From Pagrus major (Eukaryota; Chordata; Actinopteri; Spariformes; Sparidae): 64,000 nucleotides of DNA. How positions within the stretch are numbered: position 1 is the first letter of the stretch; every line of letters begins with the position of its first letter. Made by a program: the position numbers and the translations under genes. Where the stretch lies: positions 1,612,501 to 1,676,500 of the forward strand of contig NC_133238.1 of assembly GCF_040436345.1 (NCBI RefSeq). Direction: 5' to 3'. Shown piece by piece: positions 1 through 64,000 of this stretch. The notes under the pieces were generated by a model. The model did not search any database. It saw nothing but the letters and a program-made list of their open reading frames with translations, and had not been told where the DNA came from.

Positions 1-248
1 TGAGGTGTGAATACAATTTAAAAAAATATTTTGAGAATCCTACTGTCTCTGGTCTGTTATTGAGGAATTAATTGTTATCTCCCAGGACATACTCAGTGCC
101 TAATCATTAAGTAATGAGAAACTAGCCATAACTACTCAGTATTATGTATCATTTCACATGAAGGTACACAAAAAAGAAAAAAGAGTAACTAATGAGTCTA
201 TTGGGTAACTACTCAGTATGATATCTGACTTTACTTGAAGGTACACAA

Positions 249-923
249 TAGGGTTGGGCGGTATGTTAAAAATTTCCAACCGGCCACCGTCAGCCCATCA
301 ACCGGCGGTTGCCGATATATTTGGCAGTTGTGTGTGTGGCGGAAAAAAAAAAAGAGGGGGGATGTTGCATTCATGTGATGTCGGAAAAAATATAAAAATG
401 ACTTTCAGAATGGGATAATTCACATGAACGCCACCTCATGTCAGAAAAACAACTCGGCAACTCGGATCTTCCGACACCACATGAATGCAGCAAAAAAGTT
501 TAGCGTGCTTTGCGGGCGCAGGGGGCGAGGCTGCAGAAGGACGCATTTGCTCACAGCCTCTAAATGAGCAAACAGGTGGGAGATCAGGATAACATACCTA
601 CCTGTCCTATTACAACGATCGGGGTGCACAACTGCACATCTTTTTTGGATGTAGTTCTCAAATATGGTTTATGAATTAACGTTACTTTCAGCGCCGCCAT
701 TTTGTGAAAGACTTGTTGGAAATCATGTGTGAAGCTGCCAATTCCAATACGCGCACACTTTGAATTGTGCTCTACATAGTAATTATGAACTATATGTACC
801 GTGTTGAATTCTGTGCAGACAGACCATTAATTAAGCAAAATAAAATGACCAAAATCGGCCAAAAAAATTGCCAAAAATGAAACCAACCGTGATGGACTAT
901 ATTCGTCCAATCGCCCAAGCCTA
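249..923. mobile_element. hAT-type non-autonomous DNA transposon with 8-bp target duplication
   Basis: The element begins TAGGGTTGGGCGG and ends CGCCCAAGCCTA, which are imperfect inverted termini. It is flanked by the exact 8-bp duplication GTACACAA (241-248 and 924-931). An 8-bp duplication with TAGGG...CCCTA-like ends is the mark of hAT elements. No transposase frame is visible inside the roughly 675 bp, so it would depend on an autonomous relative. It sits inside an older local repeat rich in TAACTAATGA-like words. Confidence 0.8.
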
Positions 924-931
924 GTACACAA

Positions 932-2335
932 AGAGTAACTAATGATTAAGTAATTAGTAACTAATGCAGTGTTCCCCCTACCATTCAATTGACTGTCTGT
1001 TGGGGACTGTTTTTATCATATTGTATTGTTACATGTAGCCTACAGTGAAATGAAAAAACCTTACTTCAAAAGCCCGTTTTGTTTTGTTGTTGAATTTAAG
1101 TAGGCCTAATAGAATATTACTCCTTTAGTTTATTCTAGTCTGTCCCCCCCACCCCCATTAATAACTATTGAGTCTGCATTAGGTAACTAAGCAACATGAT
1201 GTTTCACTTTACTTGAAAGTACATAAAAAGAGTAACTAATGATTCAGTAATTAATAAGTCGTCATTAGTTCATGCCACCCAGTGGCTGGTTGATAGTTAA
1301 TCAAGAACAACACATGAAGAAAGTGGTCAGCATGTCAATTCACAGATATGTATTTAATGATTCATTAAAGTATTATCTCCCACTCTGATCGCCATTAACT
1401 CATAATTATACACTATAAAGTCCTCGAATTACAGTTATTGAGGAATTACTCATTAACATTTCATTAACTATCCTTTCAATTCCTTACTCATTCCTCAGTA
1501 ACTACTCACATTTGTGTACCTTATTGGAAAGTGTTAGAGATACATGTTTACTCAGACAGGCTCCAATGGCAAACAGCTATATTTAGAAAATACAGAGACA
1601 CGAATTCACAGAAAGAGCTACTTTCTTTTTCCTGTTTACATCCTCCATAACGACAAGCACCTTTCAAACAGCGACTGTGTTAGTACCTAACACGTTTCCT
1701 CAAACAAGATTCCAAAGATCAATCTAGTATGTTTTGTAATGAAAAACTAAACAAAAAGGCATTAACGAGTACAGCTACATAGTCTCTTCCCGTTTTCAAT
1801 ATCTTCTGTAGCTCCGACAACCACAGACGCATTCGGCGTCGCTATGAATCCGAAACACAGGGACACGTGGTAGCGTTCAGTGGTTCGACTCCAGCACGGG
1901 TTGTTATGTCATTTTCATGTGGCCATGCGACGAATAACATTTGCAAAATGAAGACGGAAAATTTATATGAAACGTTATTGTTGTTGTTGTAGAGACCAAA
2001 AGTAATGTTCCAGCCAAGTGTTTTTACTGCAATGTTTAGAACGTAAAAAGAGAATGCTTACCTGTTGGTAAACTAACAATGGGTATTCGCAAGATAATGA
2101 TACATCATTATCTGACCCTAGTCTGGCCGACACAGCAGTACCTAATAACAACTGGGCAGACTTTTAAGATAAAGGGAAAACATAGAAGATCGTGAAATGA
2201 ACTCACCCAAAATGGGTCGGAACTGCAGAACTTATCAAACCCCATTCGCCGCAACGCAATGGAGGTTTACGTCCTGGCTGTGTTTTGGAGCTCAGCTGTG
2301 GTTTGCCCACTATAATATGCAAACGGAAGTCTCCT
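932..2335. repeat. AT-rich intergenic sequence with degenerate TAACTAATGA/TTACTCATT-type repeats
   Basis: Short related words such as AGTAACTAATGATT, TAATTAGTAACTAATG and TTACTCATTAAC recur at about 100-200, 930-1000, 1220-1260 and 1440-1510. This suggests a diverged repeat family, partly inverted. The block ends near GTGTACCTTATTGGAAAGTG (1514-1533), which looks like the end of a DNA element. I see no gene here. The stretch 1780-2160 has more CpG than its surroundings but no supported exon. Confidence 0.4.
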
Positions 2336-2400
2336 CCTCCTTCTTCTTCTTCTTCTTCTTCTGCGTCTTGATTTTCTTCTTCTTCTTCTTCTTCTTCTTC
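2336..2400 (+). repeat. TTC/CTT microsatellite
   Basis: Two runs of TTC repeats are separated by a short TGCGTCTTGATT interruption. The strand is pure pyrimidine within the runs. Confidence 0.9.
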
Positions 2401-2529
2401 ATTAACGACAGCTTACATCTCCAGTGTTCCATTACTGCCACCTTCCGCAGTAAGTTAAATGTCCGCTTTTTCAGATGGCTCTTATTGTTCCTGCTGTCCT
2501 AACCGGACATCTTCTGCCCTGTTTCTTAC

Positions 2530-2531
2530 AC

Positions 2532-2599
<68 letters not shown>

Positions 2600-2637
2600 G
2601 TCTGTCTCTGTCTGTCTGTCTGTCTGTCTGTCTATTA
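2530..2637 (+). repeat. ATCT tetranucleotide microsatellite changing to CTGT
   Basis: About 17 units of ATCT are followed by about 8 of CTGT. A compound tetranucleotide array of this kind is likely to be length-polymorphic. Confidence 0.95.
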
Positions 2638-2849
2638 TTATATTATATTATTTAAATATCACTTGATTGATGATCCAAAGTGCTTTACAGCATACAGAGG
2701 AAAACTAAATGAAAAAAGGAGACAAAACAAGAGAAAATATGTCATTACTGTTAATATATAATAATAATGGCAACAATATACTTAATATACTGTGGGATAG
2801 GTTCACCTCTGAACCTCAGCTCTCCCTACTGGTGCAGGGGAGCGGTGAA

Positions 2850-5160
2850 GCAGGGGATTCAGAATCAGAATTTCTTTATTAGTACCGCAAATGGGGAAAT
2901 TTGTGCATCACAGCAGCCAAAGGACAGTTCAATATAACAATAAACAAAAATAATAGTAAAAAATAAACAATATAATAAAAAGGTAAGAAATAGAATCGTA
3001 TATACATAATATGTATGAATATAAACAGTGTAATTATAAACAGAGTTGTTATTAATAAATAATAACTATGAGTATGACAATTGCCCAGTTAGTGCAAACC
3101 AAAATGAGAAATTAGTTGCTGCTGAAGGTGAGGTTCGCCCAGGGCGTCATGCAAGCTTGGACCACCACTGTCTGTCCCAGTACAATTTAGTCCTGGATCT
3201 GGGGACAGACAGAAGTCTTTGATCAGATGATCTTCAATCTCTGGCAATTTGATATGGGATCAGGAGTTTTACAATGTATGAGGGGGAGAGACCATTTAAT
3301 ACTTTATATGCAATCAGCAGGATTTAAAATGAATCCTGTAGTTGACAGGCAGCAAGTGTAGGGAGGGAGAATGGGGGTAATGTGCTCCCTTTTTTTCGAC
3401 CTTGTAAGAAGTCGGGCTGCTGCATTTTGGACTAGTTAAAGGCGGGATGAGGCCATGCATGACTTTCTCCTGATAATGCAGAGTTCATTTCACTATGTTT
3501 GTCAAATTTCAACTCTGAATCAAATTTGACACCAAGATTATTTACTTGTGATTTAATAGAGGGGTCCAATGGGCCAGGATGACAAGAAATAATGTTGGTC
3601 AAGTGCTGAGGTCCAAATTAAATAACTTCAGTTTTATTATCATTGAGCTTGAGAAACTTTGCAGCCATCCAGGATTTGGTGTTGTGAAGACAATTATTGA
3701 GGTCACTTAATTTATTATAATTATTGGTCTCTAGTGGGAGGTAGATCTGTGTGTCATCCGCATAACAGTGAAAAGATATATTATGTTCTTGAATAATGTG
3801 GCCTCACAGAAGTAAAGAAATGGAGAAGAGGATTGGACAGAGTATGGAACCTTTGGGGACGCCACAGGGGATGGGGGCTGAGGAAGAGAATGAGTTGCTG
3901 ATAGGGACAGTGAAGGATCTGTTGATTAAATATGAGGAGAACCAGTTTAGGGCAGAACCAGAGACCTCCACACATTCATTTCATCTGTGTATAAGAGTAG
4001 AATGGTCTACTGTGGTGAAAGCTGCAGTTAGATCTAGGAGCAAGAGGACGGAGCATTTACCAGAGTGAGCAGCTAGAAGGAGGTCATTGGTTATTTTCAG
4101 CAATGCAGATTCTGTACTGTGAAGAGTAAAACCAGATTGAATGTTTCAATAATGCAGTTTTTGGCCAGGTGGGATATTAGTTGGTTAAAAACAGCCTTTT
4201 CAATGATTTTGGGAAGAAAGGGGAGTTTGGAGATTGGTCTGTAATTGATGAGGACTAAAGGATCTAGATTCTGTTTTTTGTTTTTGTAAGTGGCTGGATA
4301 ACTGCATGTTTGAAAGATTGATGGACCTGGCTGGTTTTCATGGAGCTAAGTAACTTCTTTGGGGTGTGCAGTTAGAATAATGTTGAGGTGTTCATAGAAG
4401 AAATAATATGAAGTAGTTCTAGTAACATGATGAAATTAAACAAATGTAGAATTGCAGTGTTTTCAGAGTGGATGAACAGATCATTTACAGATGAAATAAT
4501 ATTAGCTCTGGATAAATACTTTGACACGACAAGACGTTTAGAAAATCCTCACATGTAGAGACAGATGCTTCTAAACAGGAGGAGGGAGGGGAGGAGGAGG
4601 AGTTTTTGGCAATAATATCTGAGTATTGAGACCTGGCATTTTTGTGAGCCCACTGGTATTGAACCAAGAGATTCTTCGTAATTTGAAATGCGATCTGCAT
4701 TCGTCCCACTTCCACTTTCGTTCTTCCCTTCTGCAAGCTCCTCTTAATTCTCTATTACAATATCATTGTTATCAAGCCATGGTAAAGCCAATGGTTTATG
4801 TCATTTGGTTTTGAACAGTGAAACACAGTCGAGGGTGGCTGAAACAGTATTGTTAAATAGAGAGACAAGTTCCTTTGTGTTCACATTAGATGGTGCATCC
4901 TCCATGCTGGTAATGATGGGAGCCTCCCTGTAGGATTCTGCAAACCTGGTTGCTGCAGAAGAATTTCTAATGCAGGAGCGGAGAAGAGCAGGGTGGGTAG
5001 GGGAAAAGTGTGGCAGATCAACTTCAAACATTATTGCCCTGTGATCAGATAGGGGAAAATCTTCTATAATTGTTGTTGTGTTGTCTATGTTGGAGATAGA
5101 GAGACCTGAGGAGAGAACTAAGTCTAGGATGTTGCCCTAACATGGGTTGGGCTATTCAGA
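2850..5160 (-). mobile_element. Degenerate L2/CR1-like LINE, minus strand (endonuclease end, RT, 3' tail)
   Basis: Reading the minus strand from 5160 downwards gives an endonuclease C-terminus with an SDHRAI motif (near 5040), a linker, then reverse transcriptase with YRPISNLPF (near 4240) and the catalytic YADDTQ (near 3760). The 3' tail (2850-3110) includes a CAAATTTCCCCATTTG-type terminus resembling the tail of the plus-strand L2 copy at 12.6 kb. Several frame breaks show it is dead. Family assignment rests on the RT motifs and tail. Confidence 0.75.
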
Positions 5161-5735
5161 GATGATTGGAGACCAACAGATTCAAGTAAGTTTATGAAAT
5201 CACGAGTCATGGGTTAGGGTTAGGGTTATCGGGGCCCACAGAGGGCTGTCCACACTGTGGGTACACTATGGGCATACTGGGTACACTGTGGGTTTACTGT
5301 GAGCATACTAGGAGCATAATTCTTGGACACACAGTCAGCAAAAGACAACAACTATTTAACTCTTATGAGATATGAGTGGCTTTACTTTCCATCTTAAATG
5401 TCTCTCATAAATGATTTGATTGTAAAATATAGAAGGGAAAAAAGGAGCATAATTGGCGTGTTTTAACGTAAATTTATAGCGCACATTTAAAGTTGCATAC
5501 CGCTCCAGTGTCCCCATGGACATGCTCTGTGGGTCCTAACAAACAATAATAAAATAACAAAATTAGTTTGGTCCTACTTGGAACCCACATTATAGACCAA
5601 CCAAAACTTGACTCACAACTACTCTTAATACATATGCAGAATAATTGCACTTGTTGAGAGCAGAAGTAAAAAACTAAGAGTCATATGTTTCTATAATGCT
5701 CTTTTGCAAGTGAGAGACAACTATATCCAGGCTAA
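5161..5735. other. Unassigned intergenic sequence
   Basis: It contains a short telomere-like run (5211-5229, GGGTTAGGGTTAGGGTT) and a CACTGTGGGTACACTGTGGG-type short repeat (5250-5310). No gene or complete element is seen. Confidence 0.4.
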
Positions 5736-6944
5736 TGCTGCATTCCAGTTACATGGGAGACCACTCGCCGAGTTGCGAAGTGGGAAATCTCGCAGCTGTC
5801 TCGCGACATTTCACGAGGCACGCCCCCTTTTGGTCAGAATATCCACTGTCCGACTCGGTGCTCCTGCGAGTACACCGAGTTGAGCGAGGATTAATGCTGC
5901 ATTCCAGTTACATGGGAGACCACTCGCCCGAGTTGCTCTTACGCGAGAACGTGACGTCATTTCCTGGCTTGTAGCACAAATAGCGTTCCCGTTTGTCTCG
6001 CTACACGACGAGTCGGAAGAACATGGACGCCATCAGGGTAGTAGCAGGCTAGTCATTAGGGCCCGAGCAGGGAACCTGCGAGGTCCCTATTGTTTTTCGA
6101 ATGATTATTATTATTTTCCTTTGTCCTTAATGATCGCATTTTTCACTGCCTGAATGTGAATGAAAACGCAATTTTATTTGGCAAACTCATTAGGCTTGGC
6201 GAAAAATTTTATAATCTGTTGTTGTTGTGAACGTGCACCACTAGGTGGCGCTATTATCAAGGAAAGTGCGTTTTGGCTAATAACTCCCACATACTTTGTC
6301 GCACCTTCAAAAACCTTATATCCACGCGTTCAGTGAATTGTGCTGAATCTCCGGATATAGGTAACGCCCATTTCCGCCTGGCGTTTTTTTTCACTAGCTC
6401 GCGAAATGTCGCAAACCTACTTTTTCGAACTCCTCCCAGGCAATTTCACCAATTTGCACCAAACTTTGCACACAGCATCTGTGGACCCTCCTGACAAAGG
6501 GTTATTAAAAGAATTTTGATATTCCAAAAAATACTCAAACGACAAACGACTCGTCAAACAAAGATGGCTGCGCCCATAATTGATGTATTTTCTTTGTATT
6601 TGTACCAAGTTGGTCGTTTTAATGTCGATTTTAAATGCTCTTACACATTTGATTACATTGCTGCTTTAATCCGGTCACCAATTTATGCATTGCACGGTCT
6701 TGCTGTGCGTGCAATACAATGTAAAGTTTTGTTTTCGAGCTGGTTTGCTAAAGAGGCTAATGTAGCTAACAATAACAATAACAATGACTAGCCTGCTACT
6801 ACCCTGATGGCGTCCATGTTCTTCCGACTCGTCGTGTAGCGAGACAAACGGGAACACTATTTGTGCTACAAGCCAGGAAATGACGTCACGTTCTCGCGTA
6901 AGAGCAACTCGGCGAGTGGTCTCCCATGTAACTGGAATGCAGCA
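5736..6944. mobile_element. Long inverted-repeat (foldback-like) element with internal insertion
   Basis: The arm at 5895-6057 and the reverse complement of 6783-6944 match over about 160 bp with only a few differences. Both termini read TGCTGCATTCCAGTTACATG. A further copy of this terminus in the same direction as the left arm starts at 5736, followed by a different CpG-rich 130 bp, so two related elements may be nested or tandem. The interior (6058-6782) begins AGGGCCCGAGCAGGG, which looks like a separate inserted repeat, and carries no transposase I can recognise. Confidence 0.7.
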
Positions 6945-7436
6945 TGTTTATTGAGCCAACAGTTCTCCTCCGATCTACATTGATCTCACAAGTCGCCTCT
7001 GTGAAGTTTGAATGACGGAAATCCGTCGTAGCGACGGAGAACTTTAATCCATGTTAAAAGTATAAAATAACTTAAATTTCCTTCGAACACAAAGTATTAA
7101 AAATACAGTCTCTTATAAAGAGATTCGACTACCGCAGCCGCTTCATCTTTTGAACCGGTGTGCTCCATTTTCTCCGTTTCACTGTCTCTTTCCCTTCTTG
7201 TAACAGACTGGATGGCGTGGAGTCACGTGACTACACACGCTGTATACGTAGTACAGCCGAGCGTCTTAAAGGGACATGAACATACCGGTAGCCTACCTAC
7301 ACACACAGCCAAACAAGACAAAAACGACTTTTTTTTTTTTTTTTTTAAACACAGAATATACCAACGGGGGCAAAATGACGTTGGTTATCGTCGTAAATTT
7401 CGGTATCGGTAAATTTTCGGTTTATCGCCCAGGCCT
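6945..7436. mobile_element. Probable right end of another hAT-like element
   Basis: The sequence TTTATCGCCCAGGCCTA ending at about 7437 resembles the CGCCCAAGCCTA terminus of the element at 249-923. It is preceded by a T-run and CpG-rich sequence. No matching left terminus or target duplication was found, so the element is either truncated or its other end is unrecognised. Confidence 0.35.
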
Positions 7437-7439
7437 AGT

Positions 7440-8385
7440 AGCACCTCTGTCTTTCAGGGAGAGGTTCTCGGATCTTCCTGACATCATAAGAGCCCTTCAA
7501 CGTGGCCCTTCACTCTTCAAGAAGAGTGGATGATTTGTGCTTGAGCTATGGTGCACCAGCACAGGCAGCATGTCTGTGTCTTCTGCCCCAATCTGAAAAT
7601 AGAACAAGATATGTGCAAAGTGTACAAAAAACTGTGCAATCATCGAGTATTTTTACAATGCTAATACTCTTCTTTTCCAAGGATAAATACACTTGCATAA
7701 CAACGTGGCACATAAAAATACAGCACAATACAGCAAAAAGACCAACCACAGAATTGTTGTTGATGTAAGTAATGTAACAATGCTACATAATGTTTAACTG
7801 ACCTCAGCAGAGTCATCTGTAGCAGCAGCCAATGCAGCTCTCACAATTGAAGAGTCAGCATCATTGTCACACTGCTCCATTGTGATCTAATGTTTCTGGA
7901 ATGTTGAAGAGTGGAGATGGATGAGCTCGCTGTAGAACACGCATGTAGCTCAGGTAACTGTCGGCAATCTCCTGCCAAGTCTAACCTTGTTCCCACTTCA
8001 CCATGTAAAGAAGCTATCCGCCATCAACCACCATACTGGGGCAGGGTCGGTCAGTGAGGTCAAGTGGATTGGTCAACTCCTTCCGGCTACTCTCCGGCCT
8101 GCCTTGTTCAAATTGTTCATTTTCTGATCTTTGTTGCTGAACAAGGGGAAGGGAGTCAGCTCATATTCTAAGCTTGACTCAACTGTCATATCCTACTGGG
8201 TGAAGATTATCAGTCAGTTGAACAACTCGAGTGAGTTTAGGTGTATCCTCTTGTCATTGACCTTGGGAATCTTTCTGAGCGATGACAGGGCCCTTTACCT
8301 TGAACTTCACCTCTGTGGTTGATGTCACTGACTGTCCATTCAGCTTTATCTGCATCTCCCTGCCTACCTAATGACCCGGAAGACT
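7440..8385 (-). pseudogene. Degenerate minus-strand coding remnant of a repeat, unidentified
   Basis: On the minus strand around 7930-8330 a broken frame can be read, including VKWEQG and TWQEIADSYLSYMRVL with stop codons between them. It resembles open frames that recur in fish genomes as repetitive sequence, but I cannot name the family. No conserved catalytic motif is visible. The rest of the stretch shows nothing recognisable. Confidence 0.25.
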
Positions 8386-9587
8386 TCCAGGTCGCTGTTG
8401 TTTGTTATTTGTTAGTGTTTAAACCGCCGGCTCTCTGGTTGCTGTTTCTACTGCTGGATTACTTCACGCTGCCTGGAAAATTACATCGTTCTCAACATGG
8501 ACACCCGAGGGCCTTTCTGGACTCTGTGTTTTCTGCTTTTCTGGCTGTCTGTGGAGATTATCTCAGCTGACTGCAGTGATCTAAATTTTCCCGACGGGCC
8601 GCAAGTCACCTACACCAGAGACGTTCTGCTGTGGCTCGCTTCACTTCACACCCATCAAGGCATTACCACAGACACGTTTCCTGAGGAAAAACAACGAGAC
8701 CACTCATCAGAAAAAGGGGACTCAAATTACAACAAAAAGAAGGTAACCAGTAGGGGAAAGAAAAAGGGTGGAATTAGTGCCAGACTTAAGAGGGAGAAAT
8801 GTAAACACCAGGCACTCCCCTCAGTCATCCTAGCTAACGTGCGCTAGTTGCGTCACAAAACAGACGAGCTGCAAGCCAACGTCAACCACATGCATGAATA
8901 CAGAACTGCCTCCATTCTTGCATTTACGGAGACGTGGTTAAAAAACACCGACAGTGATGACATGTTGCACACTGATGGCTTCGCGGACACAGAGCTCACC
9001 AGGAAACAACATGGCGGCGGTGTGTGTCTCTATGTAAACACACGCCGGTGCTCAGCGGTCATCGTCAGAGAGGAGCCGTGCAACACTGACATTGAGCTTC
9101 TGGTCGTCTCCCTCCGCCCTTTCTACCTTCCCAGGGAGTTCCCACAGCTATTTTTCATCCTGGTTTACATTCACCCCAGAGCAAACGCTTCCACTGCCAT
9201 AGAGCACATAAAGAAAACTGTAAACAAACTGGATATCCACTGATTCTCCCAAATTCATCCTGGGAGACTTCAACCACTGCTCAGCTGTCAAGTCACTGAA
9301 AGGATTTTACCAATATGTCATCTGCACCACCTGCTTGGGGAAGACTCTGGATAAATGCTATGGATCTGTTCCAGATGCATATAGATGAGTTGCTCTTCCC
9401 CCCTTGGCCTTGCTGACCACAACACCATCCTGCTGGCACAAGCCTACACCCCAGTCATTAGGAGGACAGAGAAGGTGACCAAACACATCAAGCAGTGGAC
9501 CAACGACAGCATTGCAACTCTGCAGGGATGCTTCGAATCCACAGACTGGGATAACCATCTTGCTCCCTTCAGCAACATCAGTGAGTA

Positions 9588-9602
9588 AGTGGAAACGTAT
9601 AT

Positions 9603-9634
<32 letters not shown>

Positions 9635-9721
9635 TTTCTGCATATTTCTGGACTTTGAATGGGAGCAGCTGCAATGCAAGCAATTTCCCTTCGGGGATCA
9701 ATAAAGTATTTCTGATTCTGA
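9588..9721 (+). mobile_element. Short LINE 3'-tail insertion with ATT microsatellite
   Basis: An (ATT)n run is followed by CTTCGGGGATCAATAAAGT and TTCTGATTCTGATT, the typical end of a fish LINE transcript. It interrupts the surrounding LINE between its endonuclease and RT regions. It is probably a heavily 5'-truncated retroinsertion. Confidence 0.55.
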
Positions 9722-10976
9722 TTCATACATGTGGATAACATCATTCCCACCCAAAAAGTAACGATCCTCCCAAACAATAAACCCTGGAAAACCAAAGAAC
9801 TCAGTAGTAAGTAATTCTCAATAAAAAGAAAAGAGTATTCTTCACCGGCACTGAATCTCAAAAAAAGGAGGTAAACAGAAGTAAATGCGCCATAGAAAAT
9901 GCCAAGCTGAAGCATAACAACAAGGTGGAGGATTTCACCACTCAGCTTGGCAGGGGATCAAGAACATGTCTGCTATGAACACTGCTCCCTCCACCCACAG
10001 GACAATCCAGGTGGCCGGCAGCAGCCCAGCATCCCTCCCCAACGACCTCAACTCCTTTTTTCAAGATTTGAGACAGACAACACCACCCGGCTAGAAGCAA
10101 TCATCTCCTCCCTCAAGCCTGCAGCAGCTGAACTCTCCTTCAACATGGAGGGAGGTGGTGAGAGCCTTCAGGAGGACCAAGGAGAACATAGCACCTGGCC
10201 CAGACAACATCAGTGGCCGTGTCCTACGGTGCTGTGCAGAGCAGCTGGGGGACGTGTTTCAGCTCCTGTTTCAACGATCCATGGACAGCGGCACAGTTCC
10301 CCAGCTATGGAAGCACTCCACACTGGTCCCCATCCCCAAGAAGAGCTCAGTCAAAGCTCTGAACCACCTGAGGCCTGTGGCTCTCACCTCTTTCGTGATG
10401 AAGGCTATAGAGAGGGTCATAAAGAGACACATCATCACGGTAACTGACCCACTGATGGACCCTCTCCAGTTCACATACTGTGCAGGCAGGGGGGTTGATG
10501 ATGCCAAAACACTCATCATGGACACGGTAAACAAACACGTGGAACACACCAACACTACAGCCAGACTCCTGTTTGCAGACTTCTCCTCTGCATTCAACAC
10601 CCTACAGCCACACATCCTAGCAGAGAAACTCTCCACCCTCTTCCACCTGGATGACCAGCTAATCCTGTGGAATACAGACTTCCTGACCAACAGATCACAG
10701 AGGGTGCTGATCAATAACATCCTCTGACCTCTGCTCTTCATCATTTACACCAATGACTGCAGGTCCACCCATCCAGACTATCATCTGGTAAAGTACGCAA
10801 ATGACACAGTTCTCCTGTCGCTGCTCTCAGGCCCCTCACATCACCACAGCTCAGTGCTGCATGAGTTTGTGGAGTGGTGTGATAAATCGGCCCTGGAGTT
10901 AAACACGGAGAAGACCAAAGAGATGGTGGTGACCTTTTCCAGCAAGCAGAGGGAGCTGGCTGCAATTGGAATGTAG

Positions 10977-11807
10977 TAGGGATGGGCAATGATTTTCGAT
11001 TATTCGAATAGTCGTTAAATCATAAATAATCGATTAGTAAATCATGTCTGAAAAAAATATTCCTTTGTTTTACTGGTGCCTTCCGCACGGGGGCAGTATA
11101 GCATTTGATACGTTGTGTGATGGGCTGACGTTAGATGCCACCGTAGAAGAAGAAACAAGCAGGAGCCATGGAGAGAGTGCTGCAGCCGTCAAAAAGTTCC
11201 GTGTGGAACTATTTCAAAAAAACAAATGAAACAGAGGTTGCGTGTAATCTCTGCGAGGCAAAGCTTGCATATCACAAGTCTACGACAGCCATGCACAGTC
11301 ATATGAGAGCGAAGCACCCGATAGAAAGTGGAGGCCCGTCGTCACAGCAACAGTCAATGGCCAGCTATCTCACTAGACGAAGTACATTTGATGCCAGACG
11401 TGCGGAGCAAGCGACGTCCCTCATTTCAAAGATGATTGCAAAAGACATGCTCCCCATCAGCTTCGTTGAAGGTGAGGGTTTTCGGAGTTTGATGGCATTT
11501 GTTGAGCCAGAGTTCACGGTCCCATCAAGAAAAACCATTACAGCAAGACTTGAAAAACTTTTTGATGCTAATCCAAGTGAGCTGCGCACTCGGTTAACGA
11601 GTGTTGAAAAACTGTCTTTGACCACTGATTCATGGACAGCACTGACAACGGAATCATATGTAACAATCATGAAAAGTTATGAAAAACGTGGGCCTCTTTG
11701 TGTCTATGCAGCGGCGCGCGCGCGGGGTGGGGGGTATTAGTCGAAAAATAATCGATTAGTTCCCTGTGATTATCGAATAGTAGTTCTGCTTGAAATGCCC
11801 ATCCCTA
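10977..11807 (+). mobile_element. ZBED-type hAT transposon remnant inserted in the LINE
   Basis: The element starts TAGGGATGGGCAATG, ends GCCCATCCCTA, and is flanked by the exact 8-bp duplication GAATGTAG (10969-10976 and 11808-11815). It contains the N-terminal part of a hAT transposase (next entry), and the rest of the transposase is deleted. Because it splits the LINE reading frame cleanly, it is younger than the LINE. Confidence 0.9.
11168..11740 (+). pseudogene. Truncated hAT transposase with BED zinc finger
   Basis: The 190-codon frame begins with a BED-type zinc finger: SSVWNYFKK, then CNLCEAKL and, after a loop, HSHMRAKH, giving a CxxC...HxxxxH pattern. This is followed by the region preceding the catalytic core (FRSLMAFVEPEFTVPSRKT) and the start of the RNase H-like domain with LTTDSWTAL, where the first catalytic aspartate of hAT enzymes lies. 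The frame then runs into the 3' terminus, so the second aspartate, the insertion domain and the glutamate are missing. It cannot catalyse transposition but might still bind DNA if expressed. Confidence 0.8.
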
Positions 11808-12711
11808 GAATGTAGAGCTTGTGGAGGAGTACAAATACCTGGGCACAATTTTTGACAGTACGTATAAATTTGCCTCCAACACTGAGGAGATGCCAGAAGC
11901 GGCAGTATCTCCTGAGCAAGCTCAACACTTTTGGGGTAAATAAGAACATTCTATGGACATTTTATTACTCCTTCATAGAGAGTGTCATCACTTTCTCCAT
12001 CACCTGCTGGTTCCACTCTATAAGTCTGCAAAACAGGACACGCCTGCAGAGCACAGTCAAAGTCTGCTCTAAAATCATTGGACTGCCAGTCAGAGCACTT
12101 TCCACCGTGTACAGGCAGCAAACACTGAGGACAGCGCGCAGGATCCTTCAGGACCCCTCCCATGCTCTGTTCCCAGCGTTTGAGTGGCTCCCCTCGGGAT
12201 GCCGGCTCTGCTGCCCGGGCTGCAGAACACAGAGGAGGAGAGCAACCTTTGTTCCCAAGGCTGTTCAGCTCCTAAACTGGTCCTTCCTTCCTGCTGCTGT
12301 TAGACTGTACAACCAGCACTGCTCCCAGTAGACCTCACATGTGCACTGTGCAATACAAAACTCTACACATATCCACACACTTTCTGGTTTGCACTAATTG
12401 GACAATTTTTAATACCCATATTTATTATTTATTGTTTGTAAATAAAAATACCAAACTGTTTATACTTACACTGTTCATATTATAAATACTATGTCATATT
12501 GTAAATACTATGTATATACAAGTTAAATTCTATTTCTTATCTCTTATCTCTTATTATATTGTTATTTTTTTACTTTTTGTTATTGTTTAAGTGTGATACT
12601 GTCCTTTGGCTGCTGTGACTAAGAAATTTCCCCATTTGTGGGACAAATAAAGGAATTCTGATTCTGATTCTGATCCTGAACTTAATTGCCCCCCGGGGAC
12701 AAAAAGTTTAT

Positions 12712-12746
12712 TGAATTGAATTGAATTGAATTGAATTGAATTGAAT
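12712..12746 (+). repeat. ATTGA pentanucleotide microsatellite
   Basis: About seven units of TTGAA/ATTGA follow a CCCCGGGGACAAA sequence that resembles another LINE tail. Confidence 0.9.
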
Positions 12747-12749
12747 GCT

Positions 12750-13329
12750 TATTTTTGTGTAACCTTCAGAGAACCTTTAGGGAACATTCCTTGACGCTTG
12801 TCTAAAAGTTATTGCTGAAAAACCTTTGCAACACCTTTAGGGAATGTTCCCTAAACATTATCTGAGGGTATTTTGTGTAACCTTTAGAGAACCTTTAGGG
12901 GAACATTCACAAAATGTTATTTAAAGGTTTTACAAAAATAACTTTCAGAGAACCTCTTGAGAACTTTCATGAAATATATAAAATAGCCCTATATCTATCT
13001 CCATCATTCTCTCTCTCTCTATGGCCATTTGATTTGCAATAAACTCAAATACTTATCATTATACACATTTAAAAAAAAAAATGTCATTAACTGGTAATTT
13101 AATCCAAGTCATGAACTGCGCATTCATTAAACGAGCAAAATTCTCAGATGCTCGCGATAGTGGAGCAAGCTATCAATGGCTGTAGAAATGGTTCAGTACA
13201 TACCGACTCATTAATACATAAAAGGACAAGTTAAGACCAGAGCCAGGGGTTGTTCTCAAAAAGATAAATACATACATTAAACCAGGAGCACAAATACAAA
13301 GTTTTTACAGATTTCTTATACTTTAAATC
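12750..13329. repeat. Degenerate AGAACCTTTAGGGAACATTC repeat, then unassigned AT-rich sequence
   Basis: Variants of GAGAACCTTTAGGGAAC recur at about 12770, 12835 and 12885 in both orientations, up to about 12960. A (CT)n stretch lies near 13010. Nothing is recognised from 13020 to 13330. Confidence 0.5.
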
Positions 13330-16300
13330 AGAAATAGTTTCAATGTATGTTTCTTTTTCAAAAACTAAAATAAATAAATAGAGGTTTAGTGGCTAAATTT
13401 GGATTTGTGGTTATGGTACTTTTAAAATTTTCCAACAGTAATGAAAATTCTGAGTCAACTTTATGAACAAAGTTCCCAGATAGATCTCTCCAGAATTTGC
13501 TTGTGTAGGATGTTGCCAGAAAAGGGGCAACATTGTTTCTGGATACATTCAACGCAGTTAACACCGATGTCTTTCTTAAACTTAAGAAGACAGTGGCTAG
13601 CAGGATAATACCTATGAATGGTTTTGAAAGAAACTTCCCTTACTTTACTAATAAGGAGATATTTGTATGGAGGATTCCAAATATTCCCCCACTTCAAGTT
13701 ACCAACAAATCTAGACCAGTATTATACAACAGAAGGGGTGGTGGTGACTTCTTTCTGAAATAATGAGAATATGTTCCAATTATTGTTTTTTAATGTAATA
13801 GACAAAACATTACCCACTGTGGTCATTTTGGGGCCAAGTGATGTTAAATACACTGGTCTTTCAGCTCCTTTTAGGAGAGTTAAAATTCCAAAAGGAATGG
13901 CATCCATAAATGTGGCAAACTCTTTTTGCGGTGATAGGAATGCCAAAAGAATGACTAATTGGGTCACTAGAATTATGTTATTGTTAAACCACTTTTTATT
14001 AAAAAAAACAACATTTTTTTAAAGATGTATTATTTTTTTTAACTTTATTGCCTTTTATGCATATTAACAGGCAAATAACATCACAAAGGAAAACAAAACA
14101 AAAAAAATCATCTTGAGATGATTGGGTCTCATCTGTCACGCAGAGATATCACTGTATAAAGGTAGAGCACATACACACTTTTCTAGTAAAATAAGTCAAT
14201 TGGTGATAATCACAGTAGTTATTTAAGTAGAATTTAGGTTTTGAGGTATAAGAATCTTAAGCAAGATAGTCAATAACTAGGGCTCATCTTCTCATAAAAA
14301 TAGGTACTTTTAGCTGGGCAGTCATATATTCCATCATGTAGACATGCTTTACTTTCTGTAACCATTGAGCGATCATGGGGGGGTTAGGTTTCATCCAGTT
14401 AATAGTAATCATTTTTCTTGCAATCATCAACAAAACATGTAGTATATAACATTGTTCTGTGTTAGACATGTGGTCAGGAAATACATCTAGTAAAAACAAC
14501 AGAGGGTCCATGGGAAGGTCCATTGCCAATATTTTTTCCAGTTCTTCTTTGGCATTTTTTCAAAATATTTGTATTTTCGGGCAGTCCCAAAATATATGAG
14601 TATGGTCACCGACCATACCACAATTCCTCCAGCACTTGTTGCTGGGATTGTTTTTGGAAGCAAAAGTTGTTAACGGCGTCCTGAAGAACCTGGTTTTGAC
14701 CTTCCAATCAAATTCTTTATAGAGTTGGCTTTCAATCCCCCCATGGCATCTGGAACATATGTTTTCCCAAGAGTCATCCTCTATTATTGCATTCAGCTCC
14801 AGTTCCCATTGTTGTTTGATGTGTGTATTATCTGACATATCCAGCCTTAGTTTATTGTACATGTGAGATACTTGTCTTTTTGTTGAGGAACCGTGTTCAG
14901 ACAGATGTATAAAATGGCTTTCTATATTTGTAGGTTCCTTTTGTAAATTTTCCCAATCTGTATGTTTTGTAACATAATGTCTGATTTGTAAATATCTATA
15001 TAGGTCACTTGAGGGCAAGGCAAACTTGTCTCTAAGTTGTAAAAAAGATTTAAATACGTGCCCATCCAGGAGTTGATTTATTATTATCAAGCCATTCTCC
15101 GCCCATCTTTTATAAGCCCTGTCTGACATGGATGGTAAAAACTCTGTTCCCGACTATAGGCATGGCCCGTGACAGAGCTACAACTCCCTTTAGTTGCTTT
15201 TGGACTAAATTCCAGACCTTCAATGTGTGTATGACCCACATATTATTGATTTTAAGTTTTTTCTGAGATTGCTGGCTAAGAAATGGAAAACTAGACAGTG
15301 GTACCCCTGGTATGGATTTTTGTTCAATAGATACCCATCTGGTCTCTGGGTCCCCAACAACCCATGTCACCACCGCTCGCAGCTGAGCTGCCCAGTAGTA
15401 GAATTTTAGATTAGTGCCAATTTGTGCTGAGTATTTCCTTCATCAAGTATTCCCTGTATAAGGGGGTTGGATCTTATCAGTTCGGCTAACGGTTCAATGC
15501 TGAGAGCAAACAAAGAGGGTGACAGAGCGTTCCTTTGATGTGTACCACGTCTCAGCAGAAAAAATTCCGAGCAATGCCCATTTACTCTAACTCTGGATCT
15601 GGGTTTTTTATAAAAAGTTTTAATCCACTTCACAAAGATATCATTGAAACCCATTTTGCTGAGAGTCTGTTCTAAAAAGGTCCAGTCGACTCTGTCAAAT
15701 GCCTTCTCAGCGTCTAAGCTGAGAAGCATTGATGGGGTGTCCCTCTTGGCTGCTAGTGATTGTAGGTTCAAAGCTCTTCTTACATTATCCATTCCCTGCC
15801 TGTTGTTAATAAAACCCATCTGATCTGGTTTTATAAGTTTTCTAATGTATTTTTGTATTCTATTTGCTATAATGGAGGTCAAGATTTTAAGATCTACACA
15901 TAAGAGGCTGATTGGGCGGTAAGATGTACATAGTGTCGGATCTTTATTGTCCTTATGAATGACGCTTATCACTGCATCTGACCATGACCCAGGGGGGTGC
16001 CCTTCTGTTAAAGATGCATTTTTGAATATAATATTTTGATTATTCCAGGTGAAGCACCTATGTGGGGAGAAACTGTGTTTGTAGATCAAAGACCACACTA
16101 AGAGCATGTTTGTGAAATTTAGACAAGATTAAAGGAAATTTTGTAACCACATAAAAGTACAAATCCAAGGCCTCCAATCTTAAAGAAAACAATTTGAGGT
16201 ACAAAGTTTGATTTATCCAATTGATTTTAAAGGTATTATCAAGGGTAGTAAAATAAAGAAAGCTGAGACCACCAGAGTCATAAGTGCTCATAATAACAGA

Positions 16301-17330
16301 TTTCTTCACATAATGAGTTTTGTTTTTCCAAATAAAATTGAAAAGTAATTCATCAGGGTTATCACATAACTGCTTATTGACAAACAAGGAGATAGTTGCA
16401 TATGTAAGGCAAGACAATCCTTCTGCCTACGTCAATAATACCCGTCATTTTAGGGAAAAAGTTCTCTGCAGCCATTGATTAAGTCTTTTTTTTTTTCAGA
16501 ACATCTTGCTTCTTCGTTTCTCACAATGGTAATCCCTAGATAAGTGATGTTTTCTTTGACTGGTATGTTACAGACACATCAATCCAAATTATTCAATAGT
16601 TTGAAACATGAAGTTATGCTCTACCATGTCAAATGCTTTGTGAGATTCCAAGAACAGAATGAAACTACCATCAGGACATACGAAGGAATAATTAATTACA
16701 TCTAAGACAAGCCATTTATTTTTGGAAATGTGTCTTTTTCTCATGAATCCTGACTGGACTTCATCAATTACTGGATCCAAATGTTTTTAATTTGTTTAAC
16801 AATTATTGAGACAAAAATTCTGCAGTCATTGTTCAATAATGAAATAGGCCACTCATTATCATTAAACAGAGGATCCTTTTTGGGTTGGGGATTAAGGTTA
16901 TTAAGCCTTGTGTCAGTGGCAGAGGTAGAGTTCCTTTGATGATGCTTTCTTATATTAGTTCAAGTGAAAAAGGGAGCTAAATCTTCAGTAAGATGCCATC
17001 AAATTCAGGAGATTTATTAATCTTAAAATGATCAACTGCATAAATGACTTCCCATATGACAATACTTTGAATTATATAGATTGCTATAGAAATTTGAGCA
17101 AAAAATCAGCTATTCTTTGTGGATCATCAGTTACAGTGCCATTAATATTAAGTCGCTGGATTAAATTCAGTTTTCCATGATGGCTTTTTAGATTGAAAAA
17201 ATAGGCAGAATTCTGTTCACCTCCTTCAATCCACCTTTTTCTTGACCTTATAATAAAGGCACCTTTTGCTTTGAGTAAATTTCACTCAATTTAATCTGTT
17301 AATCTGTTCTAGTCTTTCCTCTTCTGACAT
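13330..17330 (-). mobile_element. Tx1/L1-like LINE, minus strand, split by a nested L1
   Basis: Minus-strand translation from about 17300 down to 16011 gives RT fragments (QSGFMRKRHIS, KAFDMVEHNF) and the post-RT region (FNFIWKNKTHYVKKS, WSLIYKHSFSPHR). The frame resumes at 14020 with KNVVFFNKKWFNNN and continues through FMDAIPFGILTLLKG and VREVSFKTIHRYYPASH to about 13330. The two halves join exactly across 14032-16009, showing one older element interrupted by a younger one. Many stops show it is inactive. Confidence 0.75.
14032..16009 (-). mobile_element. 5'-truncated L1-like LINE nested in the Tx1 element
   Basis: It is flanked by near-identical 11-bp direct repeats, AAAGATGTATT (14021-14031) and AAAGATGCATT (16010-16020), consistent with a target-site duplication. 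On the minus strand it starts within RT ([45 protein letters not shown]), continues through the C-terminal domain with a CxxxC...H..WDC zinc-knuckle-like motif (near 14600), and ends in a poly(A), seen as T-rich sequence at 14032-14040. The YADD box is missing between about 15373 and 15409, so an internal deletion has occurred. Confidence 0.8.
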
Positions 17331-17744
17331 ATCTGCAGGGTTCTTTAGAGACAGAGTAATTATTTTAGAGACCAGAATTTCTTCTTCCAACCTAACAGTA
17401 GCACTTGACTGGAGACTTCAAACATCACACACATCACTCAGCGACAACAGGAAGCTCACTCACGACACAAGTGTTTCAAGATAAAAGCCAACTTTTTTTG
17501 GCTTCAGTTTGTTCAGTGGTACAATATTCTTGAGTTCAGTCTGTAGATTGTTCCATGCAGTGGGTGTCGAAAACCTCATAATATGTGATATCCATATTTC
17601 AAGTTTAAAAGAGAAGATACGTACGAGAATGGCCTTGTAAATAAAAACGTCCAACATGAAGTACAGTGCATAGGCCGGGTCAATCTTGTATAACTGACCA
17701 ATATGAAAATGTGTGGTGTGCGGCCTCCATTGATTCGCGACCGG
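17331..17744 (-). mobile_element. LINE-derived fragment and unassigned sequence
   Basis: The minus strand at 17460-17657 reads STPTAWNNLQTELKN, a motif found near the C-terminus of fish non-LTR elements. No further domain is seen. The remainder up to the snrnp70 promoter is unassigned. Confidence 0.4.
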
Positions 17745-17986
17745 TGCGGTTTACGGCAAGTGTTTTTTCCGATTTACGGCATCCCGCCATTTTATTTATC
17801 GAGGACGACAGAAGCCCGCACGCATTTCAACTTTGTCGCCGCACGGAGTGGGTACCCTGCGGGATTTGCTTTTAAGTTATTAGTTGTATACTTTTCCTAT
17901 AGTATTTTTCCGCGTGACTTCCATATATCGGTCGCTTCTTCCTCTGGTATATGGTCTGACATTGGTCAAGACATTGGAGGAGACAG
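17745..17986 (+). promoter_or_regulatory. snrnp70: snrnp70 promoter/5' UTR exon (start approximate)
   Basis: A CpG-bearing stretch contains CGCCATTTTATTT (YY1-like CCAT) and ends in GGAGACAG followed by a GTAAGAATC donor at 17987. The next acceptor, TTTATTTAG at 18326, joins it to the exon that carries the ATG. The exon's 3' end is well defined. The transcription start is a guess based on the change from repeat to CpG-containing sequence. Confidence 0.5.
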
Positions 17987-18333
17987 GTAAGAATCATGCT
18001 CAAGGCTCCTTGTTAGCCATGTTAACGTTAGCTTGATTCGTAATGCAAAGGGCTCCAAAAAAGTCTCGGCGCTGGGCAAACGTTGCCCTGTTGCGAAGAT
18101 ATTCGAGTTTATACTTAACTTTTGTTTTCGATGTCTACGCTGTTTTATATTCAAAATAATGTTTCGTTAGTAGGGAAGTCGTCAATGAAGACAACAATTG
18201 ACGCTAGCACATCGAGCTGTCCTGCGAGCTTCCGTTGTTCGTGTTGGCCTGCCTTTGCCTGCTGGAATATTGTAACGTGCCTCGAATAGCAATGGATTAT
18301 ACTAATAACTGTAAATGTTTATTTAGGTGCAAG

Positions 18334-18480
18334 ATGACGCAGTTTTTACCTCCGAACCTGCTGGCCCTCTTTGCACCGCGGGACCCTATACCTTTCCTGC
18401 CACAACTAGAGAAGTTGCCCCATGAGAAACATCATAACCAACCATATAGTGGCATTGCACCCTTCATCAGGCACTTCGAG
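18334..18480 (+). CDS. snrnp70: snrnp70 coding exon 1
   Basis: It encodes residues 1-49, the U1 snRNP-contacting N-terminal tail. The acceptor TTTAG ends at 18326 and the donor GTGATT starts at 18481 (phase 0). Confidence 0.95.
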
Positions 18481-21400
18481 GTGATTATTTGATCTTTTGT
18501 TATGCTCATATTCTTTGATATATGCAAACTTTCCTTCGTTACCGCACATCCTGTGTTTTTATCATCTATTTTGTGAGCAGGACCCGAGAGATGCCCCTCC
18601 GCCAACAAGGGCGGAGACCCGTGAGGAGCGCCTGGAGAGAAAGGTATGATTTGAAATTACATTTTCCCGTCATAAACTGTAATAATACTGATTCTGGCTT
18701 GGGATTCTGTACAAGCAAGTGTACCAGACTATAGAAGATAATTGGTTGTGAATGCTGGAGGTATTCAGATGTTCTTCTAGGCACGGAATTCTCACATTTT
18801 TCAACGTATTCACTCCATTCAAACACCAAAAATGCATCTCAATTAAGAATCGACTGCCTCATTTTTCCTCATTGATGACATTCATAATGTCAGGGATATG
18901 CAACGTTTTTGCTTATTATTCCCATTCAAGTAAATGACGGAATGTTCAAAAATCCCCACATTTTCAGTTTTCAAGCAAAACTTTTTTTGAACAATGTTTT
19001 GATTTTAGCACATAAATTATTGGTTTATGAAATAGCAAACAGCATACAACAGATTCTCCCACCAATACAATACCTCAGTCTCTCTAAGGTTATAACATCA
19101 GATACCAGGGATTTCCACATTTGGACATTAGGGGGATCGTCCCCAACCCACTTTGTCATTATAGTCCTCCTTGCCCACATCAGGAGAGGCTGGACTATGT
19201 CTTTGTGCATCCTCAGAGAGTCTGGTAGACTCCCCAGTGGACACACAAGTGGATCAGGGAGCAGTTGCTGCCCTATAGCTGTACTTATTTCTGTGCATGC
19301 TGCCTTCCAGAATAGTTGGATTTTACCACACTCCCAAAGACAGTGCAGTCTGGTTCCAGTGCTAATTCTACATTTGGGTAGAGGGTGGAGAGAATCCCGC
19401 TGTTTACTTACTGTAGATATATGGGGATATGTAGACATTGTGTAAAATATTATATTGCACCTCTCTGCATCTATTACATATAGATATTCTGGAAGGCAGC
19501 AGCAGAATTTCCTCCCATGTTTTTTGGTCTATTGCCCCTTTTAAGTAGTGTACACCAAGATGTTTTCAGTGATGCCAATCTATCAAAGTTCAATTTTTGT
19601 AACTCACTGTAAAATTTCGATACAAAATGTTCACATTTTCGATGATCATATTGTATATTGTACTGAGCTCCTAAGGACTCAAGTGTTTTAAACTTCCCAT
19701 TACCAAAGAGATCTCTCACCGTTTTTATTCCTGCTTGTAGCCATGTCTTGAAATTTGGTCCTGCACCCTCTACTGATAAATCCGGATTATCCATCAAAGT
19801 TGTAAGGACATTTAGTCGGTGAGATTCCTTAAAACGTTTCTTTAAACTACTCCATGTCTTAACTGTGTTTGTTATTAGTAGATTATCCTTTGCTGTAATT
19901 GGCAATTCGCACACTCTTTTGTCCTTTTGTAGATTTACTGGAGAGAATAGTTTACACATCATTGTTTCTATGTCAAGCCACAGCAATCCTGTTTGTTCAG
20001 CTACCCATAAGTAAATTATTCTGGCATTTATTGACCATACATAATTTTCAATCTTGGGTAAACCCCACCCACCTTGTTCCTTAGTGAGTTGTAGGATCTC
20101 CATTTTAATTTTGCGTTTCCTGCCCGCCACAATAAATACTGACATTGCTTTATTAATATCTCTATCATTTGTTTTTAAGATTACAAATAGCATAGACACA
20201 GGGTAAGTGATTTTAGGGAGAATCGTCATCTTGATATGGTTAATTCTGCAGAGGAAGGGTATAGGCAGATTCTTCCATCTCCTATATTTTCTTTAAGACG
20301 TTTTATCAAGGGGTTCATATTTCCCTGGGCCGTCCCTCTTGTCAGTTTAAAGGGTGCCGACACAAGACCATTTGTCAAAACAGAGGCCGAAGGTGCCTTT
20401 ATACCAAAGTTTAACCCAGCCTAAAAAATTGGATCGAAAGCCAAATCTCTTCAGAATTTCAAATGACAATGGCCCCAGGGGTTTGACTATGATTTTAAAA
20501 TGGCGAATAATGTTAAATAAACGTCTTGTATTATGATACGACATATGACCCTTTATAAAACCAGTCTGATCTGCATCAACAGTGTGAGTCATCACACGTT
20601 CTAACCTACGAGCTGGTACCTTTTTTAGACAGTATTTTCATGTCCACTCCAAGCAAGCTTATTGGCCGATATGACGAGCACAGTTCTGGGTTCTTATTTT
20701 TCTTTAATATTAGCTTTATATTGGCCATATACATTGATTCTGGGTGTTTGAAGTCCTCAATAGATTTATTGAAAACCCTCAGTAGTAGTTTATTGATCTT
20801 GCCTTTCAATACTCTAGAAAGAAATTAAGCTGGAAATCTGTCCAACCCCGGGGATTTCCCTGATTGAAGTGAGGATATTGCCGTATCAATCTCGAATAAG
20901 GAAAAGGGGCCTTCCAATACACCAGCTTGGTCATCTGACAATTGTGGGGTATTTAAATTATTCAGGAAGAGTCCTTCCTTGAGCTTATCTAAGTCAATTT
21001 CTGAGCTATATAATTTGTCATGAAACCTTTTAGATCTATCATTAATCTGACGATTATTCACTTGACGTTGGTTATTTTCATCTTGTATAACTGAAATAAG
21101 GATAGGTCTGTTTGTTCCAAGAATTTAGCAAAGTTGTTGTCCAAGAATAATAGTGCATCTATTCTCCAGTAGAATGAGCGTTCTATAGGTCCAAGTGGTT
21201 GCATTAGCATAGTAACAGGAGCATGGTCTGACGGGGCAATATGGCCTATATCCGAGCACACTATCAGATCAGTTAGACATCTTGAAACAAATATATAGTT
21301 GATACGTGACATTGAATGGGGCAGGGAATGAAAAGTCTAGCTTTTTGACACAGGATTTAAGTGCCCCCAAACATTCAGAAGATCAAAACTCCTTAATAAT

Positions 21401-24400
21401 GCTTGCCACTGCCCTCACATTTTTGGTTTGAGTGATTTGAGGAGATCTATCCAATGTGGGAGACAAACTACAGTTAAAATCCCCTCCTTTATCATATTGG
21501 AGCAGTCCATTTCAGCAAGTTTACTAAAGGGTATAGCAAAAAAAAACCTCATCCTGGACATTACAAGCATAAACATTGCCTAACAGAATATTTTCACCAT
21601 GTAGTGCCCCTTAACTAAAACAACTCTGCCTTCAGTGTCTTTGTATGAAGCTGTAACAGTAAATGGCAAATTTTTGTGTATTAGTATAATCACACCCTTC
21701 TTATTTGTTGATTTTAGATGAGAAATAAACCTGACCAACTCACTCCCTGAGATACTTTTTGTGTTCATCATTTAAATGTCTCCTAAATGCTATTTGAATT
21801 CTATCTTTTTTCAGAGAGTTCGGGATAGATTTTCTCTTGACCACATTATTAGACCCCTGGATATTCTACATACAAACTTTGACACTCATTTACCGCAAAA
21901 CGAAATATATTATGTGCCGTATTATTACAATGACAGCTGCTTCACATGAATTGAAACCAACATTGTCTGGGCTCTATGGAACAAAAATAGATCCAAGTAA
22001 GAACAGAACTTAGAGAGAGCTTGAGATCCCTAACAACCTAGAAGCCATTAGGCTAAGATAATGAAGAAAAATAAAACTAAAGAGGGAAAATAAATTGCCA
22101 TCTACTGGCAATTAATAAATTGCCTGTAAATGTACAGCAAGATTTACCACCATAAAACAGGAGTGTTGAAAATGATAATAGTAAAGTGTAGATATAAGAA
22201 ATAGAAAAAAAAAACTCTGTTCTTACACTACAATACTTAACCGTAATATGGCCAGACTGACTTCTATCCTTAACTGATATAAAGGGAAACACAGCAAACA
22301 CAGCTGTATCAGATTGTGCGACGGTGTACCTGTACCTGACCCGTCAGCTGCACTGAACCGTGATAATGTGGTGCTGGTAGTTTTTTCATATAAGCGTTAA
22401 TCTCCTCCACGTTTGAGAGTGATGAAGTCGACCCGTCAGGATGAGAGATTCTAATGATGACTTTTTTATCCTGCCCTTGTTTCTTGCTGCATACAGGATC
22501 CTCTGCTTGTCCGTATAGTTGTTTAGCCTCACTAAGACAGCCCTTGGAGCCTCGTTACCACGAGTCTCAGTGGCAGTGCGGTGAGCTCTCTTGATCCTGA
22601 TTCGGTCTCCTGGTATGTTCAAAACGTCTGGTGTCCATTTATCAAAGAAAGCCACCGGCTCCCTGCCCTCTGTGCCCTCTTTCAGACCAACGACTCTCAC
22701 ATTCTGCCGTTGGCTTTGGTTCTCGAGATTGTTGAGACGCTCCAGTGCTCTTTTGAGTTTGGTCTCCAGAGAGCACAGACGTGGCGCAGTAGCTGCTGAC
22801 TGTCCAGCATCTTGCCGATGTTGGTCGTCTCATTCCACATTAAACTCCTCTGCTTCAGCTAAGCTAGCCTCTCGCACTGTATCTTCATGGTCAGCATGCT
22901 CATTATCTTGGCTAGCAAGCATAGTGTTAGCAGCAGACTTTAAGAGTAGATAGTTGGCAGAAAGTACATTAGAATATTAATTTAGACTCGATCCATTGGG
23001 GAGCCGAAGGTCCTACGTCTGGTTAGCTCCGTACATCACGTGGTCCCCCTTTTCATGCACTTTCAAAACGTCAAAACTTCCCGATAGAAACTCCATTTAA
23101 ACTTTGAAATATTCCACAATTTGTCTACATTCAAGATTGTATTCATCTTTCAAATCCCATTAAAACGTTTCAAAATATTCAACTTTCTGTGAAGCTTTGT
23201 CATATGGCAATCATAATGGAAGTCAATTAGAAATCCCTTCAAACCCACTCATTTTCAACATTTTCTCACTCCCTCATACATTCATAGAAACTTCATTCAA
23301 GCTGTGAAACTTTCACAAAGATTATGACTTTATCACATCAATTCAACTTTTTCATAGCATTCATACTTTTTGTACAGTCGCATTTCAAACATTTATAACT
23401 TTTCAGCCACTTTCAGATTTTTGCGTTGGTGTGTTTGGGGTGGAATGTTGACAGCCAGATTGGAGGAGCCAACTGACAGAATGGGGGAGAGCTCAAAAAA
23501 TTCTAAAAACCTCGACTTCAACTCACCCTCACTTCTACAATCTTCACTCCAGCAGAAAAATTATTTTTAGCTCAGTGGGCTTTTAAATGACAGGAACACT
23601 GACCAACTGCTACAGTAAGTCTGTTTAAACCGAGAGAAAAATATCTGGAGGCAGGCAAACACATCCACTGTTCTGATCTGCTCCACTAGACAGATTTTTG
23701 ACCATAAACACGCAAACATTTCACAAAGTGCTCACAAGACTCTCATAGTTTCTACCATATCATTATTTGAGTGATAGCAGTTACTGTCTTTGAAGGAGAA
23801 GCATGATAATGTGAGGAGAGCCTCAGCTAAAATCATTATTAAATTATCTCTGTCCGTCACCACGAACATCTTGGTTACCCTTTCCATGGCAACCAATAAC
23901 AATTGGGCCAACACTGAGACAGAATTATTAATGAGTCAGTTTAAAACACAGACACTCGAATTAAGTCCAATATGCACGTATAAGCGTGCACACAAACAGT
24001 CAAAAATGCGTGCTTAAGCTTGCACCCACATGCACAGTGATAGTATAATTATCGATACATTGAGATTTATCTCTCCATACTCCATCAGCTGCTTCTCAAG
24101 CAAGCATGGCAGTTTGGCTCACAGATTATATTCTACTTCTAATCCTTCATTCTCACCCAACTATTAGGAAGCTTCATTCTCTTCAGACGCCACTTCAGAT
24201 AAATTAAAGCTACCAATTCAGTTTGGCATTACCTTTTCAACAAACCCTGAATTATTTCAATTTTTTTTATATATATTCTGAACATTATTCAAACTTTTTA
24301 AAGCTGGCAATGCGCATTTAGTGTCAGCTCTTCAAAAACCTTAAAATATTTCTCACTTTCATATCTTCAGGGCATCATTACAGTTTTCAGACAGCAAAGC

Positions 24401-27400
24401 GCATTTGGCGTCAGCTTCTCAACAGTGAGCATTCACAACTGCAAGTTCTTCAGAACTTGCCTTCTTCAATATAAGATGTACCTTTATTGGACCCCCCCAC
24501 CCCCACCCCACAGAATTTCAAGTTGACACAGCAGTGCAAGGGAATAGACAGTGTGCAAACAATAACAAAAAGTAGCAGCTTGAGGTTGGAGGAATAATAT
24601 TAACTTTTATTTTATATAGCACTTTTGGAACAAGTTACAAAGATATATAAAAACAGGAAAAATTGCAGATAAACAAACAATAGTGCAAATAATACGATAA
24701 TTGAAAAAAGCGATGCAAGAATTACTTACTAAATTATTAAAAACAAAATAATGGAAGTGAGCAATTCAGGAGAAAGCCATTCTATAAAATGTGTTTTTAA
24801 GAGAATTTCGTAAGAGGAAATTGAGCTAGCTTGCCTGATCTCCTCTAGGAACTTCGAGCGGGCCAGACCAAAAGTTCTGTCTCCCTTGCTTTGTCTTGAC
24901 CTTGGAATTACTAATACCCCTTTCACACTGCCCCCAAATGTTAAGAGGTGCAGGTCTACAAGATATTGTTGTTAGAGGCTTAAACATAATACAATTGCCT
25001 TTAGGGTCTTTGTTAACACCAGTGGTGAAATTATTACATTTACTGAAGTAGGCCAATATACAGTACATTTTTGAGGTGCTTGACTAGTATTTTAGTCAAA
25101 TGTTTGGATTTTCTGTTACTTTTTACTTCTACTCTGCTACATTATGAAGGCAATTATTGTTGTTTTTACTCCATTTTACTAGTTACTAGTTACTTTGCTG
25201 ATTCGGATTATCAATATAAAATGAAGATCAATTAATTGATTAATTTACTGTTATAGATTAAGCTATCCAGCAGCATAAAAGCAATTAATATGTGCTCTCC
25301 CATAACCAGTTAAAGTGATGAACACATGCATTGGTATATTATTCTTAAGTGAACTTTTTATGTTTTGGAAAACAAAATTATAAAATAAGCTTTAATATTT
25401 TATTTAAACATATGCTTAAATGCATTTCAGCTAAGCTAAGCTGTGTTGGAGTTTGTGGTATATCAAATTCCAAGTTTTGACACCAAGATTTTTTTCTTTT
25501 ATTGTAAATGCATATTAGTTCCAAACATCTTTTATCTGTCTCCTTGATTACTAATTATTGGTATCGGCCCTGAAAAAAACATATCGATTGACCTTTACTC
25601 TGTAGGGATGCAACCATTATGACAGTAGCATATTTGAAGTGATGTCAGTATCACTGACATTGAAAACATAGACAGCTAGGTTGATCATAGTAAGTAAAGG
25701 TCCCTACTGGATGAAGGTAGTTCCTCTACACTTGTCTGCAGTTAGTTATGACATCATTGTGAGATAAAAGTAACCATTTTAACATTACTACTTTTGACCA
25801 ACATTCACAAGACATTAATTGAAGTTCTGTGTAGTAACTACAAGTAGTCAACATCGGCTTTCAGACTTAGTTGACTTGTGTATGGCTATCAGTAACGCAC
25901 TTAAAATTGATGAATTCTTGCTTTGTGAACAAGTGAAATATAAAGGCTATATATACTGTTAAAGTGAGTTTCCTTTTGTCAGGATCAGCAAACCTGTGCA
26001 GAGTGGTTCACACAGAGCATCAATATTTAATAGAGCTGAAATTTAATCCATAAAGATTGTACAGAGTTGAGGTGTGTGGATTGCATCAGATTAAAAAATG
26101 TTATTGATGAGGTGCCCTTTAAAGTACCTGTTACATGTTTTTGTTTGGTCATACACATCCAGTGAACACTGTATTAGGTGCAAGGAGGGAGGCATGACCC
26201 TGCTTCATTTTTGAGGGTAAATTCTGCTACCTCTTATGGTTGTGCAAAAGCATGGAATTTTTCCAGCAATTCATGGGGCTGTACACATACTGTGAGCCAC
26301 CACAAGCCAGCAGTAACTCTTGATCAACATTGCCATTCACTAAAGGCTCTCCCTGACTGATTGAGTATTGACCATTTCCTACAAATATTTGCTTTCAGAG
26401 ACGGGAGAAGATTGAGAGGAGACAAGCAGTGGTTGAGACAGAACTCAAGCTTTGTAAGTTTCACAGTGAGTGACAGAATACAAAATCTTTTCATTGTATG
26501 GTTTCTTTGCTAATTCTGTTTTGCTAACTGCATTATGACAGGGGATCCCCATAATGACCCCAATGCACAAGGGGATGCCTTCAAGACATTGTTTGTAGCA
26601 CGAGTGGTGAGTACGATGGATACATTCATTTTCTCAAGTGTTCTTACACCAGGTATGTGGATTATGCAAATGTTTCTTTTCTTACAGCTGATGATGTCTA
26701 ATGGTATTTTGTCTTTGCTGTAGAACTATGATACTACAGAGTCCAAGCTTCGCCGTGAGTTTGAGGTCTATGGACCCATCAAACGGGTATGTTTAGCTGA
26801 TGTTTCTCAATTGTCGTAACCTGTTCACCTTTGCAATAAGTGAACAAAACTACACTGTAATCACACTTGCTGAGTTTCTTTATTGTTAAAAAAAAAAAAG
26901 CCCATAGGGGGTGAAAACTTGGTACAGGTACTGCATCTCTTCTAACAAATCAATCAAATCCATTCATGTTGATGCCACTTGACATGCACCACCAACCACC
27001 ATGTAAACTGCTTAGGAATAGCTTGAGGATCACAACAGAGAGCTCACTCCAGGAATATTTATACACGGTTTTACAATCCTGTCGACTAAATTTAATAAAA
27101 TTGGATCAAGTTCTCCAAGAGAGTGCATGACTCATTAGGGCTGGTAACAATAGCCCCACTTTATGGCCATTATTAAATCACCAGCATTGAGTGCAGCACC
27201 ACTGTTGTAAATACAAATCTGTTATTTTAAGGTAAAAAAGTTACAAAATGTTACTTTAAGCAACAAGTTGTGTCAAATGGTACAAGTTTGTAACATGAGC
27301 ACTATGCAAAGACACTTTGCAAGAGCCACGGCAATAGCAAAAGACATTTGCGTTTTCATTGCAGCTGATATTAGGCCATTGTCTATGATGGAAAATCAGC

Positions 27401-30400
27401 CGCGACTCCACACATTAGAACCGAAGTACACCATTCCGTCACACACGCATTTTACTCGCACAGTGGTCCCAGACCTCTACAAAGATAGCATACCTTTCCA
27501 TCCCTGCTACCTTCGTTCCACATGACCGTGTTTTTTCTTTCTTTCATTCTTTTTTTTTTTTTTTCAACTGTAGGAGACCTAGTTGGTGCCTTAAGGCCTC
27601 AACTGCTGTCAGAAAACTTAGATGTGCTTGCAATCTTGAAAAAGAACATGACTATATCTTAGGCTAGGCAGTGTAGTTGTAGCTAGCTCTCAACTCTGTG
27701 TCATGCTTGAAGAGAAATTTGGTGAGTCTATTTGCACTGTAAAAGTAATACTTTGATTATGGTTTGCCCTGAAAAAATAAGACTAACAAAAACGTAGTGT
27801 TACTTATTTTGTTATTTATACTGTTTATTTTTTACTTTTAATATGTGGAAGGGAGTCCCATTAGACAGTCACACACAGCTTCAAATACAAGTTAGAAACT
27901 CGCACATAGTTTATGCACAGTTATAAGTTATGAAACGCCTCATGAGAGATAATACAGGAGAGAAGTCAGTTGAGTTTGTGGCAAAACCATAGCGCTTACA
28001 AACTGTTTGTGTATTCGTTGTTCTGCATGTGATAATTCGTCTTCAGTCAGAAGACCTGAAGTGACATTTATTACAAGATGAAATGTTTTTAACTAGTAAT
28101 AAAGATCGACCTGCATTATTTTGCATTTTGTGACTTTACATCAAATACATTTTTTAAGAAGTTTTCTTGAAAATGGTGTTTAAAATCTCATCTTGTTCTT
28201 GTGAACCCAATATCATGTATCGTCTCATGGGCTGAGTGCATCGTCACACCTCTATTAGGAAAAATGAGTATAATACAACTGACCCTTCATAAAATGGTAC
28301 TTTTTTTTATTTTTGTAATGATGAAAGCCAACCGATATCTCCATGCTTGTGTGTTTCAGATTTACATAGTTTACAACAAGAGGACGGGGAAGCCTCGGGG
28401 CTATGCATTCATTGAATATGAGCATGAACGTGACATGCACTGTGAGTACCAAGCTGGTTTGTATGGGTGCTGCAAGTATTTGAAAATGTTTAAATTTTAA
28501 TCTGTTTTCAGGGTTAGAAAAGTGCTTGGATTTTGGATAAAGTACTTGAAATTTTAACTACATTACTTTCATAATACATTGTTTTTAATATTGGCTCAGC
28601 CAGGTTATATAGAATGCCAAGTCTGTTTTCAGACTGGCGACACATTGAAACATGCAACTTTAATGTGTCACCCCCCTGTAAAATGCTAAAATTAAGATTT
28701 GTTGTTTTTAGCACAGTAGCATCTGACTTAATGTGTAGAGGTGAAATGATCATTTTGAGTGTATAAAATAGTAATTTACTGCTGGTGGAAGTGAAATGCA
28801 CCCTAGAAATGCTTGAAAAGTGCTTGAATTTGACTGGGAAAAAAGGTGTAGGAAACCCCGTGTGAAGCACTGAGCCAAAACCTTTCTCTATATGATCACA
28901 TGTTCATGAAGACAGATGTCTCTGACATGCAGTGTGGTTCTTCAGTTGAACTCCATTTACTTTATTTTACATGGATATTTCTGTTTATGATACTGGGGTG
29001 GCAGCATTCTCTTACACCTAGGGAAAGTGATCGCTACATAATGAGCAAATGAATGGAAATGGCATCAGAGGAATCAGTACTTTTTACAGACTTACGTTCT
29101 ACATTTGCATGTTTTAAAATCTGGGTCTGGTGGTTTTGTGATGTGTGTGTCTGTGTTTGATGCATGTCATCAGTTGACTAATAGTCTGGAGGAGGGGAAC
29201 TGCTTTATTCAATGCAATGGGCCATCTTGGGTGGGGTGGGGGTGGGGGGGGGGTCAACTGTCTGTCATTTGTGAACTTGAAAATCTTTGCCTTTCAACGG
29301 GCACATTGTCTTTTAACTGTTAGGCGTTGTAGCTCTGTGGGAAAGCTGCTCTCGTGGTTGGACTCTAATGGTAAGCACAAAGTCAGACTGGTCACCAAGC
29401 ATAGAATGGGTTTTGTTTTTTTTTTGTTTTTTTAACAGAACAGTGTTAATGACTGTATGGAACCCCATCTTTTGTATGAATAGGAATGGAGCTTGTTTGT
29501 CAAAGTTTTTATTGGTGGTCTTCAACCCTGGTCATGGTGAGATTAGTTAAACTTCAGCACACGAGTGAGAGATTTCAAGCTGGAGGTGATACCACAGTGA
29601 ATAATGGAGTACTGTCTTTTTAGACAAGTGAATGGTGCCATCTAACACAATGACACCATTCTGGGATATTGGTGAGATCAGCTCTTCAAGACCAGAGTTG
29701 CTGAATCACAGCAAGCATGTAGTCACAGCAGGGGATGAACTGAGGGGGGATGTGGGGCTAAACGGTATATTAACTGTGTGTTGTTCTCATTGCCACTGCA
29801 GCCGACAATCTGTGATGGCTATTGGCCAGAGCTGGCTGGCAGATGATGATGGTTATGATACATCTACACCCTACTACCACAGCTCAGTATATGGTTGGTA
29901 TAATGGGTTTGTATGATGGGTAAGATTTCTTTCCACCCTCCATCTCCTACATAGGGAAGAGGAGCTACGTTCAATGGGTAAAGCGTCATACTTTGCAAGC
30001 CCTGAAGTGCTTTAAGTGCAATTAATACTACTATAGTCTTTGACCATTGAACGCACCCCTGACTACTATTGTATTAAATGTCGCCCAATGACTCTGCCCT
30101 TTATGTGAAAGCCACCTCAGGTCACTGAGGGCACATGCTTCGCAATAGTAGTGTCTTAGCTGTATAGAGAGACAAAGAGTCAGTGATCAAGAGAGAGAAA
30201 TCAAATGTGGTGTGGCACAGCTGTCAATCCCACCAGCTTCTTGTGGAGATTGTTGTGATGAATGTTGTGCAGATTAACTGAATTTGATGCAGCTTTCCAA
30301 AAATAGTGATGCTATTTCAGTCTTTATTGTTGCATAGTAATAAAATTATATAAATATTAGGGGTGTCACGATCTCCAAGTCCTCGATTTGATTTTTGATT

Positions 30401-32565
30401 TTAAGGTCAGGATTCGATTCTCGACCTTTTTTTCTTTTAGCACAGATGGCCTACATGGTGTTGTAAGTGATATAATCGCCATTATTTGTTTGCAATGTAC
30501 CACACTAAGGCCTTTTTGTTACATTTAAATAATTTTTGAACAATATAAATGTAACAATAGCTTGTTTCACCAGTCAATTGGAAACTTAGTCATAGAGGGT
30601 ACCTGCCATCTAGTGACTCTCTTTTGTAACTGCAGATGTGAAGAGCGCACACTTAATGTAGTGTGTTGTGATGTTCATGTAGCACTGTATTGCTCTGGAG
30701 GTCCAGCAATCTGTTGTTAAGGCCACTAAGTCTGCACTGCTCTGACTTTTTCCTTCACATTATCATACTGGAAGGGCAACACCTTTGTGATAATTTCGTA
30801 GCGTACCACTGAATAAGGTTGCATGCCTGATGCTACAAATACCCCTATAGCGCTAGTTATTGCTTTAGCGTGAAATGAATTTTGTGGAAGTTTAGCTCTA
30901 AATGAGGATGGAAGAGTTGCATGTGTTAATGATGTAGTTTCTCAATTAAGTCTACTTCTTTATGATGCCTGCGGAGACGTCCTGCCATATTTGTTGTGTT
31001 GCCTGTGGACGCGTATGCTACATGCGCATAGCATATCTTACAAACTGGTTTTCTTGTCGTTGTTGACATAAGTCACCAGGAATGTCAAATAGTTCAGGAG
31101 GGGGTTCAAGTTCAGTTGATGTGTCTCCTATATCAGCAGTTGCCATGGTGTCTTTTCATTGGTTGCTTCAGGTTAGAGGAGGTAATGTTACCTCGCTGGG
31201 CTACAACATGCTGTGTGTGTGTTTTTTCCCTCTTGGCACGCCTGCCGGACGTGATGCTGGCGGCGTGGCGAAATCCTCGATTACAAAGGTTGAGATCGTG
31301 ATGTCATTTCGATCGATATCCAACTTACAGTCGAGATTGTGACACCCCCAATAAATATAGGTCAGCAGGGAAAGCACTTGTGTAAATAATTCAATAATTA
31401 TCATAATATAAATTATTTTCAATAGGAGTAAAAATGGAACTGAAGAATTTTAGTCCAGCTTTGAATTTTTGTTGGTAAATTCCGAAACAAATGTAGTTAG
31501 TTCATTAAAAATGTGTGACTGTCTCTACCCTCTAGTTTGTAAAGATGGGTATCCTGTACTTATAGGGTTAACACTTCAGCTCAACTGGCACTGATGGCAG
31601 ATGCAAGTAGTAGAAGCTGTCTTTTAACTCAGATGTTGAGCAGCCTGCTCATGTCAATCTGTACTTTTTAACATCATTTAAGGTACAGTGTGTAATATGT
31701 AGTGACATCTAGCAGAACAGACCTATCAGAAATGGAATATAATATTCATAAATGTTTTAATTAGTGTATAATCACCCAAAACTAAAAGTTGTTGTTTTTA
31801 TTACCTTAGAATGAGCTGTTTATATCTACATAGGGAGTGAGTCCCTGTCCACTGAGGTGTCCATGTTGCATTGCCATGTTTCTACAGTAGCTCAGAACGG
31901 ATAAACCTGGCACTAGTGAGGGCCTTTCAGGTTTTTTAATTTAGTGGGCAGCCACCGGAAATGCACCGGTTGGAAGAAGAGCGGTGGCTGCTGTTTCCTG
32001 CCAAACAATTTGTGTTGTGAGAAACCAAGTTTGAAACCACAATCCGATAAAGAATGGCTGATCATACTTATTTTGTACAAGAAAAATCACAGGAACATGA
32101 ACCGTTGTCAAAGAAACGAAAACCCGGGACAAGATCTATTTTGATTTACACCTTGTCTTTTGCAGTAAGACAGCACATGGAGCGATAACTAAGTATAGGG
32201 CTGGGAGTGTGCGAAAGACAGTCGAAGTAATGACTTAGTGTGACAGATACTGAGGAGAAGTCTGCTCATTACTGAGTTAATGAATTCTCTATTTTTTCAC
32301 AGTGCTCCATAATGTCTTTTGTATGATCCAAATTATTTAAAAAGAATTTCCCCTTGTGGGATTAAAATAGTATAATAAATTAAAAATTAAATTTAAATTT
32401 TGTAGACTTGTAATCTATAGTTTTATAGACTAAATAATTAAATACATCTTCACCTCATCACTTGAATTAGTAGAAATTCTCAGAGGGCCACTGTAGGATT
32501 GTTGCAATCTAGAATCTCACTGCTAGAATCCACTATCCACAATACTCAATATATTACACACTGTA

Positions 32566-32603
<38 letters not shown>

Positions 32604-35600
32604 AACATTTTTCTGAGACTCCATTCCTCAAACTGCTAATTTTCTATGCAAAACATTGAGCAGCTGGCTGCATGTATAGCCTGATTAGTTTAATACAGTT
32701 CACAATCCATTTTTAATCTAGAAAATGTTAAACTCATTTGGGAGGTTAATGCATAATACTATTCAAACTAGTAAGTCTGAGCTGGCTTTAATAGAAAAGG
32801 CAGATGAGGGGAATTTTCTTTAATTATGCTAAATAGGCTATTAATACATTATTTATTCACTACATGACTAAAGGTTAGACTAGACACTAGTTATTGCCTT
32901 ATAGATTGATTCATAACAATAGTAAGGTTAAGATTTTCAACTAAATGGTTCCTCCACATTCAACTTTTGACATGTCAGGAGATTAGGAGTTTAGACACTG
33001 GATGCCCCAAATCAGGTCCATATTTCAGGCCACTTTAGATCCAAGACATGTGTTAGGGACAGGATTTCATTGAATTATTTATTAAATTTATTTATTTTTT
33101 TGTTAAAACAAAGTTTGTTTCTCATTGTTTGGTTTGGGTTGTGATAAGGCAACTTCTGCAAGGAAGGTGGCCCTGTTCTTTTTGTTTTGTTTTTGTTTTG
33201 TTTTTTTTCCCAGTTGGCAGTTTTGGTAGGACTGGTGGGGGTTTGGTAAGGCCCTGTCATTGGATGGGATGTTGCCATCCTTAGTGAACACAGGAAGTGG
33301 TGGGGTTCTGGTAAGGCCCTGTTGTTGTGACAGTATATGTATTCTGGTGCTGAGGGGTTTTTGGTAAGGCCCTGAGACTGCAGATTTTCATATGGCCCAT
33401 GGTTGAGGCAATATGGTAAGACCATCAACTGTATAGTATGTGTGAGGGAGTTTGGTAAGGCCCTCAGAATGTATATGTGAGGATTTGGTAAGGCCCTCAG
33501 ACTGTATGCTGTACCACATGGGTGTTGGTAAGGCCCTTCTACTTGGATTTAAGTTATGTCCTCTGGGATCATCACCACTTCAGACCAGTGTGGCAGCCAG
33601 GATGAGCTGCCTGGATCTCGCCAAGTACTTCCATCATACAGGATGGATCGGAAGACTGTTGTATGGTATAATGGGATGAGGTGTGGGACGAAGTTTGAAT
33701 GTACACAAGTTTGGAAATATGCCAAATGCTGGAGACTCCTTGTTGTCAAAATCTTGCTCTTGGTTGCTTCAATCATGTTGCTTTGTTATGAAGCTTGTAC
33801 AAGGCTTGAGCAGATTAAAGACACTGCAACAGAACAGTCTACCGCCATTTGAATATTTGGTTTAATAATTAGGAGTCCAATTTGCCTGACCAGTTATATG
33901 CTCCTCTGTACAAAGAATACATTAGTGATTGTGGAGACAAACTCTGGATTTTAATTGTTCAAAAACCTGGATCAACAGTTTTTTGATTTCCAAAACGATG
34001 TAATTTCATCTCTAAACAGCCTGTAAAATTATATATTTTTCAGGGGTAGTGAATACACTACCAACAATTATAACAGCGGAGCTTTAGTAATTAATAAATA
34101 TAACTGTATTGTGAACTGTCCCGACAGATTTGGTTAAATATGCACTGTCAAGGGAAATGACAATCACAACGGATTAAGACCTGTTTTGAGATGATGTTTC
34201 ACACTGTGGGTTGAGAGTAGGGGTGGGCGATATGGCAAAAATATCATATCACGATTTTTCAAAAATAAAATCACGATTTCGATTTTATCACGATCTTAAA
34301 TCAAAAAAAGAAAAACAGACAATTTAGGCCAAAGAACCTTTTGAACAGATTTTAATTTAAATAGTTGCAGTTTTGCCAACATGTGCAAACAACGTAAACA
34401 TACTAAAAGGTAAACAACACTCTGATAAAGTGCACTCTTGCAACATAAAAGGTAGCTTTCAATAAACATGAAAGTAAAATATCAATGAATACATTACTGT
34501 TTGTTTTATTCAACACAGTCATTTTAACAGGATTTAAGTACATCAAAACCCTAAATAGCTTATTGAAAAGGGTCCGTCAGTGGTCGGACTATCCGACGGG
34601 GGGGTGGGGGGGTCGTGGTAATTTGAACACTGTACAATTAGCGCATTTACCGTTTATTAGTGGCCAAGCGCGACCTATCCATGCACCCGTGTGTGTGTGT
34701 GTTTGTGCGCGCGAGAGAGGCAGCAGGTGGAGGGGCTAACTGGCAGAGATGAGAGATGGTGAAACGCTGTTTTTGTTTTGTTTTTAAAAAGCGACCAACT
34801 CCTCCGTTTGGCTTTCAGCCATCGCTCTCCATGCGGCTACTGCTACACACAAAAACAAGGAGGCGGGTAAGAAAGCGTGTCACTGCCTGTCATTCACTAT
34901 GATTGGTCGGTCAGGTTGACGATGTAAAACGTTTGGTGCGTCGGTGCATCAGCATAGAACTGCAATTTATAGAATGTGCCCTAGACGATCCCTACGATCT
35001 CTGCACTTTGGCAGATCGTCTTCATGTTGTAATCGTTCACGATTTAATATCGTCATATCGCCCACCCCTAGTTGAGAGTTCTTCTTTGCCACAGTCAAAC
35101 CTGGATCAGATTCAACATTTATTCAGCAAAATATGAGGAGTCACTTTTCACTCTGCTTGTTCAATAGTAGTATTTTTAAAAAGGTTACACCCCAATGAAT
35201 TTGGATCCAAACTAATATCCTTAAGACATCCTGAACAACTTCAAATTGCTACCAATATATCATTTTTAGCCACACTGTTATTTAATGAAGACAGTGAAAG
35301 AACTGAATGCTTGGTAGTTAAATGATGCAGTTAAAAGTATAACACATCAGTCACTCATCGGGTGGAAGGAAGTCAACTCCCATTATCCTTCGGCTTTTAC
35401 CCAGAGAGCAGCCATCTCGGCCTCACCTGCTCCTGGTCAGTATAATGACGCACTGTTTGTTTCCTTTGCCACAATCATGCCGTTATATTTGCATATAACC
35501 TTTGTCTTCCTTCTCCCCATTCCTCTTCTTCAGCCGCCTACAAACATGCAGACGGGAAGAAGATCGATGGTAGAAGGGTGTTGGTGGACGTGGAACGAGG

Positions 35601-38600
35601 ACGCACTGTCAAAGGATGGCATCCTCGCAGGCTAGGTCAGCTGCCTTTTTATGTATTGAGTTTCAAAGCTGTGTGCTACGCAAGTTTTCATTTCACCCGA
35701 AAGACTGACAGACTCACAGACAGAATACACTGAACCCAAATAAAACAAGAGAATGGGTAAATGAACCAGAGGTGTTAAAACTCCACTGACAGTGTTATGA
35801 ACACAGCCTAAGCCATGTGGTTGTGCTAAATACTTTGTCTAATGTAGTTTAATTTTCTGGCAATATACATAGTCAACACTATTGGCTTACTGGTGTTTTT
35901 TCCCTGTCAAAATTATTATTCACAGCCTTCACCCAGCACACCTATTACTGACTACAAGGCACGGGTCATAATGACCGCTCACCACTGTCAACGTTTTTTG
36001 TGCCTCTGATTAATGTCTTCGTGTCACTCCGCAAGTAGTCCATTCATTTGTCACGATGCAACTTCATTCAAAGCAGAGCTCCACTAAAGAGCCTGCAATC
36101 GTTGCAGAAGGTTATCTGATGTGTTCTAAGAATTTTGGACGTGTGGGGCGAACTGTTTCTTTCTTAGCTGAAGCCGACAACGGGACAAAATAAATGTAAA
36201 GAGAGACATGGTGGAGTTCCTATTTTCGTTTTGACAAGTATAATAAATTCTGTAGTCTACCCCTTACATGACCTGGCAAGTGACATTATTCTAAAACGCA
36301 CAAGAATAACTCCCCCGACATGGTTAGAAAATACTGCCTCTAGGCCTGTCACAATTATTATATAATCGCCTGATAGCGATTATTTGAGCTGACCGCGATC
36401 ATTTTGCATAATCGTCAGATTCCACAATCAAGGGAATTCTACTTCAATGTTAGAAATGCCGCATAAACATGCTTGGATGGAAACATGGTGTTTTAAGAGC
36501 AGCGTGGCTCCTTTTTTAAGAGTGTAGCGAGTGGTGAAGCTGGAGATAGAGAGACGTGACTGAGCTCAGAGCTAACAGGTGTGGGTGATGGAGAAGAGAA
36601 TAAATTAACAGTAAAGTTGTCTAGTAGTAGTAAATGTACAGTTTTGGTTTCTGTTTGTCTCTGAGTAAATGCTGCAGCTCCTCAGGACCCAGGAAAGTTC
36701 CTGTGTCTTGCTTCCCAGCTGCTGGGTAAAGTGAGGGAGGAGCTAGGCTAACGGTTAGCCCCGAAGTTAGCATCAACTTCGGCCCTGGAGGCAAACCAAA
36801 GTCTCTGCTGTCCTTCCCGACCACGGTCTAGAAGCTGAAGCAGGAACGGTTATGGAAATGAGGAGAACATGACTTGCCCTGCCTCGTCGGCATGCAAACA
36901 GTAATCAGGAGTAAATGCTAAACATCATTGATGGACTCGGGTGCTGAGCTCTCACCCAGCGCGTGTCCTGGCATGGCAGCGTGCAGCATGTGCCCAAGCT
37001 TTCTCCACCTCACATGAGTTGGGGAGAGAAGTCACCCCCTCCCAGGTGGGCTGCTTCTCCAAAATAAACCAATAGCAAAGCCCGTTAGAGGGCGTAGCAC
37101 GTACAAAATAGAAGTAAGGCTCACGACAGCTACAAGCAAGTCAGAGCCAAAGTTAACGTCAAATGTATTGTCAGTAGCGTTATATATATATACACGACAT
37201 ACAGAGGACGCGTGCCGTGTAAATATGGATGTGACAGTTATTATTTTCAGGTTGCGGTGAAAAGAAAGAAGTGTCTGAATAAAGTGGTTGTCTCCGATAG
37301 TCTGCATGTGGGGGTAATTGTTTACTTAAGCATTATACGTTGTTTTATTATTCTTAGCATTCACACCTCTTTCCCGTGATATATGTGTTGCTGTTGTCAT
37401 TAGATTATGCTGTATAAGTTTCACGTCAGTATGACAAATATCGTAGCGTTATTAGTGCCAGACATGTAGGCTATGTCATGCTGAGACTTTAGCAAGAAAT
37501 AATTGTTGTCGGTCTCTATCGCTCTTCTAAACAATGCAAAAGTAATGTTTGTTTGTTCATACGTTCAATTTGTTCAGGAGAGAAAGGTAAAGTACTTTCT
37601 TACCTGTAATTCGGCCATGGTAAGTGTATGACAGAAAAGTTCCGACGTGAATATTCCAAGCGCTACAGTCGCGCGCGTCCACGAGAGTGGAAAGTGAAAG
37701 TGTGGAGCCGGAGTCGAAACGGGGAGGGGAAGGGGGAGCGCAGTTGTTTCCATCCCAGTCTCATGCGTTTTTCACATATTCTACAAACTCCAGCTTTAAA
37801 CTAAATAAAGTGATCCACTGATCATTTTTGTCATGGTGCCATTAACATTAATGTGAAACGATTCCGGGGGGGGGGGGGGGTTCCCTGCTTTTTTGTCCTT
37901 TGCCAATCACACCTATGGTTATTACTATCTGCAGAATAACTAAGACGATAATACCAAGACCTCTACATTAACTCTGAGCACTGCATCCAGAGGTTCTGCA
38001 GAACAAATGAAAATATTGAGGAACCTGGTCAAACACTTCACTGAATCTGTTTATTATTGCAAACCGTGATGCCTGAGTGGGCAAGACGTTGATCAAACAT
38101 TGCAGTCCTGTATCTGTGCTCCTGTTGCGGCACAGACCAGTAAATGGCTCTGTGCTTTCTTCCTTTGTCAATTTTCCCTTGTATTGATGCCAAGGCTTTT
38201 GGGTCTCTGTAGCTCAGCGTTCAGTGCTGGGCTTAAAAAGGTTCAAACATGCATATCTGATACTTGCATGTAGCAGAATATTGATTTCTCCATTTTAGCT
38301 GTGTTCAGATGGATGAGCAAAATAATGTCTGCCTTGATAGCATTCCAGACTTGATGACATCAAGTCTTGGGGTCCTAACTTAACAAATTTAACTCGTTCC
38401 TATGTCCGGCTTGTTTTTCCTAACCAGGTGGTGGATTGGGTGGCACTAGGAGAGGTGGAGCTGACGTCAACATCAAGCACTCTGGGCGAGATGATGCATC
38501 TCGTTATGATGATCGTCCCCTGGGCGGGTGAGTACTGTCAGGGAAGACCTGTCATTTGGCATAAAATTGTGTGCTGCTGTGTACAACAGTCTTTGCTTTC

Positions 38601-39345
38601 TGTCCATAGTGATCGGGAGCGTGGAGACCGGAGGGAGCGCAGTCGGGAGCGTGACCGGGACAAAGACCGAGAGCGCCGACGATCCCGATCTCGCGAACGT
38701 CGTCGTCGTACCCGTTCTCGGGAGCGGGAGAGGGAGAGGGAGAGACCGATTGCAGGAGTAGATGATGGCAGCAGTAGTAGCCGGCGTCGAGAACGAGAGA
38801 GGGATCGTGGGGGGGCAGCGGGAGGAGATAGCAGGAGTAGAGAGAGGAGTAGAGAACGTAAGAGAAGGAGCAGGAGCCGCGATCGCAAGAGAGACAGAGA
38901 GAGGGGCAAGGGGCTGGATGGAGAGGAGGTCGGCCAGGGCGATGGAGTCCCTGAGGGTGGGGAGCGGCTGCTGGAGGAACATGAAGGAGAAGTGGGTGAG
39001 GGCATGGAGGAGCGTAGAGACAGGGACAGAGAAAGGGACAGAGACCGCAGGCGCAGCCACAGGGACAAAGACAGGCGCAGGGGAGACCGGGACAGAGACA
39101 GGGAGCACAAGAGGGAGCGGGGGGAGAGAGAAAGGGGGGACCGCAGAGAGGATCGCCACAGCTCCCTACGAGATGACACTGGCCCCCAAGATGACATGGG
39201 CAATGAGGATGAGGGAGGAGCCCCGCCACACATGGAGGAGTACAGTCAGGATGGGATGATGGACCAGCAGTCAGTGCCATCTGCAGACGGCTATGGCTCC
39301 AGTGAGAATGGCTACAAGATGGAGGCACCAGGAGACGAGTACTGA
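18334..39345 (+). CDS. snrnp70: U1 small nuclear ribonucleoprotein 70 kDa (nine coding exons)
   Basis: This is the U1 snRNP subunit that binds stem-loop I of U1 snRNA and helps U1 select 5' splice sites in the nucleus. Coding exons are 18334-18480, 18581-18643, 26399-26453, 26542-26606, 26724-26786, 28360-28441, 35534-35635, 38428-38527 and 38610-39345. All junctions keep frame and obey GT-AG, giving about 470 codons against 437 in human. The N-terminal segment starts [20 protein letters not shown]. The RRM occupies about residues 103-181, with RNP2 LFVARV at 105-110 and RNP1 RGYAFIEY at 144-151. A glycine-rich [11 protein letters not shown] hinge follows, then an RS/RE/RD-rich tail from about 227. 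Identity is close to certain from the N-terminus and RRM. The ATG lies seven bases into its exon. Intron sizes range from about 80 bp to 7.8 kb. Confidence 0.97.
18581..18643 (+). CDS. snrnp70: snrnp70 coding exon 2
   Basis: It encodes residues 50-70 ([20 protein letters not shown] and K). The acceptor GAGCAG ends at 18580 and the donor GTATGA starts at 18644. Confidence 0.95.
18644..26398 (+). other. snrnp70 intron with antisense L1 and unassigned AT-rich sequence
   Basis: This is the largest intron (7.8 kb). It holds the minus-strand L1 (separate entry). From 22980 to 24480 there is AT-rich sequence with many CATTTCAAA/TTTCAACTTT-like words, probably an old repeat. A C-rich run lies at 24491-24512, a possible LINE tail at 24470-24740, and unassigned sequence with ACTAGTTACTAGTTAC motifs near 25180. 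No extra exon could be supported. Confidence 0.6.
18980..22980 (-). mobile_element. Degraded L1-like LINE antisense in the snrnp70 intron
   Basis: Reading the minus strand from 22980 downwards gives ORF1-like sequence ([25 protein letters not shown], at 22386-22700). Endonuclease fragments follow ([25 protein letters not shown] and SDHAPVT at 21058-21771), then RT fragments ([23 protein letters not shown]) and the post-RT region ([20 protein letters not shown] at 19474-20229), then the C-terminal domain to about 19020. The YADD segment between 20229 and 20347 is not present and frames are broken, so the element is inactive. It is nearly full length in order of domains. Confidence 0.8.
26399..26453 (+). 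CDS. snrnp70: snrnp70 coding exon 3
   Basis: It encodes residues 71-88 plus the first base of Trp89. The acceptor TTTCAG ends at 26398 and the donor GTAAGT starts at 26454 (phase 1). Confidence 0.94.
26542..26606 (+). CDS. snrnp70: snrnp70 coding exon 4 (RRM RNP2)
   Basis: It completes Trp89 and encodes residues 90-110, ending in the RNP2 strand LFVARV. The donor GTGAGT starts at 26607. Confidence 0.95.
26724..26786 (+). CDS. snrnp70: snrnp70 coding exon 5 (RRM)
   Basis: It encodes residues 111-131 ([20 protein letters not shown] and R). The acceptor TGTAG ends at 26723 and the donor GTATGT starts at 26787. Confidence 0.95.
26787..28359 (+). other. snrnp70 intron with hAT-derived fragment
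   Basis: Besides the hAT transposase fragment at 27268-27525, it holds a T-run at 27549-27565 and AT-rich sequence without recognised features. Confidence 0.6.
27268..27525 (+). pseudogene. hAT (ZBED-type) transposase fragment
   Basis: The open frame reads [20 protein letters not shown] followed by [19 protein letters not shown] and LYKDSI. This is the region between the BED finger and catalytic core of ZBED-type hAT transposases, homologous in position to FRSLMAFVEPEFTVPSRKT in the element at 11.2 kb. The catalytic core is absent, and no terminal repeats were identified. Confidence 0.55.
28360..28441 (+). CDS. snrnp70: snrnp70 coding exon 6 (RRM RNP1)
   Basis: It encodes residues 132-158 and the first base of Ser159. 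RNP1 RGYAFIEY is at 144-151. The acceptor TTTCAG ends at 28359 and the donor GTGAGT starts at 28442. Confidence 0.96.
28442..30359 (+). other. snrnp70 intron, unassigned part
   Basis: I see no repeat or exon that I can name. A G-rich run at 29228-29253 (GGGTGGGGTGGGGGTGGGG-like) could form a G-quadruplex in the pre-mRNA. Confidence 0.4.
30360..31351. mobile_element. hAT-like non-autonomous element with GGGGTGTCACGAT termini
   Basis: The left end GGGGTGTCACGATC (near 30360) is matched inversely by GATTGTGACACCCC (near 31338-31351). Both subterminal regions carry TCGATTTGATTTTTG or TCGATCGATATC-type sequence. A clear 8-bp duplication was not found. No transposase frame is visible, and CpG-containing sequence lies near the right end (31190-31280). 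Confidence 0.6.
31678..32601. mobile_element. TTAA-flanked non-autonomous DNA element
   Basis: The left end TTAAGGTACAGTGTGTAATAT is mirrored by ATATTACACACTGTACCTT (32551-32569). TTAA follows an expanded T-run (32568-32597) at 32598. TTAA duplications occur with piggyBac and Kolobok elements. The T-run apparently grew inside the right terminus. No coding capacity is seen. Confidence 0.65.
32602..33185 (+). other. snrnp70 intron, AT-rich unassigned sequence
   Basis: No feature is recognised before the pyrimidine tract that leads into the splice-site array. Confidence 0.4.
33181..33245 (+). promoter_or_regulatory. Candidate poison/decoy exon 3' splice site and minimal exon
   Basis: A 30-nt T-rich tract (33181-33210) ends in TTTCCCAG at 33213, a strong acceptor context. 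A 32-nt segment follows, to the first G|GTAAGG donor at 33245/33246. Spliced after the exon ending at 28441, the frame continues [11 protein letters not shown] and leaves the next constitutive exon out of frame, which then reaches TAG near 35632. If a later donor is used, the frame stops at TAG 33282-33284. Exon use is inferred, not shown. Confidence 0.5.
33245..33537 (+). promoter_or_regulatory. Array of seven U1-type 5' splice-site-like motifs (GGTAAG core)
   Basis: GGTAAGGCCCT occurs at 33245, 33310, 33363, 33454, 33487 and 33527, and the variant GGTAAGACCAT at 33415. Spacing is 65, 53, 52, 39, 33 and 40 bp. Spacers are much less alike than the core, although several begin CAGACTGTAT-like, so the array may have grown as a tandem repeat. 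Each core pairs six contiguous bases with the 5' end of U1 snRNA. A weaker GGTAGG copy lies at 33225. It lies in the intron of the gene for a U1 snRNP protein, downstream of a good 3' splice site. Confidence 0.7.
33538..34217 (+). other. snrnp70 intron downstream of the splice-site array
   Basis: Sequence from 33560 to 33700 is of mixed composition, unlike the AT-rich surroundings, and has CCACTTCAG at 33576-33584, a possible second acceptor. No named repeat is seen. It may belong to the same regulatory region. Confidence 0.35.
34218..35070. mobile_element. hAT non-autonomous element with exact 8-bp target duplication
   Basis: Termini TAGGGGTGGGCGATATGG and CATATCGCCCACCCCTA are inverted repeats. 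They are flanked by GTTGAGAG on both sides (34210-34217 and 35071-35078). Subterminal TATCACGATTT and CACGATTTAATAT sequence is also inverted. No transposase frame is present in 853 bp. Termini are related to those at 249-923 and 10977-11807. Confidence 0.9.
35071..35533 (+). other. snrnp70 intron, 3' end
   Basis: The polypyrimidine tract and acceptor TTCTTCAG lie at 35526-35533. No other feature is recognised. Confidence 0.4.
35534..35635 (+). CDS. snrnp70: snrnp70 coding exon 7
   Basis: It completes Ser159 and encodes residues 160-192, the end of the RRM and the following basic segment ([20 protein letters not shown]). The donor GTCAGC starts at 35636 and is weaker than the other donors in this gene. 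Confidence 0.95.
35636..38427 (+). other. snrnp70 intron with probable hAT remnant
   Basis: TAGGCCTGTCACAATTAT at 36342 followed by ATAATCG-type sequence resembles the left end of a fish hAT element. CpG-rich sequence follows to about 37750. A G homopolymer of about 17 lies at 37866-37882. A matching right end was not found. The remainder is unassigned. Confidence 0.4.
38428..38527 (+). CDS. snrnp70: snrnp70 coding exon 8 (glycine-rich hinge)
   Basis: It encodes [20 protein letters not shown] and the following acidic/basic stretch. The donor GTGAGT starts at 38528, and the following intron is only 82 bp. Confidence 0.94.
38610..39345 (+). CDS. snrnp70: snrnp70 terminal coding exon (RS/RE/RD-rich tail)
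   Basis: It encodes about 244 residues dominated by RE, RD and RS dipeptides, with [13 protein letters not shown] clusters, an acidic interlude (GEVGEGMEE) and a C-terminus ending [12 protein letters not shown] before TGA. The tail mediates RS-type interactions. The low complexity makes the complementary strand look open, but those frames are not genes. Confidence 0.95.
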
Positions 39346-39885
39346 GATGATCCTTCTCCCAGCATACTCCCACTTATGAATAAGTCATTTCATACTATAC
39401 ATAAATGTGGCACATAACTGTTTGCCAAGATTCAGGAAGCTAGGGTATTGTCAGGGCTTTCTCAGTACCAGACACCTAGCTAGCTTTTTTCTTTTCTTCT
39501 TTTTTTTTTTTTTCAGGAATCCGTTGGAAAACTTTCATTGCCTGCACCATTGATGCATAGAACTGATTTGATCTCACTAAAATTGCAGATTTCCTGCATT
39601 GCCCAACTAATCCCTTTTCAGATTACTTGAGTGATTAAGGCTAGGTATGTTTTTTTTCTTCCACTTCCCACTTGGCTTGGGATGAAGTGTAAAAATATGA
39701 GTTCTGTTCATTTTTGGATTGTTTTTTATTTCAAGCTTATAAAGCAGGTAGATTTATGCTTATTTGGATCCAGTGACCAATTTCTGCTTAATGTATGTGA
39801 AACTGAAGGTAATGTAGTATTGTGTGATAATTGAGGGCTGTTCTGTTTATTCATTTTGGAATAAAATGCTTTTAAATGATCTCTC
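39346..39885 (+). promoter_or_regulatory. snrnp70: snrnp70 3' UTR and poly(A) signal
   Basis: AATAAA at 39860-39865 lies about 515 bp after the stop and is followed by a T/G-rich stretch. It is the best visible cleavage signal. Confidence 0.75.
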
Positions 39886-40019
39886 CTGTTTGTATGTTAT
39901 TTTTGCATGGTCAGCATAACTTAATATGTCAGGTCTGCAAAGTCCAATTTCCATACTGCATGAATGGAAACCGGTGACGGGGAGTCCAACAAAAATCTAA
40001 AATGGTCAGCAGCAACCAA

Positions 40020-41394
<1,375 letters not shown>

Positions 41395-41852
41395 TATTGA
41401 TCACAGGGCTAAAAAAAAAATGGGGAAAAACACTGTGTTGGCCCTTTACAAATACAACTTCAGATAAAAGTAACAAAGCAGCAGCAAACCTAGGTATAGG
41501 AGGTATAATTCCATCATGTTTTTTGTTGCTCAAATGGCTTTTCTCCACCAACTTGAAATTAGTTTCTGATACAGAAAATTGTAAACGCAACATTTGTCAT
41601 TACTCTGCGTCCGTGCTTCCAATCTGCACAGTAGGAGTACTTCGAAGTAGATGCTCATTCTATAGTCACGCACTGAAGCTGCTGCGTCGGCTGCTACCTG
41701 ATCCTCTGGAGCATCTCGGCCCTCACTCATCTTCAGTCTGCTGACCACGTCATTCCACAAGATGGACCACACATCGCTGTGAACCAGATTCTCTTCTTCT
41801 TCATCTACGCACTGTTAATTAGAGGAGCAGCTTCGACGCTGAGGAGCTCAGA
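41395..41852 (+). promoter_or_regulatory. lin7b: lin7b promoter and 5' UTR region
   Basis: The sequence becomes CpG-containing from about 41600 and includes short pyrimidine runs (TTCTTCTTCTTC near 41790). An in-frame TAG at 41820-41822 closes the frame upstream of the first possible ATG. The transcription start cannot be fixed. Confidence 0.4.
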
Positions 41853-41891
41853 ATGATGTCCTCTTACTACCACCCTGCAAAGGAAGCAGAC

Positions 41892-41928
41892 ATGGCGGCT
41901 ATGACAGAGCCGCTCTGCCTGGAAAGAG
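41892..41928 (+). CDS. lin7b: lin7b coding exon 1
   Basis: It encodes residues 1-12 and the first base of Asp13. The donor GTAACG starts at 41929. Confidence 0.85.
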
Positions 41929-44900
41929 GTAACGTGTTACACCGCTCCACCACAACCTCCTGGCCGATGTTAATGTAGGTAACCGTTAACCTATGTATTA
42001 AATACACGGTGGGTATTGGGTACAGTTAGGTCTTAATGTACCCAATGATAACAATGAGCGATCCTAAAATAACAATTTTGTTGTAACTGAATCATTTGTG
42101 AAATTAAGTAACCGTATGTCGCAGTTATTAATTACAAAAATGTTCGAGTTCGACCGTTCGCTCGGCCCCCGCTCGTTTTGTCGAAGTAAACGCCGTTAGC
42201 TGTATAATCCATTCAAACCATATCAGTGTTGTCACATCTCTTTAGGCAACATGCTTGGCTGTAAATCGAATCACGGACTTTTAGTATTATCATGCGTGCC
42301 TTCGACAATATGATCAAAGGACGAACTGACTGAATTCACAGTTGAATGGAATCGCCTGGTGTTTCTTCGTTAACGTACGCCGCCAGGAGTTCATTCAAGG
42401 TGTGGTCCAAAGCGCATACGCAATTTAACGACGAGGGGAGTTTCGCGATGGTGGCCCTCACCTCAAAGGCATTGTTTATTATGAAAAGCCTGTCTTGAAT
42501 GAGCATCACAAACCTAGCCAGTTCTGTTCCCAGATAGCAGACCAACAATGAATCAACACTGAATCGATGATAATTCTGCATCAATAAGACTACATTTGAA
42601 GGGTTGTGACGGACATGACATGATAACAATGACATGACACCTGAATGAACATGAAGTCTTGAACGAATGTTTGACTGGTGCCACTAACCGCCATCCTGTC
42701 AATTATGTCACTTTTAATGCAAGTTGATGTATAAGATGTCTTCATCATGACTCTCTGACATCCACCTAAACATAACTTGTCCTCTGTTATCATGACTTGA
42801 TGTAAAAGTGCAAACAGACAACTGCCATCAAAGACATTTCAAACAATTTAAACGTTGCATTAGAGGTGACATCATCGACCACATGACATTTAATGACAGC
42901 AGTCATCAGACATTCACAAAGAACACTCACCTGTCATTAACTTGATGTTAATGACAGGTGTAATGTCAGTCTTCTAATACAGTCTTTATCACCAAGCCAA
43001 CTCAGAGTTAATGATATCTGAATAATTCAGGCAGTTGTTCTGCCTGGAAATCTTGGGCCCTGGCATTCTTGTTGGATATTCTTTGACGCCTAAATACTGA
43101 TGCTTTATATGTAGCTATCAATTGATCTCTGGAATTATGACAACTGGAATACTTTGGTGACCTTTAGACAAAAACATGTGACTGAGATTTGAAAAAAGCC
43201 TCTGCAAATGTGCAGCTCATGCAAAATTTGAGATGTAGGCCTATTGTGAATGTACTTGTGTTCACAGTGCATCAGTAACAAGGAGTCCTCAAGGCTGGAC
43301 TTTGATTGAGATTGATTGATGTAGGTAGCTCATAAAGGGCCCATAGCTAATTTTTTGCCCTATAGTGGCTAGACTAAGTGTTTCTTCAATCTTTATATCT
43401 GTAGCGCCAATTCACAACAAAAGTTATCTCGTACCACTTTGCAATTTGAGCAGGTCCGGACCATACTCTTTAGTAATTTATTTACACACACCCAACATTT
43501 CCCCCATGAGCAAGCACTTGGTGACAGTGGCGAGAAAAATGACCTTTTATCTGGCTTTTCACGGCACACTATACCATATACTCTTTACATGAATACATGC
43601 ATTCATACTATGCAACCAGATGATTATCATAAGACAGAGCTCATGTCTGAAACCAACAGACACAAGATTTCACTTTACATAAATAATAATGTTGTATCTA
43701 TATTGTTAAGTTTCATATGTAAGAACAACATATCAAAATAATAAGGGACATTTGAGAATTCCCTCACAGAAGTCAGTCACAACTGGGGAAGCTGAGGGGT
43801 CAGTTTATATAATGACGTCATTGTAAACGGGGCGCGACATTAACGACTTTAATGTTTTTGTATTAACTTGAATGGCCACTATAACTTAAATCTAATCGTT
43901 AGATTAGATAGGCTGTAGTTCAGGAGATAGAGCGGGTCGTCTAGTAATCGGAAGGTCACTGGTTTCGAATCCCTGGCTCCCCCAGCTGCATGTCTAAGTG
44001 TCCTTGAGCAAGATACTGAACCCCAAATTGCTCCTGATGAGCAGTTGGCACCTTGCATGGCAGCCTCTGCCATCAGTGTGTGAATGTGACAAGTGTTTTG
44101 CCGCTTTGAGCGGTCTGTAGACTGGAAAAGCCATTCCATTTACCTTTTATTAATAACAATGTACAATAACTTGAGAAGTTTCCCACTACAGCAGACAGCA
44201 AAATTGAACGCCAGCATACTATAGGTAAAAGCAGCAACATCAGCTACAGTCAACAACAGCAAGGTGATGAAGAGGGAGAGAATTTCTCCAGACTTTCTTA
44301 TAATCACTTCATTTTGTGAGTTGTTGAGTTAGAAGAAACCTAATAAACATAATGCTTTATATGACAAATTCTTCATCATTTGGGCCATTTTATAAATCTG
44401 GCAATTAAGATCTCTCTATCTTTGTGTAAAAAGCATTGTGTCCGTTGTCCCAGCAATGTACGTATTTATATACATACAGAGCTGGGTAGTGCTAGCCAAT
44501 CACAAGTGGTCGTTTGAGATGCATGTTGAGGGGCCTAATGCCAGGTGTGAACTGACAAGCTACCTCATAGTTGACAATAATGTAGCGCAGTGAGGATACA
44601 GATGTTTTATAGAAGAGACAAGCATGTATAACAACTTATAAATGTACTTTAATGCAACTCACAACGTGGCATAATATGACAAAAATAATATCAAGATGAA
44701 ATGTCATCAAGAAATGTGGTTAGAACAGCACCATACAAGGCGGTACATTAACAGTGAAGGGCAGATATATTGGTTGCACATTTGATCATTTAAAAAGAGT
44801 TGTACAACTTATGAATACAAAGGAGCACATTTGTAGAGCCCCGCCTCCACCATGGTTTGTATATTCCAGCTGTATGTCACGCCTCTTTTGTGCATCACAA

Positions 44901-47900
44901 TTCAGATTAGGATACACCTGTGCATCCTCACTCATAGCTCCTCCGGAAAGCCCCCTTTGTCCTCGCTCCTGTCTCCTCATGGAACATAGGAATTGAGACA
45001 TCCTTCAATATGGCGTGTGGAAATCGATTTTGGGGTCAAAGGCAGGAGGATGGTGGAGCGAGGAGGCACATAAAAGAGAAATGAGAAGAGCCCTCTCTCT
45101 CTGCATCAAGCCTTTTTTTGTGTTTTGTGTGTGCTAGATGTGTGCAGGGTGATCGAACTGCTGGACCGGCTGCAGCGGAGTGGTGAGCTGCCTCCTCCCA
45201 AACTGCAGGCACTGCAGAGAGTCCTACAGAGCAAATTCTGTGCCGCTATCAGAGAGGTAAAGGGGAAGTGATCTTCCTGATTCCTGGTCGATGACCTTAA
45301 GCTGCTTAGCTCTTTGAATCACTGTTAACACCACATTGGACCTCTTGTGCACAGAAATATGGCTCATTATAACAGATTTGTGAGGAATCAGGATTTAGTT
45401 ACTTATTTAGTTACTTAAATGTTTGACTTTATTGTTTTGGTTGGTTGTGATGTTCTGTGACCCTGCAAAGAATCAGCGGTTACAGATGGATGGATAAATG
45501 TGATGTTCATCATGTGTGTATTCAATGTACTGTATATCACTTTACCACAGTCATATGTTAACCTGACTTATCTGTGCTCTCCTCTGTTGTCCTCTAGGTA
45601 TATGAGCAGCTATATGACACTCTTGATATTGTTGGAGGACCAGAAGTACGAGCACAGGCAACAGCCAAGGTACTACATGCAAACTACATATTGCACAAGC
45701 AGAATTATTTTAGAGACATTGGGCCCATTTTTTTATTGCACAAGCACAGCAACCAGTGCAAAGTGGTAGGTCTTTGGTACATGCCTGTGTGGGTGGCTCC
45801 AATTGCACCTGCTATGATGATTAAGCAGAGTAAAGTGCTAAAGGCTGGGTGCAGTTAAATATAGATCAATTGTGGCGATTAATACAAAAATACATTATTA
45901 GCAAGTCACATCACTGATTTCATCTCTCTGATACAGCAGAGCCAATAACAGAGAAGTATAACAATGATGATTCAACTATAGAAAGACACTTACATGAAGA
46001 GCAGCACAATATGAACACATGGTACTACAAATCTGTAGACATAAGCAGATAATGTTGATGTGCTGTATCATAGGTCACTGGACTTGTTTCAGTTTGTTGA
46101 AGATGTTTCACCTCTCATCCAAGACGCTTCTTCAGTTCTAACCAACTGGAGGGGAGTTTGCAGGCTTAATTAATGTCGTTGGCCACCTCCTCTGTTCAAA
46201 GATGGTTGTTCCAGCCGTCTTTGACCCACTTACAATGCAGTACTGAGCTCCGTCCCCAGACAGCTTAACAACCATTAACACCTGGGCTCACCTACCCACA
46301 AGTGGCCCTAACGACTCTGAAACTGAACAAGAAACTGAAAACAAGTCCAGTTGCCTACGATACAGCACTTAGAATAAGCAGATATTGTTTTTTCCTGTTA
46401 ATGAACGGAATATAATTTAGTATCAATGTGATGCTATTTCAGTTATAATTCTGCGTGATAGCGGCGTTTGCATGCAGTGCATTTCAAGAATAGAACTTGA
46501 TGCCACTTTTGCTAAAAGGAAAATTGGAAATGAGGTCAAGACACACTGAGGCACGTCAATCAGATATCCTCTGCAGAAACAGGCAAAATACTGAGTTATA
46601 ATCTACCAGTATGCTGTGTGCAAGCATGATGTGATGTGCATGCAAATTAATGAAGGTCAACACACTGGACAGCCATGTGCAATGGTGGTGCGTTCCAGTG
46701 CAGCACTTCTCAAATCTAAAGCTGCAGATTTATCAACATGTCTGTCCTGCTCCCGTCAGATGGCTGCAGGGACTTAATGAACTGATGGAGAAACGTTTCA
46801 TACAGCATAAATCAACCATGGACAAAAGATGCTCTAAGAATTACTTATATTATTATTCATAGATAAATGCAGGCCTATTTACCGATGTCCGTGCTTGAAC
46901 CATGCTAAATGGTATTTTAAAAGCAGATGTAAAAGCCTGTATCAGTGTTTAATTAAAATATGTTGTTGTTTTAGGACACAACAAGTCTGTCCTAAAATAC
47001 CATTCACATATGACTTTTTGTTACACATTTTGTCATGTGTACTAAATGACTCTTTACTTGGTGTGATCATTCCTCCTGTTATTTGTAGTAGATTACACTT
47101 GCTTTATCTTACTCAGACTGCTGAAGTCCCATAATAATACAGTTTAATGATGCGTCGGACAGTTCTTGACCCAATTTTAGTAGTTTCAGTAATCTCCTTA
47201 GTTGTTTTCTTTGTTTGATGCAGGCCAATAATTTGACCCTTCTGAAATAGAGTAACATCTTTTCCACGACCACAGGATATATCTTCTGACATGGTTGTTT
47301 AAGAAATGAGAAGCTCCTCACTGCATCAGTTGGGGTTAAATAACTTGTTACCGGCTGAATCATGTTAATCACTGCAGTAATTATCCAATGGAAGGCTCTT
47401 ACTTATTTGCTTAGTTAAATCCAGGTGGAGACTTTTTTTTGGGCCAGGCAGTGTATATTGAGAGTGACTTATATTTTTGATGAATGAAAAATGGCGCAGG
47501 GACCTGTTGTAAGGGAATCAGCAAGATCAGCGGTTTGAAATCCTGACTTTTTAGCAGTGTAATGTATTTGAGCATTCAGGCAATTGATTTCACCTGCAGA
47601 AGTTTCACTTTCACTTGGTGTGTCACTATCAGGATCTCTTCAACAGTAACAATAATTTTACCTCTGCTGTGCTGCTTAGTGGCATAATGGTTAGCACATA
47701 TAGCACACATCGACACATCCTGTGAGAAGTGAAGATCTGGCAGTTCGACTCTGGTCGGCAATGCAAGGCAAGGCAATTTCTGCATTTCCAACCACAAGCA
47801 TTTCATCTGTCAATAACTGAACAGGTGTAATTTCAATATAATTTCAAAATATATGGAATACCAAAATATGAAAATTGAGTTTTATCCGAATTTGTCCAGA

Positions 47901-50900
47901 TACGTTATTTTGATGCAGATTGCTCAAAATTTATAGAAGTAGAAAAGAAACAGATGAGGACTAAATTCAAAATGACAGAAAGTCTTTTTTGGGCTCTAAT
48001 GGGCATGGTTTACATGGATAGATTTGTCTGGACCCAAAGAATTCTGCAAAACTTTAATTTAAAAGTCTGTATTCCAAAAAAGTTAATTGTTAATATACAG
48101 ATACTGTCAGAGTGCTGCTTGCAGTGGTCATTGCCCTGTCATGAAAATGGGGTCTATTATGTCCAAACCATTTTACAGTCCACAGCCTATCTTAATTTGA
48201 CAACGCTTGTTACATTGATACATCCAGTCATGTAACTGGAGATTAAAGGTGCCTAAACTCTTTTTATAGACTTTTTTTTAATGTGGAATAGACTTTTTTT
48301 CACTGATCACACGGTTGCCCTCCTGACCAGGCCACAGTGGCAGCCTTTGCAGCCAGCGAGGGACACGCTCACCCACGGGTGGTGGAACTGCCCAAGACAG
48401 AAGAGGGTCTGGGCTTTAACATCATGGGTGGGAAAGAGCAGAACTCGCCCATCTACATCTCAAGAGTGATCCCTGGGGGAGTGGCCGACCGCCAAGGAGG
48501 GCTGAAGAGAGGAGACCAACTGCTGTCTGTCAACGGAGTGGTAAGGAGCTCAGGCCCACTGTGAACCGCTCAAGTCCCACAGAGAGGAGCAACACACACT
48601 CTGACAAGTTTAATCTAATGTCGGTTTACATTTTTTTTCACATAGTTTTAAAAATGTAGACATATTTCTGATGCTGCCTTTCTCAAAGCAATTTCAAAAG
48701 TGTTAAAAGAGTAACTGAATGTCAGGCTAATACGCGCTGTTTCACCATCCTCTTCTGATGGAAAGTTTTAAGTCTGTCAGACCACAACCACAGCCAGCAG
48801 TAATCTGCTCTTCTGTGTGAGAAAGTGAGAGCTCAACCACCAGAGGTCAGCAAAAAACAGCTTCAACTGGTGTAAAGTGCAGATTAACCCAAAAACAGAA
48901 GAGGACCGTGTTTATTACTTTATTGTACCTGCATGCAAAAATGTGATCACACATTTGCAGATAGATACCATGCAAGGACTGATCCGTGCAGACACCCACT
49001 GAGATGGGTTGATGACAAATGCAGAACCCTGCAGACAAGAAAACTTAAAGGGGACATATTATGCAAAACTCACTTTTTCCTTGCTTTAGTATGTATATTT
49101 GCGTATCCGGAGGGCCTCCCCACCCCTTAAGCATGATTTTTCGACAACTAAGTCAATGTTTCGTAAACTACCGGAGTCAGGGATTGGGTCTCTAAACGAG
49201 CCGTTTGGATTTCGACCGGATTGTGACATCACAATCCGGTCTTTTGCATACTCCAGTCCTCGCGCTGGCTATCTCCTCCCACACTTCGCCAGCTACCTGG
49301 ACGAGGATCCGCCATTTTCTCGTTCTCGCTTAACTTGTACGCGACAGCCTGACAGCTACCATGTACAACCCGAAAGCCGAGCACTGCTGCTCTGTCGTCG
49401 GATGCACGGATCCTCCTGTTTCGCTACATGGCCTCCCTACCAAAGAGGATATCAGAGCGAAGCGGCTACATTTTATTTATCAGGGAAACGTCCCAGCTTC
49501 AGTGAGCAAAAGCGTTATGGTCTGTGCCAGTCACTTCACGCCGGACTGCTTCAGCAACCAGGTCAGGACTGGACGCTGGACTGGCAACAAGATTGTCTCT
49601 TAAAAGATGGATCCATACCCACTGTCAATGATGGAACTGTAAGTATTTAAAAAACAGTGTAGTTTGTGTTACTTTGGCCGTTTAGCACATGAGCTAACGC
49701 TAACGCTAACCGTCGATGTAAATATGAGGCTGAACTAACGTGAAGTTATCAACGTTGGGCTTACTGGCCGTAGTATTCACGATAATGTTAATGTTACCAA
49801 ACGTTAATTTGTCATATCAGCACTCTTTTAAAACATGACAGTGAATTGAGAAAATGAATTAGGATATTGAGATTTTATCGCTTCTAACCGGCCGGTGAAC
49901 CACTGCTCGGCCGTGAACAAGCAGAGGAGATTGTATGAAATCGTCTGAGTTGTTCGCGGACGGTGAGCTGCTGTTCCGCCGTGAACACGCAGAGGAGAAG
50001 GGGTGAAATGTCTCGGTTGTTAGCGGACGGTGAGCTGCCATTCCGCCGGGAACAAGCAGAGGAGATTGTATGAAATCGTCTCAGTTGTTAGCGGACGGTG
50101 AGCTGCTGTTCCGCCGTGAACAAGCAGAGGAGACGGGGTGAAATGTCTCAGTTGTTCGCGGACGGTGAGCTACGTTAATTCATTAGCATGTTGTGCTAAA
50201 GGACAGTGACCTGCACGTTACCTGCAGTAAAGCAATCACTACTTTGTTTTGGAGCCGGAGACAGGGGTTAGCTGCTACATGTCTGCTGTGCTACTATCAG
50301 TTATATGCAGGCATGGACACAGAAAAGTTGCTTCGCAAATGTGTATAGCTCGTTGCCATGGTCACGCGATGCCGTCCTCACGTCTTCCGCCCGGCAGGAA
50401 GAGGTGGGCGGCACACGCAGTAGCTCATTAGCATTAATGGGAAAGGCACTCAAACCAGCCGCTTAAAACAGGGCTGTGAAACTGGTGTGTAAACACCCCT
50501 GCTGTGCTCAATCCTTCGGTTTTTTCGACCAAAGCATGTTACTATCATTCCATTTAGACATCAAGGAACCATGTCAACAAGCAGAAATGAGCATAATATG
50601 TCACCTTTAAATTAGCTCTGCTCTTTAATACGTGTACTCCTTGTTCAGCATGTCAGCACCTGTACATGGAATGACTGACAAGTAACAAGCAATTTATTAA
50701 TGATCCATGTCAGGATGGATATGAAACTGGACTTGAGAGAAATGAGCAATAAAGATTTTATGTATCTTATAGTCAAAATATTTTCTAACATGTCAAAATG
50801 TTCTTTAGATTCCTGAAAAAGGATAAAGGTGTCATTTAAGGGTTAAATATGATATTTTGAATATTTATATAACAGCAAACAGCTTTTTGCTTTGTAAAGA

Positions 50901-53900
50901 TAGAGTGGAGTAGTGAAATGAGCAATGCAGTAAAATATTCTTGATTCATATTTGACCAGCACTGACTAGTTTGGTGAACTCCATTTTAAAGTAGCACACA
51001 AAATGGCAGCTGTCTTGTGAAACTTGCTCATATAGCTTCACGGTGCATTAGAATATGGTTCTGTATAGATTTTAAGGGACAAATACTCTATGCAGTAACA
51101 GAGTACTTCATATTTATATGAAGTATAAATATTCACATTTGATGCTAATTTGACAGTTTTGATCTGAGATATTAGCCATCATTCAAAGCAGTACACAACA
51201 TAGTTGCAAGACTTATAGGCTATGCATGATATCTAGTGGCAGTGAATTTTTAAGGGTCAGTACACCACATTACAAAAAAAACCTTCTCACTTCTTGTGGT
51301 TTTAAGGTGTTTATTTTGGTTTTATTTACTAAAATGTGATTAGCATATGTGTTATTACTTCATTGAATTGAGTATTAAAGGTAGAGTTAAAAGATAATTT
51401 TTGTTTATTGTCTTAACATGACAAAACAATTGTAGATATTGTGTGTTGGTGCCCATGCAGAGCGTTGAGGGGGAGCACCATGAGAAGGCTGTGGAGCTGC
51501 TGAAGGCTGCCCAGGGTTCAGTCAAGCTGGTGGTCCGCTACACCCCAAAGGTCCTGGAGGAAATGGAGGCTCGCTTTGAGAAGATGAGAAGTGCCCGGAG
51601 ACGACAGCAGCACACCAGCTACTCGTGAGGCTGCTCGTTAGTCTACACCCAGTCACCACTGTTAATATATACGGATACACACTGTCAGTGTGCACCAAAT
51701 CTAAACTACATATGAAATCTATACAATATGTACTACATACAAATCATCATAGTATGCACTTTCAGGAGTTCATAAACAGAAAATTAACAACATTTTCCAT
51801 TTCATACAAACAAAATTCAGTTGAGTTTGCTTGCTCTTTCTGGTTCTGTGTGCGTTTTCTCTTACAATCCAAAGACTTACATCCAGTGGTTCATGTGGTT
51901 CTATTTCAAGATGAATTTTCTGGATAATGACATTTGATCACAGGCCTTTAAATTTACACCTGCTCTTATCTTATCTTATCTTGAATTATGATCAAATCAC
52001 AATATGCAAATAAGGAAGGTGAAGATGGCAGACTTGTCTAACTTCAAGGAAAGCTAGGCAACAAGGCGTGCAAGGCTTTCAGTCCTCTATTCAGGCCCAA
52101 GGGATGCCCTAGGACGGATTTGATTCAACGCGCCTCCTCTATATCCACATGAACTCCGCAGCACTTACTTGTTGTTGACTGAAGGTCTGGGTTGAGATGA
52201 GTGATTGATGAATGGTGATTAATGTCGATGAATGGTGATGAATGTCAATGAATGGTGATGAATGGTGATGAATGGTGATGAATGTGGATGAATGGTGATG
52301 AATGGTGACGAATGTCGATGAATGGTGATGAATGTGCATGAATGGTGATGAATGGTGATGAATGTGGATGAATGGTGATGAATGGTGACGAATGTCGATG
52401 AATGGTGATGAATGTGCATGAATGGTGATGAATGGTGATGAATGTGGATGAATGGTGATGAATGTCGGTGAATGGTGATTAATGGTGATGAATGTGGATG
52501 AATGTCGGTGAATGTGGATGAATGTCGATAAATGGATGAATGGTGATGAATGGTGATGAATGTCAATAAATGGTGATGAATGGTGATGAATGGTGATGAA
52601 TATGGATGAATGGTGATGAATGGTGATGAATGGTGATGAATATCGATGAATGGTGATGAATGTCGATAAATGGTGATGAATGTCGATGAATGGTGATGAC
52701 TGTCAATGAATGGTGATGAATGGTGATGAATGGCGATGAATGGCGATGAATGGTGATGAATGTTGATGAATAGTGACGAATGGTTATGAATGATGATCAA
52801 TGGTGATAAATGGTGATGAATGGTGATGAATGATGATCAATGGTGATGAATGATGATGAGTGGTGATAAATGATGATAAATGTCGATGAATGGTGATCAA
52901 TGGTAATTAATGGTGATGAATGTGGATGAATGGTGATGAATGTCGATGAATGATGATGAATGTCGATGAATGGCGATGAATGGTGATGAATGTTGATGAA
53001 TAGTGACGAATGGTGATGAATGATGATCAATGGTGATGAATGGTGATGAATGATGATCAATGGTGATAAATGATAATGTATGTCGATAAATGGTGATGAA
53101 TGGTGATGAATGTTGATGAATGTGGGTGAATGTCGATGAATGGTGATGAATGGTGACGAATGTCGATGAATGTGGATGAATGGTGATGAATGGTGATAAA
53201 TGATGATGAATGTCGATGAATGGTGATGAATGATGATGAATGTGGATGAATGGTGATGAATGTGGATGAATGTGGATGAATGGTGATGAATGTCGCTGAA
53301 TGTGGATGAATGGTGATGAATGAGGATGAATGTGGATGAATGGTGATGAATGGTGATTAATAGTGATGAATGTGGGTGAATGTGCATGAATGGGGATGAA
53401 TGGTGATGAATGGTGATTAATAGTGATGAATGTGGGTGAATGTGCATGAATGGGGATGAATGATGATCAATGGTGATAAATGGTGATGAATGGTGATGAA
53501 TGGTGATGAATGGTTATAAATGATGATGAATGTTGATAAATGGTGATGAATGGTGATGAATGATGATCAATGGTGATAAATGATGATGTATGTCGATAAA
53601 TGGTGATGAATGGTGATGAATGTTAATGAATAGTGACGAATGGTTATGAATGATGATCAATGGTGATAAATGGTGATGAATGCTGATGAATGCTGATGAA
53701 TGATGATCAATGGTGATGAATGATGATGAGTGGTGATAAATGATGATAAATGTCGATGAATGGTGATGAATGGTTATTAATGGTGATGAATGGTGATGAA
53801 TGTGGACGAATGGTGATGAATGTGGATGAATGGTGATGAATGGCGATGAATGGTGATGAATGGTGATGAATGTTGATGAATAGTGACGAATGGTGATGAA

Positions 53901-56900
53901 TGGTGATAAATGGTGATAAATGATGATGTATGTCGATAAATGGTGATGAATGGTGATGAATGATGATGAGTGGTGATAAATGATGATAAATGTCGATAAA
54001 TGGTGATGAATGGTGATGAATGATGATGAGTGGTGATAAATGATGATAAATGTCGATGAATGGTGATGAATGGTGATGAATGGTGATGAATGTGGGTGAA
54101 TGTCGATGAATGGTGATGAATGGTGATGAATGTGGATGAATGGTGATGAATGGTGATAAATGATGATGAATGTCGATGAATGGTGATGAATGATGATGAA
54201 TGTCGATGAATGGTGATGAATGTGGATGAATGGTGATGAATGTCGATGAATGGTGATGAATGGTGATGAATGGTGATGAATGGTGATGAATGATGATCAA
54301 TGGTGATAAACGATGATGAATGGTGATAAATGGTGATGAATGGTGATGAATGATGATCAATGGTGATAAATGATGATGAATGTCGATAAATGGTGATGAA
54401 TGGTGATGAATGGTGATGAATATGGATGAATGGTGATTAATGGTGATGAATGGTGATGAATATCGATGAATGGTGATGAATATCGATAAATAGTGATGAA
54501 TGTCGATGAATGGTGATTAATGGTGATGAATGTGGATGAATGTGGATGAATGTGGATGAATGTCGCTGAATGTGGATGAATGGTGATGAATGAGGATGAA
54601 TGTGGATGAATGGTGATGAATGGTGATTAATAGTGATGAATGTGGGTGAATGTGCATGAATGGGGATGAATGGTGATGAATATAGATAAATGGTCATGAA
54701 TGGTGATGAATATCGATAAATGGTGATGAATGGTGATTAATGTTGATGAAAAGGTGATGAATGTTGATGAATATCGATAAATGGTGATGAATGGTGATTA
54801 ATGTCGATGAAAGGTGATGAATGGTGATAAATGGTGATGAATGTTGATGAATGGTGATGAATGTTGATGAATGTGGATGAATGTCGCTGAATGTGGATGA
54901 ATGGTGATGAATGAGGATGAATGTGGATGAATGGTGATGAATGGTGATTAATGGTGATGAATGTCGATGAATGGTGATTAATAGTGATGAATGTGGATGA
55001 ATGGTAATGAATGATGATGAATGTGGATGAATGGTGATGAATGATGATCAATGGTGATAAATGGTGATGAATGGTGATGAATGGTGATGAATGGTTATAA
55101 ATGATGATGAATGTTGATAAATGGTGATGAATGGTGATGAATGATGATCAATGGTGATAAATGATGATGTATGTCGATAAATGGTGATGAATGGCGATGA
55201 ATGTTAATGAATAGTGACGAATGGTTATGAATGATGATCAATGGTGATAAATGGTGATGAATGCTGATGAATGATGATCAATGGTGATGAATGATGATGA
55301 GTGGTGATAAATGATGATAAATGTCGATGAATGGTGATGAATGGTTATTAATGGTGATGAATGTGGATGAATGGTGATGAATGTGGACGAATGGTGATGA
55401 ATGTGGATGAATGGTGATGAATGTCGATGAATGGCGATGAATGGTGATGAATGTTGATGAATAGTGACGAATGGTGATGAATGGTGATGAATGGTGATAA
55501 ATGATGATGTATGTCGATAAATGGTGATGAATGGTGATGAATGATGATGAGTGGTGATAAATGATGATAAATGTCGATAAATGGTGATGAATGGTGATGA
55601 ATGATGATGAGTGGTGATAAATGATGATAAATGTTGATGAATGGTGATGAATGGTGATGAATGTGGGTGAATGTGGATGAATGGTGATGAATGGTGATGA
55701 ATGTGGATGAATGGTGATGAATGGTGATAAATGATGATGAATGTCGATGAATGGTGATGAATGATGATGAATGTCGATGAATGGTGATGAATGTGGATGA
55801 ATGGTGATGAATGTCGATGAATGGTGATGAATGGTGATGAATAGTGACAAATGGTGATGAATGATGATCAATGGTGATAAATGGTGATGAATGGTGATGA
55901 ATGGTGATGAATGATGATCAATGGGGATAAACGATGATGAATGGTGATAAATGGTGATGAATGGTGATGAATGATGATCAATGGTGATAAATGATGATGA
56001 ATGTCGATAAATGGTGATGAATGGTGATAAATGGTGATGAATGTCGATGAATGGTGATTAATGGTGATGAATGTGGATGAATGTGGATGAATGTCGCTGA
56101 ATGTGGATGAATGGTGATGAATGAGGATGAATGTGGATGAATGGTGATGAATGGTGATTAATAGTGATGAATGTGGGTGAATGTGCATGATTGGGGATGA
56201 ATGGTGATGAATATAGATAAATGGTGATGAATGGTGATGAATATCGATAAATGGTGATGAATGGTGATTAATGTTGATGAAAAGGTGATGAATGTTGATG
56301 AATATCGATAAATGGTGATGAATGGTGATTAATGTCGATGAAAGGTGATGAATGGTGATAAATGGTGATGAATGTTGATGAATGGTGATGAATGTTGATG
56401 AATGTGGATGAATGTCGCTGAATGTGGATGAATGGTGATGAATGAGGATGAATGTGGATGAATGGTGATGAATGGTGATTAATGGTGATGAATGTCGATG
56501 AATGGTGATTAATAGTGATGAATGTGGATGAATGGTAATGAATGATGATGAATGTGGATGAATGGTGATGAATGATGATCAATGGTGATAAATGGTGATG
56601 AATGGTGATGAATGGTGATGAATAGTTATAAATGATGATGAATGTTGATAAATGGTGATGAATGGTGATGAATGATGATCAATGGTGATAAATGATGATG
56701 TATGTCGATAAATGGTGATGAATGGTGATGAATGTTAATGAATAGTGACGAATGGTTATGAATGATGATCAATGGTGATAAATGGTGATGAATGCTGATG
56801 AATGATGATCAATGGTGATGAATGATGATGAGTGGTGATAAATGATGATAAATGTCGATGAATGGTGATGAATGGTTATTAATGGTGATGAATGTGGATG

Positions 56901-59900
56901 AATGGTGATGAATGTGGACGAATGGTGATGAATGTTGATGAATGGTGATGAATGTGGATGAATGTGGATGAATGGTGATGAATGGTGATGCATGCACCAA
57001 AACAACACACGTGTGTATTCAAACGTGTTTCAAATTCAAATAAACAACCTTTGTTTTAATAAAACAAACAACTGAGATTTTCTTTCTATTAAAGGAACTT
57101 GGGACAGGATTTGTGAAAAAATAAACATGCATTTTATGTTTTTTAATGCTAATGGGTGATGAAGCGTTCAAAACCAAAAAGAATGAGCCCACCCACATAT
57201 CTGTCCATTGCCTTGAACAGGCTGTGTGCTGCATAATGTACTGCAATTCGTGGTCTGAATTTCCCGTACAGTCTTGCGGATGTGACGTCCGATGACGCTG
57301 AATATGTGTCCTTGGATACGGGAAGAAGACAAGCGCGGTGGACCCAAACTAGTGTTTGGGTAGTAATGGATTCTGCTACGGCCAGCAAATGACCCACTAC
57401 CACACAAAGTCCACTAAAAAGTCATACTAAGAAGAAAACGAAGGTTTTATCAGCGGCACATTGTGAGTCGAAACGAAATTACGACCAAAGCCGTAGAGCA
57501 GAACCGGACGAACTTGGACCGGGAACTGGTGACAAAGGCGTACAAAAGCGTGTGATAGCGTGACTTCGCTGGAGACTTTTAGAAGGTAACTGGTGTTTAT
57601 CCGATTTTGTGTGTGACACCAGCAACACACTAAATGTGCCCAATTTGATGGTCCTCTTGCAGAGCGTACACTGCGCTTCAGATTCATTATTATGCAGCTT
57701 TTAACCAACTGAATTCTGGTTGTTCAAGCCAACACACTAAATTTACACTTTCCCATAGTTGTAGCAGATTCCGCAGTCGAAGTCTTTCCGGAACTGGCGA
57801 AGTGTACGGCAATAAATTCCGACCGGGCTGCTGGCAAAATGCCACTTAGTTCCTGGATACTTCAGAAAGAAGTACAACACACGGAGCTAACTGTGAATCT
57901 CACCAACACATTGAAAATTGGTTTGATTTGATTTTTTTTTTCCAGCAATGACAGCGCTCCCATTGTTGGACTCTCATCTGGATTTGTAAAGATCAACTGA
58001 TCATTGGTTTTATGCCTTGACAACTGTCACTTACATTTTCAATTCCATCAAAAGATTTGACAGTTTGACATTATCCTGGTGCCTTTTTCGCAGGTTATGG
58101 TTAGGCAAGTTAAAAAAAATATTCACCAACAATACCACCTTTCTGGGATCAACAATAAAAAACAAAGGATAGAAATTCAGTCCGTTACAAAGTTCAGTTT
58201 CATAAATCTGTCCCGAGTAAACCCTCTTCCCAAACAAATCAATAAAGGATCTCTGAAAAATAAAGTAAACCCCACATCTCTGATGCTGCGGGAGTTACTG
58301 CCAGTACGAGTCAGTTAATCATCTTCGTGCCCAAAGGATAAGTAATTGGAAATGCAGCTGTAGGCTGCTGGTAAGCTAGCTGTGTCATCTTTAAATGTTT
58401 GGGGTTTTTTTTGGCATTTTCATGGCTTTATTTTAAAGTACAAATTAGAGAGATGACAGGAAATGGGGATGGGAGAGAGGGGGGATGATATGCAGCAAAG
58501 GGCTGCAGGTCGGAGTTGGACCCTGGGCAGCTGCAGTGAGGACAAGGCCTCTGTACATGGGGCGCATGCTTTACCAATTGACCTACTAGAGCACCCCAGC
58601 TGTGTCATCTTTGATGTGTTGTTTCTTTTCCTTCGGACACATGCAAGGCGGGGGTCACAGGCAGAAATCACGGGGTGCCGGAGATTTGTCCCCCTCAATA
58701 ACCTATATCATTGTAAAGATGTAATTTAAAATAATACAATGATATGCATTGAAAACAATTGCACTAATTAAAGACGCAAAATAATGTGTTTTTAGGTTTT
58801 TAAAGATTGGTTCCCCGTTTCATATGCCCGAGTGGTGCATCTCCACTCGGGCAGCCTGCATCTCCACATGCTTTAGCGCTCACTACATAGAGCGGTCCCT
58901 GGGAGTGTGGTCGTGGTGCTGGCTGACCATAGTAAGAAGCTACTTTGCAAGTTAACTTAAAACAAAATATGCTATTTGTCTCTTTTCATTAAGCTGTGCT
59001 TATACTCTGGTTCAGTTTAAGCAGAGCATAGTGTTTTAGCTGAAAATAGCTAACTGCTTTGGTCGCCACAAACGCTGCTGTAGATGGCCCGACTTCCTGT
59101 CAAAAATATTGTTTTTTTATGTCGACACAGACATGGCTGGGAAATGTCCCAAGTTCTCCTTAAAAATATCCAATTTACATTTTATAAATGTTGAAACGCC
59201 GCGGTCCCTTGTTACAAATATCCACTCTCTGCTCACCTCCTGACATGACAGTCACTTAATCAACATGAAACATGAACATGATATGACACGTTTTGTGGAA
59301 ATGTTAGTACAATACATGTGCAGATATATAACTCATTTTATTAAATGATTTAATCCTGGTGACTGGGCTGAAAGATGTGTCTTACATTTTTATTTACTTT
59401 ACCATTAATTGAACAAATCACATTCACAATTATGACTGTCCTGTGGCCGAAATATTGGTACTTAGCAGCCGTGTCTATTTTCATGCTGGTACAACCCTGA
59501 AGTTATTTACCCCTTTCATTTCATCGAGTATAGTTGAATAGGAGGCCTATAATCAGCACTTCCTCTATATTTATTAAGTATAACACTACTTTTGGCGGCA
59601 CCTTCGGTGTCCCCTTCAGGAATTCCACTTGAGAATATTAAGTTTATTCTTAAACAGTGACGTGAAATATCTGCCCTTAACAGGGATGGAGAGAAAATAA
59701 AAGAATCGCAGATCCTGGCTTTGATTTTAAAGATCGAAATTGTCAATTGTCATGTGGGGCTTAAAGTACTAGTTGCTGGAAATGTGTGTTACCAGTGTAA
59801 GGGCCCTCTCATGCTTGGAGGGAATAGCAATTTACTGAAGGGATGGATATTCTTCTCATGGAAAGTCCTACACAAAGATGCACTTTCCAATCTGGTACTT

Positions 59901-60013
59901 AAGATCATGTTTAGTGATTATTATTGTGTCTCGGCAGTTTTTATAGTAGTTCACCAACATGCAGCACAATCCTCTGTCTCTCTTTCTGCAGATCTCTGGA
60001 GTCCAGGGGCTAG
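41892..60013 (+). CDS. lin7b: Lin-7 homolog B, L27/PDZ scaffold (six coding exons)
   Basis: LIN7 proteins join CASK and Mint/APBA proteins or MPP partners through the L27 domain, and bind C-terminal motifs of receptors and channels through the PDZ domain at junctions and synapses. Coding exons are 41892-41928, 45138-45256, 45598-45669, 48331-48540, 51461-51624 and 59992-60013. All junctions are GT-AG and in frame, giving 207 codons, the human LIN7B length. L27 covers about residues 10-65 ([28 protein letters not shown]). PDZ covers about 93-175, with the GLGF loop at 102-105 and [20 protein letters not shown] after it. The C-terminus SYSSLESRG matches LIN7B rather than LIN7A or LIN7C. The start at 41892 ([13 protein letters not shown]) matches the family; in-frame ATGs at 41853 and 41856 could add 12 or 13 residues. 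Confidence 0.96.
41929..43903 (+). other. lin7b intron 1, first part
   Basis: From about 42580 to 42980 it has many CATGACAT/GACATGA words and a perfect 14-bp hairpin (42928-42960), probably a MITE-like repeat. The rest is AT-rich and unassigned. Confidence 0.4.
42928..42960. repeat. Perfect hairpin, 14-bp stem with 5-nt loop
   Basis: CACCTGTCATTAAC, loop TTGAT, then GTTAATGACAGGTG. The palindrome lies at the end of a repeat-like segment. Confidence 0.85.
43911..44150 (+). mobile_element. tRNA-derived SINE
   Basis: The head (from 43911) has an A-box-like TGTAGTTCAGGAGATAGAGC and a B-box-like GGTTTCGAATCCC at about 43961-43973. A body follows with GTGTCCTTGAGCAAGATACT and TTGCTCCTGATGAGCAG, common in fish SINEs. 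It is an internal pol III promoter type element in intron 1 of lin7b. Confidence 0.65.
44151..45137 (+). other. lin7b intron 1, second part
   Basis: Unassigned AT-rich sequence. The T-rich tract and acceptor GTGCTAG lie at 45131-45137. Confidence 0.4.
45138..45256 (+). CDS. lin7b: lin7b coding exon 2 (L27)
   Basis: It completes Asp13 and encodes residues 14-52, most of the L27 helices. The donor GTAAAG starts at 45257. Confidence 0.96.
45598..45669 (+). CDS. lin7b: lin7b coding exon 3
   Basis: It encodes residues 53-76 ([20 protein letters not shown] and ATAK). The acceptor CCTCTAG ends at 45597 and the donor GTACTA starts at 45670. Confidence 0.95.
46061..46367. mobile_element. Short element with about 36-bp inverted termini and direct-repeat flanks
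   Basis: The left end TGCTGTATCATAGGTCACTG (continuing to 46099) is matched inversely by the right end up to ACGATACAGCA (46367) with few differences. ATAAGCAGATA occurs at 46041-46051 and 46374-46384, a possible duplication set slightly away from the termini. The family was not identified. The interior contains GATGTTTCACCTCTCATCC, common in fish repeats. Confidence 0.55.
47100..47453 (-). mobile_element. Tc1-like transposon remnant (terminus plus N-terminal HTH of transposase)
   Basis: The minus strand at about 47125-47294 reads [20 protein letters not shown], then [20 protein letters not shown], the paired-like helix-turn-helix of a Tc1 transposase. A terminus GGGCCAGGCAGTGTAT lies at 47441-47456. 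The catalytic domain is missing. Confidence 0.7.
48331..48540 (+). CDS. lin7b: lin7b coding exon 4 (PDZ)
   Basis: It encodes residues 77-146, including GLGFNIMGG (102-110), the carboxylate-binding loop and second strand of the PDZ domain. The acceptor GACCAG ends at 48330 and the donor GTAAGG starts at 48541. Confidence 0.97.
48541..49044 (+). other. lin7b intron 4, unassigned part before the Kolobok element
   Basis: No recognised feature. AGATTAACCC and ACTGGTGTAAAGTGC-type sequence lies near 48870. Confidence 0.4.
49361..49603 (+). pseudogene. THAP zinc-finger domain fragment of the transposon
   Basis: The 80-codon frame has CCSVVGC near its start, then [20 protein letters not shown], then [11 protein letters not shown]. 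The C2CH pattern (C-x4-C ... C-x2-H) and the trailing F are typical of THAP domains. No catalytic domain follows in frame. An overlapping longer frame in another phase (49099-49650) has no recognisable content. Confidence 0.65.
49884..50172 (+). repeat. About 67-bp tandem repeat inside the Kolobok element
   Basis: About four copies of a unit containing GAACAAGCAGAGGAGA, GTGAAATGTCTC and GCGGACGGTGAGCTGC, at a period of 67-68 bp. Adjacent copies differ alternately (ATTGTATGAAATCG versus GGGGTGAAATGTC), implying duplication of a two-unit block. Confidence 0.8.
50611..51460 (+). other. lin7b intron 4, remainder
   Basis: AT-rich, no recognised gene or element. The acceptor GCCCATGCAG ends at 51460. 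Confidence 0.4.
51461..51624 (+). CDS. lin7b: lin7b coding exon 5 (end of PDZ, basic C-terminus)
   Basis: It encodes residues 147-200 ([20 protein letters not shown] to [11 protein letters not shown]) and two bases of Ser201. The exon ends TACTC|GTGAGG. If the donor is not used, the frame meets TGA at 51626-51628 one codon later. Confidence 0.9.
52196..56992 (+). repeat. 10-bp minisatellite, AATGGTGATG consensus, with 1.53-kb higher-order repeat
   Basis: About 480 units of AATGGTGATG and variants (AATGTCGATG, AATGTGGATG, AATGATGATG, AATGGTGATA) run almost unbroken for 4.8 kb. The sequence from about 54740 to 55460 recurs at +1531 bp (56271 on) with few changes. A related block starts 1.58 kb earlier (53461). 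The top strand is almost free of C outside TCG units. The minus strand lacks stop codons and yields frames up to 217 codons of ([10 protein letters not shown])n, which are artefacts of the repeat. Confidence 0.97.
58395..58605 (-). mobile_element. Probable tRNA-derived SINE or related fish repeat, minus strand
   Basis: GATGATATGCAGCAAAGGGC, GGTCGGAGTTGGACCCTGGG and CCTCTGTACATGGGGCGC are words from a repeat widespread in fish. On the minus strand the tRNA-like GGTCCAACTCCGACC may be a degenerate B box. Boundaries are approximate. Confidence 0.45.
59992..60013 (+). CDS. lin7b: lin7b terminal coding exon (SLESRG)
   Basis: The acceptor CTCTCTTTCTGCAG ends at 59991. TC from exon 5 plus A gives Ser201, then TCT CTG GAG TCC AGG GGC TAG encodes SLESRG and stop. 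This is exactly the LIN7B C-terminus and makes 207 residues. A longer frame through the same exon in another phase (to 60198) is therefore 3' UTR. Confidence 0.92.
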
Positions 60014-60600
60014 CTAAACCAATTCCTCCATCCACCTCATCGTCCAACCCTCCTCAAACCTCTGTTCCAGTAGGAGGCAAGACCGTAGATGAGAAGCAAA
60101 AAACCAAAGTAGCCTACCAACACCTGTTACCTGAACTTCTTCATAAAGCCAACGCTGCAGTTCAGGATTTTCTCCCCTCAGTCTTTCCTATTTCTTAGTG
60201 AAGTGCAGATTAAGCTTGTTGTCAGACCGTGCCATTAATTTCACCTTCGTGAAATCATCCTCAGCTTCCTGTTACATAAGGGCAACACATTCTCTTTAGT
60301 GTGTGGCTTAACTAAAACCTAGTGTGATATTATCATGTCGTTTTATGTTTGCATTCTCATGTAGTGCACTGCGCTCCTCAGCAGTTCGGCCTGATTAGCC
60401 GAGGAAACGTGGAAACTGACACCTACAGTCTTCACTGCTGTTTTTCCATCAGATGTCCCAGCTGGAGGGCTAAGCATTAGCATTATGAAGAACTACACTT
60501 AAATCAGTGGCTGGCAAGTGTCATCTTTTTTGTATTAATGTATTTATTTTATTTATTTGCATAAATATTTATGAAATAAAGTCTTACTGAGTAAATTGAA
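60014..60600 (+). promoter_or_regulatory. lin7b: lin7b 3' UTR and poly(A) signal
   Basis: AATAAA at 60575-60580 lies 562 bp after the stop and marks the probable transcript end. Confidence 0.75.
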
Positions 60601-61267
60601 CGCTGTCTTTCTTAGAAACAAGAAATTATTTTGAAGGCCCGTGCACCAACCATATGAATGAGAGAAGCAATAGCAGGAATGTCTCAACTGACTTAGATGT
60701 TTGAATGAAGTTTCTTTGTTAAAAATGTGGAAGGAGTTAAGTTCCAAAAAACATGACGTACTAAATACTACTACTACTACTAATAATAATAATAATAATA
60801 GTACTACTACTACTAATAATAATAATAATAATAACAATACAGTTTTCTCAATTGTTAAAGCATTTTTCCTGAAACAAAATTTAAATACTTTTGACATCAT
60901 AAGGCCATACTACATATTCAACTGTTTAAAGTTGTGTAGAAATAGTTTCCTTTTTCTCCTTTTTTACTTTAACATTTAGGGAGGGAGGTTGTCCCAATAA
61001 TATTGTACAGTACAGTACATACAATAATGAGCTGTGTTTCAGCAAGAGGAACAGATTTTGGAATCCATAGTCAACATCCATATGATTGTCAACTGACAGC
61101 CCAGTGGGTCAGTGGACTAGCAGCAGCAGCCTAATAATAAAAAGTGTTGTCTTGGGAAATCCATTGAAAATGGAATGAAGTCCAGTCAATTTTATTTAAA
61201 TACCGCCACTTTGTAACAAATATCATCTCATTGTTAGCTGTTATACATTGATACACAATATACACAA
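60601..61267. repeat. Downstream sequence with TAC/TAA microsatellite
   Basis: Alternating (TAC)n and (TAA)n runs lie at 60767-60838. No gene is seen in the remainder. Confidence 0.6.
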
Positions 61268-61812
61268 TACACAATCAGGCATAACATTATGACTACCTGC
61301 CTAATATTGTGAAGGTTCCCCTTGTGCAGCCAAAACAGCTCTGACCTGTCAAGACATGGACTTAAGACAGCTGAGGGTGTCCTGTGGTGTCTGGCACCAG
61401 GGCATTTTATAGTGGATCCTCTGGGTCCTGTATGTTGGGGGGTGGGGCCTCCATGGATCAGACCTGCTCCAGCACGTCTTACAGATGCTCGATCAGATTG
61501 GGATCTGGGGAATTTGGAGGCCCAGTCAACACCTTGGGCCCTTTATTGTGTTCCTCGAGCTGTTCCTGAGCAGTGTTTGCGGTGTGTCAGGGCACATTGT
61601 CCTGCTGGGGGGCCACTGCCATCGGGTAGTGTTGTTGTGATGAGGGGGTGTACTTGGTCCACAACAGTGTTTGGATGGGTGGTGCATGTCAAGTGGCATT
61701 CACTTGAATGCCACTACCCAAGGTTTCCCAGCAGAACATCGCATTGTGATGAGATGATCAATGTTATTCACGTCACCTGTCAGTGGTTTTAATGTTGTGG
61801 CTGATTGGTGTA
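61268..61812 (-). mobile_element. Deleted Tc1-like element
   Basis: Termini ATACACAATCAGGCATAACA and TGTTGTGGCTGATTGGTGTAT are imperfect inverted repeats. The interior TCAGATTGGGATCTGGGGAA and CACATTGTCCTGCTGGGGGG correspond on the minus strand to the C-terminal part of a Tc1 transposase. At 545 bp it is far short of full length. Confidence 0.7.
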
Positions 61813-64000
61813 TATTTCAATTTAAAACAACTTTATTGACCACTATTTGCATGCAGAAGGCAGAAATTTCTCTTTAGCTTTAGCTTACAAATCTGCAGTT
61901 AAAAAGGGTACATTAAAACACATTACATCCAGACAGGACAGGACACATTGAAACACACACAGTATATACCTTATTTATTTACCGTATATTTAAAATACTT
62001 ACGTTATTATTTACGTCAATTAAAATACATTTCTAATAAGCTCAGAAACATCAATAGCATGTCAAGCAGTTTGTCCATGTCATGTCCTTTCTGTTCCTCT
62101 ATTTTGTCCTTGCATGTAGTCTTAACCATTGTTTGCTGTTCTGCATGGGGATGCTCCAGTTGCTTGGAGAAAGGAGTATGAACCTACAATTTCCCCACTG
62201 ACATGGAGAGGCTCATGTCTGCAGGAGCAATCTAAATATTACCTAAGATTATAACAACAAAAAACTATGTGAGGTTATCATATTTATTCACTACATTTGC
62301 ACTTTTCTTTTACAAAGACCACACCACTGGGAAGCTTAATATTTGGTTAATTTAGAATAATGATCAGGGAAATGCTTGAGAAACTCAGGGAGTTATGACT
62401 CAAGGTTATGTTTAAACTCATTGCAGGTTTTCAGACTCCACTGAATCCTCCTTTAGTTCTTGTGCAAAGAGAGAGCGAGCGAGTGTAAGACAGGGAGAAA
62501 AGACACTGTCGTTTGGTCTGTGTACGCCAACTTATGTTGTGGAATTTCAGTAGTTGTGATCTAAACAGCTTTTGCTGCTGAAGTTTAACAAAGTATGACA
62601 TGAATCTGAATGAATTAGTTTTTCAAGAAACATGAACAATACATAACTATATATCAATAGTCAAGCATAAATAAGACTTTAAAGGATTATATATGATACA
62701 AATAGTAAAAAAGGAAAAAAAGAAAAATAAACCAACAGTTTTTCTCTTACAGCTAATAATCAGTCCTGCCCAATTCCATCCCACTGTACAGACAACATAA
62801 TGTGAAGCATATTAGGCTCACATCCTGTTTCTAACAGAGGTCTGTGTGCTTGAGATAATTAACGAACAGGTTAGTCCTGAAAATGAATGTAAAACTGTAT
62901 TAAAATGCCCATTCAAGTCTAGCCCAAAGTAAATTCAAAGCTCTTGTTGAACCTTTTCCCCCCAAACTGTCAGAAGCTCTGTAAATGCTTCTGGCATTGA
63001 TCTAAAGGAGTTTGACCATACTGAATTTTTTTTTTTCTTGGCAATTTTTTTTTAATGCAAACATAAGCCTGCAGATGACCTGTAACTGCCCCTATTACCT
63101 GGAAAACACAATGGTTCAACATCATCAAGAACTGTGATAAACTATATATTACTGGATTTGAAATCTCATTGGCCACATGATGCATCACTCTTCTGTAGGC
63201 TGGTGTGTAAGTGGCTCAGGAGAGAGGAGAAAGAAGCGAGTGGGTCACACGATCACTCATTGGCTGTTTTAGGCTCTAGGGCAAGCTTAGAAGCTCAGAT
63301 CTGCTTAAATGAGCTGTCAATCAAACGGCTGCCATCTCAGCATCTCTGTCTTTTACCAGATAAAAACATGAAAAAACATCTGAGATTGCAGTTTTTTGCC
63401 ATTTTGTCACCATTTAACCATGGAATATTGTGTTTTGTACTAAATGTGTTACTGAAATGGATCTTTTGTTGGAGTTTGGTGCACTACTGAAACCCCCAGA
63501 ACCTTTATTGAGGAGCTGGCAAAACTTTGTACATGCTATTTTTTGTTTGTTTGTTTGTTTTTTGTTTTTTTGTTGATTGTATCTGGTTCCTTTGGTTTTA
63601 TCTTGAAATGGTTTGCATGAATAGAATCATGAGAATCTAAGCTGTTTAATGATGTATGGCATGACCATACACTTCGATTGAAAGTTTGGTGAACTGGCCA
63701 CTGACTTTTAACAGGTTTTAATGAAAGGATTCCATACTTTTTAAATAGCTCTTGTTTTCCCTTAATAGGATAAGTTATCTATTTGAAGGATGTACATCTT
63801 GAAAGCTTTGTCAACCATTTACCAGTACTTGGTCTATTTACATTCTTCCATGATAATGCTATCATACATTTTGCCTGTAACAAACATAGATCTAAACATA
63901 TTGGCTCGTTCTTCCTCAAATTGTATGCCTTGGATAACAACCTAATACCTTAAAACACAATTTGGGGATATCACTATCAGATTAGTTTAACTTTTCCCAG
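61813..64000. other. Unassigned sequence at the window end
   Basis: AT-rich. An open frame at 63134-63490 (plus strand) shows no motif I recognise. GTTTGTTTGTTTGTTT runs lie near 63545. A neighbouring gene may start beyond the window. Confidence 0.4.

Follow-up and report, generated by a model that had tools for sequence, protein, structure and literature searches.

A seven-unit array of U1-type 5′ splice sites in snrnp70 intron 7 of Pagrus major, a candidate companion to the published exon 7a switch

The genes for U11-48K and U11/U12-65K contain an element, the USSE, in which 5′ splice sites in tandem switch on a 3′ splice site upstream of them via exon definition and thereby lower functional mRNA (PMC5473595). 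A related arrangement is known for U1-70K, whose exon 7a, in human, mouse and zebrafish, depends on U1C and contains a cluster of 5′ splice sites (Rosel-Hillgartner 2013, PMC3798272). That paper describes a product with a premature stop that is removed by NMD in human cells, and a U1C effect repeated in mouse cells and zebrafish embryos. It gives scores of 5.29, 3.38 and 8.91 for the three 5′ sites of exon 7a, mentions a site D further downstream, and reports that the remainder of human intron 7 is largely unspliced after the alternative 3′ site has been used in human cells. The minigene employed there retained positions 1928–2227 of human intron 7, a block spanning 61–70% of its 3162 nt (PMC3798272). 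The likeness between the U1-70K and U11 switches is drawn by this paper itself and by PMC5473595. An earlier note on the DNA described below had held that an equivalent of the U11 switch on the U1 side would be new. This was wrong, because a poison exon of U1-70K that is driven by U1 sites was published in 2013 (PMC3798272). The logic that it proposed, in which abundant U1 fills clustered sites, activates an acceptor and lowers snrnp70 mRNA, is indeed published for this gene; the claim of novelty fails, as the published element is exon 7a (PMC3798272).

The window is a 64,000-nt stretch of the Pagrus major genome that carries part of snrnp70 on the plus strand. Exon 7 (28360–28441, numbered as in the human paper) was identified by translation and encodes the RNP1 sequence RGYAFIEY, while exon 8 (35534–35635, also plus strand) was placed by its reading frames, its end being inferred from AG/GT at 35634–35637. 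The peptide encoded by the two exons matches human U1-70K (3cw1_K, residues 132–192) across 61 of 61 residues. Between them lies intron 7 (28442–35533), which is 7092 nt long and in phase 1. The gene looks to be single copy: the genome, an assembly of 786 Mb in 25 contigs, gives four hits with the U1-70K protein, two of which are near-identical and represent the window's own exons. A paralogue with the same intron was dropped as a candidate, since the non-self hits are 46% and 40% identical. Two stretches of the intron, 31680–32569 and 34218–35070, each lie between the arms of an exact inverted repeat, 19 nt long in the first and 17 nt in the second, and are probably inserted transposable elements. 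Elsewhere the window contains a satellite at 52206–56994, with about 239 copies of the 20-nt unit TGATGAATGGTGATGAATGG, and a tandem repeat at 49889–50171 made from roughly four copies of a 68-nt unit.

By alignment to the human antisense-target string, an orthologue of poison exon 7a is present in the window at 29802–29919 (plus strand) and was overlooked in the earlier note. Its predicted acceptor AG lies at 29800–29801 and its donors A, B and C have their GTs at 29894, 29898 and 29920. The query consisted of 40 nt assembled from the printed antisense oligos that span the three sites, and the naming of donors A and B is likewise inferred from these oligos. Of the string, 39 nt align at 29887–29926; 37 are identical and 2 mismatched, and there is 1 gap. 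The local score is 33, whereas the best of 500 shuffles reached 18.5. The block has a single match in the genome, itself. Frame reading indicates that use of the exon 7a acceptor leads to a premature stop, the TGA at 29813.

Further along the same intron, 33245–33537 contains an array of seven cores in one orientation, six of which are exactly GGTAAGGCCCT and the fourth of which is GGTAAGACCAT. As located by motif search on the plus strand, unit 1 occupies 33245–33255 (donor GT at 33246), unit 2 33310–33320 (33311), unit 3 33363–33373 (33364), the variant unit 4 33415–33425 (33416), unit 5 33454–33464 (33455), unit 6 33487–33497 (33488) and unit 7 33527–33537 (33528). The seven GGTAAG-centred motifs that had been described within about 290 bp, six of them with one exact sequence, are thus all in place with the positions and spacing given. 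Also as described, a T-rich tract and a CAG acceptor lie ahead of the array in the intron after the RNP1 exon (33180–33213, plus strand); the acceptor AG at 33212–33213 ranks fifth of the intron's 431 AGs by a rough matrix. Just 5′ of the T-rich tract, GGTGGCCCTGTT at 33166–33177 resembles by eye a degenerate eighth unit that lacks the TAAG part. A protein-coding repeat on the minus strand was rejected, the unit lengths being 65, 53, 52, 39, 33 and 40, of which only two are multiples of three.

When exon 7 is joined to 33214, frame reading meets an in-frame TAG at 33282–33284 on the plus strand, as the earlier note had stated for entry from 28441. Its second statement on the frames, that use of the first donor shifts the next exon into a stop, was borne out as well: the first donor yields a 32-nt exon and puts exon 8 in a frame that reaches TAG at 35633. 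This exon is short for exon definition. The other six donors (2–7) all run into the stop at 33282, hence a premature stop is predicted with seven of seven donors. Read in this way, the sequence of snrnp70 intron 7 contains an array acceptor, a downstream cluster of 5′ splice sites and a premature stop.

The density of the motif is far above that expected. From the intron dinucleotides 0.07 GGTAAG would be expected in the 293 nt of the array, against 7 observed (about 100-fold, Poisson P ~2e-12), and once the array is masked, no 300 nt of the window carry more than one GGTAAG on the plus strand. Across the 786 Mb assembly the exact pattern of an adjacent pair (gap 10–40) occurs twice, each time within the array, while the reversed-pattern control has no match. 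The 571-nt region 33150–33720 finds only itself in the genome by a DNA search in which simple repeats and words of very high frequency are passed over. No similar array was found near the U1C gene or the other zf-U1 hits, where four stretches of about 9 kb contain at most two GGTAAG per 300 nt, and viral contigs gave no relatives of the array. Rfam lists four matches over 28000–36000 at E up to 5, all far under the gathering score.

By rough matrices the array donors fill seven of the first 13 ranks among the 497 GTs of the intron, five of them tied. The same matrices place the exon 7 donor at rank 25, and donor C and the acceptor of exon 7a at 22 and 13; since these known sites rank at 13–25, the ranks serve just as a guide. 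Six array sites are predicted to pair with the U1 5′ end at −8.5 kcal/mol, and unit 4 at −8.0. The exon 7 donor gives −6.9 by comparison, and donor C of exon 7a −9.2. Two isolated intron sites match or beat the array values (29371 at −8.0 and 34867 at −10.5 kcal/mol), and the exonic side of every array site is poor, with T at −2. A variant U1 snRNA whose longer 5′ end would fit the whole motif was considered and dropped, as the canonical U1 5′ end is found in 30 of the 30 loci fetched, out of at least 42 matches. Of the 42 matches listed, 33 cluster at 5436813–5481214 of the contig that carries snrnp70 (C24), mostly 809 bp apart.

The array is present in a single copy and is an element distinct from exon 7a. 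Exon 7a sequence was not found in the array, the best alignment of the human target within the intron being that at 29887, and no extended similarity links exon 7a with other parts of the intron. The best word common to exon 7a and the block just past the array is the 12-nt TGGTATAATGGG, at 29896 and 33664. Words of this length also turn up in 14 of 500 shuffles of 33540–33800 and in 53 of 200 intron shuffles, and an origin of the array as a duplicated exon 7a was dropped. The array may correspond to the block 1928–2227 of human intron 7 or to site D; it starts about 67% of the way along its intron and the human block spans 61–70%, which is compatible, if weak as an indication.

Whether the units have been held alike by selection or are the remains of a neutral repeat can be judged from the contrast between cores and flanks. 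Within the 12-nt core there are 12 differences in 252 pairwise comparisons (4.8%), all due to unit 4, and GGTAAG itself has 0 in 126. The flanks differ in 137 of 252 (left) and 134 of 210 (right) comparisons, or 54–64%. As the columns were anchored on the core, which biases this contrast towards it, the exact repetition of an 11-mer is the stronger argument for selection. The rival explanation is a diverged minisatellite, in which a short unit with a chance GGTAAG was duplicated and is now decaying neutrally, a caveat that the earlier note itself had raised. Duplication did take part in the array, since the flanks of units 4–6 and of units 1–2 are related and three of 15 spacer pairs (2-4, 2-6 and 4-5) lie above their shuffled counterparts, with z of 2.7 to 3.7. 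In self-comparison 33404–33474 resembles 33443–33507 at 80%, the flanks of units 1 and 2 are 92% alike over 25 nt, and Tandem Repeats Finder reports part of the array (33414–33508). Likeness over the whole length of the unit, as in a minisatellite, is seen in part, in units 4–6 and 1–2. The other 12 spacer pairs, with z from −0.6 to 1.9 and thus below 2, are not clearly above shuffled sequence, and spacers 1–3 among themselves give z of −0.6 to 0.7 despite identical cores.

A comparison with similar patterns elsewhere in the genome bears on the same question from both sides. There is no genome-wide class of GGTAAG arrays in excess of the reversed pattern, GGTAAGR triples being fewer (55 versus 154), and the triples outside the array look mostly minisatellite-like, which would suit a neutral origin here too. 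Against this, the spacer identity of the rows outside the array is at least 0.87 in 16 of 18, the exceptions being C2 (0.50) and C10a (0.73), and the rows of the array stand at 0.85 and 0.77. Of the 55 rows 20 were re-read, the 35 omitted being overlapping rows and seven places with incomplete sequence or a plain short repeat. The contrast is modest, because the array rows reach 0.85 and 0.77 and both cover the related units 4–7. Neutral decay would scarcely spare a 12-nt core, and the most economical interpretation is that the core is under selection. On these grounds the array does not appear to be a plain minisatellite and looks selected; the minisatellite caveat stands for the duplicated units, and as a full account of the array we consider it unlikely.

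U1 pairing does not account for all that is conserved. GCCCT is kept in six of the seven units beyond the U1 duplex, and U1 base pairing fails to explain this conservation. Of the six G-runs of three or more in the array, five start 7–9 nt 5′ of a core (binomial P 0.005, the units not being independent). The position of GCCCT outside the duplex and the placement of the G-runs leave room for a second factor at the site. Taken further, the unit of G-run, T-run and GGTAAGGCCCT, which is longer than U1 pairing, could be a site for another RNA- or DNA-binding factor, with the match to a 5′ splice site being secondary. Folding might seem to favour this, as the units have a mean of −8.9 kcal/mol against −4.3 for intron windows. 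It does not, however, pick out the cores, as windows at every position of the region that holds the array have a mean of −7.1 (sd 2.8). Exchanging the arms of the hairpin among units gave no significant effect in 12 settings (p 0.15 to 0.54), and a model that places each GGTAAG in its own stem-loop was unsupported on both counts; a hairpin pairing the G-runs with CCC is possible. The longest invariant run, TGGTAAG, has six of its seven columns in the U1 pairing, although CC and T further on are invariant too, and all seven units point in the sense direction, exact antisense copies being absent from the window. That another factor is the main reader of the unit thus seems quite improbable. A combined arrangement can also be envisaged, in which the array would be a second, independent U1 sensor beside exon 7a, built from a selected unit (G-run, T-run and GGTAAGGCCCT) iterated seven times. 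U1 together with a factor reading GCCCT would then make snrnp70 output depend in a graded way on how many sites are occupied, instead of acting as a single switch. We regard this proposal as doubtful.

The next rival after the unproductive splicing or retention reading is U1 telescripting, in which the array would shield a long intron from premature cleavage and polyadenylation and would not control splicing. Candidate poly(A) signals do flank the array, with ATTAAA at 33081, followed by a GT-rich stretch, and AATAAA at 34093. Mouse Snrnp70 has a second non-productive event, whose annotation is an internal poly(A) site and for which the authors favour probable intron retention (PMC5062968). 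Such signals are nevertheless common in the intron (6 AATAAA and 8 ATTAAA), and for mere shielding seven near-identical 11-mers would presumably be unneeded. Telescripting as the role of the array is on balance a poor prospect.

The reading that we prefer, with a probability of about 0.45, is that the array is a U1 snRNP-binding cluster under selection which would add a second unproductive route to the U1C/U1-70K feedback. It is read as a U1 platform because the cores are kept, U1 pairing is predicted, the 30 U1 loci fetched have canonical 5′ ends and all seven donors lead to a predicted premature stop. A role in feedback is favoured because the gene already employs such logic at exon 7a (PMC3798272), and clustered-site feedback is plausible from the sequence at the array itself. 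Intact U1 snRNP would occupy several of the sites, and U1 at the near sites could define an exon reaching back to the acceptor at 33213, while adjacent bound particles may hinder one another. The 3′ part of the intron would then stay in the transcript, either within a poison exon that starts at 33214 or through retention of the remaining intron, with less functional snrnp70 mRNA in both cases. Retention is suggested by human intron 7, which stays mostly unspliced past its alternative 3′ site (PMC3798272). The array might act together with exon 7a. For the array we infer each of these elements, from selection and U1 binding through splice use and interference to the effect on mRNA and the co-operation with exon 7a, and we think that its occupied U1 sites would promote an unproductive outcome.

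If the array works in this manner, the level of U1-70K would be set by two U1-reading elements in one intron, the ancient exon 7a and an array of many equal sites. It would then allow one to probe how the number and spacing of competing sites shape exon definition, intron retention and the hindrance of U1 particles by one another, and would offer a way to learn what reads the conserved bases past the U1 pairing. A U1-driven poison exon in U1-70K is already known. Among open-licence PMC papers, searches on the SNRNP70 poison exon, intron 7 and teleosts listed no description of the seven-site array, and the letters of the motif led to papers that are unrelated by title.

Set beside known systems, the array is reminiscent of decoy splice sites and decoy exons (OGT and others), which likewise lie in introns, look like splice sites and may impede removal of the intron. 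To our knowledge the known retention decoys are single exons and not iterated arrays. The array resembles the USSE in having tandem 5′ sites in the gene for a protein of the same snRNP and an upstream acceptor, here predicted from the sequence. The USSE, however, consists of tandem U12-type sites bound by U11, whereas the array has seven U1-type sites. The U12-type 5′ splice site consensus begins with RT; the motif repeated here is by eye the U1-type GGTAAG, and one CCATCCTTAG near 33275 is without the leading RT. The closest likeness is to the exon 7a switch: both lie in one intron of this gene, both have a group of closely placed U1-type 5′ sites behind an acceptor, and both have a premature stop. 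The exon 7a switch works in human, mouse and zebrafish, whereas the array is known from a single genome. The two also differ in layout: exon 7a has three unequal sites within about 26 nt in this intron, whereas the array, 3.3 kb downstream, spreads seven near-equal sites over 293 nt.
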